From: Clavibacter sp. A6099
GTDB taxonomy: Bacteria; Actinomycetota; Actinomycetes; Actinomycetales; Microbacteriaceae
Length of the DNA: 64,000 bases
Assembly (NCBI RefSeq): GCF_021919125.1
Contig: NZ_CP083440.1
Coordinates: 1-64,000 of the forward strand
Reading direction: 5' to 3'
Of this stretch, positions 1 to 64,000 are shown one piece after another (position 1 is the first letter of the stretch; every line of letters starts with the position of its first letter). The notes under the pieces were generated by a model. That model worked only from the letters and a program-made list of their open reading frames with translations. It did no database searches and was not told the DNA's origin. The position numbers and the translations under genes were made by a program.

Positions 1-2417
1 TGAAGACCCCGATCCTGGAGGCGCTTCGAGGCATGGTCGCGGGGGAGACTGACGCCGTTCGCCGCCGCCAGTGCCTCCAACTCAGCAGAGACATCCACAA
101 CGATCGGCCTCTGACCCTTCGCGCATCGCTGCCTTCCGACATCAGTCAATTCGACCTCTTGGTCAGCTTCGCTGCTTCCTGGGTAACGACTTCACGAGTC
201 ACAGACCACCTCGACGCCATCGCCAATGACACAGCGCTCGATGAGTTCGCCGTCCTCCGATCGTGGGCGCAGGACGCCGTCGTGCGGCAGAGCATCGCAC
301 TCTCGTCCCCCAGCATGATCACGGCGCTCGACAGGGTGCTGGCGGCGGAGAAGCCTGCGGGGAGGACGACCAAGTCCCTGCCCGGCCTCATCACGTACTT
401 CGCCCGATCCACCACCAAGGTCAGTCCATTCAGCCGCCACACCGCGGTGCACGTCGATGTTGATGGGGTGGACGCGATACGCGGTCCTCGTGCAGCGGAC
501 ATCCACGTGACGCGGTCAGAGACGACGATCTCCCGGCTGCTCTACCGCAGGCTTTTCCGTCTCCTCGCAGCCGACGCGACGTACCGCGAGCACCTGGGAT
601 GGAAACGCTCCGACCTGATCCATGCTCCTGCTCACGGGGGGATAAAGATCAGCCGACGACGATGGCTCGATGGGGCCGGCCTCCTCGACACCTTCTCGGA
701 GGACGTGGTGACGCTGCCCGACGCCCCGATGTGGCGCCTACTACTCGGGCTCCTTCCCGGAGGATCGTCGACGAGTCTGGACTCGGTGCGCCGCACCCTC
801 GCAGCGGCTGTGGATGACCCGGCTGCCGCTGAGCAGCTCACCGAGAAGCTTGTCGGGCTCGGAGTTCTGGTTCCCGTCATGCCGGTGTCCGAACAGTCCG
901 ACACCTTCTCCTCGCGATGGGAAGACCTGCTCGCGGCGCTTCCGCCGTCCGCGGAGGCGCTCCGCCGTCTGCACGCGGAGACGGACTCGACGCGCATCCA
1001 GCTCCGCACGCTTGACGGCACGACGCGTGCGGCCATGATCCTGAAGCTCCGGGCCGCGTGGCGCGCTGCGCTCACCACGGTCGACGATGGCGACGCCATC
1101 CTCGACGACCCGCGCGCTGGGGTGGCGAATGTGTTCCTCGAGGATTCCTTCACCGACGCCGGCCCGACCCCCGTCCCTGACCGCACCACCTGGAGCGAAG
1201 ACTTCTCCGCGCTCTTCCCCCTCCTCGACGCCACGGACGACCAGCGTCTGATCGAAGCCGCCGTGAGGTCTTGCTTCCTCGCTGCCTACGGTGAGGACGG
1301 CGTGTGCGTCGACCTGCACGAGTTCGCCGACCGTCTTCGCGAGGAGCTCCCGGCTCGCATGACGGATGCCGTCACCGCGTCACCCTCGGCCGAGCTGCCG
1401 CTCCTGCGCGCCGCGGGTGCAACGCTCATCCGTCGTCTCATCGCCGAGGATGAGGATCAGGTCGAGATCACGGTGCAGGATCTGCGCGACCTGCGAGAGC
1501 TCGCCGAGGGCGCACCCCGGATGCGCACCGCCTCCTACGCCGTCTTCGGGCAGGCGACGGGTGAGACCCTCGTGCTCAACCACGTCTACGGGGGAGAGGC
1601 CAAGTTCGTCGGACGTTTCCTGGCAGACAGCGACCCCGAGACCATCGACGCCGCGCGTCGGTACGCGCGCTCCTTCCACGCCCCGAGCACCCCGGCGTTG
1701 CAGATCCGACCCACCCTCGGCTTCAATGCCAACCTCGCACCCGCCCTCCTCGATGGAGACATCGCCATCCCCGACGAGCCCGCCGACGGCGACGCCGCAC
1801 CCATCTCGTCACTGCATCTGACCCTCACGTCACGCGGGCTCGCCCTCATCGATGCCCAGAGAGGGAACGAAGTGGACGTCGCATACCTGGGCTTCCTCGT
1901 TCCCCACGCGCTACCGTCGATGGAGCTCCTCCTCGCCTCATACCGCAGTACCCCGCACGTGTCCTGGGCTGAATCCACGTCCGTCCTCGTCGACGGGATC
2001 CGACGCGACCCCAGGGTCATCGTCCGGACGCCTCGTGTTGTCTTCCGTTCGATCGTCCTCTTGCGACGCCGCTGGGCTCTGCGAGCCGACCAGCTGCTCT
2101 CGATGCTGGATGGTTCGGCCGCGGCCTTCCGTGCTGTCAACGTGTGGCGCGTAGAGCACGCGATCCCCGAGATGGTCTACGTCCATCGACTGCGCGCACC
2201 GTCGCACGATCCCTTCTCCTCCGATCGCGCCCCCAAGCCGGCGTTCGTCGACTTCATGAGTCGGCTCGGCGTCCAACATCTGGCCAAGCGACTGGTGGAC
2301 CACGGGGATGAGCTCCTCCTCGAGGAGTTCCTGCCTGAGCCCTCTTCCGACACCCATCACCACGCGACCGAGATCTACTTCGAGGTCAACGACATCAAGG
2401 ACCAGGACCACCGATGA
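1..2417 (+). CDS. Thiopeptide LanB-type dehydratase, glutamylation domain (5' end at or beyond window edge)
   Basis: Lantibiotic dehydratase N-terminal (glutamylation) family, the LazB/TclK type that uses Glu-tRNA to activate Ser/Thr of a precursor peptide before elimination. Numbering from the ATG at 33, the family's early conserved block is at about 121-140 (TYFARSTTKVSPFSRHTAVH, where most relatives have TPFG); length (~795-805 aa) fits a stand-alone glutamylation subunit with no elimination domain. The frame is open from 33 back to the window edge, and the window begins TGAAGACC: if the preceding base is A, the gene starts ATGA (MKTP...) coupled to an upstream stop, as all its downstream neighbours are. 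It overlaps the next gene by ATGA at 2414. Seen: domain and overlap. Inferred: substrate is the precursor at 62672. Confidence 0.85.
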   Translation, partial: KTPILEALRGMVAGETDAVRRRQCLQLSRDIHNDRPLTLRASLPSDISQFDLLVSFAASWVTTSRVTDHLDAIANDTALDEFAVLRSWAQDAVVRQSIALSSPSMITALDRVLAAEKPAGRTTKSLPGLITYFARSTTKVSPFSRHTAVHVDVDGVDAIRGPRAADIHVTRSETTISRLLYRRLFRLLAADATYREHLGWKRSDLIHAPAHGGIKISRRRWLDGAGLLDTFSEDVVTLPDAPMWRLLLGLLPGGSSTSLDSVRRTLAAAVDDPAAAEQLTEKLVGLGVLVPVMPVSEQSDTFSSRWEDLLAALPPSAEALRRLHAETDSTRIQLRTLDGTTRAAMILKLRAAWRAALTTVDDGDAILDDPRAGVANVFLEDSFTDAGPTPVPDRTTWSEDFSALFPLLDATDDQRLIEAAVRSCFLAAYGEDGVCVDLHEFADRLREELPARMTDAVTASPSAELPLLRAAGATLIRRLIAEDEDQVEITVQDLRDLRELAEGAPRMRTASYAVFGQATGETLVLNHVYGGEAKFVGRFLADSDPETIDAARRYARSFHAPSTPALQIRPTLGFNANLAPALLDGDIAIPDEPADGDAAPISSLHLTLTSRGLALIDAQRGNEVDVAYLGFLVPHALPSMELLLASYRSTPHVSWAESTSVLVDGIRRDPRVIVRTPRVVFRSIVLLRRRWALRADQLLSMLDGSAAAFRAVNVWRVEHAIPEMVYVHRLRAPSHDPFSSDRAPKPAFVDFMSRLGVQHLAKRLVDHGDELLLEEFLPEPSSDTHHHATEIYFEVNDIKDQDHR

Positions 2418-3550
2418 TCTCGACACTCCGCATCGACCATCATGCGCCGCACAAGGCCGACCTCATCCGCGTCCTCATCACTGCCCTCGCGCCGCTCTCC
2501 GATCAGCCAGACGTACGCACCTGGTGGCTGCATCGGCACTGGAAGCTGGGACCCCATCTGCTCGTGCTGGTGGAGACAGTATCTGACCCGCTGCCGGATA
2601 CGGTTTCCCTGATCGAGCGGGCTGCGGGCGCCGCCGTCCGCGCATGCCCTAGCGACAACCCCGTCGATCCCGAGCAGTGGATCTTGACGTCCGTCGCCCT
2701 CGGTCGCGCCGAGCTCGTCGAGGGCCCATATGGACCAGTGCGCCCCGACAACACCATCAGCTGGGTGACGGATGGTGCGCTCGACACGTTCATCCGCGAT
2801 GAAGCGGCCCTCGAGGTCAAGGGTCGCCTCACCGCCGCCGGCCTGCCCGTGCTCGCGGACGCCTCCGCCCGTGGTGAAGACGCGCGCACATCGGCGCTCA
2901 TCGGGATGATGACGCTCGCCACCGCCTACCCCGACGGAGGCATGACGCGCGGATACCTGGCCTTCCTCTCGCACTGGAAGGAGTTCCTCCACTGGCTTCC
3001 CGCAGGCGCCGACATCGAGTCCTCTTGGGCTGCGGCGTACGACGAGCAAAAGGACTTCCTCGACGCTCTTCTCCGGGATGTCGCCACGCCCGACGACCGG
3101 CCCGGAGCAGAGGCGCAGCAGTGGCGTGGCTGGGCCCAGGAGGCCCACGATCCCGCCCGTGATCTGGCCCGGCGCGGCCTCGTCCTGCCGTATCCACACG
3201 CCGATCGGTTCGACCTCGCGAAGGGGATGGGCGACGACCTCGGACGCCGTTGGGGAGGGGACGACGACCGGAGCTACAGCGACTTCCACGTGCAGTTCCG
3301 TAAGCTCGACTTCACGCGCCTGGGTGACTCCGACGCGTTCAGCGCCTACCGCTTCACCATCAACTGCTTCTTCGATCTCGTCACGCTCATGGATGTGAGC
3401 CCGCTCGAGCGGTACGCGCTCGCGTACTTCTTGACGCGGGCGGTAGAGGATCAGACCGAGACGACGTGGTCGGACATCGTCGCCAGGGGAGTGGCCCGAC
3501 AGGCCCTCGATCCGGACGCGCATCCGACGCTGCCCTGGCGCGGCCGATGA
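2414..3550 (+). CDS. SpaB_C-like thiopeptide enzyme, probable pyridine synthase (LazC-like)
   Basis: 378-aa protein of the 'thiopeptide-type bacteriocin biosynthesis' (SpaB C-terminal-like) family. The diagnostic N-terminal block is at about 36-52 (RTWWLHRHWKLGPHLLVLVE, cf. family pattern W..R.W..GPHLR). Two such domains occur in this cluster: here alone, and at 8095 fused to a dehydrogenase. In the lactazole pathway the stand-alone one (LazC) performs the [4+2] cycloaddition forming the central pyridine and releasing the leader, while the fused one (LazF) eliminates glutamate; gene order here (B-C-D-E-x-F) is the same, so I assign this one to cyclisation. The two roles could be swapped. Translationally coupled by ATGA overlaps at both ends. 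Confidence 0.75.
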   Translation: MISTLRIDHHAPHKADLIRVLITALAPLSDQPDVRTWWLHRHWKLGPHLLVLVETVSDPLPDTVSLIERAAGAAVRACPSDNPVDPEQWILTSVALGRAELVEGPYGPVRPDNTISWVTDGALDTFIRDEAALEVKGRLTAAGLPVLADASARGEDARTSALIGMMTLATAYPDGGMTRGYLAFLSHWKEFLHWLPAGADIESSWAAAYDEQKDFLDALLRDVATPDDRPGAEAQQWRGWAQEAHDPARDLARRGLVLPYPHADRFDLAKGMGDDLGRRWGGDDDRSYSDFHVQFRKLDFTRLGDSDAFSAYRFTINCFFDLVTLMDVSPLERYALAYFLTRAVEDQTETTWSDIVARGVARQALDPDAHPTLPWRGR

Positions 3551-5190
3551 GCGCCGTCATGCCGGACGAAGTGGTCAGGCTCCGCCCCTCCATCATCATT
3601 GCGGAGAAGGAAGAAGCGATCGCGTTCTCCTCGTGGAACGCCACTGTGCATCTTCGAGGGTCCAATTCCGTTGCCCTCTGGCATGCGATCCGACCCAGCC
3701 TGGCAGGGGGCATCAGCGAGGAGGCGCTCGTCGAAGCCCTGCCTGAGGGGAACGTGCGTCACGTCGTGGCGGACCTTCTCTCGGACCTCGGGACGAACAA
3801 CCTCCTCGAGGTCGTCGATGAGAAAGCAGCCGGCACGAGGCTCTCGGAGGACATCAAGCGCTGGATCGGGTCGAAGACCGTCCGTGCCGCCGCCGTGACG
3901 CGTCGACTGTCCGTGATGGCACTGACGGTGTCCGGCACCGATGCTCACCTCCTGCGACTCGTCCAAGCTCGCCTCGAAGATGCAGGGCTCTCGGCGTCCC
4001 TGGAGCTGCGGCCGGACAGCAGGGTCGATGCAGAGATACACATCGACTCCGGCACGCTGTCTGGGTCCGTCGTCGTCATCCAGACCCTCGGCACCACCCT
4101 CGTCGGTCCCGTACCCGCAGGACCTTCAATTACAGCCATGCTGCTCTTGGCGGACCGTCATCGCTCAGACGGCGTGCGCCTGACGGGACTCGACGATGTC
4201 ACGACCGAGCTCGCCGCATCGCAGGCCCTTCTAGCCATCCTCTCCACCGCGGTGACAGCTGAGGAGGCCGCTCACTCGTCATCGGCGCCACCTGCGAGCT
4301 CGAGCGTGGCCGACACGCCTCAGGTCTACGTGACCGACGCGTTCGCCGTCTCCGAGCTCCATCCGCTCACGATCGCCTGGCCCCATTCGCTGATCAGTGC
4401 AATTGGCTCGGTCTCCGTCATGCAGGGCGACCAGCTCAGCAGCTCGGAGACGCACGGCGAGACGCCGCCCGCAGCCGAGATGGAGTCGCTCAAGGCCCTC
4501 TGGGACCGGCACGGTGGCGCCGTCAGCGAGCCGCACCCGCGGGACCTCCCCCAGATCCCATACGCCCTCGCGACCTGCCGAGATCTGGACACGGACTATG
4601 TCGCCCTGGGCATCGGCAGCCAGCTTGACGTCGCTAGATGGGACGCCCTCCGTCACGCACTGCGAGCGTCTATCCCACCCGAGTGGAGCGTCCGCCTCGG
4701 ACTAGGTAGGAGCGGAGCGGAGGCTCGGGACGACGCAATCCTGCAGTGGATCTCTTCGCCGTCGGCCCGCGTTCGGTGGGACGCCTCGACCGAGATCACC
4801 ACTGACCGGTCTCCGGCGGCTCGCCGCGCCTGGTCCACGGCCACCCTGCGTCTCGGGGCGACAGTCGGCGTGCACGCGGAGCTCACCCGCGTTGGCTCCC
4901 TGTCCCTTCACCGTGTTCGCGCGACCACCGGCGTACACCGCGTGGACGTGTATTCCCAGGATCAGGACCAGGCCCTCACCGGAGCGCTCGTCCGCCTCGG
5001 CGGGCTCCTGCAGGCGAATGCGACCGCCGGCCAGGGGCCCGGGCAGGGCGGCTCGGGTGGCCAGGGGAGCGCGGCACCAGCGATCAGCGTCGGGCCGGGT
5101 CTATCCGATTGGGCCAAGGCCATGGGTCTGCGCGTGCGCGATGTGGATAGCGGGCAGGCGGCGCTCCACGCGGCGGTGGTCGAGTCATGA
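3547..5190 (+). CDS. E1-like/Ocin-ThiF-like leader-binding partner of the cyclodehydratase (LazD-like)
   Basis: 547-aa protein. The start at 3547 is chosen because its ATG overlaps the previous stop (ATGA), like every junction in the operon; an upstream in-frame start at 3466 would overlap the previous gene by 85 bases. The first ~90 residues (around WNATVHLRGSNSVALWHAI and the VRHVVADLLSDL helix) look like the PqqD-like RiPP recognition element that binds the precursor leader. The middle is a divergent E1/ThiF-like scaffold without an obvious ATP site. A Gly/Gln-rich linker lies near residues 480-495. In thiopeptide and LAP pathways this subunit presents the precursor to YcaO. The family call rests on the N-terminal look and position between LazC-like and YcaO genes. 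Confidence 0.7.
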   Translation: MSAVMPDEVVRLRPSIIIAEKEEAIAFSSWNATVHLRGSNSVALWHAIRPSLAGGISEEALVEALPEGNVRHVVADLLSDLGTNNLLEVVDEKAAGTRLSEDIKRWIGSKTVRAAAVTRRLSVMALTVSGTDAHLLRLVQARLEDAGLSASLELRPDSRVDAEIHIDSGTLSGSVVVIQTLGTTLVGPVPAGPSITAMLLLADRHRSDGVRLTGLDDVTTELAASQALLAILSTAVTAEEAAHSSSAPPASSSVADTPQVYVTDAFAVSELHPLTIAWPHSLISAIGSVSVMQGDQLSSSETHGETPPAAEMESLKALWDRHGGAVSEPHPRDLPQIPYALATCRDLDTDYVALGIGSQLDVARWDALRHALRASIPPEWSVRLGLGRSGAEARDDAILQWISSPSARVRWDASTEITTDRSPAARRAWSTATLRLGATVGVHAELTRVGSLSLHRVRATTGVHRVDVYSQDQDQALTGALVRLGGLLQANATAGQGPGQGGSGGQGSAAPAISVGPGLSDWAKAMGLRVRDVDSGQAALHAAVVES

Positions 5191-7028
5191 CATTGACGAC
5201 GCCCGGGGTCGACAGCTGGCCCACAGATCTCACTTCCTTCCGGTCGATCCACCTGCCAACGAGCTCAGGCATCGGGCAGATCGCATTGCTGGACACCACG
5301 CTCGTCATCGGCCCCGTAGCCAGTGGCCGCGGTGCCTCCCGAACAGCGTGCGGTAAATGCGTCACGCTCTGGCACGCAGACCGGAACAACGCCTTTGATT
5401 CCCACTTCGCGGAGTCCCCCGGTGTACCCGACCACCTCCGCGCAGTAGCTGATGGGCTCACCGCGTTGTTGGTCGCCGAACCCGAGCGCTTCGTCGCACG
5501 AACGGCGTGCCTGGACATCACCAACGGCACCCTCACCTGGCACCATGTGCACTCGCACCCGCTCTGCTCGAACTGCGGCTGGGTGTCGGACGACCTCCCT
5601 CGGTCCCTCCCGGACGAGCTCGACCGCACGGAGACCGTGGACGCCCGCTCGTGGCGTGTCCGGTCCTTCGACCGCCAAGTGCTCCGCGATGCCCTCGTGG
5701 ACTATAAGTGGGGTCCCCTCGTTCATCTCTCCCGCGATGAGAAGTCGCCGATGGCCTTGTCCACGAGCGAGGCGCTGCACCCGGGAGGGCATCGCGCCGA
5801 GGGAGGCTACGGACGATCCCTCGACTTCCAGACCAGCGAGGTGCCGGCGGTCCTGGAAGGACTGGAGCGAACGATGAGCGCGGCGCCCCTCGGCAGGCGA
5901 GTGAAGGTCCACGGCTCGTTCGCAGAGCTCCGCGACGTAGCCGTCGACCCAGCGGATCTCGGACTCCACGACCCGCGACGGCAAGCCCATGAGGCATTCG
6001 CGCTCGACCGCTACGCACCCGACCTCTCGACCACCTGGGTGTGGGCCTGGTCAACCCTTCAGCGACGGGAAGTGCTCATACCCGCTCACGTCGCCTACTG
6101 GGACGCTCACGACGGACAACCTCGGTTCCTCTACGAGTCCTCAAACGGATGCGCGCTCGGCGGGTCGCTGCAGGAAGCTATCCTCTACGGCCTCTTCGAG
6201 GTCATCGAGCGCGACGCCTTCCTCCTCGCCTGGCACTCACGCACGCAGCTCCGTGAGGTCGACTGGCAGCACCTCCCGATTGCCGCGCACATCTCCGACC
6301 GGCTTCACGACCAGGACATGCGTCTGCGCGTCTTCGACATGACCTCGGAACTCGCCGTCCCGGCATCAATGGCCGTCATCGACGCCAGTCATGACGCCGT
6401 CGAGCGGGGAGATGCTCGTGCCCTCAATCTCGCCGCAGGCGCCCATCCGGTCCGTGACCGGTCCATCGCGACCGCCATCGAAGAAGCCGCGACGAATGCC
6501 CTCATGTTCCCGCATTGGGCGAAGACAGCCCCGGGCAAGTACGACGCGGCGCAGTTCCTGCCCATGGTGAACGACTTCACCAGGGTGAGGAACCTCGACG
6601 ACCACACCGGACTTTTCGGCCTGAACGAGGCGCGTCCCCTCTGGTCGTTCCTGGACGGGCACGGAATCACGAAGGACACCCGACCGCACGAACTCGAGAA
6701 CCCGGATCCGTCACGTGACGTGCGGGCCACGCTCCGCCTCCCGACCGAGCGCTTCGTCCTCGGGGAATACCTGGACGAGCTCATCGCCGTGTTCCACGCC
6801 AACGGCCTCGACGTCATCGTCGTCGACCAGACCAGCCCCGCATATGCGAGCTCCGTCGGAGTCCATACCGTCAAGGTCATCGTGCCCGGGACCGCCCCCA
6901 TGACCTTCGGCCACCTCAACGACCGGACGAGAGGTAACGCTCGTGTGGCTCGCGGAGCGACGCTCCTTCAATCGTCTCTCGGTAGCGCCGGCGTGCTGTC
7001 TGACAACATCCCGCACCCGTTCCCATGA
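5187..7028 (+). CDS. YcaO-domain azoline cyclodehydratase (LazE-like)
   Basis: 613-aa YcaO protein, which uses ATP to cyclise Cys (and possibly Ser/Thr) of the precursor to thiazolines/oxazolines. Visible signatures: NGCALGGSLQEAI (320-332) followed by FEVIERDA (337-344), whose glutamates belong to the YcaO nucleotide/Mg site; SIATAIEEAATN further on; and the very C-terminus ...NIPHPFP, matching the PxPxP tail typical of azoline-forming YcaOs. The N-terminal 140 residues carry two Cys pairs, CGKC (55-58) and CSNC (127-130), a probable zinc tetrathiolate of the kind found in the partner C/E1-like subunit, so part of that partner seems to have moved onto this chain. ATGA/TGACC-type coupling at both ends places it in the same transcript. 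Confidence 0.9.
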   Translation: MTLTTPGVDSWPTDLTSFRSIHLPTSSGIGQIALLDTTLVIGPVASGRGASRTACGKCVTLWHADRNNAFDSHFAESPGVPDHLRAVADGLTALLVAEPERFVARTACLDITNGTLTWHHVHSHPLCSNCGWVSDDLPRSLPDELDRTETVDARSWRVRSFDRQVLRDALVDYKWGPLVHLSRDEKSPMALSTSEALHPGGHRAEGGYGRSLDFQTSEVPAVLEGLERTMSAAPLGRRVKVHGSFAELRDVAVDPADLGLHDPRRQAHEAFALDRYAPDLSTTWVWAWSTLQRREVLIPAHVAYWDAHDGQPRFLYESSNGCALGGSLQEAILYGLFEVIERDAFLLAWHSRTQLREVDWQHLPIAAHISDRLHDQDMRLRVFDMTSELAVPASMAVIDASHDAVERGDARALNLAAGAHPVRDRSIATAIEEAATNALMFPHWAKTAPGKYDAAQFLPMVNDFTRVRNLDDHTGLFGLNEARPLWSFLDGHGITKDTRPHELENPDPSRDVRATLRLPTERFVLGEYLDELIAVFHANGLDVIVVDQTSPAYASSVGVHTVKVIVPGTAPMTFGHLNDRTRGNARVARGATLLQSSLGSAGVLSDNIPHPFP

Positions 7029-8098
7029 CCGGAGTCGGTAGCGATGGTCGCGAACTCGAAGGCTTCTGGGACCAGTCATGGGGCAAGTCCGTTCGCCCCG
7101 TCGGCACAATGCTGACGGACCGTCGACGTGACGAGGCTCCCGAATACCGTGCCGCCTCTCCCGACACGAGCGTCCTCAAGGCCATCCAGAATGCTCGACC
7201 AGCGGACGTGGTCCGAATCGGGGCACCTGTGGAACGCGCCGCGGCGTGCCTCCACGAGGTCACCCGTATCCGCCGGCTCACCCCCGCGGAGGCGTACGTC
7301 GGCCACCGCTCGTACCCGTCCGCGCGCGGAATCGGCGCGACCACGGCGACGCTGCTTGAAGACGGATACCCAGGGCCGTCGGTCGTCTTGCATCCTGTGC
7401 CGGCAAGAGTCCCGTCCGCATATGGAAGCCTCCGAGAGCCGCTCGCACTCTTGGAGATGGGACACCAGGCGGCCAATCTGCAGCTCGTGGGAACCATCGC
7501 GGACCTCTCGCCGGCTCTGCTTCCGCCGGTTGAGGACTCATCGAAGCGCCCGCTGACACCGGCCCACGTGCGCTTCCGGGGACCTCGCCCGAGCACGGCC
7601 GGGCAGCAGCTCCACGAAGCGGCCACCGGTACCGAACTTCCCGTGTCCGTACTCTTCGATCGCCGCACCAGCAACCCCACGCCGGCTGCTCATATCGACC
7701 ACGCTGACCTCAGTGCCGAGGCGATGGAACTCCGAGGCGTCGGGCAGCTCGCGCTCCTTGCTCTAGCGGAGCAGTGGCCGGTAGCAGCAGTCTCCTCCTT
7801 GCGGCTCGCGCGGAGGCCAAGATCGGAGGGCACTTCCCTCGACCTCATCTGGGTGGCTGACGTGCGTACGTGGGTGAGTCGCGGGATGTCCGTCAACACG
7901 CTCTACATCGCCGTCGGGTGGTTGTCGCAGTGGCTCTGCATGGCCGCGGCATCCCGAGACCTGGCCATCCGGCCGATGAAGGCGTTCGACGAGTCCGATC
8001 TCTCCTCGCTGCTCCATCTGGGGTCTGACGAGCAACCCCTCTACGTGCTCCGCGTCGAGCGCCGCGTGAGCTCCCCTCTCGAGAGGATCCTGAGATGA
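7025..8098 (+). CDS. Nitroreductase-fold-like TOMM accessory protein
   Basis: 357 aa, starting with an ATGA overlap with the YcaO gene and itself overlapping the next start (ATGA at 8095). The C-terminal half (for example VGWLSQWLCMAAASRDLAIR, then the PLYVLRVERRV strand) resembles the second half of SagB/nitroreductase-type flavin dehydrogenases that oxidise azolines to azoles. The usual N-terminal R-x-S-x-R phosphate/FMN-binding block is not evident, so it may be a divergent second dehydrogenase, a non-catalytic partner, or a tailoring enzyme. It has no counterpart in the minimal six-gene lactazole set as I know it, and is the extra gene between the LazE- and LazF-like genes. Family call moderate, function unknown. 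Confidence 0.55.
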   Translation: MTGVGSDGRELEGFWDQSWGKSVRPVGTMLTDRRRDEAPEYRAASPDTSVLKAIQNARPADVVRIGAPVERAAACLHEVTRIRRLTPAEAYVGHRSYPSARGIGATTATLLEDGYPGPSVVLHPVPARVPSAYGSLREPLALLEMGHQAANLQLVGTIADLSPALLPPVEDSSKRPLTPAHVRFRGPRPSTAGQQLHEAATGTELPVSVLFDRRTSNPTPAAHIDHADLSAEAMELRGVGQLALLALAEQWPVAAVSSLRLARRPRSEGTSLDLIWVADVRTWVSRGMSVNTLYIAVGWLSQWLCMAAASRDLAIRPMKAFDESDLSSLLHLGSDEQPLYVLRVERRVSSPLERILR

Positions 8099-9798
8099 CC
8101 GCATCCCCCCGCTGGCAGACGCTGGAGATCTACTTGCACCGAACCCGCGAGGAGGTCGACCGGGTCCTCGTCGACGTAGTCCAGCCGCTGCTCGATGAGC
8201 TCAGAGACGCGGGGGCGATCGACGAGTGGTACTTCCTCCGCTACTGGCACGACGGTCCACATCTCCGGGTCCGCGTGCTGAACGCCTTGCTGGTGGAGGG
8301 CATCCGTGCGACCCTGTCCTCTCGCATCACCCCAGGCGACACCGCATCCCCGGCCTTCTCGCCCGCGGACTTCTACGCCGGGTTCGCTCCGTCCCCTGGA
8401 GAACGGCGGTGGAGCGCGGACGGCGAGATCCGCATCGCCGGCTACGAGCCAGAGGTCGAGCGGTATGGGGGAGCCGCAGCGATCCGCGACGCCGAACGGC
8501 TGTTCATTGAGAGCGGTCGAGTGGCGCTCTCCGTCATCGCTGCGACGGAGGATCGGGGCAAGCGATTCGCGGTCGCCGCGGATTTGCTCTTCCTCACCGT
8601 CACAGCCGTGGGTTGGACGACGCTCGAGACCGTCAGGCAAGCTCGCGGTTACTTCTCGTCGTGGGATTACTCCGATGAGACACTGCCCGTACCCTCGGAG
8701 CCGCTACGTCAAGCCGCCGAGAGGGCGTTCACGGCCTCACCAGACCGGTGGATCGGTCGATCTCGGGTCCTCGGACCCTACGCGACCGCCGACGGCGAAG
8801 ACACGTACAGCCAGTGGTCCGGCGCCGTTCGGCGCTACTCGCGCGCTCTACATGAGCTATCAGGTGAGTCCATGACCAACTCCCACTCGCGCATCATCTG
8901 GTCACAGGTGCACATGCTGCACAACAGGCTCGGCCTCACGATCGACGAGGAGAGGATCTTGGCGTGGCTCGTCTCCATGGCTGCGTTGGCGTCTGCCGGT
9001 GGAACCACGAGTCACGATGAAGCGCTCGGCCGTCCCGATCGTCGCTACCTCGAGTGGAGCAAGTACACACGCAACGACGCTCCGGCCTCGCTTGAAGCCC
9101 TTCCGCCCGTTAAGCGGGAAGAGGGGCCGTCACCGGACCGCGCCGCGCCGTTCCCCCCGCCGCGACCTCTCCTGGCGACTATGCAACGCGCGCTGGATAA
9201 CCGACGTAGCGTCCGCGATGGCTTCGTGTCCGGGCTCACTGCACAGGATGTCGGAGACCTGCTCCTCGGCGCCGCCGGTCAGAAGCCGGAGGCCACGCGT
9301 CCGAGCCGGCCGTACCCGAGCCCGGGTGGTGCCTTCGCGACCGAGCTCTACTTCCATGTCACGGGCGTCGTCGGACTCGATGACGGTCTCCATCACTTCG
9401 ATCCTGTGTCGCGCGGGCACCGTCCCGTCGCCGGGAATCTGCCGCTCGACGCGCTCAATGGGATGAGCCCCTACCTCGGAGAATCTCAAGACGGCGGCGA
9501 GCTGGACCTCAGCGGTGCTCAAGTCGTCCTCTTCCTGGTCACGCGGCTCGAAGCCCTCGAGCCGAAGTACGGTCCGCGGTCGTTGCGACTGGCTCTCCTT
9601 GAAGCAGGACACCTTTCGCAGGCACTATGCCTCGTCGCATCGGCGCTCGCGCTCGGGTCCCTGGTGGTCTCCGGCTATGCCGATGACGCCCTGAACGCTG
9701 CCCTCCATCTCGACGGCGTCGACAGCTTCGTCTCCGAGATGCTCGTCATCGGGAAGCGCGATCCGCTGAGAGGAGAACACAGCATCCGCCCTGATTGA
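8095..9798 (+). CDS. Fused SpaB_C-like elimination domain and SagB-type azoline dehydrogenase (LazF-like)
   Basis: 567-aa two-domain protein. Residues ~1-310 are a second 'thiopeptide-type biosynthesis' domain, with the WYFLRYWHDGPHLRVRV block at 45-61. Residues ~360-560 are a SagB-type FMN nitroreductase: RRSVRDGF near the domain start, RPYPSPGGAFATELYFH, the GLHHFDP strand, and LLEAGHLSQALCLVASALAL. The arrangement equals LazF, where the first domain eliminates glutamate from glutamylated Ser and the second oxidises azolines to azoles. Last gene of the coupled operon; 44 bases separate it from the regulator gene. The reverse assignment (cyclisation here, elimination at 2414) cannot be excluded from sequence alone. 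Confidence 0.85.
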   Translation: MTASPRWQTLEIYLHRTREEVDRVLVDVVQPLLDELRDAGAIDEWYFLRYWHDGPHLRVRVLNALLVEGIRATLSSRITPGDTASPAFSPADFYAGFAPSPGERRWSADGEIRIAGYEPEVERYGGAAAIRDAERLFIESGRVALSVIAATEDRGKRFAVAADLLFLTVTAVGWTTLETVRQARGYFSSWDYSDETLPVPSEPLRQAAERAFTASPDRWIGRSRVLGPYATADGEDTYSQWSGAVRRYSRALHELSGESMTNSHSRIIWSQVHMLHNRLGLTIDEERILAWLVSMAALASAGGTTSHDEALGRPDRRYLEWSKYTRNDAPASLEALPPVKREEGPSPDRAAPFPPPRPLLATMQRALDNRRSVRDGFVSGLTAQDVGDLLLGAAGQKPEATRPSRPYPSPGGAFATELYFHVTGVVGLDDGLHHFDPVSRGHRPVAGNLPLDALNGMSPYLGESQDGGELDLSGAQVVLFLVTRLEALEPKYGPRSLRLALLEAGHLSQALCLVASALALGSLVVSGYADDALNAALHLDGVDSFVSEMLVIGKRDPLRGEHSIRPD

Positions 9799-9842
9799 GT
9801 GCCTTACATTAGTCATTGACGTCCGACAGGTGAGGAAGAGCG

Positions 9843-10526
9843 ATGCCGGAGCTCGAACAGAGTGGGGACACCAAGCAGGCGATCCTGCGGGTGGCCGCTG
9901 AGGAGTTCGAGCGAGCAGGTTATTCCGGTGCAACCATCGGGGCAATCGCATCGCGCCTGGGCGTGACGAAGAGCGTCATCTCGTACCACTTCCCCAGCAA
10001 GGCGGAGCTGGCTCAGGCAGTCGTCTCCCAGCGATACGGCGACTTCGCAGACGTCGTCCGCGGGTTGGACCTCTCCGGGCTCGAGGCCCTCATCGTGGTG
10101 TCCATGGTGGCCGCGCATCAATTCGAGACCGACACGTCGACCCGAGCTGCCATCCGTCTACAGCGTGAGTCGAGCCAGATCGGGATCGACCTGCCCTCGC
10201 CCTACGCAGGCCGGATCCGCCTTTACGAATCCATGCTGACGGAGGAGTCCGACGCGATCTTGCTGGCGGGGTGGTCCTCACGAGCCGCGATGGCTCAGGC
10301 GATCGTGGCTTCGCTCGCGGGCGTCACCATGGTGCACGCCCGCCTCGGCGGCGATGGGGAGATCGCGGACAGGGTGCTGGATTACTGGCGTCTCACGCTT
10401 CCTGGGCTGACTACACGTGACAGTGATGCTCTCCTCGCGAGGGCGCAGGGCTCCTTCGCTCGGTGGCGCACCCTCATTCCCGGTGCGGGAGCAGTGCCAG
10501 TAGCAGAGTCTCTACTCACGACTTGA
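9843..10526 (+). CDS. TetR-family regulator, gamma-butyrolactone-receptor-like
   Basis: 227 aa. N-terminal TetR helix-turn-helix at about 12-58 (AILRVAAEEFERAGYSGATI, GVTKSVISYHFPSKAELA). The SYHFPSKAELA segment and the C-terminal ligand domain (IRLQRESSQIG, LAGVTMVHARL, RVLDYWRLTLPGL) resemble ArpA/ScbR butyrolactone receptors rather than generic TetRs. ATG at 9843 preceded by GTGAGGAAG as ribosome site. The 44-base gap behind the biosynthetic operon leaves room for its own promoter (TACATTAGTCATTGACGTCC region). Likely a pathway regulator; candidate sites are the palindrome at 62589-62606 in front of the precursor gene. No butyrolactone synthase is visible in the window. Confidence 0.8.
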   Translation: MPELEQSGDTKQAILRVAAEEFERAGYSGATIGAIASRLGVTKSVISYHFPSKAELAQAVVSQRYGDFADVVRGLDLSGLEALIVVSMVAAHQFETDTSTRAAIRLQRESSQIGIDLPSPYAGRIRLYESMLTEESDAILLAGWSSRAAMAQAIVASLAGVTMVHARLGGDGEIADRVLDYWRLTLPGLTTRDSDALLARAQGSFARWRTLIPGAGAVPVAESLLTT

Positions 10527-10620
10527 TAGCAGATCACTAGTATTCTGCGAGCGGAAGCAGGATGTTCTAACCCAGAGCCCGCTCGGGGGCGGATGCCTAT
10601 CGTGAACCAGCGTCCGACAT

Positions 10621-10971
10621 GCTTCTCTGCCGACCGACTATGCCGGCGTCGTTAAGGCACTGAAGCAGCAGCTCCGCACAGCCCAGGTCACCGCCCAACG
10701 CCGCTTGAACACGCAGCTCATCGAGCTGTACTGGTCCATCGGCCCGGTCATCCTGGAGCGCCAGGTGGACCAAGGCTGGGGGAGTGCCATCGTTGGGCGC
10801 TTCGCCGATGACCTCGTGCTTGGTGAGCGTCCGGACTCGTGGTTGGAGACTGCTGAGTCACCAGCGATCGAGGACACTCCGCCGCTGACGAGGCTGCCTC
10901 GTACATGGTCCGCGTCGATCGGGCGTGAGCGCGGCGGTCGGCGCGAGATGGGGGGCTGCTCCAGCTCCTGA
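10621..10971 (+). pseudogene. Remnant of a YhcG/DUF1016 N-terminal domain protein
   Basis: Reading from 10621 (no usable start; stop at 10603 just upstream) the frame gives LPTDYAGVVKALKQQLRTAQ, then NTQLIELYWSIGPVI and QGWGSAIVGRFADDL, the hallmark of DUF1016_N (YhcG) proteins. Homology fades after about residue 70, where the family continues with a GFS..NL motif, and the frame ends at 10971 in low-information sequence. The C-terminal nuclease half is absent. It is therefore a decayed 5' fragment, a scar of an earlier gene between the thiopeptide regulator and the next gene. Confidence 0.7.
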
Positions 10972-11324
10972 TCGGGCTGCTTAGCCTGCGTCGCCCGTTG
11001 CGGGTGACGTCGACGAGGGCTCGGTACGTGGCGCCCGCGTCGGGCGGGATCCCGGCGGTCCGAGTCGACGGGAGCTCGCGGTGATGGCCGGACGCTCGCC
11101 GCGGGTGCATGCGCTGAGCTCGGACACCGACTCCAGGCTCAAGCGCCGCCGCCCGGGAGAAGGCGTCCTCAGGAGCGGTGCTGGCGCTCTCCGTGATCCG
11201 TATCGAACAGGTGCGCCCCACTTAGCCCGCAACGCACGTGCGGAATGCGCCGGCCCGAACGGCAGGCGGCAGCCAGACGCGGTCCTAAACCTGTCGTTGG
11301 GCTCAGGAGAATACCGGATGGCGG
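10972..11324. other. Gene-free stretch
   Basis: About 350 bases between the YhcG remnant and the end of the nuclease-like gene. Short open frames on both strands show no family resemblance and no ribosome site. I see only ordinary GC-rich sequence. Confidence 0.5.
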
Positions 11325-12308
11325 CTACCGGGCCTCGCCTCTTGCGCCAACCTCCGCCGCGTACCAGCGCTCGAAAAGGTCTGCAGTGATGATAGCGAGC
11401 TCGTCGAGCCCTGCCAGGCGGACCTTGCGGGTCTTCGGGCCGATGGCCCATCCGTTCGTGTAGCCCTTCGCGAGGTAAGCGTGTTCGCCGAGATGCTTCA
11501 GCGCCAGCGGCGTCTTCCATTTTCCAAGCGGTCGAGAGCTTGTGCCGGGCGCATGTCGACTGATCATGAATCGGTCTTCTGCGCCGGCGAGCACCTCACG
11601 CTGAAGCGTTCGAAGGTTCTCAACCCATTCGGGGACTGAATCGGATTTCTTGGGGTTGAAGTAGTTGTGCCGCTTTTCGGGAACCTCTACGCCGACATGG
11701 CTCTCGAAGTAAACGTCATCGATGGAAGCGGGGACACCTCGCCCGACCACCTGAATCTGGCCACAGAGCACACGTTTCGGAGCGAACTCCGGCGATGTGA
11801 TGACGACGGATGGATTGCCGTTGCCGTTACGCCGGTGTTCAATAGTCCAACCCTCTAGGTGTCCATCAAAAGACAGTGCGTTGAGTCGTGCTTCGATCGT
11901 TGCTTTCGGAATTTTGATCGAGGCGATATCTTCAGCCGTGATGCGCGGGTTGCGGAAGCATTCGAGTGCCTCTGTCCACGTGATGACAGGAACCTCCGGG
12001 TGGTCCTCATGCAGCCACCGAGGGACGGATTCGGATTGCGAAACCAGCACGACGAGGGGCTTGAGCTTGCTGGCCTCGCTGGCGATTTGCTTCCGGGATA
12101 GCTCGTGGTTGAACTTCGCCTCGATGCCGATCCGGTAGGCAACGCCATGTGCGTCTACGAGCTCTATGAGGACGTCAACATTCGCATCGGCTTCGCATTG
12201 CACGTGCCGGAGAGTTCCCGGAAGTGCGTGCCCAGATCGGTTGCGGATCAGCTGTAGAAGTTGCTGAGGATCCTGTCGGATCTCAGCCGCCAACGCTCGG
12301 GTCGCCAT
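11325..12308 (-). CDS. Hypothetical protein with PD-(D/E)XK-like nuclease motif
   Basis: About 327 aa from the ATG at 12308 (MATRALAAEIRQDPQ...); other in-frame ATGs lie at 12341 and 12338 and a TTG at 12380, none with a good ribosome site. A TTATAC-like -10 lies about 9 bases before 12308, which would suit a short or absent leader. Near residue 50 to 75 the pattern VDVLIEL then RIGIEAKFN matches the D...(E/D)xK arrangement of PD-(D/E)XK nucleases, with LVVLVSQ and VPVITWTEAL strands after it as in restriction-like folds. Isolated minus-strand gene. Could be a solitary restriction-type or defence nuclease; not assigned to a named family. Confidence 0.55.
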   Translation of the reverse strand: MATRALAAEIRQDPQQLLQLIRNRSGHALPGTLRHVQCEADANVDVLIELVDAHGVAYRIGIEAKFNHELSRKQIASEASKLKPLVVLVSQSESVPRWLHEDHPEVPVITWTEALECFRNPRITAEDIASIKIPKATIEARLNALSFDGHLEGWTIEHRRNGNGNPSVVITSPEFAPKRVLCGQIQVVGRGVPASIDDVYFESHVGVEVPEKRHNYFNPKKSDSVPEWVENLRTLQREVLAGAEDRFMISRHAPGTSSRPLGKWKTPLALKHLGEHAYLAKGYTNGWAIGPKTRKVRLAGLDELAIITADLFERWYAAEVGARGEAR

Positions 12309-12552
12309 TGGCTCACTGGTATAAATGGGTGAACGCATCATGACAGCCAAGATGCCGTACCTCGATGCGTGAGGTGCCAATTCGTGGCAAATGGCCCGCG
12401 AAGGGGGGGGGATTGGTGTGGGGCGGTGGGTGCGCTCTGCTCGGCCGTGGGTATCGCTACGCCACCGCCGTGTGGCAGGGTCCGCGGTGTCCTTCTCGGC
12501 AGTGTCAACGACGTTGGCCGCTGCCTGTCGACACCTCGCGTGTGCTGCGGCC

Positions 12553-12765
12553 TTAGTAGTTGTTGGTAATGGTGTTACCTGAATCAGTGGTGATGACTGT
12601 GATGTCCACGTCGAGGTTCACGTCTGATTGTGGTGTTGCGGCTCCGGCTACAGACAAGGCCAGGCTGGAGGCCAGGAGGGTGAGCGTTGACAGAACGCCC
12701 GCTTTGTGCTTAGTCCTGGTGTTCGGTTCAGCGGGCGTGCGACGCTTACGAGAAAAAACGTTCAT
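12553..12765 (-). CDS. Small secreted peptide of unknown function
   Basis: 70-aa precursor. N-terminal basic stretch (MNVFSRKRRTP... TRTKHK), a hydrophobic core (GVLSTLTLLASSLALSVAG) and an AGA-AT cleavage-like site give a clear Sec signal peptide, leaving a mature acidic peptide of only about 27-30 residues ending TITNNY. No cysteines. Ribosome site ATTAGGAGCACTACAAG sits directly before the ATG at 12765, which argues it is a real gene. The upstream 12790-12900 is AT-rich compared with its surroundings and could hold the promoter. Neighbours are other minus-strand orphans and a signal peptidase. No family recognised; candidates are a signal peptide, a bacteriocin-like peptide, or a surface factor. 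Confidence 0.65.
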   Translation of the reverse strand: MNVFSRKRRTPAEPNTRTKHKAGVLSTLTLLASSLALSVAGAATPQSDVNLDVDITVITTDSGNTITNNY

Positions 12766-13148
12766 CTTGTAGTGCTCCTAATGTTAGTTATTTGATTTCA
12801 GTGGTCTCCTTCCGGTATTGGACGTCGACGAGCTGTGTGGTAACATCTTAGCACATTAAGAGCCTAAAAAACACGAACGACACGGGTTTCATCTAATTCT
12901 TTTAATTCCGGTCCTCTATTAGTGGCATGGGTTCAGTCGAGTTAGTCGTGTGTGGTCGCGGGCGCGCTGGCCGGGATTGACGTCGGGCCAGCTGCTGCGG
13001 GGCGCAGGCGAAGCTTGGGCTCTCGGGTGGTGTGCTCTCGGGGTTTTTCGGGGTGCTGGACCATGCCCGGTTCCTGGTCCTCGGGTGGCGGTGTCGCATG
13101 GCCTCGTGCGGGATACCGGTGGTGGGCGGGTGCCGCCGGCTTCGAGGT
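12766..13148. other. AT-rich promoter-like stretch plus gene-free sequence
   Basis: 12790-12900 is markedly richer in A/T than its surroundings (TTTGATTTC, AGCACATTAAGAGCC, AACACGAACG) and lies just upstream of the small secreted peptide gene, so it probably carries its promoter. 12900-13148 shows only shadow frames and nothing else I can support. Confidence 0.4.
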
Positions 13149-13457
13149 CTACTCGGAGATGGTGCTGACGTGGGTCGGGTACTCGCTGTCGGTGTCAACC
13201 TTGTGGTGTCCCCACGCAGCGAGCTGTTCGGCGGCTTCCGTCCACGTCGTGGTCGGGTCGAAGTCGTGGGGGAGGCGTCCGAGGAACCACGAGGGCTCGT
13301 CGAGCGTGGTGATCCAGGTGCCGTGCATCTGCTGGGTAAGCGTTGCGACGCGGGCGTAGGCGTTGCCGTTGTCGCGGCGGAGGACATGGGCGACGTCGTT
13401 CATGCCGGGGAGGGGCGCGGCGATGTAGAGGCGGTCTTCGGTGGGCTTCATCGTCAT
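13149..13457 (-). CDS. Hypothetical small protein
   Basis: 102 aa with a good ribosome site (GAAGGAGTCCCC) just before the ATG at 13457. No signal peptide or membrane segment. The sequence is a compact soluble domain (IAAPLPGMNDVAHVL, YARVATLTQQMHGTWITTLD, HDFDPTTTWTEAAEQLAAWG); the WF..LP and TWTEA pieces hint at a small alpha/beta domain. I do not recognise a family. Stands alone between the secreted-peptide gene and the signal peptidase, all on the minus strand. Confidence 0.6.
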   Translation of the reverse strand: MTMKPTEDRLYIAAPLPGMNDVAHVLRRDNGNAYARVATLTQQMHGTWITTLDEPSWFLGRLPHDFDPTTTWTEAAEQLAAWGHHKVDTDSEYPTHVSTISE

Positions 13458-13817
13458 GGGGACTCCTTCTGGTTGGCGCGGGCGAGCGCGGTTCCGGGCT
13501 CACTCGTACTATCGGCTGCCGCCGGGTCGGCCTTCGCGGCCGGGTGCTCGAGGGCGGCTCCTGGTGCTGTACGCCGCGGCTCGGTTGGTTGGTCGATGTC
13601 CTGGGCCATGTGTGGTCGCGGAATCGTCGCGGGTGCTGTTCACGGGCGGGGGGCGCCGACGGCAGGGACGAGGGGGATGGTGGACCGTCGTCATAAGCGC
13701 TGTGGGACGCGGGCGGAGCTCGGGATCCGAGGCTGGAGAGTGCGGGGCTCGGGTAGGTGTCCAGCGCTCACCGAAAGCGTCTCGCGATCGAACGCACTCG
13801 TGCCGGGTTCGGGGCTG
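13458..13817. other. Gene-free stretch
   Basis: 360 bases between the 102-aa gene and the signal peptidase gene. Open frames exist on both strands only because of GC bias (strings of R, G, P, S). No promoter, repeat or RNA recognised. Confidence 0.5.
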
Positions 13818-14534
13818 TTACCGGTTCACTCCTGCGAACTCGCTCGAGTAGTCGTCGAGCCAGGCCCATCTGTTGAGGGGCCACGTGGTGAGGACGGCAC
13901 GTCCAACGACGTCGGAGTAAGGCACGAAGCCGCGGCTTGGTGTGCTGGTGTGTGCACGGGAGTCGGCGGAGTCGCCGCGGTTGTCGCCCATGACCCAGAG
14001 CGAGTTGTCTGGAACGGTGACGCTGAAGGGAAGGTCGGACGCGGGGGCGCCCGGGGAGAGGAGCGCGTAAGGCTCCACGATCGGGGTGTCATTCACGGTG
14101 AGCTGGCCGAGCTTGTTGCAGCAAGCGACAGTGTCGCCGGGGAGGCCGATGACCCGCTTGATGAGATGGTCGCCGTCATCGGTGGGCGCAAGGCCGGTAG
14201 CGCTGAGGAACCAGGAGACGGGGTTCGTGCTTGCCACCGCGGGGGCCGGTGTGAGCCAGTTGCCCGGGTCGTGGAACACGACGACGTCGCCGTGCTGAAG
14301 CGGCACGAGGTCGGGGACGAGCTCGTTGACAAGGATGCGGTCGTCGATCTGGAGCGTGTTCTCCATCGATCCGGAGGGGATGTAGAACGACCGGACGAGG
14401 AACGTCTTGATGAGCACGGACGCAAGCAGTGCGACTACGACGATCACCATCACGTCTCGGAGGAACCACTTCCACCCCCGCTTCCGCGTCCAGTTCCTCG
14501 GGGAGACGTCGGCGGTCACGGAATCATCGGTCAC
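13818..14534 (-). CDS. lepB: Type I signal peptidase
   Basis: 238 aa from the GTG at 14534 (VTDDSVTADVSPRNW...); the frame runs further upstream but into low-complexity, Arg-rich non-coding sequence. One N-terminal membrane anchor at ~27-47 (VMVIVVVALLASVLIKTF). Catalytic Ser56 in FYIPSGSM, catalytic Lys126 in HLIKRVIGLPGD, and the GDNRGDSADSR box at ~183-193 are intact, so an active S26 peptidase is expected, cleaving Sec signal peptides on the outer membrane face. It is not in the usual chromosomal ribosomal-protein context; an accessory copy next to two secreted-peptide genes (12553, 15936) could serve them. Confidence 0.92.
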   Translation of the reverse strand: MTDDSVTADVSPRNWTRKRGWKWFLRDVMVIVVVALLASVLIKTFLVRSFYIPSGSMENTLQIDDRILVNELVPDLVPLQHGDVVVFHDPGNWLTPAPAVASTNPVSWFLSATGLAPTDDGDHLIKRVIGLPGDTVACCNKLGQLTVNDTPIVEPYALLSPGAPASDLPFSVTVPDNSLWVMGDNRGDSADSRAHTSTPSRGFVPYSDVVGRAVLTTWPLNRWAWLDDYSSEFAGVNR

Positions 14535-14734
14535 ACGAGCACGATACGGGCCTTTGCGCGGGAACGACCTTCTGGCACGGCGCTTGCGAGACCGGCACTG
14601 GTCGTGGTGCAGCCACGGGGGTCGCGGGCCGTGCGCTCCTCGTGGGCTCGAGAGGTGCGGCGCTGTGGTCCGGCGGCGGATCCCTGGACGCGGGACGGGA
14701 CGGAGGGGGCCGCGCTCTCGAGCGCGAGGTTCGT

Positions 14735-14758
14735 CCTCGTCCTCGTCCTCGTCCTCGT
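14735..14758. repeat. Tandem repeat, 4 x CCTCGT
   Basis: Four exact head-to-tail copies of CCTCGT, flanked by partial copies. Lies in non-coding sequence upstream of the signal peptidase gene. Confidence 0.85.
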
Positions 14759-15036
14759 AGGACGTGGTTCGGAATACCGGGGCGCGCCCGGCTGCGGGAC
14801 CTAGAGGCGCCGCTTGGGGTGGACGTCCTCCTCGTTGCCTGGGCACTGCAGCATGCGGACCGGCGTCAAGAATCGACGCGACCGACGGGCGCCAGGGTCG
14901 CGATGCTCCTTGGCAGCACCGGCGGTCCGCCGCTGGCAGCCTGCACGTCACAATGGACGGCTTTTTAGGTGCGCGCGCTGCTCTCTCTGCTGATCCGGTA
15001 GCCCGCTGGTGGTAACTATTTCATCCGATGGCGGCA

Positions 15037-15062
15037 CTGCGGCCGCTCGTGAGCGGCCGCAG
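15037..15062. terminator. Perfect 12-bp inverted repeat (hairpin)
   Basis: CTGCGGCCGCTC, two-base spacer GT, then its exact complement. No T-run on either side; could be a factor-assisted terminator or a binding site. It lies downstream of the lipoprotein gene that ends at 15415 on the minus strand. Confidence 0.6.
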
Positions 15063-15414
15063 GAAGCGTCCTGTCCCGCCCTCCTCTGGAACGGAGGCCC
15101 AGCTCCTGGCGACCACGCCTCATGTTCAGCACGGTGACGGCCACAGCCGTGACGAACGACCTCGATAGCCACTACTGCGCCGCGGGAATATAGCGGATCT
15201 CCCCTGGACGCCGAGTCACCATTCGCCATGCTTGCCCAAACGGCGATTAGGTTGTGTCGGACGAGTGAACTGGCGTTAGAGCACCGACACGCGGAAGCAG
15301 CGGAAGGCGAGAGCCGCAGGCCGACAACAGGCAACATGACATAGAGCCAGCGGACGCAAGAAAGGCGACGAAGGACAAGCGTACACGCGGAGATTCCGTG
15401 CTTGAGAACAGAAC

Positions 15415-15939
15415 TTAGTAGATAGGCGCCGGCGGGGGGCATGCTGCTAGGGCAGCCTCGGTTGCACCTTCTGGTAGCCCGGACCAGGGAAGCCAAGGAG
15501 CATTCGTATACGTGTCCGCGAACACCTGCTCCGAAGGCGCAGGTTGCGTCGGATATCCCCTTTCGCTAAGACACGTGTTCATGTCTACAGATTCCTGATA
15601 AAGACTTGCGTACTCATCCGGGGTGAGTTGACGTACTTCAAACCCTAACTCAGAATCGCATTCGTCGACCGACGCCTGGTATTGATCCACCTGCTCCTTG
15701 GGAAGTTCCATGCCTGCCCCCTCCGAGTCAATCTCTACATCCCAGCCCTTGGCCTGAAGGCACTGACCTAGCATCATGTTTCGGTCTGCAGGATTTGTAG
15801 GGTCAAGAGCGCCTTGTGATGTTTCGGGGATAGTCGGTGCCGGAGTTGAGGCACATCCGGTCAAGGTCAGAATGGCAAGGCCAATGGCCGCGAGCGATGT
15901 ACGCCCACGGCCATTGACATGCTGACCCGAATTGGTCAA
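15415..15939 (-). CDS. Putative secreted lipoprotein
   Basis: 174 aa. Signal peptide with lipobox: LAAIGLAILTLTGC, acylated Cys at ~29, followed by a Thr/Pro-rich linker. The rest is a hydrophilic domain with four further Cys (GQCLQAKGW, VDECDSELG, MNTCLSERGY, LAACPPPAP) that may pair. Its TTG start at 15939 overlaps the stop of the upstream secreted-peptide gene (TTGA), so the two are translationally coupled. In bacteriocin cassettes a small lipoprotein made with the peptide is often the immunity protein; that is inference here. No family recognised. Confidence 0.7.
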   Translation of the reverse strand: MTNSGQHVNGRGRTSLAAIGLAILTLTGCASTPAPTIPETSQGALDPTNPADRNMMLGQCLQAKGWDVEIDSEGAGMELPKEQVDQYQASVDECDSELGFEVRQLTPDEYASLYQESVDMNTCLSERGYPTQPAPSEQVFADTYTNAPWLPWSGLPEGATEAALAACPPPAPIY

Positions 15940-16280
15940 GTGTCGATGCAGCGGGGGTTGATGCCGCTGATCGTAGCGCTACTCCTGGCTGTACCACCCT
16001 CGTGGCTGGTCCACTTCGTGTATGCGTACACGTACTTGTTCGCGGAGCTTCCAGTCGACGAGCGCACATAGCTGTTCGGTGACTGGTTCCGGTTGTAAAG
16101 CGTGAACGTGACGGTCCCAGCAGCGGAGGCCTCAACGCCCGCGAAAGCGACCGACGAGCACGACCTTCCCTGGACCGTGGCGTTCTGGGCGGACGCCGGG
16201 GCGGCAACCCCGCCGACCAACGCCGCGACCATGAGCAGCCCAGCTCCCGTTACTGAAGCTCGCCTTGTTGACGAATGCAT
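15936..16280 (-). CDS. Small secreted protein, candidate exported peptide
   Basis: 114 aa. Clear Sec signal: RR near the N-terminus, GAGLLMVAALVGGVAAP, then PASA-Q, leaving ~82 residues with two cysteines, one near the start (GRSCSS) and one near the end (NPRCIDT), so a single disulfide is likely. The mature part is Ser/Thr/Asn/Tyr-rich and predicted beta (AGTVTFTLYNRNQ, NKYVYAYTKWTS). Purine-rich ribosome site GAGGGGGGAATCAC before the ATG at 16280. It lies 230 bases downstream of an exporter operon and is coupled to a lipoprotein gene. Resembles the layout of lactococcin-972-type loci but not their sequence signature. Confidence 0.7.
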   Translation of the reverse strand: MHSSTRRASVTGAGLLMVAALVGGVAAPASAQNATVQGRSCSSVAFAGVEASAAGTVTFTLYNRNQSPNSYVRSSTGSSANKYVYAYTKWTSHEGGTARSSATISGINPRCIDT

Positions 16281-16423
16281 GTGATTCCCCCCTCAGCAGC
16301 CCTAGTGGCTGATTGGGATCAGTAAAGGGCAGCGGTGGACAGCTGTCAAGTACCTGTGTGAAAACGATGTCGGCAGAGGGTGTCGCGCCTGCCTGTGCTG
16401 GTGTCACCCAGAGGCCCACGACC

Positions 16424-16467
16424 GGCCGAGCCCTCGCCGGCACCTGCTGGAGCGGCGAGGGTCGGCC
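16424..16467 (-). terminator. Hairpin after exporter operon
   Basis: GGCCGAGCCCTCGCCG pairs with CGGCGAGGGTCGGCC across a 13-base loop (one bulged base). Positioned ~45 bases beyond the permease stop and before the secreted-peptide gene, separating the two transcripts. Confidence 0.65.
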
Positions 16468-16509
16468 GACTCTCCAGACCCCCGCCGGTCCCTGAGGCGG
16501 CAGGTAGAG

Positions 16510-17613
16510 CTATGGAACCCGGAGTTCCTTTAGTGGGTCACGGCGTGCGGCCGCAATTGCTGGTACAACCGCCGCAATCACGCCGACAGCTGTAGCAAGT
16601 ATGGCAACGGCTAGGAAATAAGCAAAGGACGGTAGCGGATCCGCGGATACGACCATGCTAAGGGAAGCTACTCCCGAACCCAAGGCTCCACCAACTGCCG
16701 AAAGCAAGCCTATTTGAATTAAGAGCAGTGCAATTATGAGACCACGCGATGCCCCTAAAGCGCGGCGTCGACCAAAGTCCTTACGTCGAAGCATCACCAG
16801 CCCATAGAGTATGGCTGCTACAAGCGTTGCGGTCAAGCTGAATATAAGAACTACGAGGTTCTGAGAAAAAAATCCTAACTGTCCTTGAATCAAGCCCCGT
16901 AAGTCCGCTAGTGATTCGCTTGTGCTGATGGACACTTTTGTGGGGTCACTTACCGCAAGTACTGATACCACAGCATCCGTTACAGCGGCAACTTCGTTAG
17001 GTTCGGAAGCAACCACCACCAATACTGCCAAATCGCCTGATGGGGAAGCCTGCGGGGCTATAGCGAGGGGCTCCATGAACGACAGATAGTCGGGTGGTGT
17101 CACCGTGCCTACGATATCGAATGACTCGCCGCTACTGGTCACGACGCCGCCGGCCACTTCTTCCATCCCGAATGAGCGGATAGCCTCTGGGGACGCCCAA
17201 AGACTCGTGCTATTGGTGAGCTGCCCCCCGCTGATGCCTAAATACGGCAGTTGTGTGCCATAGGCGAGGCGTACGGGTACTCGGTTACCATCCGCGATCT
17301 GGGCGTTCGTGGCATCTATGGCTGGACCGAAGCCGCCTGCCCATTGAATGCCATGGATGCCTGAGAGGCGTGTCAGGACACTCGCATCAAGTTCAGCTTC
17401 AGGTTGAGCACGGACTACTATTGAACGCGTACCTTCGGCGTCGATTGAATCCAGGACCGACTGTTGCGCGCCTACCGTGCGTCCGGTCGTCAGGAGAACG
17501 GCCGCACACATGCCGGCGATCATGATTACCGTGACTACGGATGCGACCGGCTGCGTCCAGGCCGATGACGCTGCTTCCCGAACGACGGCCATCCATCTGT
17601 GCAGATATTTCAT
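16510..17613 (-). CDS. ABC transporter permease, MacB/FtsX-like
   Basis: 367 aa from the ATG at 17613, whose ATGA overlap with the ATPase stop fixes the start (an in-frame start 7 codons upstream lies inside the ATPase gene). One N-terminal membrane segment (VASVVTVIMIAGMCAAVLLT), an extracytoplasmic domain of ~200 residues, then three C-terminal segments (~250-360) including the FtsX-domain stretch LVMLRRKDFGRRRALGASR; it ends with the typical PAIAAARRDPLKELR. This is the four-segment MacB topology. With the ATPase and HlyD-like protein it should form a MacAB-like pump for peptides or drugs. Codons are less GC-biased than in the flanks, suggesting recent acquisition. Confidence 0.85.
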   Translation of the reverse strand: MKYLHRWMAVVREAASSAWTQPVASVVTVIMIAGMCAAVLLTTGRTVGAQQSVLDSIDAEGTRSIVVRAQPEAELDASVLTRLSGIHGIQWAGGFGPAIDATNAQIADGNRVPVRLAYGTQLPYLGISGGQLTNSTSLWASPEAIRSFGMEEVAGGVVTSSGESFDIVGTVTPPDYLSFMEPLAIAPQASPSGDLAVLVVVASEPNEVAAVTDAVVSVLAVSDPTKVSISTSESLADLRGLIQGQLGFFSQNLVVLIFSLTATLVAAILYGLVMLRRKDFGRRRALGASRGLIIALLLIQIGLLSAVGGALGSGVASLSMVVSADPLPSFAYFLAVAILATAVGVIAAVVPAIAAARRDPLKELRVP

Positions 17614-18293
17614 AGTCTTATGGTTCGGTGGCATTGGCTGACGAGGGCAGGGTCGTGAGTTACAACGACGACGGCCGAGCCTGCCGCGGCTTGTTCATGA
17701 AACGCTTTGACTACTAGCGCTGAGGAGTCCGCGTCAAGATTGCCAGTCGGCTCGTCCGCGAGAAGAATCAGAGGGTCGTTCAGAAGCGCCCGACAAAGAG
17801 CTATTCGTTGGGCTTGACCGCCGGAGACCTGCCCGGGTTTGCCATTGGCTCGAAGATTCACGCCAAACTGCTCCATGAGATGTAATGCTTTTAATCGGTC
17901 ACTCTTGCGCGAGGTGCCACGATACAGAGTCGTTTCCGTGACGTTATCGAGCACTGTCCTCGTCGGGTCCAAGGCTGCGTCCTGAAAAACGAAACCGAAC
18001 GTCTGCGCTCGAAGGGCTGATTTCTGCGCGTCGTTGAACTTGATCGCGTTTTGACCGCGGACAAGAAGCGCCCCTTTTGTCGGTTTAAGCATGAGTCCGA
18101 GAATGTAGAGTAGGGTTGACTTTCCGCGACCCGATCGTCCGGTGATGGCAACAACTTCTCCCGATGCAAACTGAGCAGACCACTCGGAGAGGATTGGATT
18201 GTCGGTGTCATAGCCGAAGGTAACGCCTTGAGCGGCAAAGAGAACTTCGCCACGGTGGGGTCGGCGCTGGAACTCCGGTGCACTGATGGTCAT
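17610..18293 (-). CDS. ABC transporter ATP-binding protein, MacB/LolD-like
   Basis: 227 aa. Walker A GRSGRGKST at about 52-60, Q-loop in FVFQDAALDP, signature VSGGQAQR, Walker B LILLADEPTGNLD and the switch His in VVVVTHDP are all present. The LADEPTGNLD wording is that of the MacB/LolD subfamily. Two bases separate its ATG from the stop of the membrane-fusion gene upstream, and its stop overlaps the permease start, so the three are co-transcribed. Confidence 0.9.
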   Translation of the reverse strand: MTISAPEFQRRPHRGEVLFAAQGVTFGYDTDNPILSEWSAQFASGEVVAITGRSGRGKSTLLYILGLMLKPTKGALLVRGQNAIKFNDAQKSALRAQTFGFVFQDAALDPTRTVLDNVTETTLYRGTSRKSDRLKALHLMEQFGVNLRANGKPGQVSGGQAQRIALCRALLNDPLILLADEPTGNLDADSSALVVKAFHEQAAAGSAVVVVTHDPALVSQCHRTIRL

Positions 18294-18295
18294 GG

Positions 18296-19516
18296 TTAGT
18301 TACCTTTTGATGGTATACGCACTTCAAGTCCTTCATCTACGCCATTAATGACAGACATACCTTGCGCGCTAGCGGTTACTTGTACGGGGTAGCGAGTGCC
18401 GTCAAGGGACACCACTGCAATGGATCCGTCGTTGCCTGTCACCAAGGCCGAGCTGGGAACTATTAAGCCAGTTGTTTGCTCAACAATGACGACTTTGGAG
18501 CTAAAAAGGGCTTCTCCTTCAACTGGGACCTCAGAGCAGGCATCGGCACAAATGCTGGTACCATCTTTGCCGCTGAGGTTGACAAATAGCCCTGCGTCCG
18601 ACTTTGTGCGATCTGTAATGAATGCTTCCCACAGCGCTCCGGACGGGCTTGTGACCTCTACTCGTTTCCCAGTCGCCAGGAGCGACGACTGAGAGTCGGT
18701 TATCGCAATTTTGAAGTTAGGAGAGCTGGACAGTCCCGACAGCACGGGCTCTCCCCCCGCGAGGTTTGCGCCACGTTTAACTATTGCCTCGTCGAGCGAG
18801 GCGCGGAGAGGGAGGTTTGGAACAAACAGAAGGTCACCCCGTTGCACGGAGCCGTCTTGGGGCAATTGCAACGATTTCTGCCACGCTTTTACCGCCGCCG
18901 TTGTCACGGAATTGTACGTGCCTGTGTTGCCTGCCTTATACAAGCCGAGCCCTCTGAGAAATGTCTGTAGTTGAGCTACGTCGTCTCCGGTCGTACCCTC
19001 TGATAGAGGCCTGAACATGGGCACGTCGCCCTGAGCGACAACAACAGGGCGAAGGTCAACGGCATAAAGGACATCGCCTGCCTGGAGTTCTTGTCCAGCT
19101 CCGACGCGCACACTAGTAACCGTACCTGCAGCCTGGTTTGCTGCTAGCGGTTGAAGAGTCCATTCGGCGGAAGTGTTAAGTGACAGGGTTGCGCCTATGT
19201 CGCCTTGGCGGACATTGACGCTCGTATACGGGACTGGCTGTAGAGCCTGCGGAGAGGGAGCAAGGACGGTGGCTCCGGCCCAGCCCACGCCCGCCCCTAG
19301 CAGAAGTAGAACGGCTGCAGGAGCGATGATGCGGGCCCACCTTCGACGTGAGCGCGCGGATGGTGCTGCTTGGCTGGCGGACACGTAATCCTCATCGGAA
19401 GATGCTGAGTCCTTGATGACCGGTGACTCCGCACCAGGAGAGATGTGTCTCGAACCGCGCCGGGGCTTCGGTGCTCGTCGAGGTTCGGCATGCGGTGGCT
19501 GGGTGTCGGTCACCAT
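18296..19516 (-). CDS. HlyD/MacA-like membrane fusion protein with peptidoglycan-binding domain
   Basis: 406 aa from the ATG at 19516 (MVTDTQPPHAEP...); a GTG start 11 codons upstream is possible. A ~75-residue basic/Pro-rich cytoplasmic segment precedes one membrane helix (IIAPAAVLLLLGAGVGWAGATVL). Outside are the HlyD-like biotinyl/beta parts (RVGAGQELQAGDVLYAVD), then a PG_binding_1 module (LRGLGLYKAGNTGTYNSVTTAA, VKAWQKSLQLPQDG), then a C-terminal barrel region. This mix of fusion protein and wall-binding module is typical of Gram-positive bacteria, where the adaptor must span peptidoglycan. First gene of the exporter operon. Confidence 0.82.
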   Translation of the reverse strand: MVTDTQPPHAEPRRAPKPRRGSRHISPGAESPVIKDSASSDEDYVSASQAAPSARSRRRWARIIAPAAVLLLLGAGVGWAGATVLAPSPQALQPVPYTSVNVRQGDIGATLSLNTSAEWTLQPLAANQAAGTVTSVRVGAGQELQAGDVLYAVDLRPVVVAQGDVPMFRPLSEGTTGDDVAQLQTFLRGLGLYKAGNTGTYNSVTTAAVKAWQKSLQLPQDGSVQRGDLLFVPNLPLRASLDEAIVKRGANLAGGEPVLSGLSSSPNFKIAITDSQSSLLATGKRVEVTSPSGALWEAFITDRTKSDAGLFVNLSGKDGTSICADACSEVPVEGEALFSSKVVIVEQTTGLIVPSSALVTGNDGSIAVVSLDGTRYPVQVTASAQGMSVINGVDEGLEVRIPSKGN

Positions 19517-19963
19517 CGCACCGTACGGTACTGCTGTCACTCGCAACACCTGGGTCGCTCGACATGGTGGCGGGGTGCGACGAAACAGGAGCGTCTGCGC
19601 GAACGACCTCGGCGGTCTCTACCGACTAGCGCTGATGGATCACGCTGAGCGCCGGCAGGTCGTCGCCAGCGACGCGCTGGCCGTGCCGTGACGGCGCGAC
19701 GGCCGGGCGCGTCGGTGTCCGGTAGGACACCGAACATGCGCTGCACTACGCACGGTTGCTCTAGTCGAAGATGACCAAGCGCCTCAGAGGACCACGGCGT
19801 GATCGCCCGCTCCGCCAAGTCGGGGAAGTTCGTCACTGTCTCGTTCGCTCGGTGACACCCCATCACTACGGCGAAGCAGTGCGAGAAGTAACCTCGGGCG
19901 GCACGCCCGCCTAGCGAGGCACCTAGGACGAGGCCGGGCCCGCAGAGGCTGGGGTCCTCGTCC
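19517..19963. other. Gene-free stretch
   Basis: About 450 bases upstream of the exporter operon, likely containing its promoter. A small hairpin CGGTGTCC-GGTA-GGACACCG lies at 19713-19732. No credible coding frame. Confidence 0.5.
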
Positions 19964-20152
19964 TTATACAGACGGGCGCCGGTCCAGCTGGGACACCCGA
20001 GCAACAGTGATTCCCGCACTCTTAGAGATCTCTGCCCACGTCGGACCGTCCTTAGTTGCCGAGGCGGCGCCGATGAGCGCGTTGCGCTCGTTGAGAGGGG
20101 CCGACATTTCGGCCTCGAGCTCCACCCGCCTACCGGTGAGCTCGTGCGACAT
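19964..20152 (-). CDS. Small helix-turn-helix protein
   Basis: 62 aa from the ATG at 20152 (MSHELTGRR...). N-terminal helix with ELEAEM then NERNALIGAASA, followed by a sigma-like HTH: TWAEISKSAGITVARVSQL. Actinobacteria carry many such ~60-residue HTH proteins of unknown target. Ends in RRPSV. Just upstream, on the same strand, is lsr2 behind a strong hairpin. An in-frame start 13 codons further up is possible but lacks a ribosome site. Confidence 0.6.
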   Translation of the reverse strand: MSHELTGRRVELEAEMSAPLNERNALIGAASATKDGPTWAEISKSAGITVARVSQLDRRPSV

Positions 20153-20220
20153 CGGCGGTCGTGACCCTCGCCGGCGGGTTCCTGCCACCATGGATCAATC
20201 GCCGTCTGAGGCATCAACAA

Positions 20221-20256
20221 CGAGAGGGCCGACCCGTCTACGGGTCGGCCCTCTCG
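20221..20256. terminator. Strong hairpin downstream of lsr2
   Basis: A 16-bp perfect stem (CGAGAGGGCCGACCCG and its complement) with a four-base loop TCTA, 15 bases beyond the lsr2 stop. Symmetric, so it could also stop transcripts from the other side. Confidence 0.85.
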
Positions 20257-20271
20257 TGTGTGCTGGTCGAG

Positions 20272-20619
20272 CTAGTTTGTCGCGGCGCGGTACTCCTCGA
20301 GCAGATCCGCGGAGATGCGTCCGCGCTCGGAGACCTTGTGGCCGTGCTCGCGCAGCCACTCGCGGGCGGCGCTGAGGTCCTGCTTCGGGCTCGAGCCGGC
20401 CGAGCGGCGGGGTGCCTTCCCGGAGGTGGCGCGGCCGACGCGGCGGCCCTTCTCGATGTAGTCATCGAGCGCGGTTCGCAGCTTGGCGGCGTTGTCGTCG
20501 CTGAGGTCGATCTCGTAGTTCACGCCATCGAGCGCGAAGGGGACGGTCTCGCCCTGGCCCTCGTCGATCTGCGTGCCGTCGATGTCGTCAACGAGCGTGG
20601 TAACTACTTTGCGGGCCAT
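20272..20619 (-). CDS. lsr2: Lsr2 nucleoid-associated protein
   Basis: 115 aa, the usual Lsr2 length. N-terminal dimerisation domain starts MARKVVTTLVDDIDG and includes ETVPFALDGVNYEIDL, SDDNAAKLRTALDDYI; a basic linker follows (SGKAPRRSAGSSPKQD); the C-terminal AT-hook-like DNA-binding domain is AAREWLREHGHKVSERGRI. Lsr2 coats and silences AT-rich, horizontally acquired DNA in actinobacteria. A plasmid-borne copy may hide the element from the host or silence its costly genes, as H-NS-like 'stealth' proteins do on enterobacterial plasmids (inference). Followed by a strong hairpin. Confidence 0.95.
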   Translation of the reverse strand: MARKVVTTLVDDIDGTQIDEGQGETVPFALDGVNYEIDLSDDNAAKLRTALDDYIEKGRRVGRATSGKAPRRSAGSSPKQDLSAAREWLREHGHKVSERGRISADLLEEYRAATN

Positions 20620-20730
20620 CTATTTTCCTCCCCAAGCGGATTCAGCGCCTGTTGACGCGAGTGATTCCACCATAACCCGGTGAGTCGCAATTCGCGAGAA
20701 CGACGCACGCAGTTCTTCTATCATGCAGGT

Positions 20731-21141
20731 ATGGCCGATCTCGACGTCTGGGCTGCCATGCCCAGCACCTTGCGATCCGACGATCTCCGTGACCTTCTAC
20801 GTATCCGTCAAACGACGGTGAGTCTCTGGCTCTGGCAAGGGAAGATCCCCGGATACCTGATAGGGCACTCGTGGATTGCGTTCCGGTCGGAGGTGAGGGA
20901 GTGGCTGGAGTCGACGGCGGACGGACCGGTGCCGCCGCGCGAGCCGGACCCTGATCCGCTCGACGCCTACGGCGACGTCCTCACGGTCAGCGAAGTCGCC
21001 GGGCTGTTCCGGATGAGCCGTCAGACCATTACTGGCTGGCTCCGCGACGGTGTACTCGGCGGGCGGTTCGACGGGCGGCGCTGGTCCGTTGAGAAGGGTG
21101 CTGTTCTGGAGCTCCTACGCGAGGGCAGCAACCGACCGTGA
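20731..21141 (+). CDS. DNA-binding protein with two excisionase-like helix-turn-helix domains
   Basis: 136 aa from the ATG at 20731, preceded by GCAGGT; a GTG 17 codons upstream is less likely. Two MerR/excisionase-type (HTH_17) modules: residues ~10-55 (LRDLLRIRQTTVSLWLWQGK, then W.AFRSEVREWL) and ~80-130 (LTVSEVAGLFRMSRQTITGW, then RWSVEKGAVLELL). Such duplicated Xis-like proteins act as directionality factors or plasmid copy/transfer regulators. No integrase is seen in the window. Transcribed away from lsr2. Confidence 0.75.
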   Translation: MADLDVWAAMPSTLRSDDLRDLLRIRQTTVSLWLWQGKIPGYLIGHSWIAFRSEVREWLESTADGPVPPREPDPDPLDAYGDVLTVSEVAGLFRMSRQTITGWLRDGVLGGRFDGRRWSVEKGAVLELLREGSNRP

Positions 21142-21187
21142 GGCCGGTCACCTAGCCTGATCTGCCGCCGCGAGACCTCGGTCCGGC

Positions 21188-21871
21188 CTATATAGGGTCA
21201 ATGAGATCCACGCGGTTGTTCTGCACGCGGTTGACGTCGCGGGACACCTCGTAGTGCTCCAGGTCATGCGCGACCTGGAGCGACTCCCGGTCGAGGAGCT
21301 TGAGCAGGTCCTCCGCCGGCAGGTGGTCGCCGAGCCAGTCGTCGTACGCGTCCGGCGTCGGGCAGGCCGGCATCCGGTCGTGGACCTCGCCCGGCGCCAC
21401 GTGGGCGTCGCGGGTGATGATCGCCATCGAGAGGCGCCACTTGTCCGGGGCGTCTTCCTCCTTGGTCGGGTCCGGCCAGGCGGAGACGATGCCCGCCATC
21501 GCGATCGCGGCGTCCGGCTGGTGGATGAAGTGCGGTTGCTTGCCCGTCTCAGTGACGACCCACTCGTAGTAACCGGCCGCGGGGATGATCGCCCGGGCCG
21601 TGGCGAACGACTTGCGGAACATGGGCGACGTCGAGACGGTCTCGATGCGTGCGTTGATCGGCTGCGGCCGCTGCTTCTTGAAGTCCTTGGCCCACCCCGG
21701 CACGTAGCCCCAGTGCACGGAAGGCAGGAAGCGTTCACCTTCGCGCTCGCGCACGAGGGACACGTCGCGGGTGGGCGCGACGTTGAAGTCGTCCCGCAGC
21801 GGATCGAACGCGTCCAGCAGGTCAGGCAGGAGGTCCCCGGAGGCTCGGGTTACGACGAATCGTCCACACAT
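21188..21871 (-). CDS. SRAP/HMCES-family protein (SOS response-associated peptidase)
   Basis: 227 aa. The catalytic Cys2 (MCGRFV) that becomes the new N-terminus and forms the thiazolidine crosslink to abasic sites is present, with NVAPT at ~31, PINARIET, the conserved IIPAAGYYEW (Glu near residue 105), and HDRMP. This is the full SRAP domain; it protects abasic single-stranded DNA during replication. On a conjugative element it could guard incoming single strands (inference). The gene points toward the HTH gene and ends ~45 bases from it. Confidence 0.93.
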   Translation of the reverse strand: MCGRFVVTRASGDLLPDLLDAFDPLRDDFNVAPTRDVSLVREREGERFLPSVHWGYVPGWAKDFKKQRPQPINARIETVSTSPMFRKSFATARAIIPAAGYYEWVVTETGKQPHFIHQPDAAIAMAGIVSAWPDPTKEEDAPDKWRLSMAIITRDAHVAPGEVHDRMPACPTPDAYDDWLGDHLPAEDLLKLLDRESLQVAHDLEHYEVSRDVNRVQNNRVDLIDPI

Positions 21872-22084
21872 GGGATCAGTCTGACCCTCGTGAGCACGTC
21901 TGCAACCATGCCGCTCTCCACAACTCCGTGCGAAGAACCACCTACCCGTAGATGGTCAACGCGGCCACATCGACGGACTCGTAATCCGCTGGTAATGGCC
22001 CCTACTGCCCGCCAAACGCTGGGGATCGCACTCCGATGTTCCCCTACGAATGGGGGAACGCGCACCACACGAACCTGTGGAAAT

Positions 22085-22112
22085 TGTGCATAACTTGAGA
22101 AAGTTATCCACC
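22085..22112. other. DnaA-box-like pair with hairpin
   Basis: TGTGCATAA at 22085-22093 is the complement of TTATGCACA, an exact match to the TTATNCACA consensus; TTATCCACC at 22104-22112 matches the classical box in 8 of 9. Between them ATAACTT-GAGA-AAGTTAT forms a 7-bp hairpin. More CCACAAC/CTGTGGA pieces lie at 21915-22130. May be a DnaA-binding site or a second replication element; 22.1 kb is far from the rep gene. Confidence 0.4.
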
Positions 22113-22276
22113 ACCTGTGGAGGACACGCCCACTAGATGTGGTGGTGGACTAGGGCCAGCGACCGCATATATAGTGGCCTCAGGCCGTGAGGTCGCCCGG
22201 ACTGGGCGAGCGTCGCCGGATCGAGAAATAGCCTGGCGGTAGCACGGCGAACCGAAATGAATCAAAGGAGGTGAAC

Positions 22277-22519
22277 ATGACCAACAACAACAACGACCGA
22301 CACGTCGTCCCCAGCGAGAACGGGGGATGGAACGTCCAGGCGCCTGGCGCGGGGCGAGCTTCCTCGCACCATGACAGGCAGGCGGATGCGATCAACCGGG
22401 CGCGCGAGATCATCGGCAACGCCGGCGGCGGCGAGCTCGTCACACACAATCGCGAGAGCAAGATCCGCGCGAAGGACACGATCCCGAAGGGCAACGACCC
22501 GCGCTCGAGCAAGGGCTAG
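22277..22519 (+). CDS. DUF2188-family small protein
   Basis: 80 aa with a textbook ribosome site AAAGGAGGTGAAC before the ATG at 22277. Matches the DUF2188 pattern: HVVPSENGGWNVQAPGAGRA, then HHDRQADAINRAREIIGNAG, GELVTHNRES and IRAKDTIPKGNDP. The family is widespread, small and of unknown role, often found beside other small accessory genes. A hairpin at 22658 follows it. Confidence 0.8.
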   Translation: MTNNNNDRHVVPSENGGWNVQAPGAGRASSHHDRQADAINRAREIIGNAGGGELVTHNRESKIRAKDTIPKGNDPRSSKG

Positions 22520-22657
22520 GTCTCGCTGGCCGGGGGCACCTGCCCTTGGTCGCGTCCCTACGGAGGGCAACGTCGAGTTGCCAGCGCACTCACCAGTCGG
22601 GAAGCCCCGGCACCCGGTCCCTGCCACCCGCGCAGGATCGGCACCAGACAGCGAAAA

Positions 22658-22680
22658 CCCCTCCGAAGTCGACGGAGGGG
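22658..22680 (+). terminator. Hairpin after DUF2188 gene
   Basis: CCCCTCCG pairs with CGGAGGGG over a 7-base loop, preceded by an A-run and followed by AGTTC. Plausible terminator ~140 bases after the DUF2188 stop. Confidence 0.55.
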
Positions 22681-22753
22681 AGTTCGGTTGGCTCTCATTG
22701 CAGCGAGGCCCCCCGAGCGTACACGTAACGCGGGTAGGAAGTGAGGTAAGCAA

Positions 22754-22891
22754 ATGCCCAAGAAGGCACCAAATCGAGTGACAAGTCCAAGCGTTGCGCG
22801 TGACGCATCAGCGGTTTTGCGCGATGGTCACTCGTCAGAGCGAACAAAGCGAGTCGCTGCTAGCGCTCTCGCGCAGGCTAAGCGTAAGTAG
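22754..22891 (+). CDS. Small basic protein of a conserved unknown family
   Basis: 45 aa, below most calling limits: starts MPKKAPNRVTSPSVARDASA and ends ALAQAKRK. GAGGTAAG ribosome site before the ATG at 22754 and an intrinsic hairpin 15 bases past the TAG. The wording (V.SP.V...AS.VLRDG..S...K..A.SAL.Q) is that of short stand-alone proteins seen across many bacteria, often near antibiotic or defence genes; function unknown. I am fairly sure it is real because of its ribosome site, terminator and pattern. Confidence 0.75.
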   Translation: MPKKAPNRVTSPSVARDASAVLRDGHSSERTKRVAASALAQAKRK

Positions 22892-22905
22892 GCTGTAATT
22901 GGTAT

Positions 22906-22931
22906 AGGAGCCGCGACGACTCGCGGCTCCT
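22906..22931. terminator. Intrinsic-like hairpin between convergent small genes
   Basis: AGGAGCCGCGA, four-base loop CGAC, TCGCGGCTCCT, then ATTT. It sits between the 45-aa gene (plus strand) and the end of the 53-aa gene (minus strand) and could stop both. Confidence 0.8.
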
Positions 22932-22943
22932 ATTTACGGAAAT

Positions 22944-23105
22944 CTATCCCCTAGGAGCGGGAGTCCAGTTCTGAGGCCGCGCAGGTGAAACGGGAATAGG
23001 GCGAGCGGACGGCACGACTCTCTGACCCTCCTTGAACCTCACGTTTCCCTGCGAAGGAGTCGGGCTTTGTGCTGTGCTTCTATTCGAATTCTGCTGGTCA
23101 GTCAT
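22944..23105 (-). CDS. Small Gln/Pro/Ser-rich hypothetical protein
   Basis: 53 aa: begins MTDQQNSNRSTAQSPTPSQG, then NVRFKEGQRVVPSARPIPV and ends PQNWTPAPRG. The ribosome site TTAGGAG lies 8 bases before the ATG at 23105, and a hairpin follows its stop, supporting reality. Low complexity, likely disordered. No family recognised. Divergent from the DUF6338-like gene with a 50-base shared promoter region. Confidence 0.55.
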   Translation of the reverse strand: MTDQQNSNRSTAQSPTPSQGNVRFKEGQRVVPSARPIPVSPARPQNWTPAPRG

Positions 23106-23155
23106 AGAATACTCCTAACACGCTAATTTGTCAGTCCCTTGACCCAGGAGGGCCA

Positions 23156-23965
23156 GTGGTCCCAACAACAGTAAACGGCATCATACTCCTTCTAGTCGTG
23201 CTGTTCCCAGGCTTTTTCTACGTCCTTCGGAGGGAGCCCCACACCCCGTCTCGCAAGTTCTCTGCCTTCAGGGAGACGATGCGGGTCATCGTAGCCAGCG
23301 CCTCTGCGTACTTCGTTTCGGGCACGTTAGTGCTGGTCGGAAGCTGGTTCGTAGGCCTTTGGACCCCCTCGGCTTGGGTGGAGGTGCTAGGAGCCCTTCA
23401 GTCTCCCTACCGGTACCAGGATGCTCACCCACTCCGCTTCCTCGCCGGCGGAGTGGCTCTCGTCATCCTCGCCACCTCGCTCTGTGTGCTCTGTGGGGGG
23501 CTTCTTCCTGGGAGGACTCTGAAGTGGCTTGCGAACCACGGAACCGTAGCATCGAAGAAGCTATTCACGCACATACGGGCTTCGCGCATGCAAATGGGTT
23601 CGGCCTGGTGGTCGATGCTTGAATCCGGGCCCGATAGGACAACTGTGGTTTCAATCACTTTGCATGATGGAAATACTGTAGTTGGCGACTTGTATTCCTA
23701 CAATATGGATGCCGACGATACGGCTGACCGCGATATAGTCCTTCAGGGGAAGGTGTTTCTTCTCAAGCCTAACAAGGAGCCGGAACTGCTTCCTGATCCT
23801 ATTGCTATTGTTAGCGCCCGAGAAATTAAGTACATGACGCTTCAATACACAGTGGCCCCGGGGGAGCCCGAGCAGGGCACGGACCTTGTTTCGTCCGGTG
23901 ACGAATCCAGGCCCGGCGAGGGCCCCGTCGTATCCCATCCGATCACGGAAGCGGACCGTACGTGA
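23156..23965 (+). CDS. DUF6338-like membrane protein
   Basis: 269 aa from a GTG with CAGGAGGGCCA ahead of it. Three membrane segments: ~7-24 (IILLLVVLFPGFFYVL), ~46-70 (IVASASAYFVSGTLVLVGSW) and ~98-118 (FLAGGVALVILATSLCVLCG). The cytoplasmic C-terminal half contains VVSITLHDGNTVVGDLYSY and DIVLQGKVFLLKPNKEPE, a beta-rich module typical of DUF6338 proteins. The coding sequence from ~23640 to 23840 is clearly more A/T-rich than its neighbours. Function unknown; many relatives lie in variable islands. Confidence 0.65.
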   Translation: MVPTTVNGIILLLVVLFPGFFYVLRREPHTPSRKFSAFRETMRVIVASASAYFVSGTLVLVGSWFVGLWTPSAWVEVLGALQSPYRYQDAHPLRFLAGGVALVILATSLCVLCGGLLPGRTLKWLANHGTVASKKLFTHIRASRMQMGSAWWSMLESGPDRTTVVSITLHDGNTVVGDLYSYNMDADDTADRDIVLQGKVFLLKPNKEPELLPDPIAIVSAREIKYMTLQYTVAPGEPEQGTDLVSSGDESRPGEGPVVSHPITEADRT

Positions 23966-24177
23966 CATAAGAAACGCCATAGGTGGCGCTTCACGGTGCT
24001 CGGCTTGTCCCAGTCGAGGTCCCCTCACCGGAGCAGTCGCCGGACCACCTTCCTGAGACCCATGGAGCCGAGGACGGTGCCCGGCGTCGCGGTGGTCCGG
24101 TAGGGGATCCTCTATCGGACAAGTTGAGCGCATGCGGTGGGTGCGCACCTGGACGACCAATTTTGAGCGCTGAGGCT

Positions 24178-24801
24178 CTAGAGAACCGTTGGGTCTTCGC
24201 CGTCGGCGTCTTGGTGAGGGTCGATTCCGGCAGCGATGATTACGGTGTCGAACCACTTGAGGGCCTCGGCGATGGGGTCGTCGAGCGAGTAGCCGGCGAC
24301 ACGCGCATCATAGGCCGCCTCCGCCACGTGGTCCTGCCTGCGCCCGTCCGCGGGGATGTCTGAGCGCTGCATCCACCTATTGCTCGGGCTGAGGTAGAAG
24401 GGCGGACCGAACCCGGTCGGTCCGAAAAAGTCGCGCTTCGGCCCCCCATGGCCGGTGACGACGATGCGGTGCGCATGTTGATGTCGGAGCCATCGCAGGC
24501 CGACGACTGTCTCACCGTCTGCGTTTGCTGCGCGCGCTGTCCGATAGCGCTGGTCGTGTAGCGAGTTCAGCGCCTCATCGAGTGCAACTGCCCACCACAC
24601 GGCCTCGACGGCGGCGGCCCAGTGGTCGAATGCGACCGAGCCTGCGTTCCGGGCACGGTGTTGTGCGCCTGCCAGCCCACGGCGGCACCACAGCACGCCG
24701 CGAAGCGTCTCGGGGTCGGGAGACATCTGCCAGCCGTCATCCCAGGATGGTTGAGCGTCCCACTCCTCTGGTCGGAGAAGGTGATGCGTCTCGTCGCTCA
24801 C
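24178..24801 (-). CDS. Hypothetical protein
   Basis: 207 aa, soluble, Trp- and His-rich (DDGWQMSPDPETLRGVLWCR, FDHWAAAVEAVWWAVALDEAL, LRWLRHQHAHRIVVTGHGG). I do not recognise the family. The central helices with WW..ALDEAL and the HQH repeat suggest a helical, possibly ligand-binding domain. 34 bases separate its start from the end of the acetyltransferase gene, also on the minus strand, so they may share a transcript. Confidence 0.6.
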   Translation of the reverse strand: MSDETHHLLRPEEWDAQPSWDDGWQMSPDPETLRGVLWCRRGLAGAQHRARNAGSVAFDHWAAAVEAVWWAVALDEALNSLHDQRYRTARAANADGETVVGLRWLRHQHAHRIVVTGHGGPKRDFFGPTGFGPPFYLSPSNRWMQRSDIPADGRRQDHVAEAAYDARVAGYSLDDPIAEALKWFDTVIIAAGIDPHQDADGEDPTVL

Positions 24802-24835
24802 TGGGACTCGCGCTGACTCGCCGGTGCGCGGGCGC

Positions 24836-25324
24836 TCAGCTGTCCGCCGAGAGGGTGCGCATGTACAGGATGAGCGATCCGTCGCGACCGGTCTCGAGAA
24901 GGCCGGCCCGTGTGAGCACCCGCTGGGACGGCATGTTGGACACCTCTGTGTCTGCGGCCGCGATCTTCGCTCCGTGCTCTGCTGCGAAGGTCAGAGCGAG
25001 TTGCACAGCTTCGGTCGCCAGCCCCTGGTTTCGGGCGCTGGGGACGAGGCCGTAGCCGAACTCGATCCGTCCCTCTTCGCCGGGCGGTCCGAAGAAGCCG
25101 AAGCCTCCTACTGCGCGGCCGTCGGATGAGCGCCTGATGACGTACATGGTGAAGATCGGGTCGGGATCCGTCGACTGCGCCAGTCCGCGCAGGGGGTCGA
25201 GCTCGTCAGTGAGTGGGTACTCCGCGTCCCAGTTGTCTCCCGGCTCCTCGGCGCGGTCGACGATGCGTCGGGCTAGCTCCGGCGTGATCCGGTCGAGCGT
25301 GACGCGTGCTCCGGAAAGTCCCAT
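24836..25324 (-). CDS. GNAT-family N-acetyltransferase (RimJ/RimL-like)
   Basis: 162 aa. GNAT core: the strand GRAVGGFGFFG, then GRIEFGYGLVPSARNQGLATEA (acetyl-CoA loop variant R-N-Q-G-L-A), helix VQLALTFAAEHG and the motif SNMPSQRVLTRAGLLETG typical of RimJ/RimL enzymes, which acetylate amino termini or small amines. Substrate not predictable. Upstream neighbour of the hypothetical gene at 24178. Confidence 0.88.
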   Translation of the reverse strand: MGLSGARVTLDRITPELARRIVDRAEEPGDNWDAEYPLTDELDPLRGLAQSTDPDPIFTMYVIRRSSDGRAVGGFGFFGPPGEEGRIEFGYGLVPSARNQGLATEAVQLALTFAAEHGAKIAAADTEVSNMPSQRVLTRAGLLETGRDGSLILYMRTLSADS

Positions 25325-25448
25325 GCTGCGAGCTTGGCAGAACGCCGTCGGCGCAGCTACTAGGAGCGTCCGGTGGCCGATCGGCTATCGAGACAACTGA
25401 CGTGATGAAAGTGGCGGCCAGCCGCTCGATCCCAAGCGGGAGTTACTC

Positions 25449-26195
25449 TCACCAGTGGAAGCCGCGGTACGTACTTCGTACGTTGAAGCGACGGCCGTCC
25501 TTTCGGCGTTGCATGAAGCCGGCGATCGCGTCGATGTCGTTCGGCTTCATACCCAGTTCACGGCATCTTGCGCGCAGCTGTTCGACCGTGACGCCTTGCC
25601 ATCGAGTGGGTCGGTTCATCATGTCGGCCTTGAGCTTGTCTTCTTCGTTCCACTTCAGGCCGCTCGAGTAGCCGGCCGACCAGCCCGCGACGCTCTGCAA
25701 GATGGCGTCGACATCGTCGGGAAGGTCGACTGGCTCGACCGTAGGTGTCGATCCGGAGAGAACGGTCTGGTTCGGTTGAAGTAGATCGGGCGATGCCTCG
25801 ATGACCCAGTCGGCCGTGGAGGGTTCACCCCATTCGATGACGACCAACGCCGCAGCGTCGGCGTCCCACAGATCGTTCAGGTGCTGACGGTCGGGCCACG
25901 CATGAACGACTCGGCGGCCGGCCAGTGTGCCCACCGAGAGGCCGCGCCAGGTGAGGTGCGTCGTTCCGGGGGTGGTGACCGCGCGCTTCAACCACCCAGC
26001 AGGAACATCCCGGCGCGGTGTGACGATGACCAGCGGTGCTCGGCCCTGGGCAGCGATCCAAGCCAGCGCTCTGGTGGTTTGCGCATCGCGTGAGTCGCCG
26101 TCTCCCAGCCTCGACAACGCGACCGGGTATTCGTAGGCATCAGACACGTTGCACCTCAACTCTCGTGTCAGCAGGGTACGAAGAGCCTCCGACAC
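25449..26195 (-). CDS. Hypothetical protein
   Basis: 248 aa from a GTG at 26195 with GGGAGGGTAA before it. Alternating strands and helices in the first 140 residues (PLVIVTPRRDV, LTWRGLSVGTL, RRVVHAWPDRQHL, AALVVIEWGE) suggest a Rossmann-like or nuclease-like alpha/beta domain; the C-terminal 60 residues are a helical Arg/Lys-rich module (VTVEQLRARCRELGMKPN, IAGFMQRRKDG). No family recognised. It starts two bases after the stop of a small membrane-protein gene, so the two form an operon. Confidence 0.6.
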   Translation of the reverse strand: MSEALRTLLTRELRCNVSDAYEYPVALSRLGDGDSRDAQTTRALAWIAAQGRAPLVIVTPRRDVPAGWLKRAVTTPGTTHLTWRGLSVGTLAGRRVVHAWPDRQHLNDLWDADAAALVVIEWGEPSTADWVIEASPDLLQPNQTVLSGSTPTVEPVDLPDDVDAILQSVAGWSAGYSSGLKWNEEDKLKADMMNRPTRWQGVTVEQLRARCRELGMKPNDIDAIAGFMQRRKDGRRFNVRSTYRGFHW

Positions 26196-26197
26196 AC

Positions 26198-26416
26198 TTA
26201 CCCTCCCTTGCCGCTGCTTGTGCTTTTACTCGCTGTGAGTCGGTCCACGATGTGACGGGCTGCCTCCGCCCGCGCGGGGCGGCCGGAGGCGAAGCAGATT
26301 GCGACCAGCCCGAAGAGAGCTATGACGACCGTCTGTCGAGAGAGCAAGAGGACGATGAAAATGATCGTCCCCGGGGCGTAGGGCATGGCTGCCGTGAGCA
26401 TCGACCAGAAGTTCAT
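26198..26416 (-). CDS. Small membrane protein
   Basis: 72 aa with a strong ribosome site (GGAGGCGAAA) at 26416. Two membrane segments, ~10-27 (MPYAPGTIIFIVLLLS) and ~29-45 (TVVIALFGLVAICFASG), then a charged tail ending SSGKGG. Operon with the gene at 25449 (two-base gap). Role unknown. Confidence 0.65.
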   Translation of the reverse strand: MNFWSMLTAAMPYAPGTIIFIVLLLSRQTVVIALFGLVAICFASGRPARAEAARHIVDRLTASKSTSSGKGG

Positions 26417-26924
26417 TTTCGCCTCCAGAACCAGACGCTGACCCCTGCGTGTCGGCGCCGATCAGGTCAGCGTTGCGAACTCATCTGGTGGTGCTGGCGC
26501 GAGGACGACCTGTTGATGTCGAGGGGCAGGCAGGGAACGCAGGTTCCATGCTTGGCCTGCGACGGGAGGTCCTGGCCTTCCGCTCTCGGCTAGTGAGCTC
26601 GAAGCGGTACCGAGGGGGTCCGGTTCCTGCATGGCAGGCTCCGTAATCGGCGTAGAACTCCGGGGGCGTCATGGCGCTCATAAACCCGGATGGCAAACGC
26701 ACGGCGTTCACCGGTGTCCGTGGCGGACGTGCCCGTGAGGGCGACTGGCTTCTGCGTCCCGTGTCGGTTCGCTTGGCCACCCCCAGTGTACCTGCGTTCG
26801 CTGTGATCGGCCTAGTTCGGGAAGCGTGCGTGCGCCATGTTCGCGAGCCGGTATCCAGTTGGTCGGCATGACGCGTGCACGCAACGGATCCCCTGCCGGA
26901 CACCTCAATCCGTAGGCTGATGCC
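26417..26924. other. Gene-free stretch with a possible gene remnant
   Basis: 508 bases between divergent genes. On the minus strand around 26620-26680 a short frame reads MTPPEFYADYGACHAG, reminiscent of the N-terminus of small hypothetical proteins, but the frame then turns into Arg/Ser/Pro strings with no ribosome site, so at most a decayed fragment. Promoters for both flanking genes must lie here. Confidence 0.35.
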
Positions 26925-27920
26925 GTGCTGCACCTGCTTGTTGACACCTCGACGTACCTTGACCTTGCCAAGCGCCGAGACGGGCAGCGGTGGATCGTTG
27001 CGCTGCGGGTACTGATCCATCAAGGAAAAGTGAAGCTCTTGGTCCCGCGAGTAGTCATTGAGGAGTACGACCGCAACGAAGCTCGCGTGCAGACCGCGAT
27101 GACGTCGAGCATCGCGTCACGGTTCAAGGAGATTCGCCACGATCTCGTGACCTACGGCAGCGACGACGATGCTCACGCCATCGAGGTCATCGAGGACCTC
27201 AGTCGACACCTCCCACTCGTCGGCGCGATGACGACCAGGAACTTCGAGGAGCTGCGGGAACTCCTCATGGCCGGCCAGATCGTTGAGCCTTCGAGGGTCG
27301 AGATGAGCCGCGTCGTCGGGCGCGGATTGGAGAAGGCCGCGCCCTTCCACAGCGGGAAGAACAGCGTCGCGGACGCCGTCATCCTCGAGCTCTACCGGAC
27401 GGCGACGCAGGCAGCGGACCTCGCGCTGCACCCGCACGCGTTCGTCACCACCAACCACACCGACTTCTCTCAGGCGAATGGTGATCGGCGAGAGCCGCAC
27501 AACGACATTGCCGATGCGTTCGACGAAGAAGGTAGCCGCTACGCACTCGGGGTAGACGGCCTCGACTCGGTCCTGCGCGACCACTTCGGTCAAGAGTTGG
27601 ATGAGCTCCTTAAGGAGACCGACTTCCAAGAAGAGCCCCGCCGCCTGGACGAGATCGTCGCCGCCGAGACAGAGATGTTCGACCGCATCTGGTACCACCG
27701 GTCGTTGCAGCACGACTACCGGGCCGAACGGGATGGCGACGCGGCGGAGCTCCAACGCCACCAAGCCATCGCCGGCCCCGCCCGCGCGCGCGCCGAGGCC
27801 GCCTACACGGAGCCCGGGCAACTCGGTCCTTACACGGACTTCGAACTCGGCATGCTCAACGGCAAGCTCAGCGCCCTGCGCTGGGTACTCGGCAGCGAGT
27901 GGGACTTCCTGGACACCTGA
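26925..27920 (+). CDS. PIN-domain ribonuclease-like protein (DUF4935-type)
   Basis: 331 aa from a GTG. The PIN acid residues are visible: LLVDTSTYLDLA (Asp near 7), LVPRVVIEEYDRN (Glu), NSVADAVILEL (Asp) and FVTTNHTDFS (Asp near 180). C-terminal ~150 residues are helical and acidic, ending with a segment rich in Arg/Glu. Stand-alone PIN proteins of this length usually act as RNases, in toxin or defence settings; no small antitoxin gene precedes it, so it is not a plain VapC. Isolated gene. Confidence 0.78.
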   Translation: MLHLLVDTSTYLDLAKRRDGQRWIVALRVLIHQGKVKLLVPRVVIEEYDRNEARVQTAMTSSIASRFKEIRHDLVTYGSDDDAHAIEVIEDLSRHLPLVGAMTTRNFEELRELLMAGQIVEPSRVEMSRVVGRGLEKAAPFHSGKNSVADAVILELYRTATQAADLALHPHAFVTTNHTDFSQANGDRREPHNDIADAFDEEGSRYALGVDGLDSVLRDHFGQELDELLKETDFQEEPRRLDEIVAAETEMFDRIWYHRSLQHDYRAERDGDAAELQRHQAIAGPARARAEAAYTEPGQLGPYTDFELGMLNGKLSALRWVLGSEWDFLDT

Positions 27921-28017
27921 CCCACAGCACACGGACCGATGCCTCGCGATATGACTCTGAGGAGGTCAGTTCGCGTGGTGATGGTGCGTCCGTTGCGGAC
28001 GCTGTCATGATGAGGAA

Positions 28018-28830
28018 ATGGGATTCCTTGCTCGTGTGTTCGGCCGTTCCAGTGGGCGATCTGGAGTCGACGATGGCGTGGAAGGCCTGGCGAAGCTGAG
28101 CGGAACAACGACGACCTGCCGGGCCGCCATCACTGCGCTCGCGGAGCGGCACGGCGTGGCGGACGGTGGGTATCTCGAGCTACCGGCGTCGCTCCAGCGT
28201 GAGCCGAACAACCCTGTCGACCGCAACGCGGTGGCCGTCATGGTCGAGGGGGAGCGCGTGGGGTACCTCCCCGGATTCTCGACGCCGGCTGCCCAACTCT
28301 CAACGGTCGGTTCACGGCCCGCCCGCGTGCAGATCTTCACGGAGGTACTCCCGAAGGGTCTTCGCGCCGAGGCATGGGTGTGGATCGGCACCCGCAGCCC
28401 TCAGTGGGACTGGTCGGAGTCGAAGCGCCCGCCCATGTCGTCGAAAGCGAAGGCTGAGGCCGAGCATGCTGAACGGCGGAACTCGATCCGCGAGGGACTG
28501 AATGGTGGCGATGAGCGCGCTGGCGAGCTCCGGGCGGGCATGGTCAACGGCGTGCACTTCCTCGAACTCGTTGAACCGATCAAGCAGTTGAAGCGCGAAG
28601 GCCGCCTCGAGGAGGCGCTGGTGCTCTGCTACGCCGCGATCGAAGGCGCCGAGGGCGGGCGCGCCGGCCGGGAGCCGGCACCGGCATACACGGAGCACGC
28701 CGCAATCATCCTTCGCAAGCTCGGACGCAAGGACGAGGAAGTTCTGGTCCTGAAGCGATGGCTTGCGCTCTGCCCGCCGGAGCACCGCTACGGTACCCGG
28801 ATCGGGCAACGACTCGCCAAGCTGGGCTGA
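28018..28830 (+). CDS. HIRAN-domain-containing protein
   Basis: 270 aa. Residues ~30-110 form a HIRAN-like beta-barrel: the signature EPNNPVDRNAVAVMVEGER then VGYLPGF is clear. HIRAN domains bind 3' ends or damaged DNA and usually occur fused to helicases or nucleases, but here the rest is a helical, TPR-like part (HFLELVEPIKQLKREGRLEE, ALVLCYAAIEGAEGG, AAIILRKLGRKDEEVLVLKR). Such HIRAN-plus-helical proteins occur in actinobacterial mobile regions. ATG preceded by GATGAGGAA. Function unknown. Confidence 0.75.
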   Translation: MGFLARVFGRSSGRSGVDDGVEGLAKLSGTTTTCRAAITALAERHGVADGGYLELPASLQREPNNPVDRNAVAVMVEGERVGYLPGFSTPAAQLSTVGSRPARVQIFTEVLPKGLRAEAWVWIGTRSPQWDWSESKRPPMSSKAKAEAEHAERRNSIREGLNGGDERAGELRAGMVNGVHFLELVEPIKQLKREGRLEEALVLCYAAIEGAEGGRAGREPAPAYTEHAAIILRKLGRKDEEVLVLKRWLALCPPEHRYGTRIGQRLAKLG

Positions 28831-28959
28831 GTCAGGACCACGCCAGGGGAGGGCGAGCCGGACGCTTTCTGCGGCCGCTCGGACGCGACCTGAGAGCCCA
28901 AACCGGACATAAGGATTATTATCGGCTTCCATGTGATCGAGACGTGGGTAGGTTGAGTC

Positions 28960-29208
28960 ATGGTTGAGAAGCGACAAGACGTAGTGCACATGCTGTTCGC
29001 GCAGCAAGGCGAGATGTGGGAACTCACTCACACGACCTCAGACGGCCAGACGCACGCCGGGGAGCCATTTGCTGCGTCCGGTAAGGACGGCTTCACCCAA
29101 CTGGAGCAAGTTCTGTTCCGCATCGGGGAGATGGGCTACAAGCCGAAGGTCACCCCGTACGACAAGGTCCACGAGCGCCGCTACAGCTTGGACGTCGTGC
29201 CTGTCTGA
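28960..29208 (+). CDS. Hypothetical small protein
   Basis: 82 aa, soluble, reading like a compact alpha/beta domain (VVHMLFAQQGEMWELTHTTS, GFTQLEQVLFRIGEMGYKP, RRYSLDVVPV). Start at the ATG 28960 after GTAGGTTGAG. Followed 15 bases later by the next gene on the same strand. No family recognised. Confidence 0.5.
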   Translation: MVEKRQDVVHMLFAQQGEMWELTHTTSDGQTHAGEPFAASGKDGFTQLEQVLFRIGEMGYKPKVTPYDKVHERRYSLDVVPV

Positions 29209-29223
29209 GCCCTTGAGGGGACA

Positions 29224-29742
29224 ATGAGGGCAGGGATGGAGGCGGTCGTGGCGTTCAAGGGTGAGGTGCTGTCGGTGATGGAGATGATCCGTCTTGCCGA
29301 CGAAGCACCGGCCGACTCGGCGAGCTCCGCCGGAGTCCTGCACACGGCCGCCGGCAACGCCCGCGACGCGGCCGAGCTCGTCGCCGACGGCGAGCTTCCG
29401 ACGGCCGGATGGCGGTTCGGCGTCCTGCAGACCCTCGACGACTACACATCGACGTGCCGCCGCGGCGGCACGGAGCTCGGCGCCGCCGTGTTCACGGATC
29501 CGCCGGCGCCGACCGCTTCGATCGAACTCGACGCGGCTTTCGCTGCGCTGGCCGAGTACCTTGCCGAGCGGGACGGGTGGACTCCCCCGGCATGGACCTC
29601 CGACACGTGGCGCTCGGTCGCTCCGGCGGAGTGGTGGGCGTCGACGCCGAGCATTTACCGGGACATTGCCCTCGTTGAGAGCCCGCGACCGTTCCGTGAC
29701 CGTGGAATCTGGATTACCCTCAGTGGCCTTGCGCGGGCATGA
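29224..29742 (+). CDS. Hypothetical protein
   Basis: 172 aa, start at ATG 29224 behind GAGGGGAC (an in-frame ATG follows at 29236). Ala/Glu-rich helices then a C-terminal block (AFAALAEYLAERDGWTPPAW, APAEWWASTPSIYRDIAL, DRGIWITLSGL). The AEYLAERDGW..P.W piece is found in many actinobacterial hypothetical proteins of toxin-antitoxin-rich regions. Likely co-transcribed with the gene at 28960. Function unknown. Confidence 0.6.
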   Translation: MRAGMEAVVAFKGEVLSVMEMIRLADEAPADSASSAGVLHTAAGNARDAAELVADGELPTAGWRFGVLQTLDDYTSTCRRGGTELGAAVFTDPPAPTASIELDAAFAALAEYLAERDGWTPPAWTSDTWRSVAPAEWWASTPSIYRDIALVESPRPFRDRGIWITLSGLARA

Positions 29743-29775
29743 CCCCGGGCGTCATCACCAGGTCGAACGCTCCAG

Positions 29776-30666
29776 TCATTTTCGGTGCCCTACAACTGGC
29801 GCCGCGCCGCGGCGTTGCATGAGATCACCGGCGCTCTTAAATATTACCGGGTTTCGGGACGGCCAGCTCCGAGGAAATATGACGTAGCTCGTCGCAGACC
29901 CGATGGTCGACCGATTAAACGCCTCCGGCACGAGCCTGCGCACTCGATCGCCCCGAGACAGGAGTAGTCCCGTCGTGGGTGACAATGCGACTGTCACTCG
30001 CTCCGCGGTCTGCAGGCCAACGCCACTCCCATATTGGCGTTCGTCTGTCCTGCTCGTTCTCGCAAGCCTCGAAGGGCAAACGAGCATGTCGCCCAGGACA
30101 AGTGAGGGCTCCGGGAATGTGACAAGGTTCCATGTGAAAGCGTCAAAAACCCCACGATACTGAGCCCACCGGGCTTCGACCTCTCGGCGTATCTCGGGTA
30201 TGAACTTCGCATCCAAGTCTGCCGTAAATGTCACAGCCTGTGCGAGCAGGGCGCGCCGAAGGCCCTCCATGCCCGGAATGCCTTTAATTCTCTGGAATTC
30301 AGGATCTACTGCTCTACTGACCTGCTCCATCATGGCTGGGTGCCGCTGGTGATGCAAAATAAGCAGCCTTTCGAGCACCTCGCGCTCTGGGCCCTCAAGA
30401 GGACTACAGTCGCCGGCGATCATCCGTTGTACGAGAGGCGCTGCCCTGTTCTCTACGTGCTTACTCTGGGCATCTTCGTAGGCGTTGGGATCAGTCTCCA
30501 GCGGGTCTGCCCGATGGCTGTCCTTAAGCCACCCGACGCTCGAGCTGCTCCCAATATGGGCAGGAGAACCGTTGAGGGGCACCACCGTAAATTGATGGTC
30601 TTCCTCGAAGTGTCTCAGGAGGAACGCGGAAAGGTAATGGTGGTTGCGCTTGCGTTGTGCGTTCAC
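29776..30666 (-). CDS. DUF4238-family protein
   Basis: 296 aa from a GTG at 30666. The N-terminal HHYLSAFLLRHFEEDH matches the H-x-x-P/S-x-F-L-L-R-x-F opening of DUF4238, and the C-terminal part has WNLVTFPEPSLVLGDMLV and SPTTGLLLSRGDR blocks seen in that family (middle: VLERLLILHHQRHPAMM). Family function is unknown; members sit in defence and mobile regions. Convergent with the gene at 29224. Slightly lower GC than its neighbours. Confidence 0.75.
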   Translation of the reverse strand: MNAQRKRNHHYLSAFLLRHFEEDHQFTVVPLNGSPAHIGSSSSVGWLKDSHRADPLETDPNAYEDAQSKHVENRAAPLVQRMIAGDCSPLEGPEREVLERLLILHHQRHPAMMEQVSRAVDPEFQRIKGIPGMEGLRRALLAQAVTFTADLDAKFIPEIRREVEARWAQYRGVFDAFTWNLVTFPEPSLVLGDMLVCPSRLARTSRTDERQYGSGVGLQTAERVTVALSPTTGLLLSRGDRVRRLVPEAFNRSTIGSATSYVIFPRSWPSRNPVIFKSAGDLMQRRGAAPVVGHRK

Positions 30667-30696
30667 AAGGAAGAGAGGCGCCAGGTCATCGCATGC

Positions 30697-31857
30697 CTAG
30701 GCGACGGCGGCCACCTTCGCCTCTCCTATGTCATCGACGAGGCTCTCGAGCGTGCGAGTCGCGAGGATCTTCTCGCCGCGGCGCTTGTACTCCTTATTGA
30801 CGAGCTCGCGTAGCTCCAGCGCGCGGCCCAGGCGCTTCGCCTCCGCCTCGGCCTGCCAAGGGGCAGGCGTGTTCTGCAGTAGGGCGACCTCGGCAGCCTT
30901 CGCGTGCATGTAGTGAGTGCGGTGGTCCTCTAGCGGGCCGGTCAGCGATGCGGCACAGGCTCCGATGCGGCACCGTCCGATGCGTGTACGAAGGTCGCTG
31001 TGGCCCAGCAGTACCTCGGCCCGTGTCTTGGACAGCGTCATCGCCAGTGCGGGGATGTAGACGCCCTCCCAATCCCCGCCACCGATCTTCTTGCCGTTCT
31101 CGTCGAGCTTGGGTTCGAGAGCCTGGCGAGAGTAATCGGCAGCGAGATTCATCTTTTCGCGCATGCCGATACCCACAGAAAAGGCATCCACGTGCCCAAG
31201 TGCGTAGCCAACCTGGCCGATGTTGCCGGAGTGGCCCAGCGTCACCCGGAGTCCATTCGTTGTGAAGGCGTCCGCTGCGGCAAACGCAAATCGAACCTTA
31301 ACGAGGCTGTCCTTCTCGCCTCCGAGAGGAGAAATGCGAAGGTCAATGTCCTCGAAACCGGCGTGCATGTACTCGGATGCCAGCTCCTCCACGAGCTCGA
31401 TCGGCGTCCGACTCCGAAGGGTCACGATCGGCCGTACGGGCTCATCTGACTGCGCCTGTGCGGCCTCTGCCAGGGTGAAGTTCAGGTGGAGAGCGCGCTT
31501 GTCGATGCCGAAGAAGTAGGCCGGCGTCATGGCGGTCACGAGCCCCACTTGAGTCGCGAGAACCCGTTCAGTCAGCTCCGCGCGTGCGCTGGGGTTGGCT
31601 GCCAGCTGCTTGAGGTCGTACCCCTCCGGGCGGTAGCCGGGAAGCTGCTCCAGGTGCAGTCCCGGATGCTCGAGGCGATCGGTGCGCGGATCCCGCAGCA
31701 CGGCGAGCCCTTCAGCGGCTGCGAAGTCCGCCAGTTCTTCCTGATGAGAGCCAGCTTTTGCGTCCAGGATGACGGCACTCACGCCGTCGTGATCGCGGGC
31801 CAGGAAGTCCTGCATCTTGTGGTGGTCAGCGTGACCCACCAGGAACTCGATACCCAT
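30697..31857 (-). CDS. Hypothetical protein
   Basis: 386 aa. Start at ATG 31857, which has TGGAGGTTTGCAC before it; a TTG two codons upstream is less likely. Alpha/beta sequence with phosphate-barrel-like strands (VSAVILDAKAGSHQEELADF, GLAVLRDPRTDRL, VRFAFAAADAFTTNGLRVTL, YALGHVDAFSVGIGMREKMN), suggesting a TIM-barrel-like enzyme; a Cys pair CRIGACAA lies near residue 300 and a Lys/Arg-rich helical tail follows. I cannot name the family. It is divergent from the Xre/RES pair, with ~85 bases between the starts. Confidence 0.6.
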   Translation of the reverse strand: MGIEFLVGHADHHKMQDFLARDHDGVSAVILDAKAGSHQEELADFAAAEGLAVLRDPRTDRLEHPGLHLEQLPGYRPEGYDLKQLAANPSARAELTERVLATQVGLVTAMTPAYFFGIDKRALHLNFTLAEAAQAQSDEPVRPIVTLRSRTPIELVEELASEYMHAGFEDIDLRISPLGGEKDSLVKVRFAFAAADAFTTNGLRVTLGHSGNIGQVGYALGHVDAFSVGIGMREKMNLAADYSRQALEPKLDENGKKIGGGDWEGVYIPALAMTLSKTRAEVLLGHSDLRTRIGRCRIGACAASLTGPLEDHRTHYMHAKAAEVALLQNTPAPWQAEAEAKRLGRALELRELVNKEYKRRGEKILATRTLESLVDDIGEAKVAAVA

Positions 31858-31942
31858 GTGCAAACCTCCAGTCGAACCGCCTCAGGTGTGACAGACTACA
31901 TGACAGACCAGGCGACACACCTACGTCGGAAGAGTGGACATC

Positions 31943-32293
31943 ATGAGCGCAGTATCAGCGACAGCCCTAGCGAGCAAGGTGGTCGGCATCTACGACCGCC
32001 TTGGGCTTACTCAGGAGGAGATCGGCGGCATCGTCGACGCATCGGCTCGATCCGTCAGCCGATGGGTCACGGGGCAGGTCGTGCCCCAGAGGCTCAACAA
32101 GGCTCGGCTCCTCGAGCTGGCCTACGTGGCGGACGCGGTCGCAGAGGTTCTTCCAGCCAGCCAGGCCAACGTGTGGATGTTCTCACCCAGTCGATTACTT
32201 GATCACGACACCCCCGCAGAACGTATACACAAAGGTCAATACCGAGATGTACTTGACTTGATCGAGGCTATTGCGGATGGGGCGTTTGTGTGA
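31943..32293 (+). CDS. Xre/MbcA/ParS-type antitoxin
   Basis: 116 aa from ATG 31943 (ribosome site GGAAGAG; a GTG three codons upstream also possible). N-terminal Xre-like HTH (LTQEEIGGIVDASARSVSRW) and C-terminal toxin-binding domain (NVWMFSPSRLLDHDTPAERI, QYRDVLDLIEAI) are those of antitoxins that pair with RES-domain toxins. Its stop overlaps the toxin start (GTGA), as in other Xre-RES operons. Expected to block the toxin and repress the operon. Confidence 0.9.
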   Translation: MSAVSATALASKVVGIYDRLGLTQEEIGGIVDASARSVSRWVTGQVVPQRLNKARLLELAYVADAVAEVLPASQANVWMFSPSRLLDHDTPAERIHKGQYRDVLDLIEAIADGAFV

Positions 32294-32856
32294 GCGATCA
32301 ACTCGACGAAGATCTAGTAGAACGGCTCAATGAATTAACGCCACGCATCGTGAGTGGAACGTACTACCGTTATTCAAGCGCGCGACGAGAGCCCCTATCT
32401 GGTGCAGGTGCAAGGGCGTTCGGGGGTAGGTGGAACCCCCGTGGCCTGTTCCCGGCCATCTACTTGGCCGAACCCAAGGAATCGTGCGCGGGAGAGGCTC
32501 GGCGAGCCGCAGAGGCCCTCGGTACAAGTGCTGAGGTGATGCTGGAGGCGCCCTTTATGCTCCACACGATTGAAGTGAACGAAGTTAGTGTCCTTAATTT
32601 GACGACTGACGAAGCGTTGGAACACGTTGGGTTGAGCCGCGAAGATATTGCAGACAATGATCACACCGCTTGTCGGGCGGTTGGGCACGCAGCATGGTTT
32701 CTCGGCTTTCAAGGGGTACTCGCGCCGTCGGCATCTGAGGTCGGATTCGTGCTCGCGGCGTTTGAGGGGCGTCTAGACATGCGTCACCTTCGAGTTGATC
32801 AGTCCGAGCCCTTCACCCCGGCTCTCTACAGCACGCTGGCGCCAGCGCTCTGGTAG
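32290..32856 (+). CDS. RES-domain toxin (NAD+-degrading)
   Basis: 188 aa. RES signature: YYRYSSARREPLSGAGARA, then FGGRWNPRGLFPAIYLAEP and the helix with AGEARRAAEA; the conserved Arg, Tyr and Glu of the ART-like active site are in these blocks, and S-x-A-W-F-L-G-F-Q-G-V-L-A-P-S follows in the second half (ADNDHTACRAVGHAAWFLGF). RES toxins such as MbcT deplete NAD+. GTG start overlapping the antitoxin stop. A/T content is higher from ~32570 to 32660 than in its neighbours. Confidence 0.92.
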   Translation: MSDQLDEDLVERLNELTPRIVSGTYYRYSSARREPLSGAGARAFGGRWNPRGLFPAIYLAEPKESCAGEARRAAEALGTSAEVMLEAPFMLHTIEVNEVSVLNLTTDEALEHVGLSREDIADNDHTACRAVGHAAWFLGFQGVLAPSASEVGFVLAAFEGRLDMRHLRVDQSEPFTPALYSTLAPALW

Positions 32857-32966
32857 TGCGGGGTTGCGGCAGCTCGCCGCGTTGTAACTGCGTGTCCTTG
32901 GGGTCGTAGTTCCCAGGCGCGTATCGCTTGAAGCACGTACAATTGCAGGAGAGCAGGGGGGCTCCC

Positions 32967-33176
32967 ATGAGCACCAAGATCACGCAGCGCAGTGAACCGA
33001 CGGCCGACGTCGAGCAGGGCATGGCGCTGGTCGAGAAGGCACAGCAGTTCGCCGGTCACTTCCCGAACGCCGAGGCACTCGGCCGCGCCCGGAGCGTCCT
33101 CGAGGGGACGATGACCGAGGACGAGGCTCGCGCGGAGATCGCAGCGAAGTACGGGTTTCCCCTCCGCCAGCGCTGA
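32967..33176 (+). CDS. VbhA-like antitoxin of a Fic system
   Basis: 69 aa from ATG 32967 behind AGGAGAGCAGGGGGG (upstream ATG at 32928 lacks such a site). Pattern of antitoxin_VbhA: helical, with NAEALGRARSVLEGTMTEDE then ARAEIAAKYGF. The RSVLEG stretch resembles the inhibitory helix (S/T...E-G/N) that blocks ATP binding in Fic. It precedes the Fic gene by 25 bases. Confidence 0.75.
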   Translation: MSTKITQRSEPTADVEQGMALVEKAQQFAGHFPNAEALGRARSVLEGTMTEDEARAEIAAKYGFPLRQR

Positions 33177-33201
33177 GCGCCGGCGTCGCCCTGACGACCA
33201 C

Positions 33202-33738
33202 ATGAGCGTCGACGACAAGTACACCTACCCCGGCAGCGGCGGCGTCCTCGTCAACGCAGCGGGCATCCGCAGCCACGCGCAGCTCGACGAGGCCATGAAC
33301 GACGTCGCGTCGATCGTGCTCGCGAAGATCTACACCGAGCCCGCCCCAGAGCGCCTGGACCTCGAGTACCTCCGCGGCATCCACGTGCGCATGTTCGGGG
33401 ATCTCCTTCCAGGGATCGCCGGCCGGATCCGCGACGTCGACGTCCAGGCGACGGGGACCGGGATCCCGTACTGCCGGCCCGACTTCATCGAAGCCAACCT
33501 CGACACGCTGTTCCGCAAGCTCGAGCGCGAGGACTACCTCACCGGCCTCAACGCCGACACCTTCACCGAGTGGCTGGCCGACCGCTGGGGCGAGCTCTCC
33601 GCGATCCACCCCTGGCGCGACGGCAACACCCGCAGCCAGTCGATGTACGTGGCCGCGCTCGCGCAGCGGGCCGGCCACCCGATCGACTGGGCGAGCGTCG
33701 ACGTCGACGCGCGAGAGCGGGCCTGGTCTCGGCGGTGA
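33202..33738 (+). CDS. Fic-domain toxin (AMP-transferase family), possibly frame-disrupted at the C-terminus
   Basis: 178 aa. The Fic loop at ~136-144 is HPWRDGNTR, versus the usual HPFx(D/E)GN(G/K)R: His136, Asp140, Gly-Asn and Arg kept, Phe to Trp and Gly/Lys to Thr changed. Upstream helices (YLRGIHVRMFGDLLPGIAG, IRDVDVQATGTGIPYCRP) match Fic/VbhT proteins. The protein ends soon after IDWASVDVDA with RERAWSRR; in the next frame the sequence continues ARAGLVSAVSGRTLAVMP, which reads more like a normal tail, so a small frameshift near 33715 is possible. Pairs with the VbhA-like gene. Confidence 0.82.
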   Translation: MSVDDKYTYPGSGGVLVNAAGIRSHAQLDEAMNDVASIVLAKIYTEPAPERLDLEYLRGIHVRMFGDLLPGIAGRIRDVDVQATGTGIPYCRPDFIEANLDTLFRKLEREDYLTGLNADTFTEWLADRWGELSAIHPWRDGNTRSQSMYVAALAQRAGHPIDWASVDVDARERAWSRR

Positions 33739-33773
33739 GTGGCCGCACCCTTGCGGTCATGCCGTGACGACTC

Positions 33774-34682
33774 TTACCAGGACGAAGTCGTCGGATTCCA
33801 CTGCCCCTCAGTTACCGACCCGTCGAGCACGGGATCAAGCAGCGCGCGGACCAGAGCCACCGCGTCCTCGAGCTGTGAGCGGGAGGGCGCAAGCGGAGTC
33901 CGGGCGGCCATGGCCCGAAATGCGACACCCCACTCGGGAGGCACGGTGAAGCGTGGGGTCGGTTCGAGCCCGCGGAGGCGGAACTCCTGTGCGATGGCCA
34001 TGCGGAGCTCGGCGGCGTCGACCGCCTGGAACATCGCGATCATGGCCAGGTCGACCAGGTCCTTCTCGCGCGACGACGGCAGCCCGCTGGGACCGTAGGG
34101 CTGCAGTGTCGCGCACAGCTTGTCGCTGATCTGGTCGACCAGCGGGTAGAGGAAGTAGTCGTGGGTGCGGAAGTTGAGCCGCGTGAGCCGGTTCGCGGGG
34201 ACGTGGCGCTCGGGTTGGGCCGTCGGCATGTGTCCGACGGCGAGGTCGATGTCGACCTTGCCGCGGGATGCGACACCCAGATATGCGTCGAACGTGACTC
34301 GGCAACCGCCCGTGTAGGGCTGATTGTCTCCGGTGAGCAGATCTGTCTGTGACCGGTAGGCGAAGCGGAAGTGATCTCCCAGGTCGACAGAGACGCGCGC
34401 GATCAGCTCCTCGACGGCAGCAGCGACATCGCCTTCGGAAGCTGCCAGATCTATGTCGCGCGTCGCCCGACTCTGCGGCATGCGAGCCAGCATGCCCAGG
34501 CCGCCCTTAAGGACAAAGGCCGGCTTGTCATCCGCGAACACACGACAGAGGAACCGGTCGAACGTCGTCTGCGTGACGAGGTCATGAGCGGATGTCGACC
34601 CGCTACGGGCCGCACTTCGAGCGGCGGAGTTGATCGCGGCGCCCGCGGCCGCGCCGCTGACGTAGTCCGGCTGCTCAGGCAT
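33774..34682 (-). CDS. AbiEii/AbiGii-type nucleotidyltransferase toxin
   Basis: 302 aa. Nucleotidyltransferase core: FVLKGGLGMLARM (KGG loop), SRATRDIDLAA (D-x-D metal site) and KVDIDLAVG (third acid), followed by DQISDKLCATLQPYG and SSREKDLVDLAMIAM, the usual AbiEii arrangement (conserved Lys and Asp). Type IV toxin-antitoxin / abortive infection toxins of this family transfer nucleotides to tRNA or other RNAs. Its ATG overlaps the antitoxin gene by 8 bases. Confidence 0.9.
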   Translation of the reverse strand: MPEQPDYVSGAAAGAAINSAARSAARSGSTSAHDLVTQTTFDRFLCRVFADDKPAFVLKGGLGMLARMPQSRATRDIDLAASEGDVAAAVEELIARVSVDLGDHFRFAYRSQTDLLTGDNQPYTGGCRVTFDAYLGVASRGKVDIDLAVGHMPTAQPERHVPANRLTRLNFRTHDYFLYPLVDQISDKLCATLQPYGPSGLPSSREKDLVDLAMIAMFQAVDAAELRMAIAQEFRLRGLEPTPRFTVPPEWGVAFRAMAARTPLAPSRSQLEDAVALVRALLDPVLDGSVTEGQWNPTTSSW

Positions 34683-35724
34683 CGCTATCCCTCTTGGTGC
34701 GCTTGTGGGGCTTTGTGGATTTGGGTTCCCCTAGCAGCGACGTGATGGGAACCAGGGCGTCGCCTAGGGGGGAAACCGTGACGTGTTGAGAGGCGGGAAG
34801 AACCGGCGTCATGGACTTGCGGACGTGTTCAAGGAGCCCGTCTGTGATGTAGCTGGTCGACGGGAGGAGTGACGTTAGGACGGACTCGCGGACGGCTGCG
34901 GCGAGAAGGGAGTGCCCCATCGCGTCGCCCAGGCTCCCTGCGATGTCCGGCAGAAGGCCCGTCATCTCCGCGCGATGCTCTGCCAGAGAGGCCAGGATCC
35001 CCTCGCCGATCCGCTGACCGAGGTCCGCCAGCACGGCAGTGTCCTGCCGAAGCACCCGCTCGAGCTGCGACGCTGCATCCACTCCCCCGAGCTCGAGCAG
35101 CTTCTGAACGAGCGCGGCGCCGTCGTGGGGGGGCTCTCCGGTGCGCCCCGCATCGGCGTCCAGGAGCTCGACGAGTCGATCGGTGTCGACGGCGTCCGCA
35201 CGCACCGCGCCGGCGAGGACGTCCGCCACGAGGCTGAGGTCGTGGTGGTCGCGCACTAGGTCGGCGATGGTGCGCTCGATTGTCGTCGTCGGCAGGCCGG
35301 ACACGACCGTCACGTCGCGCGGGGGCACGCTCCGCTGGCGGTAGCGCACATCGGTCCGCTGAGATTGGCGACGCTTGGAGGTGATGAGCTCGTACGGCTC
35401 CGGCTGCAGGTCGCCGTAGCCGTGGAGGTGGGCCGCGGTGCTGCCGCTGACCACGACATCAGGGGTGGCAGCCCGGAGGCGCTCCTCGGCGGTCCGCTTC
35501 GGCTCGGCGCTGATCCACGCGGCTCGGATGTCGTCCCACTCCCCTGGGGTGCTGCCAGCGTCGCGATACACGCCGTGGACCAGCCGCTCGAGCAGGCCGC
35601 GCTGGGTGAGCCGAGACAGCTGCATGCGCGAGACCCCGGCCGACTCAGCCTGCGCGGTCGTGACCATCCCCCACTGACTTGCCGTCAGCTGCGCCAGCCT
35701 GGGGAGCGCGTCGAGGGACTTCAT
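34675..35724 (-). CDS. AbiEi-type antitoxin/regulator with extended C-terminus
   Basis: 349 aa from ATG 35724; an ATG 16 codons upstream would translate the promoter itself. N-terminal winged HTH of the AbiEi type (LTASQWGMVTTAQAESAGVS, LSRLTQRGLLERLVHGVYRD), then the antitoxin domain (VVSGSTAAHLHGYGDLQP, SGLPTTTIERTIADLVRD). The last ~110 residues (SLAEHRAEMTGLLPDIAGSL...) have no clear counterpart in the minimal family and end Lys/Arg-rich (KSTKPHKRTKRDSDA). Six bases separate the -10 TACAAT from the ATG, so the message is probably leaderless. Confidence 0.85.
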   Translation of the reverse strand: MKSLDALPRLAQLTASQWGMVTTAQAESAGVSRMQLSRLTQRGLLERLVHGVYRDAGSTPGEWDDIRAAWISAEPKRTAEERLRAATPDVVVSGSTAAHLHGYGDLQPEPYELITSKRRQSQRTDVRYRQRSVPPRDVTVVSGLPTTTIERTIADLVRDHHDLSLVADVLAGAVRADAVDTDRLVELLDADAGRTGEPPHDGAALVQKLLELGGVDAASQLERVLRQDTAVLADLGQRIGEGILASLAEHRAEMTGLLPDIAGSLGDAMGHSLLAAAVRESVLTSLLPSTSYITDGLLEHVRKSMTPVLPASQHVTVSPLGDALVPITSLLGEPKSTKPHKRTKRDSDA

Positions 35725-35730
35725 GTGAGG

Positions 35731-35759
35731 ATTGTAACTCTCGAGCAGATACATTCCAA
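35731..35759 (-). promoter_or_regulatory. Near-consensus sigma-70-type promoter for AbiEi/AbiEii, leaderless
   Basis: On the minus strand: -35 TTGGAA, 17-base spacer, -10 TACAAT, then six bases to the ATG at 35724. The spacing puts transcription start at the A of the start codon. Confidence 0.8.
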
Positions 35760-35978
35760 GCGTCCGCGGCACCGTGGCCGTGGAGTTTAAGTCATCGGAC
35801 CGTCGAGCAGCCGGTCGTCTAGCGCATCGGGCTGCCGCGCCCGCGCTTCGCGCGGTCTTGCCCTTCTGGGGATGCTGCGTGCGTCGTGCGGGTGCACGAG
35901 CCTCCGGCCGGTCGCGGACCTCGCGCGGTGGGGATGGGCGATGCTGACCCCACCCGTTGCGACAGGAGGGGAGGCTGC

Positions 35979-36467
35979 ATGCGGATCTCCGAGCACGAGC
36001 GCTTCTGGCGGTATGTCGTCAAAGGTCCGGATCCGGAGGACTGCTGGCTGTGGACCGGTGCCGTGTCGGACGACGGGTACGGCCGCTTCTGGATTTCCAT
36101 GGGCGGCGGAGGCCAGCGCGCGGTGCGGCCGACACGGTACGCGTACCAAGAGATGACCGGTGAGACGCTGCCCGAATCGACGCTGCTGCTGCACGGCTGT
36201 GACGTCCCGTTGTGTGTCCACGTGGATCCTGATCCGCTGCGGTCCCACATCACGCCCGGCACGCACCGGGAGAACATGCTCGACAGGTCGAGCAAGGGGC
36301 GGCACGTCAACCGGTGGACCGTCGCGCGGTACCGAGGGCTCCCTCGTGCTGAGCGCGCGCGGCGATCACGACAGCTGCGCGATGTCGTTCGCGACCATGG
36401 GTGGGACCCGGATCGCATCCGCGATGCCCTCAACGGCATCGGTCTGGACCAGCCGCCTCTCTGGTGA
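35979..36467 (+). CDS. HNH endonuclease-like protein
   Basis: 162 aa from ATG 35979 with GGAGGGGAGGCTGC ahead. The CWLWTGAVSDDGYGRFW opening, RYAYQEMTGETLP, then LLHGCDVPLCVHVDPDPL and GTHRENMLDRSSKGRH is the well-known layout of phage/plasmid HNH proteins related to homing endonucleases (Zn Cys pair and catalytic His in HGCD...LCVH). C-terminal 40 residues form a helical DNA-binding tail (RYRGLPRAERARRSRQL). Probably a free-standing nuclease of the mobile element; recognition site unknown. Confidence 0.85.
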   Translation: MRISEHERFWRYVVKGPDPEDCWLWTGAVSDDGYGRFWISMGGGGQRAVRPTRYAYQEMTGETLPESTLLLHGCDVPLCVHVDPDPLRSHITPGTHRENMLDRSSKGRHVNRWTVARYRGLPRAERARRSRQLRDVVRDHGWDPDRIRDALNGIGLDQPPLW

Positions 36468-36525
36468 TCGTCCGGAACCTAACGCCCACTACGTCGCGGA
36501 GCACCGGCATGCCCGCTCAACCCGT

Positions 36526-36867
36526 CTACTCGTCAGCCGCGGTCTTGGGCACATCTCGCACGGCGATCCCCAGCCGGGTGGCGACTTCGCTCCGCGCGAT
36601 GCCTTGATCGAGCATGCGGCCCGTGATGCCCGCAGCATCTCGGCGGACCTTCGTGATGGCGTCATCGGCCCGAGCTCGAATCTCCACGATCTGGCGAGCC
36701 GCCTCCGCTTCAATGTCCTCCAGCGTGGCCACGGCGACGAAGTAGTCGACGGCGAGCTCCTCGAGCGCGTTCTCGCGACGACGGAACTCGGCTGCTCGTT
36801 CCGTGGCGCGCTCTCGTGCCACCCGTCGTGCGGTGGACTGCCTACCGGCCTTCCGGACCTCGGTCAT
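36526..36867 (-). CDS. Small coiled-coil/HTH protein beside the relaxase gene
   Basis: 113 aa from ATG 36867 with GAGGAACGCACG ahead; longer frames upstream are low-complexity. Strongly basic N-terminus (TEVRKAGRQSTARRVARERA), a long amphipathic Ala/Glu/Arg helix (ENALEELAVDYFVAVATLED, ARQIVEIRARADDAI) and a C-terminal HTH-like end (RSEVATRLGIAVRDVPKTA). Divergent from the MobF relaxase across ~350 bases, a position often taken by accessory relaxosome DNA-binding proteins; this role is inferred. Confidence 0.6.
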   Translation of the reverse strand: MTEVRKAGRQSTARRVARERATERAAEFRRRENALEELAVDYFVAVATLEDIEAEAARQIVEIRARADDAITKVRRDAAGITGRMLDQGIARSEVATRLGIAVRDVPKTAADE

Positions 36868-37219
36868 CGTGCGTTCCTCTCTCTCCTCGTTCTCGCCTCG
36901 TCGAGCCGCGCGGCCATTCCGGTGGTGAGTGCATGCATGCGCGGCCAGCGGCGCTCCTGGCGTCGCCCTGCCCCCTCGGTCCCGGCGACGCGCGGCGACC
37001 CCTGCGGCGGGGCAAGTCGCTCCTCGTTCCTCGTCGCTTCCATGCCCGCCTCGCGGTCTTCGCCCGTCCACCGCGCTCACTCCGACTCCGCAGAGCTCCG
37101 TCTACGTTTGCGGCCGCCTCATCCTGCTGCGCTCCTCGCTCGTTCCTCACTCGTCTCTCCACAGCCTGATTCGTCACACCTCAGGCATTAGCAATGAACG
37201 AGGTACCGTCCCCGCCGTG
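36868..37219. other. Relaxase upstream region, candidate oriT
   Basis: 352 bases between divergent accessory and relaxase genes, the place where MobF systems usually keep oriT. Visible: repeated CGCTCCTCG/TTCCTC units (37018-37041 and 37131-37160), a GCATGCATGC palindrome near 36930, and GGCGTCGCC/GGCGACGCG inverted pieces near 36958-36980. No nick site can be named. A long frame crosses it but with no start signals until 37217. Confidence 0.4.
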
Positions 37220-40200
37220 ATGACGATGCACATCCTCTCCGCGGGGGACGGGTATGCGTACTACACGAGCGAGGTCGCTACGGGTGATGCGAAGCGCGAT
37301 CGGGATCGTGAGCTCGGCGACTACTACACCGTCGACGGCAACCCTCCCGGCCGCTGGATGGGCGGCGGCGCGGCGCTCCTCGGCGTGTCCGGGACGGTCA
37401 CCGAGGAGCAGATGAAAGCCCTCTACGGTGAAGGGCTGCATCCGGACGCGGACCGCATCATCGCCGAGGCTCTCGCCGAGGGGGTGTCCGCTAAGGAGGC
37501 GCAGCAGCGCGCCAAGCTCGGCCGCGCCTCCTACGCCTACCGCGCCGGACCCACCACGCTGCAAGGGCGGATCCAGGCTGGTTACGACGCGTTCCAGCGC
37601 CTCAACGGCCACGAGCCCGACGCCGAGGAACGCCGCATCATCCGCGCCCGCGAGGGTGCGCGGGCGTTCCGCGACGCCAAGGGACGGGAGCCGGCGGACA
37701 AGGAGGAGCTCGGCAAGTTCATCACCGCCGCCACCCGTCCCGACCAGACCGCGGTCGCCGGGTTCGACCTCGTCTGCTCCCCGTCGAAGAGCGTCTCCGT
37801 TCTCTGGGCGCTCGGCGACAGGGACACCCGGAAGGTCATCGAGGCGGCCCAAGAGCAAGCCGTGCGTGACACCATCGGCTACCTCGAGCGCGAGGCGATC
37901 GCCACCCGTGCCGGTACCAACGGGGTCGCGCAGATCGAGGTCGAGGGCGGCATCGCGGCGACCGTGTTCCGTCACTACGACTCCCGGAACGGGGACCCGC
38001 AGCTGCACGACCACGTCGTGGTCGCGAACAAGGTCAAGGGCGTCGACGGCAAGTGGCGCACCATCGACTCCAAGCTCCTGCACCGCATGAACGTGCCGGC
38101 CTCGGAGTTCTACAACGCCGCCGTCATGTCCGAGGTGTGCCGCCGCCTCGGCGTCACCACGACCGCCCGGGTCCCCTCCCCCGGCAAGCGTCCGGTGATG
38201 GAAATCGCGGGCGTCGACCCGGACCTGATCGACACGTTCTCCTCCCGCTCCGCGTCCATCCGGGCGACGACCACCCGGCTGACGGAGGAGTACCAGCGCG
38301 ACCACGGCCGTGCCCCGGACGCGAAGACCCTCATCGCGATCGCGCAGCAGGCGACGTTGGAGACGCGCCCGCAGAAGGACGACGTCCGCTCCCCGCAGGC
38401 CATCCACGAGGCCGCCGTCGCCCGCGTCGGCGCCGACCGCGCCGCCGGCCTCGTCGACGCCGCGCGCGCCCTCGCGCGCACGAACAAGGAGGCCGCGAGC
38501 GTCGACGTCGACGAGATCACCGCGCAGGTGCTCCGCACGGTGGAAGAGCATCACGCGGTGTGGGGCGCGCACGTCATCGAGGCCGAAGCACGCCGGCACC
38601 TCGCCGCCCTGATCCCCGACCAGAGCGTCGCGGAACCCCTCGTGCAGAAGGTCACCCGTGCCGCCCTGGGCGGATCGGTGACGCTCACTCCCCCGTCCCC
38701 GCATGGCGCGTTCACGCCGCTCACGCGGTCGGACGGGTCGAGCATCTACGACCACAAGGGCAAGACCCTGTTCACGTCGACGCGGATCCTCGACGCCGAG
38801 GACCAGCTCCTCGACGCCGCCCGCACCCGCACCGTGTCCCCCGTCAGCCGGGACACGTTCGAGCGCACTGCCGCCCAGCACTCCGGCCCGCTCGACGCCG
38901 GCCAACGGGATCTCGCCCGCGAGTTCGCGACCTCGGACCGTGAGCTCGTGGTCGGCATCGGGCCCGCCGGCGCCGGCAAGACGACCGCGCTGCGCCTGGC
39001 CGCGACCGCGCTCGAGGACGGCGGCCGCCGCATGATCGGCCTCGCCCCCTCCGCCCCGGCCGCGTCCGTGATTGCCGAAGCAGTGGGCATCGAGGCGACC
39101 ACCATCCACGGGTTCCTGACCGCCCACGCGCAGGCGGAGCTGCCTGCCAAGTACGAGATCCGCGCCGGTGACGTCCTGGTCGTCGACGAGGCCGGCATGG
39201 CCGGCACTCAGCGCCTCGCCGCCTTGCACACCATCGCCCGCGAGTACGGCGCGTACGTGCGCCTCATCGGCGACGACCGGCAGCTCTCCGCGGTCGAGGC
39301 CGGCGGTGCGCTGCGCCTGATCGACCGCGAGGTGGGGTCCGTGCGCCTCGAGCACGTCCACCGGTTCCAGGACGCCGACGAAGCCGAAGCCTCGCTGCAC
39401 CTGCGCGACCCGCTGCGGCCCGGGGACCCGTTCGCCTGGTACCAGGCGAACGATCGGGTCGTCGGGGGCGACGTCGACCGGATGACCGACGCCGTGTTCG
39501 CCGGCTGGCAGACCGACACCGATGCGGGTCTCCGCTCGCTCATGCTCGCGCCGACCGGTGCCACCGTCACCGAGCTCAACGCCCGTGCGCAGGCCCACCG
39601 CATCGCGGCCGGCGCTGTCACCGGCACCCGCTCGGTGAAGCTCCGCGACGACCTCTCCGCGCACGTCGGCGACGTCATCGCCACTCGCCGCAATGAGTCG
39701 CTGCTGCGGATCCAGAACGGCCGCGACCGGGTCAAGAACGGCGACCTGTGGCAGGTCGCCCGCATCGGGGCCGACGGATCCCTCGACGTCGTCCACCGCG
39801 ACCACGCCGCACCCGTCACGCTCCCCGCCGGGTACGTGCGCGAGCACGTCGAGCTCGGCTATGCCCGCACCATCAGCCGCTCGCAGGGCCTCACCGCCGA
39901 CACCAGTCACGTCCTGGGCGATGAGAGCATGACCCGCGAGACCGCCTACACCGGCCTCACCCGCGGCAAGCAGTCCAACCGGCTCTACCTCGACGTCGCC
40001 GACGGCGCCGCCGTCGACGACGCGCTCGAGCAGATCGCCGCCCGCTCCGACGCGATGCTCTCCGCACACGAGACCATCCGCGCAGAGCAGGACCGCGTCG
40101 ACGACCTGGTAACCCTCATCGACCAGCACGCCGACGTCGCCGATCGCGCCGGCGAGATCCGCTACGGCCGGATCGCCGAGGTCGCCCTCGGGACCAGCCT

Positions 40201-41647
40201 CGCCACCACCCTGCAGTCGCAGGAGAGCTGGGGCGCCGTCGCGGCCGCGCTCCGGCACGCCGAGGACTACGGGTTCAGCCCCGTAGACACGCTCCGCGTC
40301 GCGTACGAGCAGCGCGAGATCGGTACGGCGGACGATGTGCCGGCGGTGCTGTCCTGGCGCATCGAGCGCGCCCTCGAGAAGATCGACGCCCCGAGGCGCT
40401 CCGTCATGGACCTGCCCGACGTCGACGGTGTCGCCGCGTGGATCGCCGACGCCCGCCTCCAGGACAACGACCTGGTGCCCGAGGACTGGCGCGAGCACCT
40501 GCAGGAGCGCCACCACTACATCGGCGTCCGCCTCAAGGAGCGCGGCGCGACCCTCGCCGTCGAGCGCCCCGCGTGGACGGATGCGCTCGGCGCCGTCCCG
40601 TCGCACCCCACGCGCATGTTCCCCTGGCATCAGCTCGCCGCCGAGGTCGACGTCCTTCGCGCGAAGTACCGCGTCGACCCCGCCGAGCCGGCCGCCATAC
40701 CGGCGACGTTGCGCGGGAAAGAGATCGCCGACCGCCTGCAGCAGCGTGTGACCGCCATGTACAAGGCGTCCCTGCTCCTCAGCGCCGAACCAATCGCCCT
40801 CGACACCCGCCAGCGGTACGCCGCCCACTTCACCGCCCGCGTCGAGGCCGCCCGCGCCACCCTCGGCCGGCCGGTCGCCGTGCCGGCGATGGCGGCCGCG
40901 CAGCAGGGTCCGGCGGTCGTGGCCACGGCTACGGCTACGGTGTCCACCGATCTCGCCTCGGCGGCGACTCCGCAGGCGTCCATCGCCGAGACCGTAGCCG
41001 CGTCCGCGACAAGCACCGAGACCACCCCCGTGGCCACGGCCTCCCGCACAACCGAGCAGGAAGGAACCACCATGAGCGATCCCATTGACGAGGCGCTCGA
41101 GCACGTTGGCCGGCACGCGGGCCGCGTTGGGCAGACCATTACCTCGGAGGTCACCCGACAGATCCAGCGCGTCGCTGACGAGCGGCGCCGCGAGCAGCAG
41201 GAGATCCAGCGCAGGGCTGAGCGTGAGCGCGATCAGGCAGTCCGAGAGGCGCTGCGGCAGGCAGACCGCGATCGGAAGAAGGCCGAGCAGGCCGTCGCGC
41301 GGGAACAGGAGCGGGCTGACCGGCTCGCCTCCCGCTATGGCCGCCCTGAGACAGAGCAGCAGCGTGAGGACGCCGCTCCTGTTGAAGGCCCCACGCTCGA
41401 GGACGACCCAACGGCACTCACATCCGATGCCCGCGACGGCTTGCATGCAGAGGCAGAGGTGATCGATTCCCACGCACAGAGTGAGGACGCCGCGTTTACG
41501 GGGCGTGAGCTCGAGGAGCGCGAGATGCTGCGCGTTGCCGGCATCGACCCTGCCGAACAACCTAGCGGCACCGTCAGCGGCACGTCATGGTCAAACCAGC
41601 CGGCGGCTCCGGAGATCTTGCGGGCTGACGACGGCATCGAGCGGTGA
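37220..41647 (+). CDS. MobF-family conjugative relaxase with helicase domain (TraA/TrwC-like)
   Basis: About 1475 aa from ATG 37220 (GTG at 37217 equally possible). Relaxase domain ~1-330: catalytic tyrosines near the start (YAYYTSE, GDYYTVDG), and the metal histidines in GDPQLHDHVVVANKV near 258-270. Helicase domain ~560-950: Walker A GIGPAGAGKTT (~580), Walker B VLVVDEAGMAG (~655), RLIGDDRQLSAVEAGGAL, and the ARTISRSQGLTADTSH motif with TGLTRGKQSNRLY. A long charged coiled tail (REQQEIQRRAERERDQ...) may contact the coupling protein. It nicks and unwinds the transferred strand. Full-length and intact. Confidence 0.95.
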   Translation: MTMHILSAGDGYAYYTSEVATGDAKRDRDRELGDYYTVDGNPPGRWMGGGAALLGVSGTVTEEQMKALYGEGLHPDADRIIAEALAEGVSAKEAQQRAKLGRASYAYRAGPTTLQGRIQAGYDAFQRLNGHEPDAEERRIIRAREGARAFRDAKGREPADKEELGKFITAATRPDQTAVAGFDLVCSPSKSVSVLWALGDRDTRKVIEAAQEQAVRDTIGYLEREAIATRAGTNGVAQIEVEGGIAATVFRHYDSRNGDPQLHDHVVVANKVKGVDGKWRTIDSKLLHRMNVPASEFYNAAVMSEVCRRLGVTTTARVPSPGKRPVMEIAGVDPDLIDTFSSRSASIRATTTRLTEEYQRDHGRAPDAKTLIAIAQQATLETRPQKDDVRSPQAIHEAAVARVGADRAAGLVDAARALARTNKEAASVDVDEITAQVLRTVEEHHAVWGAHVIEAEARRHLAALIPDQSVAEPLVQKVTRAALGGSVTLTPPSPHGAFTPLTRSDGSSIYDHKGKTLFTSTRILDAEDQLLDAARTRTVSPVSRDTFERTAAQHSGPLDAGQRDLAREFATSDRELVVGIGPAGAGKTTALRLAATALEDGGRRMIGLAPSAPAASVIAEAVGIEATTIHGFLTAHAQAELPAKYEIRAGDVLVVDEAGMAGTQRLAALHTIAREYGAYVRLIGDDRQLSAVEAGGALRLIDREVGSVRLEHVHRFQDADEAEASLHLRDPLRPGDPFAWYQANDRVVGGDVDRMTDAVFAGWQTDTDAGLRSLMLAPTGATVTELNARAQAHRIAAGAVTGTRSVKLRDDLSAHVGDVIATRRNESLLRIQNGRDRVKNGDLWQVARIGADGSLDVVHRDHAAPVTLPAGYVREHVELGYARTISRSQGLTADTSHVLGDESMTRETAYTGLTRGKQSNRLYLDVADGAAVDDALEQIAARSDAMLSAHETIRAEQDRVDDLVTLIDQHADVADRAGEIRYGRIAEVALGTSLATTLQSQESWGAVAAALRHAEDYGFSPVDTLRVAYEQREIGTADDVPAVLSWRIERALEKIDAPRRSVMDLPDVDGVAAWIADARLQDNDLVPEDWREHLQERHHYIGVRLKERGATLAVERPAWTDALGAVPSHPTRMFPWHQLAAEVDVLRAKYRVDPAEPAAIPATLRGKEIADRLQQRVTAMYKASLLLSAEPIALDTRQRYAAHFTARVEAARATLGRPVAVPAMAAAQQGPAVVATATATVSTDLASAATPQASIAETVAASATSTETTPVATASRTTEQEGTTMSDPIDEALEHVGRHAGRVGQTITSEVTRQIQRVADERRREQQEIQRRAERERDQAVREALRQADRDRKKAEQAVAREQERADRLASRYGRPETEQQREDAAPVEGPTLEDDPTALTSDARDGLHAEAEVIDSHAQSEDAAFTGRELEEREMLRVAGIDPAEQPSGTVSGTSWSNQPAAPEILRADDGIER

Positions 41648-41675
41648 CGATGATGCGGTTCGGTGGGGTCTCCAC

Positions 41676-42143
41676 GTGAAGGTCTCGGTGCAGCTCTCTC
41701 TCGGGAAGTATTCCTGCGCGGGCTGCTCTGTGGAGATGTGGTGGGTGCTCTGGATGCGAGCCATCTCCCCCGAGCCCGCCGACTGGGTAAACGCGTGGCA
41801 CGGCGACACCGAGGAGTATTTCGAGTCAGGCAAGGACTTCGCGATGCCGGTCGTCATCGAGCAGTCGGGCGCTACGGAGACCGCGCGCACGCTCCTCCGG
41901 GAGCTGAACCTCGACAGTCGGGCCCGGCAGCTCGTAGATCGGCCACCGGGACTGCGTGGGGCGTCGTACAACCCCAACCGGTGTCCGCGATGCGCTCACG
42001 TAGCGGACTGGGACATGTTGGAGCATCTCGTCATCGAGGCGGCGCACCACCAGCATGCGCTCTGGAGGCTTCGACCTGTCGAGGTCAGTCCAGCACGCTG
42101 GGCGTACCTCATCGAAGAACAGCACTCGATTCGAGGCTTTTGA
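41676..42143 (+). CDS. Hypothetical zinc-ribbon-like protein
   Basis: 155 aa from a GTG 28 bases after the relaxase stop. Two separated Cys pairs, CAGC (~14-17) and CPRC (~104-107, within NPNRCPRCAHVADWD), could bind one zinc. Trp-rich surroundings (VEMWWVLWMRAISPEPADWV). Its position directly behind the relaxase gene suggests a shared transcript and a mobilisation-related role, unproven. No family recognised. Confidence 0.6.
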   Translation: MKVSVQLSLGKYSCAGCSVEMWWVLWMRAISPEPADWVNAWHGDTEEYFESGKDFAMPVVIEQSGATETARTLLRELNLDSRARQLVDRPPGLRGASYNPNRCPRCAHVADWDMLEHLVIEAAHHQHALWRLRPVEVSPARWAYLIEEQHSIRGF

Positions 42144-42445
42144 GCTCCACAGCGGTGCGCTGGAGTGCACGCGTGCCATCGGGAGTCGTGCATCTCGCCG
42201 CACGGTGTGCAGATGACCGCCGCGGAAGTCGAACCCGAGAATGTCGGTGCCGAGGTCGTCGAGATTCGCGCGCGCGCCCAGGTCAGGAAAGGTGGGCCGA
42301 CATCCAGGACCGTCATAGGTGCAGCCGCCCGAAAGGGCCTGGCTCGAGAGGAGGTCCGACGCATACGCAGGCAGTCTATTTTTCTGACTCTGCGCCGCTC
42401 GCGCTAATGTGTATCTGTCGACCGACAGAAATAGGGTGTTGAGAC
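42144..42445 (+). promoter_or_regulatory. Promoter and operator region for the 235-aa gene
   Basis: Includes a promoter-like pair, -35 TTCTGA (42382-42387) and -10 TAATGT 17 bases on, and a 6-bp palindrome CTGTCG-AC-CGACAG at 42415-42428 just after it. A short frame here reads VVEIRARAQVRKGG, faintly like the accessory protein at 36526, but lacks a convincing start. Confidence 0.45.
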
Positions 42446-43153
42446 ATGAGCGGATCGTTCCTGGACACGATGGCGTCAATGGGTGACCTGGTCACCGTGA
42501 GCGTCGAGCCGGGCCCGGCGAGCACGCAGACGAGCCCGTTCGAGACAAGGTGCCTTGTTCAAGCCACCACGGGCTTCTTCGAGGTGTCGACACCGATCTA
42601 CAAGGGCGACACGGTGGCCCTACCAGATCCGCGTGGAGGTACTGAACGGCGGTACGCCAGCCAAGTCAAGGTCAACAACTCACCCGCCCTCGAGGGCATG
42701 AGCCACATCGCTGCGAAGTGGGGCGACCCGCCGGCTCCTTCCTCGTCCGGCACGTCCACGGTCGTGCACGGACCGATCATCAATGTGACCGGTAGCGGTG
42801 CGACGCAGATCGCGTGGGACAACATGCGGGTCGAGCAGCACAACACTCCTACGACGGTCGCACCGGGGTTCGAGCGCCTGGCAGAGACGGTCGCGAACAT
42901 CCTGGAGAACGTCGAGGGCCTCGGCGTCGATGCTGCAGATCAGGCCAACATCGCGGACGAGGCAACGGACCTGCTCGCCGAGGTGTCCAAGTCCGAGCCC
43001 GACGTCAGCCGGCTGGGCCGGGGCCTCATGGCGCTGAAGGGCGCTATCGCTCCCATCGCCCTCCAGCTACAGGGCGGGGTCGGTGACGGCGCGCGAGACA
43101 TGGCACGAACTTGGGTGGAGCAGCTCGGCTCAGGCCTTCTTCCGCCCATGTAG
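42446..43153 (+). CDS. Hypothetical protein
   Basis: 235 aa. N-terminal beta-rich part (DLVTVSVEPGPAS, ATTGFFEVSTPIYKGDTVAL), a Pro/Ser linker, then VVHGPIINVTGSGATQIAWDN, the short GxG-x-N/Q-x-A pattern found in many small 'effector-associated' or phage proteins, followed by helices (FERLAETVANILENV, EATDLLAEVSKSEPDVS). C-terminus Gly/Leu-rich. Controlled by its own promoter and a palindrome. No named family. Confidence 0.55.
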   Translation: MSGSFLDTMASMGDLVTVSVEPGPASTQTSPFETRCLVQATTGFFEVSTPIYKGDTVALPDPRGGTERRYASQVKVNNSPALEGMSHIAAKWGDPPAPSSSGTSTVVHGPIINVTGSGATQIAWDNMRVEQHNTPTTVAPGFERLAETVANILENVEGLGVDAADQANIADEATDLLAEVSKSEPDVSRLGRGLMALKGAIAPIALQLQGGVGDGARDMARTWVEQLGSGLLPPM

Positions 43154-43409
43154 CGACGTGGGTGTGCACTTCGTAGGCGCAACCAACATCTGGGCCGCAG
43201 ATCGTCTGCTCACGAACGCAGACGACGCCTGTTCCCAGCCGAGCCGGTCCTTCGGCCGCGCCGTCGGACATGCGCCGCCGGCGTCGTCAATCAGGTGGCA
43301 CCCCTTCGCACCTTCCCGGGGAGATCAGGGATGACGAGCACGTTGTGGGGAACTCCGGCACTGGTACGTGACAGCTCACACGGCGATCGCGACTCGGAGC
43401 GCTAACGGA

Positions 43410-43440
43410 AAGGGCAGGCGCCCCATCGGCGTCCGCCCTT
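43410..43440. terminator. Hairpin between convergent genes
   Basis: AAGGGC...GGCGCC pairs with GGCG..CGCCCTT (one mismatch) around a short loop, lying between the plus-strand gene ending at 43153 and the minus-strand gene ending at 43455. Confidence 0.5.
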
Positions 43441-43454
43441 GTCCGCACATCCGC

Positions 43455-43658
43455 TCAGCAGAGGATGTTCACTTCTCCGGGATGGCAGAGCACCACGATC
43501 TGATCACCCGTTCGTATCACGTGCCATCCTCTGTCTCGGGCCTCCTGGAGGATCTCGGGGAGCGCGCCGACGCGGTCCACGTCGCTCTCCTTTCGACGTA
43601 TGACTCCACCTGTGGCCGCGGCTGCCGCCGCGAAGAATTCAGTGACATAAGCGCTCAT
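43455..43658 (-). CDS. Hypothetical small protein downstream of the conjugation operon
   Basis: 67 aa, MSAYVTEFFAAAAAATGGVI... then EILQEARDRGWHVIRTGDQ and VVLCHPGEVNILC. Ala-rich helix followed by a small alpha/beta unit; RGWHVIRTGDQ is a type of motif seen in tiny toxin-like (HicA-like) proteins, but the fit is weak. Upstream of its ATG stands TACGTTTACCCC, so the gene may be leaderless. Same strand as the conjugation operon, 60 bases behind it. Confidence 0.45.
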   Translation of the reverse strand: MSAYVTEFFAAAAAATGGVIRRKESDVDRVGALPEILQEARDRGWHVIRTGDQIVVLCHPGEVNILC

Positions 43659-43717
43659 GGGGTAAACGTACGAGTGCCGTCTGTCCCGCCGCTCATCCCT
43701 CTTTGGGGGTGGGAGCC

Positions 43718-44278
43718 CTAGACGAGCGGGAAGCCATCCGGTGGCATCTGCGGCATTATCGGCAGCGGCTCCCCATCGTTGTCGGCCAGGTGCCCGGCCG
43801 CGTTGCAGGCTCGGAAGGGGCCGTGCGTCTTGTCGAAGATGATTCGAGCGTGGTGGTCCCAGTGCTGCACCCACCATGCCGACTGCGCGAGCCGGTCGTC
43901 CGGCATGCGCTTCGTCGCTTCGAGGTAGCCCTTCCAGGACACGTAGAACCGCTCGACGACCTCGGGGTGCTTCCACCACTCCGGGCACCACCCCGGCCTC
44001 TGCCTGACCGGGACGCCGAACGCCTCGACGCGGCTCAGCTGCAGCGAGACCCAGTCGAGGAAGAGCTTCCGCTCGTCCGGCTTCGGCTTCGTCGGGCGGG
44101 GCGTGGCTGTCGCTCCGCGCTCGTCGACGACCTCGCCTGTGCCGGGGTTGGCCGGTGGCATGCGCTCGTCCTCCGGCGGTGGGGGCGCGTCGCGATCGGA
44201 TGGCGGCGGGATCTCGTCGTCGCCCCAGTTGGGCGGCGGAACGACGGGCCAGCTGCTCGCGTCAAACGGCGTCGACAT
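43718..44278 (-). CDS. DUF4913-family protein
   Basis: 186 aa. First ~70 residues Pro/Asp-rich and disordered (PPPSDRDAPPPPEDERMPP). From ~75: WCPEWWKHPEVVERFYVSWKG, AWWVQHWDHHARIIFDKTHG, PFRACNAAGHL, the Trp/His/Cys pattern of DUF4913, common in actinobacterial conjugation loci. Its start overlaps the end of the coupling-protein gene by 17 bases, so it is the last gene of the operon. Function unknown. Confidence 0.85.
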   Translation of the reverse strand: MSTPFDASSWPVVPPPNWGDDEIPPPSDRDAPPPPEDERMPPANPGTGEVVDERGATATPRPTKPKPDERKLFLDWVSLQLSRVEAFGVPVRQRPGWCPEWWKHPEVVERFYVSWKGYLEATKRMPDDRLAQSAWWVQHWDHHARIIFDKTHGPFRACNAAGHLADNDGEPLPIMPQMPPDGFPLV

Positions 44279-45890
44279 GCGCGGCCCTGTCCGTGTTCGC
44301 CTCAGGATTGGCCGCCGGCTTCTTCGGCTTCACGATCTCGCCGTTGACCACTTCCTGCCCGTCGACCATGGCCCTAAGTACCTTGTCCTCGAACCAGGGC
44401 CGGATTCGGATGAGGACCGGTCCGACGTCGGAAGCGTCGAACACCGCTCGCCACTTCGGCAGGTGCGCCAGGACGTCCGCGGGAAGGATCTGCGTCGATT
44501 TCGACGTCCGGGACTTCGTCGAGCCGTTCCGGCCGGAGGAGGTGTTCGTCGACCACTGCTCGTAGGTGCCGATGCTCTCGCTGAACCGCCTGAGGAAGGG
44601 CGACTGGGTGGACTCGCCGCCGCCGTAGACGCGGATCGACGACGCGCTCCAGAGGGTGTCGGCGCCGTCGTTGCCGAAGGTGCGGACGATCTGCCCCCAG
44701 GACTGGAAGTACATGCTGAGGCTCAGCCCCATCGACCCGTAGAACGAGACGAGGTCAGGGAGCTCCGGCCAGCGGACGATGTTGGCGACCTCGTCGAGCT
44801 CGAACACGAGGGGCACGGTGATCCGGCCGCCGTCCGCGGCCGCCGCCCTCTCACCTGCGCGGGCGATCGACCGCACGAGCGCGGCGACGAATGCGCCACC
44901 GGATCCCGCGCCGTTACGGGAGATCAGCACGGCCGTGTCGTCGCTCCCCACGAAGGCCTCCGCGTCGAACTGGCGCACACCAGGTGCATGGCTCCACAGG
45001 AGCAGCTTGTCGTTGGCGAGGGCGGACGCCATCCGCTGCGCGGTCGCGTAGACGCTGCCGCGGGTCTTTTCCGGCTGGCCCTGCAAGCCGAGCAGTGCCG
45101 CCGCCGGTCCTGGCTGGTCGTGCTTCTGCATGATCGCGCGCAACTCGGCGTGCTCCTGCTGCGTGATCCACGCGTAGACCTGGATGAGCCCGACGCCCTC
45201 GAGCTTCGCCGCGAGGAGCGCGTATGCGAACAGGTCCAGGCCCTGTGAATCGAACTGGGCGTCCCTCTTGCTGTCCGCGTCCTTCGTGCTGGCCTCGAAG
45301 ATCGCCGCGATCTCCTGGGCGCTGATGAGGTCGGTGACGTCGTCCAACGGGTCGTAGACGAAGTCCGGGCGCGCGTCCCGCCGGTAGACCTGCATGGGGT
45401 CATAGACCCACTGCCGCCCCTTGCGCTTCCGTCCCGCGAGGACGTCCTTCACCCCGTCGACCTTGTTCGACGTCATCACCGCCGGCCCGGGCGCTTCGAG
45501 CATGTGGCGCACGACGGTGCCCGTCGTCTTACCTCGGCCCGGACCGAAGACGTAGATCGCGATATCGCGCCAGCCCTGCCAGATCCACGTCGATCCTGCG
45601 CCGACGAGCGTGCCGACCCTCTGCCCGGGCGGGAGACGCTCGGCGCGAGGGTGCAGCTCCCCTCGCGTGGACTTCAGGCGAGCCGCGTACAGCACCGGAT
45701 CGAGCTTGTTGCCGGCCCGGAGATGACGCTGCATTCGGTCCACAGGATGCGAGCCGTACCGCCGGGTCACGGAGAACAGGCCGCCCGCGAGAGCGAGCGC
45801 CACCGCGGCGATGACGAGCGCGGGCGCCCACCACGGCCAGGGCATCGGACCGAAAGGAGTGGCCAGCGTGTCCAGGGCGGTCGTGCTCAT
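44262..45890 (-). CDS. VirD4/TraG-type coupling protein
   Basis: 542 aa. N-terminal membrane helix(es) at ~15-40 (WWAPALVIAAVALALAGGLF), Walker A FGPGRGKTTGTV at ~113-124, DP...DFVYDPLDDVTDLIS, Walker B LVFELDEVANIV near 352-363, and the C-terminal SSIRVYGGGESTQSPFLRR block. The protein recruits the relaxase-DNA complex to the channel and powers transfer. Shorter than Gram-negative TraG; typical of actinobacterial plasmids. Ribosome site GAGGACAACTCG before ATG 45890. Confidence 0.92.
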   Translation of the reverse strand: MSTTALDTLATPFGPMPWPWWAPALVIAAVALALAGGLFSVTRRYGSHPVDRMQRHLRAGNKLDPVLYAARLKSTRGELHPRAERLPPGQRVGTLVGAGSTWIWQGWRDIAIYVFGPGRGKTTGTVVRHMLEAPGPAVMTSNKVDGVKDVLAGRKRKGRQWVYDPMQVYRRDARPDFVYDPLDDVTDLISAQEIAAIFEASTKDADSKRDAQFDSQGLDLFAYALLAAKLEGVGLIQVYAWITQQEHAELRAIMQKHDQPGPAAALLGLQGQPEKTRGSVYATAQRMASALANDKLLLWSHAPGVRQFDAEAFVGSDDTAVLISRNGAGSGGAFVAALVRSIARAGERAAAADGGRITVPLVFELDEVANIVRWPELPDLVSFYGSMGLSLSMYFQSWGQIVRTFGNDGADTLWSASSIRVYGGGESTQSPFLRRFSESIGTYEQWSTNTSSGRNGSTKSRTSKSTQILPADVLAHLPKWRAVFDASDVGPVLIRIRPWFEDKVLRAMVDGQEVVNGEIVKPKKPAANPEANTDRAAHVDAV

Positions 45891-45941
45891 CGAGTTGTCC
45901 TCTTCCTCGTCATGTGTGCGATCGGCTGATGTCGTGCGGCG

Positions 45942-46994
45942 CTACTCGAGCCCATCGACGGGCCGCCAGACCTGGCCGTTCGGCTGCCCCCAGACCTTCT
46001 GGATCTTGACGACGTCGCCGACCTTCGGGGCGGCGATCATCAGCTCGCCGCCGAGGCTGATGCCGACGTGCCAGGCGTCGTCGCCGCCCCAGAAGATGAG
46101 GTCGCCGGGCTGGAGCTCGGACAGCGGATGCATCTGCCCGCGCGCGACGCCGTTACGCCACTGCGTTGTCGCGGAGTGCCCGTCGTCGATGTCGATCCCG
46201 ATGCCGGCGTACGCGAGCTTGGTCAGGCCGGAGCAGTCCCAGCTGTCAGGACCGGCGCCGCCGAGTCGATACGACTTGCCGAGCTGCTCCTTGGCGAACG
46301 CGATGACCTTAGCGACCTGCTCGGCATGCGGCCCCGTCGGCGGACGCTCCCCCGGATCGAGCCCGCCGTTCGTCGTGGTTCCGCTGCGCGAGCAGGCGAG
46401 TCCCCGATCCGTGGTCGATACACGCGCGACGTCACTCACAGAGAGGCCGTCCATGAGCTGCGCCGCCTCCGGCAGGTGCGTCGCGTAGCGGTCGGGGAAC
46501 GCCGACCGCTCCACCGCCTGAGCCGCCTCGCCCGGCGCCTTCGCCTCCCAGCCGGGGACAGCGGCAAGGCGGTCGTAGAAGAGCCCGACGGCGTAGCGCG
46601 GATCCGTGATCTGGTCGTGCGTGCCCCACCCCTGCGACGGCCGCATCTGGAAGAGGCCGGCGGAGTCGCGATCGCCGCCCTCGAGATCCCGGAGGCCCGA
46701 CTCGGTCATCGCCGCGATGAGGGCGACCTGCTGCGCGTGCCGGTCGAGACCGCGTTGCCGGCCGATTGAGAGGATCGATACCGCGTTCTGGATCTGCTCG
46801 CCCGAGTACGCGCCGATGCGGTCAGGGAGCTGGCCCGTCTGCACGGCGACTGCTGGCCCAGCGGCGGCACAGGCGGAAGCCGAGGCCCTATCGCTCCCTC
46901 CGTCAATAACGACGCTGAAGACGACTACGACCAGCGCCGCGAGGCCGACGACCGGGGCGGCGACCACCATGGCGATCACACCGCCCTTGCTCAC
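45942..46994 (-). CDS. Bifunctional cell-wall hydrolase: transglycosylase-like plus NlpC/P60
   Basis: 350 aa; the GTG at 46994 overlaps the preceding stop (GTGA). Membrane helix ~5-33 (VIAMVVAAPVVGLAALVVVV). Residues ~70-200: lysozyme-like/SLT-like module (VALIAAMTESGLRDLEGGD, AGLFQMRPSQGWGTHDQ, DPRYAVGLFYDRL; Glu of MTESGL is the likely acid). Residues ~230-350: NlpC/P60 with catalytic Cys in SWDCSGLTKLAY, His in AWHVGISLG, and GDLIFWG. Opens peptidoglycan for the transfer channel (VirB1-like). Intact. Confidence 0.92.
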   Translation of the reverse strand: MSKGGVIAMVVAAPVVGLAALVVVVFSVVIDGGSDRASASACAAAGPAVAVQTGQLPDRIGAYSGEQIQNAVSILSIGRQRGLDRHAQQVALIAAMTESGLRDLEGGDRDSAGLFQMRPSQGWGTHDQITDPRYAVGLFYDRLAAVPGWEAKAPGEAAQAVERSAFPDRYATHLPEAAQLMDGLSVSDVARVSTTDRGLACSRSGTTTNGGLDPGERPPTGPHAEQVAKVIAFAKEQLGKSYRLGGAGPDSWDCSGLTKLAYAGIGIDIDDGHSATTQWRNGVARGQMHPLSELQPGDLIFWGGDDAWHVGISLGGELMIAAPKVGDVVKIQKVWGQPNGQVWRPVDGLE

Positions 46995-47464
46995 GGCGCG
47001 CCGCCGGCCGGGTCGATGTACGAGACCTCCCATGGTGCGGCCGGTCCGTCGCGGTGCAGCGTGACGGTCACCGGTCCGCCGACCGCGGCGTCCAACTGCC
47101 ATGCCGCATCCGTCGCTGTCCGCTGATCGCCGACTGACCCGCCGGCGTCCATCACGCCCGCGCACGGCACGTTCGCCGGATCCGTCGCCGCGTAGAGTGT
47201 GCGGGCCTCCCCCGTGAGCAACGGGTCGAGTGCGCGCTGCCACGTCCCCGAGTCGACGTCGGGTCTGCAGAAGTCGGTCGCGGCCTCGAACGCCAACGCG
47301 CGATCCTCCGGTTCGGGTGTCTCCGTCTGCGTCGCGTCAGCCTTGAAGACGCCCGGTTCTTCAACCCCTGAGCCGGGCACCGAACACGCCACCAGCATCA
47401 CGGCGACTAGCAGAGTGCTAGCGCCCACCGCTCCGACAGCCGTGACCACGGCCTTCCTCGACAT
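46991..47464 (-). CDS. Conjugation-operon lipoprotein-like protein
   Basis: 157 aa. Signal segment VVTAVGAVGASTLLVAVMLV followed by AC-SVPG: Cys at ~27 fits a lipobox, though an uncleaved anchor is also possible. The rest is a small NTF2-like-looking domain (DRALAFEAATDFCRPDVDSG, PLLTGEARTLYAATDPANVP, GPVTVTLHRDGPAAPWEVSY), reminiscent of TcpC/VirB8-type or accessory domains in Gram-positive T4SS. Overlaps the hydrolase gene by GTGA and starts 5 bases after the ATPase gene stop. Confidence 0.65.
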   Translation of the reverse strand: MSRKAVVTAVGAVGASTLLVAVMLVACSVPGSGVEEPGVFKADATQTETPEPEDRALAFEAATDFCRPDVDSGTWQRALDPLLTGEARTLYAATDPANVPCAGVMDAGGSVGDQRTATDAAWQLDAAVGGPVTVTLHRDGPAAPWEVSYIDPAGGAP

Positions 47465-47469
47465 GAGAC

Positions 47470-48651
47470 CTACCGGTACCTGTCAACGATCGCGGCCGCG
47501 ATGCGCATCCACGCCAGGCGCGTGGCCGGCGACACGCGCTCCGGCACGATCTGCACTCCCCCGGCCGCGGCCCGGTCGCGCGGGATCTGGATGAGCTGCG
47601 CCGATGACACCTCGAGGAACCGCGCGATCGCCGAACGGTCGACCTCATCCGGCACGTCCGCCATGTCGGTGACGACGACAATCGCGCCGTCGGCGAGGTG
47701 CGCGTACCCGTGCTCGCGCAGCCAGCCGATGGCGCGGGCGACACGGTCGGCCGCCGAAACCGCCCAGTCGGTCACGATCACGACGTTGGAGACGCTGCGG
47801 AGGATGCCCGCCATCGCCGGGTGCGAGACGCCCGTGCCGCAGTCGGTGAGCACCACGCTGTAGTACCGCGCCACCAGTGCCTGGACCCGGGCGTGGTCGT
47901 CGGCGGTGAGCGCGTCGGACACCTCGGGGTCCTGCTCCCCCGCGATGACATGAAGCCGGTTTGCATGGTGCATGTAACCGGCGAGCTCGGTGAGCGAGCC
48001 GATCGTTTCCGCCTCCCGGACGACGTCGGTCACGGTCGGCGCCGTCTCCACGTCGTAGGCCGCCTCGCCCACGACGCGCTCGGCGAGATCGCCGGAGTCC
48101 GGGTTCATGTCGACCGCACACGGCGGGTCACCGCGGTGCTCCGCGAGCATCATCCCGACGCCACCGGTCGTCGATGTCTTCCCGACGCCGCCCTTCAGGG
48201 AGAGGATCGCAGTGGAGTGGCTTCCGGTCAGCTTCCGGCTGATCCGCCGCGCGAGCTCGTCCGTCTCCCGCTCGAGCGCGGACTGGCCGAGGTTTACCGC
48301 GCCCCGGGTCGCCGCGTACACCGCGCCGCGGAGTCCGGTCCGCGGCCGTGGCTTCGTCGTCTTCACGAATCGCACGTCCGCTCGGCGGGTCGAGGCGTCG
48401 ACAACGGCGGACAATCCAGTGGGCGCGGATGCCTGGATGGTGCCGTCCGCGTCGACGGCGAACCAGCCCTCCCTGCCGGAGACCAGATCCATGCTGTGCA
48501 CCCGTACCGGACGGCCATGTTCTAGTGCTTGGCGGGTCAGCCACTCGATGGCATCGGCGTACGAGCTGGCGCCGGAGAAGGCGATGTCGCCGAGGCGGAG
48601 GACGTCGCCCGTCGCGATCAGGTCGAGCTCATCGCAGGGAATCGTGGTCAT
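47470..48651 (-). CDS. MinD/ParA-like ATPase of the conjugation operon
   Basis: 393 aa with an AGGAGGCCCGC ribosome site. The first ~140 residues are a distinct N-terminal domain (VRVHSMDLVSGREGWFAVD). Then a deviant Walker A, SLKGGVGKTSTTGG (~150), switch DMNPDSGDLAERVVG, and VVLTDCGTGVSHPAMAG (Asp of switch II). Such MinD-like proteins occur in actinobacterial conjugation and Esx-type loci and may position the apparatus; it is not the plasmid partition ATPase, which is at 61001. Hypothesis only for its role. Confidence 0.8.
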   Translation of the reverse strand: MTTIPCDELDLIATGDVLRLGDIAFSGASSYADAIEWLTRQALEHGRPVRVHSMDLVSGREGWFAVDADGTIQASAPTGLSAVVDASTRRADVRFVKTTKPRPRTGLRGAVYAATRGAVNLGQSALERETDELARRISRKLTGSHSTAILSLKGGVGKTSTTGGVGMMLAEHRGDPPCAVDMNPDSGDLAERVVGEAAYDVETAPTVTDVVREAETIGSLTELAGYMHHANRLHVIAGEQDPEVSDALTADDHARVQALVARYYSVVLTDCGTGVSHPAMAGILRSVSNVVIVTDWAVSAADRVARAIGWLREHGYAHLADGAIVVVTDMADVPDEVDRSAIARFLEVSSAQLIQIPRDRAAAGGVQIVPERVSPATRLAWMRIAAAIVDRYR

Positions 48652-48660
48652 GCGGGCCTC

Positions 48661-50160
48661 CTAGCGTCGATACCGGTCGTCGGTGACGTGGAGCCGCTGC
48701 TGCACGTCGGTCTGGAGCATCTGGACTGTGATCCCCGCCCTCTCGGGGAGCTTCAACATCACGCGGCCGGCCCCGGGCGGGGCCCCCTTCGCGCCCTTGC
48801 TGCGTCGCGGAGACCGCCACGACGGCGCGGCGTTGAAGCTCGCGACCCGGTCGATCTCCTTGGCGGTGAGTCGGCGCGTGCCGCTGAGCGACTCCAGGTC
48901 GTCCCGGGTCAGGGCCATGAGCATCAGGAGCCCGGAGCGCTCGATGAGCCCGCGCGCCTTCTCGCGGTCGGCGGGGTTCGAGAGCGACAGCAGGTCCTTC
49001 GGCGAGTGGGTGACCTTGAGGTCGGCCTCCCCCTTGCTGCGGTTCGTGCGGGATGCCGCGTCGGCGCGATCGACGATCCCCTCGCATGCGCGCAGCGGGT
49101 ACCAGAACTCGTCCTTCAGCGACGTGTACCCGTTCCAGGTGACCTGCGGCTCGTACGCGTCCCCGGCGAGAGCGGCCTCCTCCGCCAGGCGATGCTCGTG
49201 CTGCGCGAGCTCCCAGTGCGCGTCGATCGCATCGCTGCCGAGCGACCACGTCGAGAGCATCGCCGCCGACAGCAGGCGCGTGTTCGACGGGTCGATGCTC
49301 GACGTGTCGAAGCAAAAGCCGCCCGGGTTGCCGGGGTCGAACTCGACGGAGTCCCTGCCGCTGAGCATCTGGCCCATCTCCCCTGCGAGCATGGCGCGCA
49401 GCGTCTCCCCGAGGCGCGCGAACCGGGCGCGGAAGGCATCGGCGTCTCGTCGGCCGGTCACGTGGAGCATGCGGTCGGAGACGGCGTCGAAGACAGTGAC
49501 GAGGTCCTGCGTCACCGGCCGGGGCTCCCGCTCGCGCAGGGTGTCGACGATCGCTTCGAGTGCGGCGTCCTCGATGTCGTCGAGGGGCGCTCCACGACTG
49601 ACCCGGGCGTTGAGCTGCACGAGCGCGACCGCCTTGTCGCGCGCCAGCTGCGACAGTTCGGCGCCGACGCGACCGCCGATGCGCGCGGCCGCTACGCCCA
49701 GCGGTCCTGGCGAGACGAGGTTCAGCTTGTCGCGACCGGATCCGGGACCGATCGAGAAGACCCTCCCGCCGGCCGCGCGGATCATCGGCACGTGCTCGCC
49801 CTTGATCGGGTCGTAGACGGCCGGTGTCAGTCCCCGCCCCATCTGGCCCAAGAGGATCGTCTGCGCCGTGCTCGACTTCCCCACCCCGTTGATCCCGAGG
49901 AGGAAAGCGGATGGGGACGAGATCACGTCGGCCCGGTACAGGGCTTCGTGATCCGTGCACACCGCGGTGCCCGTGTCGACGTCGCGGCCGAGCGGCGCCC
50001 CGTCGGTCGGGCGACCGGTGCCGACGCCGAACGGGTAGATCCCGCACACCTGCACGGAGGTCGAGAACCACATGGGCGGCTGCGGGACGCGGGGCCACAG
50101 TCCTCCCCCGCGTCCTCGGAATCCCAAGGGCGTGCGCTGCAGGTGCGTCGCGCCAGCCAT
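48661..50160 (-). CDS. VirB4/TraC-like conjugation ATPase
   Basis: 499 aa; ATG 50160 overlaps the previous stop by one base (TGATG). An in-frame upstream start would overlap the SCO6880-like gene. Walker A at ~92-100 in LLGINGVGKSSTAQ, then TPAVYDPIKGEHVPMI (typical VirB4-like wording after Walker A), later FCFDTSSID and a C-terminal DLLSLSNPADREKARGLIER, SGLLMLMALTRDDLESL. Shorter than Gram-negative VirB4 since the N-terminal part is missing, as in other actinobacterial versions. Energises assembly and substrate transfer. Confidence 0.85.
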   Translation of the reverse strand: MAGATHLQRTPLGFRGRGGGLWPRVPQPPMWFSTSVQVCGIYPFGVGTGRPTDGAPLGRDVDTGTAVCTDHEALYRADVISSPSAFLLGINGVGKSSTAQTILLGQMGRGLTPAVYDPIKGEHVPMIRAAGGRVFSIGPGSGRDKLNLVSPGPLGVAAARIGGRVGAELSQLARDKAVALVQLNARVSRGAPLDDIEDAALEAIVDTLREREPRPVTQDLVTVFDAVSDRMLHVTGRRDADAFRARFARLGETLRAMLAGEMGQMLSGRDSVEFDPGNPGGFCFDTSSIDPSNTRLLSAAMLSTWSLGSDAIDAHWELAQHEHRLAEEAALAGDAYEPQVTWNGYTSLKDEFWYPLRACEGIVDRADAASRTNRSKGEADLKVTHSPKDLLSLSNPADREKARGLIERSGLLMLMALTRDDLESLSGTRRLTAKEIDRVASFNAAPSWRSPRRSKGAKGAPPGAGRVMLKLPERAGITVQMLQTDVQQRLHVTDDRYRR

Positions 50161-51689
50161 CAGTTGCCGCCCTCGGCGAGGCGCTGCACCGGCGTCTCGT
50201 AGTGCCACGGCAGCAGCCCCAGCGGCAGCGTCGAGTGGAACGCCGCAGCGGTGTCGGTCTCGACGAACCGCCACGTCAGACCGGTCCCCTCGAGCAAGCC
50301 CTTGAGCTTCTGGAGCGCGTCGCGCTGAGAACGCGGAGTGGGCTCGAAGGTCACCGTCACCTCCATCGCGAAGCGGGTCATCGACGCACCGGACACCAGA
50401 TCGGTCTCCGTCTTGTCGGCCAGCTGCACCTTGTAGGTATCGAACATGGATGCGCGGGCCTTGGCCGTCGCGGCGACGCCGGCGCTGCGGCGTAGCTCGG
50501 TGGCGCGACGGAGCGACTCCCCCGGCGTCAGCGGCCTGTAGAAGACCGCGACCCGCTTGCGCAGGAACTTGTCTTGCGGCGCGAACAGGGCGTCCATGCT
50601 GTCCTCGGTGATGTGAGCCTGCGGCGGCGCCAGCATCATCACCGTGACCGAGGCGACGCCGTCATGGAGGCAGATGCGGCGGGCCGTGTCATCGAACTCG
50701 TCGGGGCCGGCCTCGGTGACGCGGAGCCGGAAGGGACGGCCGGCGAGCTCGTCGAGCGCGATCTCCTGCTCCCGCTCGGGCCGGTAGGCGATGCGCACCG
50801 ATCGTGCGAGATCCTCGCTTGTGACGACGATGGGGCGGCCCGCCCCGGCGTTGGCGAGCATCGCCCGATGCTCCGGCAGCCGCGCGGCCACCTCCGCGGC
50901 CGCGTCCTCCACGGTGTCGCCGAGCTCCTTCCGGGACCAGGCGAGCGTGGCGAAGACCTCGACGGATGAGCAGCGCGCCGGGAGCCGACAGGCCCCCTCG
51001 AGGAGCGCCTGCCGGGCGAACTCCGGAGCCGTCCGGGACACCTCGGCCGCGATCTTCTCCACGAGCGGCGCCGACGACGTGAGAGCTGAGTCCACGACGA
51101 TGACAGCACCTTCGACGGCGGAGTCCTTGGACAGCGACGCGATCCATCCGCCCAGGGCGGAGACGCGGGCGTCGATCGTCTCCTGCGGCAGCATCTTCGT
51201 CCCGTCGGGGTTGCAGACGATCGTCGCGGAGAGCGTGGGATCCGATGATCTCCGGCGGTGATGCAGCAGGACGAACGGGGCTCCTTCGCCGTCCTCGCCC
51301 TCGATCTCCTCCAGCTCGGCGAGCGGCCCCGGAAGCGCCAGGAGCGCGTCATCGGGCAGCGCGGAGAAGACGCCCGTCCGGTAGACCGTGCTGCCGGCGG
51401 CCCTCCGCGAACGATGCGCCAGCTGGTCCGCCCATCGTGCGGCGATGGTGCGTCCGCTGTTCGGCGGCCCCCATCGCACGATGAAGAGGAGTTCCCAGAG
51501 CAGGACGAGGGCGAGCACGCTCAGCCCGAACGGCCATATGTCGAACCCGATGGACACCACGAGCACCAGCACCGACGTGAGCAGCGCGCCCCACCCGCCG
51601 ACCATGGTCAGGCCGCCGACCGTCGCCTTCGTGGTCGGGAGCCAGTTGCCGAACTTGATGCGCTCCGTCGTGTGGGCCCGGTCAGTCAC
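50160..51689 (-). CDS. SCO6880-family conjugation protein
   Basis: 509 aa. Two adjacent membrane segments at ~25-70 (TMVGGWGALLTSVLVLVVSI, LSVLALVLLWELLFIVRW) like PrgI-type inner-membrane proteins, then a long cytoplasmic region (~100-500) with SRTAPEFARQALLEG, CRLPARCSSVEVFATLAWSR and TRFAMEVTVTFEPTPRSQRD, the arrangement of SCO6880-family proteins that resemble the N-terminal half of VirB4. Together with the next gene it may reconstitute a split VirB4. Overlaps the VirB6-like gene by 8 bases. Confidence 0.8.
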   Translation of the reverse strand: MTDRAHTTERIKFGNWLPTTKATVGGLTMVGGWGALLTSVLVLVVSIGFDIWPFGLSVLALVLLWELLFIVRWGPPNSGRTIAARWADQLAHRSRRAAGSTVYRTGVFSALPDDALLALPGPLAELEEIEGEDGEGAPFVLLHHRRRSSDPTLSATIVCNPDGTKMLPQETIDARVSALGGWIASLSKDSAVEGAVIVVDSALTSSAPLVEKIAAEVSRTAPEFARQALLEGACRLPARCSSVEVFATLAWSRKELGDTVEDAAAEVAARLPEHRAMLANAGAGRPIVVTSEDLARSVRIAYRPEREQEIALDELAGRPFRLRVTEAGPDEFDDTARRICLHDGVASVTVMMLAPPQAHITEDSMDALFAPQDKFLRKRVAVFYRPLTPGESLRRATELRRSAGVAATAKARASMFDTYKVQLADKTETDLVSGASMTRFAMEVTVTFEPTPRSQRDALQKLKGLLEGTGLTWRFVETDTAAAFHSTLPLGLLPWHYETPVQRLAEGGN

Positions 51690-52938
51690 CGATCATCCCC
51701 TCCGCCGTCGTGTTCGAGGCCTTCGCACTGGCTGCGAGATCCTGCGCTGCGGCCCATCCCGCTCGTGCCCTTGTGGACGAGTCGGCGGAGGCCTCCGACC
51801 CCTGGGCGCCAGCCCCTTCGGGGGACGACGCTGGTGAGCCGCTATCGGGTGCGTCGGCGCCCGGCGCACCGTCTCCTCCGACCGCAACGTCGAGGCCGCT
51901 CGGGCTGCTGCTCGCAGTCGTCGTCGCGGCCCAGCCGCCCTCCGCGGCGGCCGCCGTCCCTCCTCCGACCGTTCCGGTCGTCGCGATGGTGCTCGCTGCG
52001 GCCGACCCTCCACCTGTGGCCACGGCAGCACCTATGGCGACTCCTGCGGAGACCGCCGCGGCGACGCCCTCCAAGGCCATCGCCCCGCCCGAGGCTCTCC
52101 CCACGGCCTCGACCGCCGGGGCGACGAGCCGCATCAGGGCCGGGAGCGTCAGGACGGCCAACCCGATCAGCGTCAGGCCGGTCAGGACTCCCCCCGGTCC
52201 ATCGTCGCCGTTCTTGAGCCGCCACGCGTAGGCGTAGATCGCGGCGGCGATCGGGCTGTAGAAGAGGAAGGCGATGAGCCAGGAGGTCACCTTCTCGAAG
52301 GCCTGCTGGCCGCGCCGGAAGAGCGACGCCGCAGCGGCCGACGGCCAGAACGCCGTGAGCAGCGGCAACGTCGCGTCCCGCGCGATCATGATGATCCACT
52401 GGCACCCGACGGCCAGGACGCCGACCAAGCCGAAGATGAGCGCGAGCGCCGGGAACTGCGTGGCGAAGGTCGACACGATCTCGGCGCCGTTCGCGCTCGT
52501 GCCCGACACGCGGAGGATGTACTGCGAGTAGGAATCGGACGCCCACGCGAGCACCTTCAGCGCACCGGCCCCCGCTGCCGTGACGGCCAGCACTCGGGCG
52601 GCGCCGCTCACCGCGTCCTTGATGGGCTCACTGCGCACCATGTACATCGTCCGGATGCCGGCGACCATCAGCCCGAGGGTGAACAGCCCCACATCCACCG
52701 GGAGGTTGCTCTCCCGGAACCACTGACTGGCCGCCCCCTGGATGTCGACGATGAAGGAGTTGCCGGTCCACGACGTCAGGAAGTCCTTCGTGATCGAGTC
52801 GAAGCCCTGGTACATCTGCGCCGCGGTGTCCTCGAAGGCGCCATTCGCGGCGCTGTGGATCGCTGTCTTCGCCACCCCGCACGGAGCGACGAGCGCACAC
52901 GTGGCCTCCCCTGCCGCATCGAGCGAATGGGCGATCAC
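51682..52938 (-). CDS. VirB6/TrbL-like polytopic channel protein
   Basis: 418 aa. Five to six membrane helices between ~75 and ~290, for example VGLFTLGLMVAGIRTMYMV, VLAVTAAGAGALKVLAWA, FPALALIFGLVGVLAVGCQW, WLIAFLFYSPIAAAIYAYAW, LTGLTLIGLAVLTLPALMRL. The last ~120 residues are Gly/Ala/Ser-rich and disordered. Layout of TrbL/VirB6 proteins that form the membrane channel. ATG-TGA overlap with the next gene at 52935. Confidence 0.82.
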   Translation of the reverse strand: MIAHSLDAAGEATCALVAPCGVAKTAIHSAANGAFEDTAAQMYQGFDSITKDFLTSWTGNSFIVDIQGAASQWFRESNLPVDVGLFTLGLMVAGIRTMYMVRSEPIKDAVSGAARVLAVTAAGAGALKVLAWASDSYSQYILRVSGTSANGAEIVSTFATQFPALALIFGLVGVLAVGCQWIIMIARDATLPLLTAFWPSAAAASLFRRGQQAFEKVTSWLIAFLFYSPIAAAIYAYAWRLKNGDDGPGGVLTGLTLIGLAVLTLPALMRLVAPAVEAVGRASGGAMALEGVAAAVSAGVAIGAAVATGGGSAAASTIATTGTVGGGTAAAAEGGWAATTTASSSPSGLDVAVGGDGAPGADAPDSGSPASSPEGAGAQGSEASADSSTRARAGWAAAQDLAASAKASNTTAEGMIGD

Positions 52939-53717
52939 GAGCCGCCACCCAACCAGGGGATGAAGTCCCCCTTGCTCGGCGTCGTGCCGCCGCCCGCGGA
53001 CAGTTCCCCGTCGTCCAGCACTCGGATCTTCCAGTCGCCGCCGACCCAGACCATCGTCGCCGGGATGCCGGCGTACCCGGTCGGCGAGCTGGGGAACGTG
53101 TAGACGAGCGTGATCTGCGCCTGATCCGGTGAGAACGAGTCGACGATGAAGCCCGCCGAGGTCATACCGTTCGACAGCATCGACTCAGGATCGGACTTGG
53201 CGGCCGTCTCGGAGATCGCCATCTGCTTGCCCGGCCCGTCCGCGATGTAGAAGGCCAGCGCGTCACCGATCGGGTGGCGCGTGTCGAACTGGCTGTACAC
53301 GGCGGTCACCGCGGCTAGAGCCGCGCCGATTCGCGAGTGCGCGAAGCAGGCGTCGAACCCGTCGACGTCCCTCGTCGGTCCGACGGTCGGCGAGACCGGC
53401 CATGACAGTCCGTCTACGCCAGGCTGGTATCGCAGGTCCGACGGAACGGCCGGAATGGGCGTCGTGTTCGCCGTCACGTCGGAGCACTTGAAATCGTCGA
53501 CCGCAGCCGTCGTGGGCGTCGCCTCGATGCCCACGTCGGCACTTGAGCGGTCGGAGCCGCCCGAGGACGCGTCCTCGGGCGCCACGATGCCCATGACAGT
53601 GACGGCGATCACGACGAGGAGCGCGGCGCCGAGCACCCCGACCGCGCCCCACTTCGCCTGCTTCGAGTGCCACGCCCGGGACACCCGCCCGTGCGTATCC
53701 GGCTCGCGCCCGCTCAC
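52935..53717 (-). CDS. Conjugation protein with single anchor, VirB8-like candidate
   Basis: 260 aa; GTG at 53717 overlaps the previous stop (GTGA). Anchor helix ~25-45 (WGAVGVLGAALLVVIAVTVM), Ser/Asp-rich linker, then an extracytoplasmic domain (WPVSPTVGPTRDVDGFDACF, AAVTAVYSQFDTRHPIGDAL, VYTFPSSPTGYAGIPATMVW, GGDWKIRVLDDGELSAG) whose strand pattern ending in W-K-I-R/L is that of NTF2-like VirB8/TcpC domains. No motif proves it, so the name is position- and topology-based. Confidence 0.7.
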   Translation of the reverse strand: MSGREPDTHGRVSRAWHSKQAKWGAVGVLGAALLVVIAVTVMGIVAPEDASSGGSDRSSADVGIEATPTTAAVDDFKCSDVTANTTPIPAVPSDLRYQPGVDGLSWPVSPTVGPTRDVDGFDACFAHSRIGAALAAVTAVYSQFDTRHPIGDALAFYIADGPGKQMAISETAAKSDPESMLSNGMTSAGFIVDSFSPDQAQITLVYTFPSSPTGYAGIPATMVWVGGDWKIRVLDDGELSAGGGTTPSKGDFIPWLGGGS

Positions 53718-54064
53718 GTCGGGATCGGCGTGCAAGCGCCGGAGAGGTGGCCGATGAATACGGAGGCGATCCCGGAGGCCGCCGAGATGAAGATCGAGCC
53801 GAGCACCCACCGCGAGAGCTTCGTCATCATCTGACCGCCGTCGTGGTGCTGGTGCTGGAAGAGGAGGCCCACGCCGAGCATCACGAGGGAGATGCCGGCG
53901 GCGAACCCCGCGGCGATCATCAACCAGAGCTTCATGGTGTCCATGCCGTCCTGCGCCTGGCCTGGCAGGCAGTAAGCCTGCGCCACGACGATCCCGGTCT
54001 TGTCCAGCGCGAGTGCGAACCGAGGTGACCGGGCTATTTCTCTGTACAGGACCATGTCCCACAT
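53714..54064 (-). CDS. Small two-helix membrane protein of the conjugation operon
   Basis: 116 aa; ATG 54064 overlaps the upstream stop by one base, and its own stop overlaps the next start. A 40-residue N-terminus precedes helix one (TMKLWLMIAAGFAAGISLVM, then LGVGLLF), a His-rich loop QHQHHDGG, and helix two (VLGSIFISAASGIASVFIG). Size and topology are like VirB2/TrbC-type pilins or VirB3-like partners in minimal T4SS. An internal ATG at 53946 is an alternative start. Confidence 0.65.
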   Translation of the reverse strand: MWDMVLYREIARSPRFALALDKTGIVVAQAYCLPGQAQDGMDTMKLWLMIAAGFAAGISLVMLGVGLLFQHQHHDGGQMMTKLSRWVLGSIFISAASGIASVFIGHLSGACTPIPT

Positions 54065-54852
54065 CACCTCTCGGTTCCCTCCGCGCCCCCGACCTCGATC
54101 AGGGCCCTGCTCACCTGACGTGTCACGCGGGCGACTCTCGCCTCTACCTCCGGCGAGATCTCTGTCTCCCCACGGAGCGCAGGCACCCAGGGCGCGAAGA
54201 TGACCGGGGCCGCCCCCGCCACCACCTTCAGCTCGCGTCGCGCTGCCGGAACCGGGCGACCTGGTGCATCCGCCACCACGAGGACCGCAGCCACGCGACG
54301 ACGCCCGAGATCCCAGATCGCGTACTTGGCTTGAGCAAGGCCGGCCGGAACCGAACGGCAGACCAGTAGCACTCGGTCCTCGGGATTCACGGGCGTGTCG
54401 GCCATCGCCTCCCGGAGTCCGAGGAGCTGAGCCCAGGATGTGGTCCCGGCCGCTGGATGGCACCCGAGTGCGACGAGAGATCCGACCGCCTCCGTCCACC
54501 CCGACGTATCGACCTCTCCCGGACCGGCCCACAATGGAGCGTCAGCGCCGTCAGCGACCGACCGACCATCCGCTCCCACCGCGACACGGGTGACGCGATC
54601 TCCGTCGATCACCGTGACGCGGTACGGCGCAAGATCACCCGCTGCCCGGCTGGCCGCTTCGAGGACCGCGCGGCGTGCGTCCTGACCTGGAGGCACGATG
54701 AGAGGAGCGCCGTCGACCGCCCAGAGCGGACCGCTCGCGTGGACGGCGCAGACCACTGACGAGGCCGCATGCCGTCGCATGGATGGAAGTTGGACGAGCT
54801 GCCGGAGAGGGCGAGAGACCGACCCCTCGGCAGGCGGCCGCACTTCGTTCAT
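54064..54852 (-). CDS. Hypothetical first gene of the conjugation operon
   Basis: 262 aa from ATG 54852 (GATGGAGTCCC ahead). Soluble, with VVCAVHASGPLWAVDGAPLI, TEAVGSLVALGCHPAAGTTS, SWAQLLGLREAMADTPVNPE, RVLLVCRSVPAGLAQAKYAI, and RRELKVVAGAAPVIFAPWVP; the last two resemble the DUF6668-like P-loop-less alpha/beta protein often opening such operons. No clear catalytic motif. Promoter expected in 54853-55013, next to the palindromic site. Confidence 0.6.
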   Translation of the reverse strand: MNEVRPPAEGSVSRPLRQLVQLPSMRRHAASSVVCAVHASGPLWAVDGAPLIVPPGQDARRAVLEAASRAAGDLAPYRVTVIDGDRVTRVAVGADGRSVADGADAPLWAGPGEVDTSGWTEAVGSLVALGCHPAAGTTSWAQLLGLREAMADTPVNPEDRVLLVCRSVPAGLAQAKYAIWDLGRRRVAAVLVVADAPGRPVPAARRELKVVAGAAPVIFAPWVPALRGETEISPEVEARVARVTRQVSRALIEVGGAEGTER

Positions 54853-55013
54853 GGGACTCCATCTCTTTCGATTGCCGGGATGAGGGTGTTCATTGATCCC
54901 CAGGACTACGACCCCAGGGGGCGCCGGGCCGGGCACCCCAGCTGCTCGGGGACTCCGGTCTGTCAGGCTGCAGAGAGCACCGGGACCGACTGGCTGCACA
55001 TACTAGGCAAAAA

Positions 55014-55040
55014 GTGCACGTTGTAAACAACAGTGTGCAC
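55014..55040. promoter_or_regulatory. Inverted repeat between conjugation operon and HTH gene
   Basis: GTGCAC at 55014 and GTGCAC at 55035 (each self-complementary) flank a TTGT-AAA-CAA core, giving a symmetric operator-like block 36 bases before the GTG of the HTH gene and 160 bases before the divergent conjugation operon. Confidence 0.6.
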
Positions 55041-55075
55041 TACGCCATCGACGCTACCCACGAAGGGATCGCAGG

Positions 55076-55810
55076 GTGTCCGTGTCCGCTGCCGCATTCA
55101 AGCGCTGGGCGAGCGACACCCCCCTGCCGTCGGCGACGTCGCCGCTCGCGCAGGCGATCGGCGTGGGGCGCATGAGCCTGCAGCGACAGCTGGTGAGCGG
55201 GCGGGTCCGCGAGGAGACCGTCATCGCTTCGGCCCGCTCCGTCGGCTTGGACCCGGTGCAGGCGCTGTCTGTCTTTTCTGAGTACGAGGACCTCTCGCGC
55301 GGCGTGAAGCCACCGTCTTTGGGGGAGGTACTGTCGCAGGTCACCCTCGAAGACGCGACGGCCGCGCTGCTGCGTCGTCGAGGTGGCCTCCATGCGGCAC
55401 GTCTCAGCGGCGGGTGGATCTGGCAGGACCCGCCTCATCCCGATGGCCTCAAATCCTGGGTGGATGCCGTCGACCCCGGATCCATTCGGATGCAGCTCGT
55501 CGAACGTCTCGGCATGTCGCCGCAGCAGCTGTCTCGCGACATCACCGGCAACGGCCTGAGGCCGCGTCATCTCATTGAGGTCGCGCGACTTGCCAACACC
55601 TCGTTGACCAGCGGTCTCGCAGTGGTGGGGATGGTTACGCTTGAGGAGGCAGGGTGGCCTGTGGACGCGCGCGACCAGGCCATCGATCGCCTCCCCGAGC
55701 TCGAGCTCATCGAACTAGTGCAAGCGAAGCTCGCGATCGCGCATCGCGTTGCACGCCGCCGTGCCGATGACGACGCCGGCGCCCGCCGGATAGAAGAGAA
55801 CCTGGGATGA
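55076..55810 (+). CDS. Xre-like transcriptional regulator with two HTH segments
   Basis: 244 aa from a GTG. Two helix-turn-helix-like parts: ~22-60 (PLAQAIGVGRMSLQRQLVSG, RVREETVIASARSVGLDPVQ) and ~135-175 (LVERLGMSPQQLSRDITG, LRPRHLIEVARLANTSLTSG). C-terminal helix rich in Arg/Asp. It is adjacent to the inverted repeat that also faces the conjugation operon, so it is the obvious candidate transfer regulator; the following gene, 4 bases on, codes a polytopic membrane protein. Confidence 0.72.
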   Translation: MSVSAAAFKRWASDTPLPSATSPLAQAIGVGRMSLQRQLVSGRVREETVIASARSVGLDPVQALSVFSEYEDLSRGVKPPSLGEVLSQVTLEDATAALLRRRGGLHAARLSGGWIWQDPPHPDGLKSWVDAVDPGSIRMQLVERLGMSPQQLSRDITGNGLRPRHLIEVARLANTSLTSGLAVVGMVTLEEAGWPVDARDQAIDRLPELELIELVQAKLAIAHRVARRRADDDAGARRIEENLG

Positions 55811-55814
55811 GAAC

Positions 55815-56525
55815 ATGTTGATCACGTACCTCGCTGCCGTCGTACTCGTGGCATTCGCGCTCACCAGGTTGCCATCTGCCATACGGGGTCAGAATGTCCT
55901 CATCGCATCATCGGCTACGGCTGTGGCCGTGGCGTTCGCGTTGATAACGCCGCCTGTCTACTCCGCCCTCGATGTGATCGCGCCCTTCCCCAACTTCGTC
56001 GACCTCGTCGCCAAGCTGGCACTGTTCGTGGGCCTCCTCCTGGCGGGTACGCAAGTAGCACGCGCTTGGGACGCTCCCTCCACCCAGCGCCTAGTATCTG
56101 GAGGCCCGGGGCTCCTGGTGTTCCTCGCCGTGTTCCTGCTCGAGGTCATCTTCTTCGCCCTGGTCCACGACGGGGCTCACGCACCGGATCTCGTCGATCA
56201 GCTATCAGATGTGACGAGCCGTGCGTACTCGACGATCGCGACGGCATACCCCGCTTACATCGCCGCTTTGCTCCTCCCGCACCTTCGCGCAACATTGATG
56301 TCGACGAACAGGACGGGCCGCGCCACGGCGACGTTCCTCTTCGTCGGATTCGGCCTGGCCATCGTCCGCTTCGGCTTCGGGCTCGTCACGTTGGCAGTGC
56401 CCGCGGCCTACTACGCAGGGCAGGCGGTTAGTGCGTTCGCGGCCGTCTTCGTTGCGCTAGGGCTGGCCACGGCCTTCTTCTCGCGCATCGTGCGGAAGCG
56501 CCGGGCCGCCCAGTCGTCCATCTAG
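55815..56525 (+). CDS. Polytopic membrane protein, partner of the HTH regulator
   Basis: 236 aa with about seven predicted membrane helices (YLAAVVLVAFALTRL, LIASSATAVAVAFALITPPV, LVAKLALFVGLLLAG, GLLVFLAVFLLEVIFFALVH, TYPAYIAALLLPHL-like region, ATFLFVGFGLAIVRFGFGLV, AGQAVSAFAAVFVALGLATA). The layout (Xre regulator followed directly by a seven-helix protein) is known in actinobacteria as MAB_1171c-type pairs. Could sense a signal and feed the regulator; unproven. Confidence 0.7.
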   Translation: MLITYLAAVVLVAFALTRLPSAIRGQNVLIASSATAVAVAFALITPPVYSALDVIAPFPNFVDLVAKLALFVGLLLAGTQVARAWDAPSTQRLVSGGPGLLVFLAVFLLEVIFFALVHDGAHAPDLVDQLSDVTSRAYSTIATAYPAYIAALLLPHLRATLMSTNRTGRATATFLFVGFGLAIVRFGFGLVTLAVPAAYYAGQAVSAFAAVFVALGLATAFFSRIVRKRRAAQSSI

Positions 56526-56565
56526 ATACTCGCGGCCCCCTGCGATTGGGCTGGCGAAGCGCTTC

Positions 56566-56883
56566 CTAGAGCGCCCCCGTGAGTGCCATGGACAGGGCCT
56601 TCAGCATTCCGTCGACCCGCTTCTGCTGCACGACGTAGCGCCGCGGCTTGCGGTCCGGCTCCGACCGCGGCGGGTCTAGGGTCACGACCCCGAGCTCTTC
56701 GAGCATGTCGAGGTTCTTCGCGACCATCGAGCTCGACAGGTCCATCTCGCGCGCGAGCTCCGGACGCGTCTTCGGCCCGTGCGCCAGCAAGTGCCGGATC
56801 AGGCCCACGCGCACCCGGCTGCCGAGGGCGTCGACGCTGATGCCGACTTCGGCGGGCAGTGGTGGGTTGACGCGTTTGGGCAC
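56566..56883 (-). CDS. Winged-helix transcriptional regulator (ArsR/MarR-like)
   Basis: 105 aa from a GTG at 56883; the frame extends upstream through the operator, which is unlikely to be coding. wHTH: ALGSRVRVGLIRHLLAHGPK, TRPELAREMDLSSSMVAKNL, DMLEELGVVTLDPPRSEPDR, KPRRYVVQQKRVDG. The near-perfect inverted repeat at 56919-56943 lies between it and the divergent gene at 56957 and is probably its operator. Confidence 0.75.
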   Translation of the reverse strand: MPKRVNPPLPAEVGISVDALGSRVRVGLIRHLLAHGPKTRPELAREMDLSSSMVAKNLDMLEELGVVTLDPPRSEPDRKPRRYVVQQKRVDGMLKALSMALTGAL

Positions 56884-56918
56884 CTCGCGAGTGTGGCCAA
56901 GTCGTGCGCTCGTAGCAT

Positions 56919-56943
56919 CTACTGGTATATAAAGTACCAATAG
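56919..56943. promoter_or_regulatory. Near-perfect 9-bp inverted repeat operator
   Basis: CTACTGGTA, 7-base spacer, TACCAATAG (one mismatch). It is A/T-rich in a GC-rich context (TATATAAAG core), overlaps a -10-like element, and lies between divergent genes. Confidence 0.75.
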
Positions 56944-56956
56944 AGGAGGAGGGGCC

Positions 56957-57301
56957 ATGCAGGTTCGGATGCGCGGGACGATCATCGACGGGCCCGTGCT
57001 CGCGGACACGGACGGCGGGGAGCTCGCGGCCACGTTCACCTACGCCGACACCGCTGGCCGCACTGTCGTGCCATTCCCCCGGGCCTGCTGCGAGGTGGTC
57101 TGCCGCGGCTCCCTCGCCGTGGCCGTCCTGCTCGACCTCCGCGCCGGCGCCGACGTCCGCATCGACGGCGAGCTCCGGCTGCACCGTCCGCTGCGCACCG
57201 GGGAGGATGAGGATCTCGTGCTCGCCACGGTCGATGCGCGCAGCGTCTCATCGGCGATGCCGCGTGTCGCGCGACTCGGATCGGACACGCCGTCGAAGTG
57301 A
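56957..57301 (+). CDS. Small OB-fold-like hypothetical protein
   Basis: 114 aa with a strong ribosome site GAGGAGGAGGGGCC. Beta-rich: MRGTIIDGPVLADTDGGE, LAATFTYADTAGRTVVPFPR, then SLAVAVLLDLRAGADVRIDG and LVLATVDARSV. Strand spacing and the final ARSV resemble single-stranded-DNA-binding OB folds, but no signature residues are certain. Divergent from the wHTH regulator with the shared operator. Confidence 0.55.
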   Translation: MQVRMRGTIIDGPVLADTDGGELAATFTYADTAGRTVVPFPRACCEVVCRGSLAVAVLLDLRAGADVRIDGELRLHRPLRTGEDEDLVLATVDARSVSSAMPRVARLGSDTPSK

Positions 57302-57338
57302 CCTGTTTCTGAATCAGGCCGCCACTACTGTCCGAGAC

Positions 57339-57578
57339 ATGGCTGCACAGCGACACCACGGAGGACGACCCGCGAAGGGCGACCGTCAGGCGCTCCTCTC
57401 CCGGGTCCCCGCGCCCCTCGGCGAGGCCGTCAAGGCCCAAGCCGACATGCGCGGCATGAGCGTCAGCGACTACATCGCTGCACTGCTCGCCCAGAACCTC
57501 GGCATGCCCGAGCTCGTCGCCAACCCTCCCGCAGTCATCCCCACACGTCAGGAGCTGCCCATCGCGGACGTCGCCTAA
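57339..57578 (+). CDS. Ribbon-helix-helix-like small protein
   Basis: 79 aa from ATG 57339. Basic N-terminus (AAQRHHGGRPAKGDRQALL), then LSRVPAPLGEAVKAQADMRG, MSVSDYIAALLAQNLGM, which reads as beta strand plus two helices of an RHH DNA-binding protein. Downstream (57590-57630) the sequence resembles that following the next RHH gene. Probably involved in copy control or transfer; not proven. Confidence 0.65.
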   Translation: MAAQRHHGGRPAKGDRQALLSRVPAPLGEAVKAQADMRGMSVSDYIAALLAQNLGMPELVANPPAVIPTRQELPIADVA

Positions 57579-57701
57579 AACGAAGGAGCCCGCCGCTTCC
57601 GCGACGAGCTCCTGCACGTGTTGTAGCTCTCACCCTCACTGCTTGCCGGCGCCGAGGTTAGAGCTAATCCAGATCAACCAGCCTTCACAGGAGGTCTTTC
57701 T

Positions 57702-58073
57702 ATGTCCGCGAGCATAACCCACGAACTTCGGGTTGTCGCCGAACACGCCACGGAATCTGTCTACGGATTCGGCGACACGGCCACCCGCCTCCGACTTAGT
57801 GGACCCCTTAATCGCCAGGCTTGCGACATGACGAGCATCCACGCCGGCACCCGACGCAATCGACGTCCCACCGGCGAGATCGCCGTCCCCCGCAAGATCC
57901 GACTGGCTCCCGAGACCGAGGCCGCCTTCCAGGCCGCCGCCGAAGCCTCCGGCAACCTCTCGATGTCGCTCTACCTCGAGCGACTCGCAGCACAGCTGCG
58001 CACCGACTTGGGAGCATTGCCCGTGCTCTCCCCCGCGACCGCTTCCGAGGAGGCCGACACGACGACGACTTAA
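57702..58073 (+). CDS. Ribbon-helix-helix-like protein upstream of rep
   Basis: 123 aa from ATG 57702 with a very good ribosome site ACAGGAGGTCTTTCT; internal ATG at 57828 is an alternative. After ~60 residues of little character, VPRKIRLAPETEAAFQAAAE and ASGNLSMSLYLERLAAQLRT is an RHH-like core similar in layout to that of the previous gene. Ends in Thr repeats. Placed just before the replication gene, suggesting copy-number control. Confidence 0.6.
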   Translation: MSASITHELRVVAEHATESVYGFGDTATRLRLSGPLNRQACDMTSIHAGTRRNRRPTGEIAVPRKIRLAPETEAAFQAAAEASGNLSMSLYLERLAAQLRTDLGALPVLSPATASEEADTTTT

Positions 58074-58078
58074 CGAAT

Positions 58079-58109
58079 AAGAGCCCGTCGCTACCAACGA
58101 CGGGCTCTT
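58079..58109 (+). terminator. Intrinsic-like hairpin between RHH gene and rep
   Basis: AAGAGCCCGTCG pairs perfectly with CGACGGGCTCTT across a 7-base loop (CTACCAA). It starts 6 bases after the RHH stop. Confidence 0.8.
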
Positions 58110-58130
58110 GAAGATTCGTAGCTCTGACCC

Positions 58131-58187
58131 ACCTACCGGCTACCAACCACGGGTCCGAGCTCCAGCACATACCTACGGCTACCAACC
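58131..58187 (+). repeat. Direct repeat upstream of rep
   Basis: ACCTACCGGCTACCAACC (58131-58148) and ACCTACGGCTACCAACC (58171-58187), 40 bases apart, sharing GGCTACCAACC; a third GCTACCAAC lies in the hairpin loop at 58090. Possible iterons or leader-RNA pairing sites. Confidence 0.6.
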
Positions 58188-58278
58188 GGGGCTTTGCCAT
58201 ACCTCCAGAGGAGATGTCGCCATAGTAGCTTCATCGCGCCCGCAAGCGCCAGAACCACGACCTGAGAAGACCATCGGC

Positions 58279-60198
58279 GTGTCGCCGTCCGTCGACTCGG
58301 CGTGGGGGTTGACGCGCCGCCTGAGTCCACGCGACCAGGTGCGCGCGATGATCCGCGACGCCTACGGCCGGCTGGACAGCAACAGCTACCCGCGCCTGCA
58401 CCCGCTCGGGCCGGACGCGCCCACGACGCCCTGGGCGATCCGTCTCGCTGATACCAGCGGCCGGTACCGGCTCCTCTGCTTCGACTTCGACGGCAAGGAC
58501 AGCACCGGCGTCGTCCCCGAGCTCATGGAACAGGCCCAGGACCAGGCGGCCGTGCTCTCCCGCACCCTCGACGAGCTCGCGATCCCCCACGTCCTCTGCC
58601 GCTCCTCCGGCGCCGGCGGCCGCCACGTCTGGATCGCCGTCGACGGCGGCGCCGAGGCGGCCCAGGTCGGCGCCCTGGCCACGGCCGCGCGCGCGAACTT
58701 CTCCACCCTCGACCACGGCATGCTCCGCAACCCCGCGGAAGGCGCCGCCCGGCCCCCACTCTCTCCCCACCGCGACGGCACCAGCTCGCGCGTCCTCACC
58801 GGCGACATCACCGCACTCCTGGCCCCGTCGACGACGACAGCCGACCTCGACGCGCTCACCGCGCTCCTCACCGACCGCATGCCCGCCACCCGCGCCGCCG
58901 ACAGCACCCCCTCAGGACCCGTCGACACCCGGCACCAGGCGCACCGGCCCCTCAGCAAGGCCGGCACCGCCCACATGGCCACCATCGGCGGAGGCGGCAA
59001 CCCCTCCTGGACCGGCTTCATGTGCCTCCTCGCCGCCGCCAACGCCGGCTGGACCCTCACCGACGTCCAGCACGCCGCCCGCACCGCCCCCGGCATGGAG
59101 CACTACCGCACCAAGAACACCGGCCGCGGCACCCGCAAGGCCCGCAGCACCCAGGAAGCCACCGAACGCCTCGAGCGGCAGTGGGCCAAGGCTCAGCAGT
59201 ACGCCGCCGTCCAGCGCCCGCTCCCCCGCCGCGAACCCCAGGACCTCACCGAGCTGCAGGCCATCGTCGCCGACGTCGACGCCATCCTCACCTCCTTCCG
59301 CGTCACCCCCGGCCGCTGGGGTCGTAGCGAAGCCGACGCCTCCCGCCGCTCGATCCTCACCGCCCTCACCTACCTCACCCTCCAGACCGGCAAGCGCACC
59401 ATCGCCGCCTCCATCCGCGACCTCGCCCTCATGACCGGCCTCGGCCGCACCACCGCAGCTGACGCCCTCCGCGTCCTCGCAGACGCCGGCTTCATCACCC
59501 GCGTCTCCCCCACCGACGGCGGCAATGCCGCCGAATGGCGAGTGACCTGGCGATTTTCCACAGTAGAAGGAGCACTCCGGTCACAACCACTACATAACCC
59601 CGCCGCCCCCGCGGAACTCTTCGCCCGTCGCGCCGAACTCGTGAGCGTTCTCGAGCACGAACTCACTGACCAGAGACACGACCTGTTCACACGCAACGGC
59701 CTCGGACACCTCGCCGGTCGGCTCTATGCCACCCTCGGGCAACACGAGGCGCTCAGTGTCGACAGCGCAGCACGCCTCCTGGGAGTGAGCACGCGCCACA
59801 CCGCCACGATCCTCAGCCGCCTACGACGACACCGCCTCATCAAGACCTATGACAACGGGTGGGCACGAGGCGTACGAGATCTCCGGGATGCGGCCGCACG
59901 AACTTTAGGCATCCTCGGCTACCTAGATGACCGTGCTCGCCGTTACCAGGCGGAGCGCGAGGTCTGGGCCTGGTGGAACGCGGAACTCATCACCATGCAC
60001 ACCAACCCCCGATTCCGACCCCGGCGGCCGGCAGCATCCAGCCGCCCGCTTTTCGCTGCCCCCTCCTCCGGTGAACGCGTTTGGCCCCGCTATCCCCGGA
60101 CTCGCACCCTCGCCGATCACCGATCTGCCCGACGTCTTGTACTCGACGGCGCCCTCAACCCCGAGGCGCGATGGCAATATCTCGGTGAGGCGGCCTGA
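58279..60198 (+). CDS. Plasmid replication protein with primase-polymerase-like and winged-helix domains
   Basis: 639 aa from GTG 58279; the frame begins at a TTG (58108) inside the terminator hairpin, so a downstream start is preferred but uncertain (ATG at 58351 also possible). Residues ~40-170 fit an archaeo-eukaryotic primase-polymerase: LLCFDFDGKD (D69, D71), SSGAGGRHVWI (His116) and ARPPLSPHRDG (~157-167). Around 360-450 and 500-560 are winged-helix-like segments (SIRDLALMTGLGRTTAADAL, LSVDSAARLLGVSTRHTATI) that could bind the origin. Arg-rich tail. Repeats lie upstream and iteron-like TGCAAG elements downstream. Probable rep of the element. Confidence 0.8.
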   Translation: MSPSVDSAWGLTRRLSPRDQVRAMIRDAYGRLDSNSYPRLHPLGPDAPTTPWAIRLADTSGRYRLLCFDFDGKDSTGVVPELMEQAQDQAAVLSRTLDELAIPHVLCRSSGAGGRHVWIAVDGGAEAAQVGALATAARANFSTLDHGMLRNPAEGAARPPLSPHRDGTSSRVLTGDITALLAPSTTTADLDALTALLTDRMPATRAADSTPSGPVDTRHQAHRPLSKAGTAHMATIGGGGNPSWTGFMCLLAAANAGWTLTDVQHAARTAPGMEHYRTKNTGRGTRKARSTQEATERLERQWAKAQQYAAVQRPLPRREPQDLTELQAIVADVDAILTSFRVTPGRWGRSEADASRRSILTALTYLTLQTGKRTIAASIRDLALMTGLGRTTAADALRVLADAGFITRVSPTDGGNAAEWRVTWRFSTVEGALRSQPLHNPAAPAELFARRAELVSVLEHELTDQRHDLFTRNGLGHLAGRLYATLGQHEALSVDSAARLLGVSTRHTATILSRLRRHRLIKTYDNGWARGVRDLRDAAARTLGILGYLDDRARRYQAEREVWAWWNAELITMHTNPRFRPRRPAASSRPLFAAPSSGERVWPRYPRTRTLADHRSARRLVLDGALNPEARWQYLGEAA

Positions 60199-61000
60199 GG
60201 CACACCAGCGACGCTCATCGAGCTCGGGTGTCGCACAGCAGCACTCATGATGTACCTGCGGCGGGACGGCTATGGCCACGGGGGTTCGATGGTCAAGACC
60301 GTGCGTGCGACGCCTCGTGCTAGCACTAGTGAAGTGCTTGCAGTATGCAATCACTGCATTGACCATCGTGCGCAGCCATAGGTTCCATGTTCAGATCCGT
60401 AACTTGCACAATGCTTGCATACAGCTAGCGGAGGCCACGCTGAGGCAGCAGGATGAGGTGCTCGAGGTCGGGTACCGCCCTGTACGGCCGCGTTGGCAGT
60501 CGGTAGCGACGACGTTCGACGGGCTGGACTGCCACTCCCCCAGTGTGCCGACGGCAACGGACGTCCGGGCCATTGAGCGGTGAATCCACCTACGAGGACT
60601 CTGCTGCTGATCGACACCCAGACAGACGAGATCATCACCGAAGCATTGCGCTATGCAGGTGCTAGCTGTGTGCAAGCCAGCTGTAAACCGCGAGTTCAGA
60701 TGCCGCGGTGATGCGTGCATGGGCTGCTCCAAGGGGTGGCGGTTCTGGGAGACCCAGGCGGAGGCGAACAGATTGCGGCGAAAGGATGCAACCTGCTAAA
60801 TCGCCTGCCCACGCCTCTCATCGGTAGCGCTATGCAAGTGCTAGCACTTGCATAGCAGTATCGCGAAGATTGCGACTTGGACCCAGGGCCGTCTGCACAC
60901 ACCGCCTCCAGGCGCCTCCGATGCTGGGATGAGCTAGTACCATGACACTGCTAGCAGTCTGCTAGCGCTATGCAAGGGCTACAGATGGGAACGCCTGGAC
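60199..61000. other. Replication/partition intergenic region with palindromes and TGCAAG repeats
   Basis: 800 bases with no credible gene. TGCAAG/CTTGCA units at 60403, 60414, 60671, 60835, 60847 and 60971 (both orientations), several GCTAGC/GTGCTAGCAC palindromes (e.g. 60317-60326, 60661), and the large palindrome at 60829. Likely the origin and/or centromere controlling parA. Confidence 0.7.
60829..60856. repeat. Perfect 28-bp palindrome (candidate parS or iteron)
   Basis: GCTATGCAAGTGCT followed directly by its exact reverse complement. Partial copies lie at 60650-60676 and 60961-60976. Confidence 0.9.
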
Positions 61001-61633
61001 ATGATTCTTCTGGTCGGCAGTCAAAAGGGCGGCGCAGGCAAGTCGACGATCGCGACCAACCTCGCGGCCGAGTACGCCCGACAGGGGAGTGACGTGGTCC
61101 TCGTCGACGCCGACGTCCAGCGCTCCTCCGCTCGCTGGCACGCCGACCGGGAAGCGGCAGGCCTCACACCGGCCATTGCCTGCATCGAGAAGCTCGGCAA
61201 CATCAGCGGCACCCTTAATGACCTCGACAGTCGGTATGGGGTCGTCATCGTCGATGTCGCCGGCAAGGACAGCAAAGAGATGCGTACCGGCATGGTCGTG
61301 GCGCACAAGATGATCGTCACGGTTCGGCCGTCCCAGTTCGACCTCGACACCCTTCCGCATATGAGCGAGCTCGTCGAACAGGCACGGGACCTCAATCCGG
61401 GGCTCGACGTCCGCAGCCTCCTGACACAGGTCCCCACCAACCCCGGTGTCACCGAGCGGGCCGACTCCGAGGACTACCTCTCGGACTACCCGGAACTGCG
61501 CCCCCTGCAGACCGTCGTCTTCGAGCGCAAGGCCTACCGGGACGTCATCGGCGAGGGACGCGGCGTCGTCGAGTGGAACAACCCCAAGGCACGTGCCGAG
61601 ATCCAGGAACTCGCAGCGGAGGTGACGGCGTAA
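61001..61633 (+). CDS. parA: ParA-type partition ATPase
   Basis: 210 aa, the short (type Ib-like) ParA without an N-terminal HTH. Walker A SQKGGAGKST at 7-16 (signature Lys9), DADVQRSSARWHADRE (Walker A' / switch I), VVIVDVAGKDSKEM (Walker B). Its stop overlaps the ATG of the next gene (TAATG). Flanked on both sides by TGCAAG repeats, which are the likely centromere/operator sites. Segregates the element in dividing cells. Confidence 0.95.
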   Translation: MILLVGSQKGGAGKSTIATNLAAEYARQGSDVVLVDADVQRSSARWHADREAAGLTPAIACIEKLGNISGTLNDLDSRYGVVIVDVAGKDSKEMRTGMVVAHKMIVTVRPSQFDLDTLPHMSELVEQARDLNPGLDVRSLLTQVPTNPGVTERADSEDYLSDYPELRPLQTVVFERKAYRDVIGEGRGVVEWNNPKARAEIQELAAEVTA

Positions 61634-61965
61634 TGGCCATCAAGAAGAGGACCCAGCAAGAACGCGACCGTGAGGCCCGCATCGAGGCATTCGGGGCCGC
61701 CGCCGAGGCGCGCAGCAATGAGCCCGCGCCTGTCGTGGAACCCGCGGTGCCTACAGCCTTGCCCTCCGGTGACCGTCAGCCCGCGCCGGCGGCGGGGGAG
61801 CAGCGCTCCTGGCCCAAGAACGCGCTCATCCGCTACCCGAACGAGGACCTGCCGAAGCTCCTCGCCGAGGTCGCTGCTCTCGAGGAGCGCACGCATCACG
61901 CAACCAGTCTCCGTGCACTTCGGCGTGGGCTGGAGATCATGCGTGCGGAACTCACGAAGGAGTAG
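61633..61965 (+). CDS. Small ParB/ParG-like partition partner
   Basis: 110 aa coupled to parA (TAATG). Very basic N-terminus (MAIKKRTQQERDREARIEAF), a disordered Pro/Ala/Glu middle, then NALIRYPNEDLPKLLAEVAA and THHATSLRALRRGLEIMRAE, compatible with a ribbon-helix-helix DNA-binding end as in ParG/ParR proteins. Short ParA genes usually pair with such proteins. The three 11-bp repeats follow its stop by 30 bases and are probably its binding sites. Confidence 0.75.
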   Translation: MAIKKRTQQERDREARIEAFGAAAEARSNEPAPVVEPAVPTALPSGDRQPAPAAGEQRSWPKNALIRYPNEDLPKLLAEVAALEERTHHATSLRALRRGLEIMRAELTKE

Positions 61966-61994
61966 CCAAGCCCACCGCAGGGATAGTTGCACTC

Positions 61995-62027
61995 TGCAAG
62001 CACTTTGCAAGCACTCTGCAAGCACCC
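61995..62027 (+). repeat. Three tandem 11-bp repeats TGCAAGCACYY
   Basis: TGCAAGCACTT, TGCAAGCACTC, TGCAAGCACCC in direct contact, one helical turn each. The TGCAAG core is shared with the repeats upstream of parA. Confidence 0.9.
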
Positions 62028-62671
62028 CGCCGGCGCGGCATAAGTCCTAGCCATGGGAGTGTCAGACGAAGGCGTCTAGGTCTTGGGCCCTTGGGTGACA
62101 ACAGCGGCTCCGCGAAGCGGAGATGCCCACGTTCCAGGACGTTCATGAGCGCACGCACGGGCGAGACTTTTTTGCCGCCCCAGCGTGACCCGGAGGCAGC
62201 ATATGGAACGTCGAGGTGCATCTGACGTGCTGGCAACGGCGCTCCCATGCGTCAGCGTCCTTCCTCGACCGGCCCGATGGGGTGGAATCTAGTGGGCTGG
62301 TTTCGGGGCGTGAAGCGGGTGGTCGGTGGTGCCGGTCGCGCGCTCGCTTCTGCCCGCGGTGGAGAGCAGGTACTCCGCTGGCGCCTCCTCGGTAGGCGCC
62401 TGTTGAGGGCTGTGTGCGCTAGCCGCGTCCCTGGGTTAGCGTCCGAATCCAGAAGGTCGAGGCTCGTGTGAAGTGGAAGCACGGGGCAAGCCCCCCGCGG
62501 TGCACCCGAGCCGACAGTGGGCCGCAAGATACCTCCCAGGCGCTTGCGAGTCAAGGAGTTCGGAAAAGAAAGTCGACGTTCCGAAACCACTGGACGAGCG
62601 TCCAGTACGGTGTTACTTTCGCCTCACCCGACACTCTGGCGGGTACACAGCAACGAACATGGGACACCCGC
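62028..62671. other. Gene-poor region and promoter of the thiopeptide precursor
   Basis: About 640 bases between the partition module and the precursor gene. A 74-aa frame at 62247 has no family or ribosome site. The region ends in the inverted repeats at 62559-62606 described separately. Confidence 0.5.
62559..62606. promoter_or_regulatory. Two inverted repeats upstream of the precursor gene
   Basis: TTCGGAA (62559) with TTCCGAA (62579), and ACTGGACG-AG-CGTCCAGT (62589-62606), 8-bp perfect arms. They lie 66-113 bases before the precursor ATG and look like regulator-binding sites; the TetR-like protein at 9843 is the candidate partner. Confidence 0.7.
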
Positions 62672-62845
62672 ATGGAAAAGACAATGAGCATGAAGATCAG
62701 CCTTCCGGACCTCGATTTCGACAGCGTCGAGATCATGTCCGTCCGTGAGGCCGTGGCGGTGCCGGAGACCGGCGCCACCAGCGGCTCGAGCAGCAGCAAC
62801 TCGAGCTCTTGCTGCGGCAGCAGCTCGTGCTGCTCCTCGTCCTGA
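62672..62845 (+). CDS. Thiopeptide precursor peptide with Ser/Cys-only-type core
   Basis: 57 aa (other in-frame starts at 62684 and 62690). The leader LPDLDFDSVEIMSVREAVAV then PETGA mirrors, position for position, the LazA leader as I remember it (LQDLDLSELTVTSLRDTVAL, PENGA). Leader cleavage is expected at or one residue past the Ala of PETGA, giving a core T-S-G then SSSSNSSSCCGSSSCCSSS (39-57): 14 Ser and 4 Cys of 21 residues after the Thr. Cys would become thiazoles; two Ser would be dehydrated and joined in the pyridine. It is the only RiPP-like precursor seen, in the right place upstream of the exporter genes. A hairpin follows. Confidence 0.92.
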   Translation: MEKTMSMKISLPDLDFDSVEIMSVREAVAVPETGATSGSSSSNSSSCCGSSSCCSSS

Positions 62846-62873
62846 TCGCTCTTCTGTAGGGCCAATCGAAACC

Positions 62874-62912
62874 ACCGAGGGTGGGCCGGCGACAACGTCG
62901 GCCCCCCTCGGT
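62874..62912 (+). terminator. Attenuating hairpin between precursor and transporter genes
   Basis: ACCGAGGG.GGGC...CGAC pairs with GTCG-GCCC-CCCTCGGT around loop AAC, 29 bases after the precursor stop. This usually makes the precursor message more abundant than that of downstream genes. Confidence 0.7.
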
Positions 62913-62928
62913 CATTGAAGGGGATGGA

Positions 62929-63822
62929 ATGTCGGCAGTGGTTGCAGACGCGGTCTGCAAGAGTTACAAGGATGTCGTTGCCGTCAAGGATGTCTCCCTA
63001 CGGGTCGAAGCGGGCGAGCTCGCCGCTGTCCTTGGCCCTAATGGGGCGGGCAAGACGACAACCATCGAGATGTTCGAAGGGCATCGTGCTCCTACGTCAG
63101 GATCGATCCGTGTCCTCGGTCTCGACCCCACGAACCGAGGGGAATTCCGTCAGCTTCGCCGACGCATCGGCGTTGCTCTGCAGAGGACCGGATATGAGCC
63201 GACTCTGACCGTTCAGGAGATTGCCGACCGTCAGGCGAGCTACTACCCCTCGCGCTTCGCTCTACCTCCCATCATCGAAGCCCTCGGGCTCGGCGCGAAG
63301 CTCACATCGCGGATCGGCACGCTGTCCGAGGGCACGCGACGCCGCGCCGACATCTTCTTCGCGCTCGTCGGTGCTCCCGACGTCCTCTTCCTTGATGAGC
63401 CCACCGCGGGCCTCGACCCAATTGCGCGCCGCGATGTGCAGGGCCTGCTCACAAGCCTCCGGCAGTCGGGGATGGCGATCATCATGACATCTCACCACCT
63501 CAATGAGGTCCATGAGATCGCGGACACCGTGCACGTCCTTCGCGACGGAACGATCATGATGTCGGGGCCTCCCGGCACGCTGATCCGCGACTCCGGGATC
63601 AAGACCATCGTCGCGTTCGACCGCCCCGCCGCCGCGCTGACTCTTCCCGAGGGCGCCGTCATCTCCGGGGATCGAGTGACGTTCGACGTCGACGACCCCT
63701 CCGAATTCCTCCGCAGGCTCCATGACTGGAGCGGAACCACAGGCATCGACATGACCAATCTGACCATCACCCAGCCGACGCTCGACGAAGCGTACGTCCG
63801 CCTCGTGGGGGGCGGACAGTGA
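62929..63822 (+). CDS. ABC transporter ATP-binding protein of the thiopeptide cluster
   Basis: 297 aa from ATG 62929 (AAGGGGATGGA before it). Walker A LGPNGAGKTTTIEM (~38-51), Q-loop in GVALQRTGYEP, Walker B VLFLDEPTAGLDPIA (~150), switch His in MTSHHLNEV. The signature is TLSEGTRRRADI rather than LSGGQ, a variant of the type seen in ABC-2 drug/bacteriocin exporters. C-terminal ~80 residues have the usual DrrA-like tail. GTG of the permease overlaps its stop. Role: export and self-protection (inferred). Confidence 0.9.
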   Translation: MSAVVADAVCKSYKDVVAVKDVSLRVEAGELAAVLGPNGAGKTTTIEMFEGHRAPTSGSIRVLGLDPTNRGEFRQLRRRIGVALQRTGYEPTLTVQEIADRQASYYPSRFALPPIIEALGLGAKLTSRIGTLSEGTRRRADIFFALVGAPDVLFLDEPTAGLDPIARRDVQGLLTSLRQSGMAIIMTSHHLNEVHEIADTVHVLRDGTIMMSGPPGTLIRDSGIKTIVAFDRPAAALTLPEGAVISGDRVTFDVDDPSEFLRRLHDWSGTTGIDMTNLTITQPTLDEAYVRLVGGGQ

Positions 63823-64000
63823 GCGCCGTCGAGCTGACGGTCGTCCATGCGCCGGTTTCCGTCGCCCGCACGGCGTGGCTCCATGTGCGGTCAGAGGTCC
63901 GTGCCTTCTGGTCCACGCCCGTCACCGTCGGATTCATCGTATTGATGCCGGTAGTCCTCTATCTCGTCTTCGGCATCGCATTCAAGAGCAACTCGGACAC
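63819..64000 (+). CDS. ABC-2-type transporter permease (3' end outside window)
   Basis: 60 codons visible. The GTG at 63819 overlaps the ATPase stop (GTGA). The protein begins VSAVELTVVHAPVSVARTA, then WLHVRSEVRAFWSTPVTVG and the first membrane helix FIVLMPVVLYLVFGIAF, the classic opening of an ABC-2 permease. Partner of the ATPase at 62929. If the element is circular, this gene would run to the ATG that overlaps position 1-2 of the window. Confidence 0.85.
   Translation, partial: MSAVELTVVHAPVSVARTAWLHVRSEVRAFWSTPVTVGFIVLMPVVLYLVFGIAFKSNSD

What the first reader, a model, noticed from the sequence alone, without database searches (positions are those of the whole stretch)
62672..62845. Lactazole-type leader joined to a Ser/Cys-homopolymeric core
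The leader is nearly superimposable on LazA's leader (from memory), yet the core (…SSSSNSSSCCGSSSCCSSS) consists almost only of Ser and Cys with two Cys-Cys pairs. Known thiopeptides usually keep several non-modifiable residues and alternating Cys. A product with adjacent thiazole pairs and up to 14 Ser, of which an unknown number are dehydrated, would be a new thiopeptide scaffold.
Basis: partly seen in the sequence, partly recalled or inferred. Interest (0 to 1): 0.9.

Follow-up and report, generated by a model that had tools for sequence, protein, structure and literature searches.

The report
Plasmid thiopeptide cluster, serine-rich precursor
A bacterial plasmid carries what looks like a complete gene set for a ring-shaped peptide of the thiopeptide class, made from a precursor that is almost only serine and cysteine; relatives with the same precursor suggest that its ring could be unusually large.

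Summary
62672-62845 (+) is one ORF of 57 aa, above the curated cut-offs of NF033400, TIGR03892 and PF19409. The window is most of a 64,853-base contig. Across its ends lies a full, translationally coupled thiopeptide operon: precursor, ABC exporter, LanB-type glutamylation enzyme, pyridine synthase, LazD-like protein, YcaO, an extra nitroreductase-like protein, an elimination/dehydrogenase fusion and a TetR regulator. Its synthase falls beside those of lactazole-type clusters. The core is not unique: Arthrobacter terricola has it without residue change over the shared 20, and Nocardiopsis loci have a close variant; 34 precursors from 19 loci share S10-C11-C12-G13-S14-S15-S16-C17-C18-S19. The product is unknown. 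The lactazole ring-closing motif Ser-Ser-Ser-Cys occurs twice in the window core, but in the 32 Nocardiopsis-group cores only S14-C17 lies far enough from Ser1. I therefore favour closure Ser1-Ser16, a 44-membered macrocycle, larger than the 26-35 reported for known thiopeptides in 2020. A 26-membered Ser1-Ser10 ring is the main rival. New variant of a known kind.

The parts
62672..62845 (+). Thiopeptide precursor (LazA-like), 57 aa; leader to about GAT (inferred), core SGSSSSNSSSCCGSSSCCSSS
62589..62606 (.). Perfect palindrome ACTGGACG-AG-CGTCCAGT upstream of the precursor; candidate operator for the TetR regulator (inferred)
   Evidence: one exact match in the window; function not tested
62874..62912 (+). 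Strong RNA hairpin without U-tract between precursor and ABC genes; a hairpin sits at the same place in Arthrobacter; probably sets the precursor to enzyme ratio (inferred)
   Evidence: z -5.42 here, -4.86 in L049, longer stretch, z -3.92
62917..63822 (+). ABC transporter ATPase (export or self-protection, inferred)
63819..64000 (+). ABC-2 permease, runs on past the window to contig position 64691
1..2417 (+). LazB-like LanB N-domain (tRNA-Glu dependent glutamylation, inferred); 860 aa, begins at contig position 64688, frame intact across the contig ends
2414..3550 (+). LazC-like [4+2] pyridine synthase, 378 aa
   Evidence: NF045556 149.7 bits (below its cut-off of 325); TbtD 5wa3 E 6.8e-30; tree
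3547..5190 (+). LazD-like protein (leader-binding partner of the cyclodehydratase, inferred), 547 aa
   Evidence: no NCBIfam hit, one sub-threshold Pfam hit; profile match to the D proteins of 4 lactazole-type clusters, probability 99.4%, E 2.7e-21
5187..7028 (+). LazE-like YcaO cyclodehydratase with an N-terminal TOMM leader-binding-type domain, 613 aa
   Evidence: (TIGR03604 248.6 bits, TIGR03882 39.5 bits)
7025..8098 (+). Extra, divergent SagB/nitroreductase-like protein, 357 aa; also in the Arthrobacter and Nocardiopsis clusters, no blastp hit in 7 other thiopeptide loci
   Evidence: (19.6 bits, cut-off 78.4)
8095..9798 (+). LazF-like fusion: glutamate-elimination domain (Lant_dehydr_C) plus SagB-type azoline dehydrogenase, 567 aa
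9843..10526 (+). TetR/ScbR-like regulator, 227 aa
   Evidence: (NF041196 124 bits, cut-off 150); no blastp hit in any of the 9 loci

Best explanation
A plasmid-borne operon makes and exports a lactazole-type thiopeptide. Inferred steps: the leader docks on the LazD-like protein and YcaO; all or most of the four Cys and some Ser become azoles, oxidised by the dehydrogenase half of the F protein and perhaps by the extra nitroreductase-like protein; B glutamylates further Ser from Glu-tRNA and the other half of F eliminates glutamate to give Dha; the pyridine synthase joins Dha1 with a second Dha and ejects the leader as an amide (...PETGAT-NH2). The second Dha is most likely Ser16 of the conserved motif G13-S14-S15-S16-C17-C18, which copies the lactazole motif Ser10-Ser11-Ser12-Cys13 and would give a 44-membered ring with a five-residue tail. 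The ABC pair exports it. Shown: genes, order, homology, core conservation. Inferred: all chemistry. Confidence 0.88 for a lactazole-type thiopeptide pathway, about 0.5 for the Ser1-Ser16 ring within it.
For: Precursor models above cut-off. Homologs of LazB-F in the order A-B-C-D-E-F of lactazole-type clusters, six junctions from the permease on being 4-base ATGA overlaps. Pyridine synthase profile matches TbtD over 2-355 of 378 positions. Tree: window with A. terricola 100/99, with Nocardiopsis 100/99, beside the lactazole-type clade within a 98/96 group. 34 of 34 precursors keep S1, S3-S5, S8, S10-C11-C12-G13-S14-S15-S16-C17-C18-S19. In 12 lactazole-type precursors taken by pattern from 6 genomes, 12 hold SSC and 10 SSSC, at varying distance from Ser1. 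In lactazole, Ala at Ser1, Ser10, Ser11 or Ser12 abolishes cyclisation (PMC7210931, passages). In the 32 Nocardiopsis-group cores position 9 is Thr (31) or Pro (1), so an SSC at Ser10 exists only in the window and A. terricola. After the ring Ser lactazole has four more core residues; here five after Ser16, eleven after Ser10.
Against: No product, mass or expression data. S10-C11-C12 is just as invariant as S16-C17-C18, so conservation alone does not pick Ser16, and in the window itself both SSSC motifs are present. Thr before Ser10 could give a methyloxazole and still serve. Nocardiopsis cores have a further SSSC at S3-C6; I set it aside because it would give an 11-membered ring, which Laz enzymes did not form in vitro. 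Lactazole Ser1 follows GA directly; here a Thr intervenes in 34 of 34. NF045556 scores below its equivalog cut-off. Three of the 12 lactazole-type cores have a second SSC nearer to Ser1. One of the 12 (G514) lies on another contig than its genome's synthase, so that pairing is not shown.
Confidence: 0.88

Rival explanations
1. Same thiopeptide pathway but ring closure Ser1-Ser10: a 26-membered ring like thiocillin, with an unusually long, modified tail C11-S21.
For: S10-C11-C12 invariant in 34 of 34; thiocillin, thiostrepton and nosiheptide have 26-membered rings (PMC7210931 passages); window and A. terricola have SSSC there.
Against: 32 of 34 cores have Thr or Pro, not Ser, at position 9, whereas 12 of 12 lactazole-type cores carry SSC; the tail would be 11 residues.
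Confidence: 0.35
2. Linear azole/Dha peptide (goadsporin-like): the core is modified but not macrocyclised.
For: Azole and Dha enzymes alone would give this; goadsporin clusters also have split LanB enzymes (PMC4603692 passages).
Against: An intact pyridine synthase matching TbtD, conserved with the cluster in related loci; goadsporin clusters lack the cycloaddition protein (PMC4603692 passage).
Confidence: 0.06
3. Lanthionine-bearing peptide: Cys add to Dha instead of forming thiazoles.
For: Ser/Cys-rich core, LanB-type enzymes.
Against: None of the 8 proteins scanned matches a LanC-type cyclase at E up to 0.01, while a YcaO and a dehydrogenase are present.
Confidence: 0.02
4. Silent or decaying plasmid cargo that makes nothing.
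For: Found in 1 of 18 genomes of the genus; a regulator could keep it off.
Against: Frames of the operon intact, coupled starts, core unchanged against A. terricola despite synonymous divergence.
Confidence: 0.07

Closest known systems
Lactazole A cluster (laz, Streptomyces lactacystinaeus)
   Different: Sister clade of pyridine synthase; core 18 of 21 Ser/Cys, while lactazole A is described as low in Cys/Ser/Thr; Thr before Ser1; ABC exporter, extra nitroreductase-like protein and TetR regulator; predicted 44- (or 26-) instead of 32-membered ring
Arthrobacter terricola JH1-1 cluster (L049), uncharacterised as far as searched
   Same: Colinear operon, 29-57% protein identity, core identical over 20 residues
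   Different: Core one Ser shorter; no hit to the TetR regulator
Nocardiopsis clusters (18 loci) and one Glycomyces record, uncharacterised as far as searched
   Same: Same order, invariant SCCGSSSCCS core
   Different: Two precursors in most loci; C6, T7, T9 (one P9) and tail ending GSCG
Thiocillin/thiomuracin-type thiopeptides (TclM, TbtD)
   Same: Pyridine synthase homology to TbtD, azoles, Dha
   Different: Their position 2 is Cys; elimination and dehydrogenase functions on separate proteins (both recalled)

Membership tests
Thiopeptide (pyritide-type RiPP) pathway | [4+2] pyridine synthase | tested here: met
   TbtD E 6.8e-30 over 2-355 of 378; NF045556 149.7 bits, under its equivalog cut-off of 325
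Thiopeptide (pyritide-type RiPP) pathway | YcaO cyclodehydratase | tested here: met
Thiopeptide (pyritide-type RiPP) pathway | Split LanB: glutamylation and elimination domains | tested here: met
   PF04738 and PF14028
Thiopeptide (pyritide-type RiPP) pathway | Precursor with recognised leader and Ser/Cys core | tested here: met
Thiopeptide (pyritide-type RiPP) pathway | Product with central pyridine and azoles | not testable with these tools
   Needs mass spectrometry and NMR
Lactazole-like subfamily | Gene set and order A-B-C-D-E-F with fused F | tested here: met
Lactazole-like subfamily | Pyridine synthase inside the lactazole clade | tested here: inconclusive
   beside it (joint group 98/96), not inside; root at the midpoint; LazC itself not in the tree
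Lactazole-like subfamily | SSSC motif needed for ring closure in LazA | tested here: met
   present at two places
Lactazole-like subfamily | 32-membered ring and low Cys/Ser/Thr content (features of lactazole A itself) | tested here: not met
   18 of 21 core residues are Ser/Cys; position 12, the ring Ser of lactazole, is Cys. Hence filed as a sister group that works like lactazole, not as lactazole

The most novel reading that the evidence does not exclude
The operon makes a natural thiopeptide with a 44-membered ring closed between Ser1 and Ser16, lined almost wholly by Ser/Cys-derived azoles and dehydroalanines, with a bis-thiazole (C11-C12) inside the ring and a second at its exit: larger than the natural thiopeptide macrocycles reported in the papers seen, and kept nearly unchanged across Clavibacter-like, Arthrobacter and Nocardiopsis hosts.
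Probability: 0.45. Interest if true: 0.65.

Novelty: new variant of a known kind. Interest (0 to 1): 0.5.

Why it matters
Lactazole-like clusters were said in 2020 to be about half of predicted thiopeptides (251 of 508), with a single characterised member of unknown function (PMC7210931 passages). This is a distinct, conserved sister group with a simple, near-homopolymeric core. It poses a clean question, which of two identical SSSC motifs the synthase uses, and would test whether natural rings exceed 35 members, as lactazole enzymes allow in vitro (up to 62). A core kept across three bacterial families suggests a definite target (inferred).

Tried and rejected
Chance ORF: rejected by three curated models and by the synonymous-only divergence of the core from A. 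terricola. A second precursor in the genome: none by NF033400 at E up to 0.001; two weak blast hits on the chromosome (E 0.285 and 1.28) were not among its matches. Cluster cut off at the window end: rejected, it continues across the contig ends. Other plasmids with the precursor: no match among 72,556 records at E up to 1 (the window's own or very near records may be left out); the YcaO finds 12 records, each under 60% identity. Literature: core strings gave 0 papers; a broad lactazole/thiopeptide search gave 871, 40 listed; Clavibacter with thiopeptide 18 papers, seen as listing, of which I read passages of one, PMC4603692, and no title names such a cluster; lactazole with Nocardiopsis and thiopeptide 0; thiopeptide with 44-membered and macrocycle 0; 'lactazole-like' 5; a further thiopeptide search 4; Clavibacter with plantazolicin 14, 8 listed. 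These cover only the open library; the 2018 thiopeptide mining paper (10.1021/jacs.8b03896) is not held, so the Nocardiopsis clusters may well be listed there. Papers were seen as passages only: PMC7210931, PMC9247985, PMC4603692. Structure prediction of the D protein and of the nitroreductase-like protein was never accepted, so no fold search was run. The promoter scan found no site on the + strand upstream. The palindrome 62589-62606 has no copy with up to 3 mismatches near the TetR gene. Sequence search of the D profile against solved structures found nothing, of the nitroreductase-like profile only weak matches (best E 0.26, a putative nitroreductase), of the LanB-type protein nothing.

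Rows dropped before counts: the tree used 29 of the 46 pyridine synthase sequences (16 Nocardiopsis rows and L036 left out). Of 20 related loci two, L051 and L060, gave no precursor and are not in the 34. The 12 lactazole-type precursors are those that fit a pattern (LPE..A then Ser, at least 3 Ser) in loci chosen from 6 genomes, not the whole.

Full report
What is there. The reported ORF is real: 62672-62845 on the + strand reads through to a 57-aa peptide. It passes the curated cut-offs of NF033400 (57.5 bits, cut-off 30), TIGR03892 (32.4, cut-off 25) and PF19409 (49.6, cut-off 23.5). The whole genome of the window holds one NF033400 match at E up to 0.001.

The surroundings. The window is bases 1-64000 of contig 2 (64,853 bases) of a two-contig, 3.33-Mb genome. 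The window shows only ABC genes after the precursor, because the operon crosses the contig ends. Reading from the contig end into its start, a LanB-type frame of 860 codons runs on without a break (64688 to 2417). The Arthrobacter relative has the same genes uninterrupted on one contig, so the contig is most likely a circular plasmid; no terminal overlap was found to prove it. From the permease on, each gene up to the F fusion starts on the stop of the one before by an ATGA overlap (64688, 2414, 3547, 5187, 7025, 8095), a sign of coupled translation. The plasmid backbone (window 40000-62000) matches Clavibacter plasmids best (26 of 45 records; C. capsici, 86% of the stretch at 85.8% identity), so the host is probably Clavibacter; the species was not determined.

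Relatives. Of 18 genomes of the genus, the window's included, only the window's has the pyridine synthase. Of 394 genomes sampled from the class 21 have a match at E up to 1e-8, and 28 of 394 an NF033400 match at E up to 0.001, 24 of them over the cut-off. A pattern scan of the collection of 84,980 species genomes gave 117 candidate stretches, of which 20 encode a relative: Arthrobacter terricola (56% identity), one record labelled Glycomyces fuscus and 18 Nocardiopsis; more distant relatives would be missed by the patterns. In A. terricola the core is SGSSSSNSSSCCGSSSCCSS, that of the window less the last Ser. Its core codons differ from the window's only synonymously: 13 identical, 8 synonymous, 0 changed over Thr plus 20 residues (counted by eye from the codons printed), against 7 residue changes among the 50 codons compared, which thus lie in the leader. 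The core looks held by selection.

Core anatomy. Numbering from the Ser after GAT, 34 precursors from 19 loci (the window and 18 of the 20 loci; L051 and L060 gave none) share S1, S3, S4, S5, S8, S10, C11, C12, G13, S14, S15, S16, C17, C18 and S19 without exception; position 2 is Gly in 33 and Ala in 1, position 6 Cys in 32 and Ser in 2, position 7 Thr in 32 and Asn in 2, position 9 Thr in 31, Ser in 2 and Pro in 1. A strong hairpin without U-tract follows the precursor in both the window and A. terricola (z -5.42 and -4.86), which may hold the enzyme genes at a lower level than the precursor (inferred).

How it works. The model is lactazole, rebuilt in vitro by others (PMC7210931, passages read): azoles, dehydration by glutamylation and elimination, then LazC joins Dha1 and Dha12 and the leader leaves as an amide. 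There Ser1, Ser10, Ser11 and Ser12 cannot be replaced by Ala, the minimal motif at the second site may be as small as oxazole11-Dha12, the enzymes made rings of 14 to 62 members but not of 11, and known thiopeptides were 26 to 35. In 12 lactazole-type precursors taken by pattern from 6 genomes, 12 carry SSC and 10 SSSC; its distance from Ser1 varies, for rings of 20 to 47 members if the last SSC is used (predictions, not measured; for G514 the precursor lies on another contig than the synthase). In the window core SSSC occurs at S8-C11 and S14-C17. In 32 of the 34 cores of this group the first is broken (TSC or PSC), while the second is present in 34. Those 32 have another SSSC at S3-C6, too near Ser1 by the in vitro limit. 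I therefore prefer Ser16, a 44-membered ring and a five-residue tail, at about 0.5, with Ser10 (26 members) at 0.35. Against: S10-C11-C12 is just as invariant, and Thr9 might be made into a methyloxazole. Ring size does not change the mass, so LC-MS alone cannot tell these apart; MS/MS or Ala exchange can.

Family. A maximum-likelihood tree of 29 pyridine synthases puts the window with A. terricola (100/99), these with Nocardiopsis (100/99), and this group beside the lactazole-type clade, the two together at 98/96 (midpoint root; LazC itself was not in hand, so genomes with LazA-like cores stand for it, the LazA core being recalled and borne out by residue numbers and mass). It works like lactazole; by membership it is a sister group, with an exporter, an additional nitroreductase-like protein and a far more Ser/Cys-rich core. 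The nitroreductase-like gene has blastp hits in A. terricola and in the Nocardiopsis loci that reach so far but in none of the 7 other thiopeptide loci compared (L041, L043-L048).

What is not known. No product, expression or activity is shown. Lactazole A itself has no antibacterial activity and no known role, so an antibiotic function should not be assumed; the ABC pair would fit export or self-protection. The literature searches cover an open library only, and the 2018 mining study was not held; the Nocardiopsis clusters could be in its lists.

Noticed in passing
G000:C1:3056212-3057189 (L006): Second YcaO on the chromosome beside what look like SagB-like and ThiF-like ORFs (read by eye): another azole-peptide cluster. 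Plantazolicin clusters have been noted in Clavibacter (PMC4603692 passage); identity not tested.
   Followed up: partly
62589-62606: Perfect 8-base-arm palindrome upstream of the precursor, candidate TetR operator.
   Followed up: partly
L008, L010 (G007, same genus): Two precursors about 4.3 kb apart of another Ser/Cys-rich thiazolylpeptide type, leader ...LAAELDAFEIDTLEVKDYVDYSEMAF.
   Followed up: no
L041 (G505): Two lactazole-type clusters side by side with four precursors whose last SSC predicts rings of 20, 38, 38 and 47 members.
   Followed up: partly
L055: A record labelled Glycomyces fuscus carries a cluster nested among Nocardiopsis ones: transfer or mislabelled assembly.
   Followed up: no
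L081, L082, L091, L092: Another precursor group with GASSG... poly-Ser cores ending in CC or CSAC, in genomes of four families (f45, f47, f36, f37).
   Followed up: no
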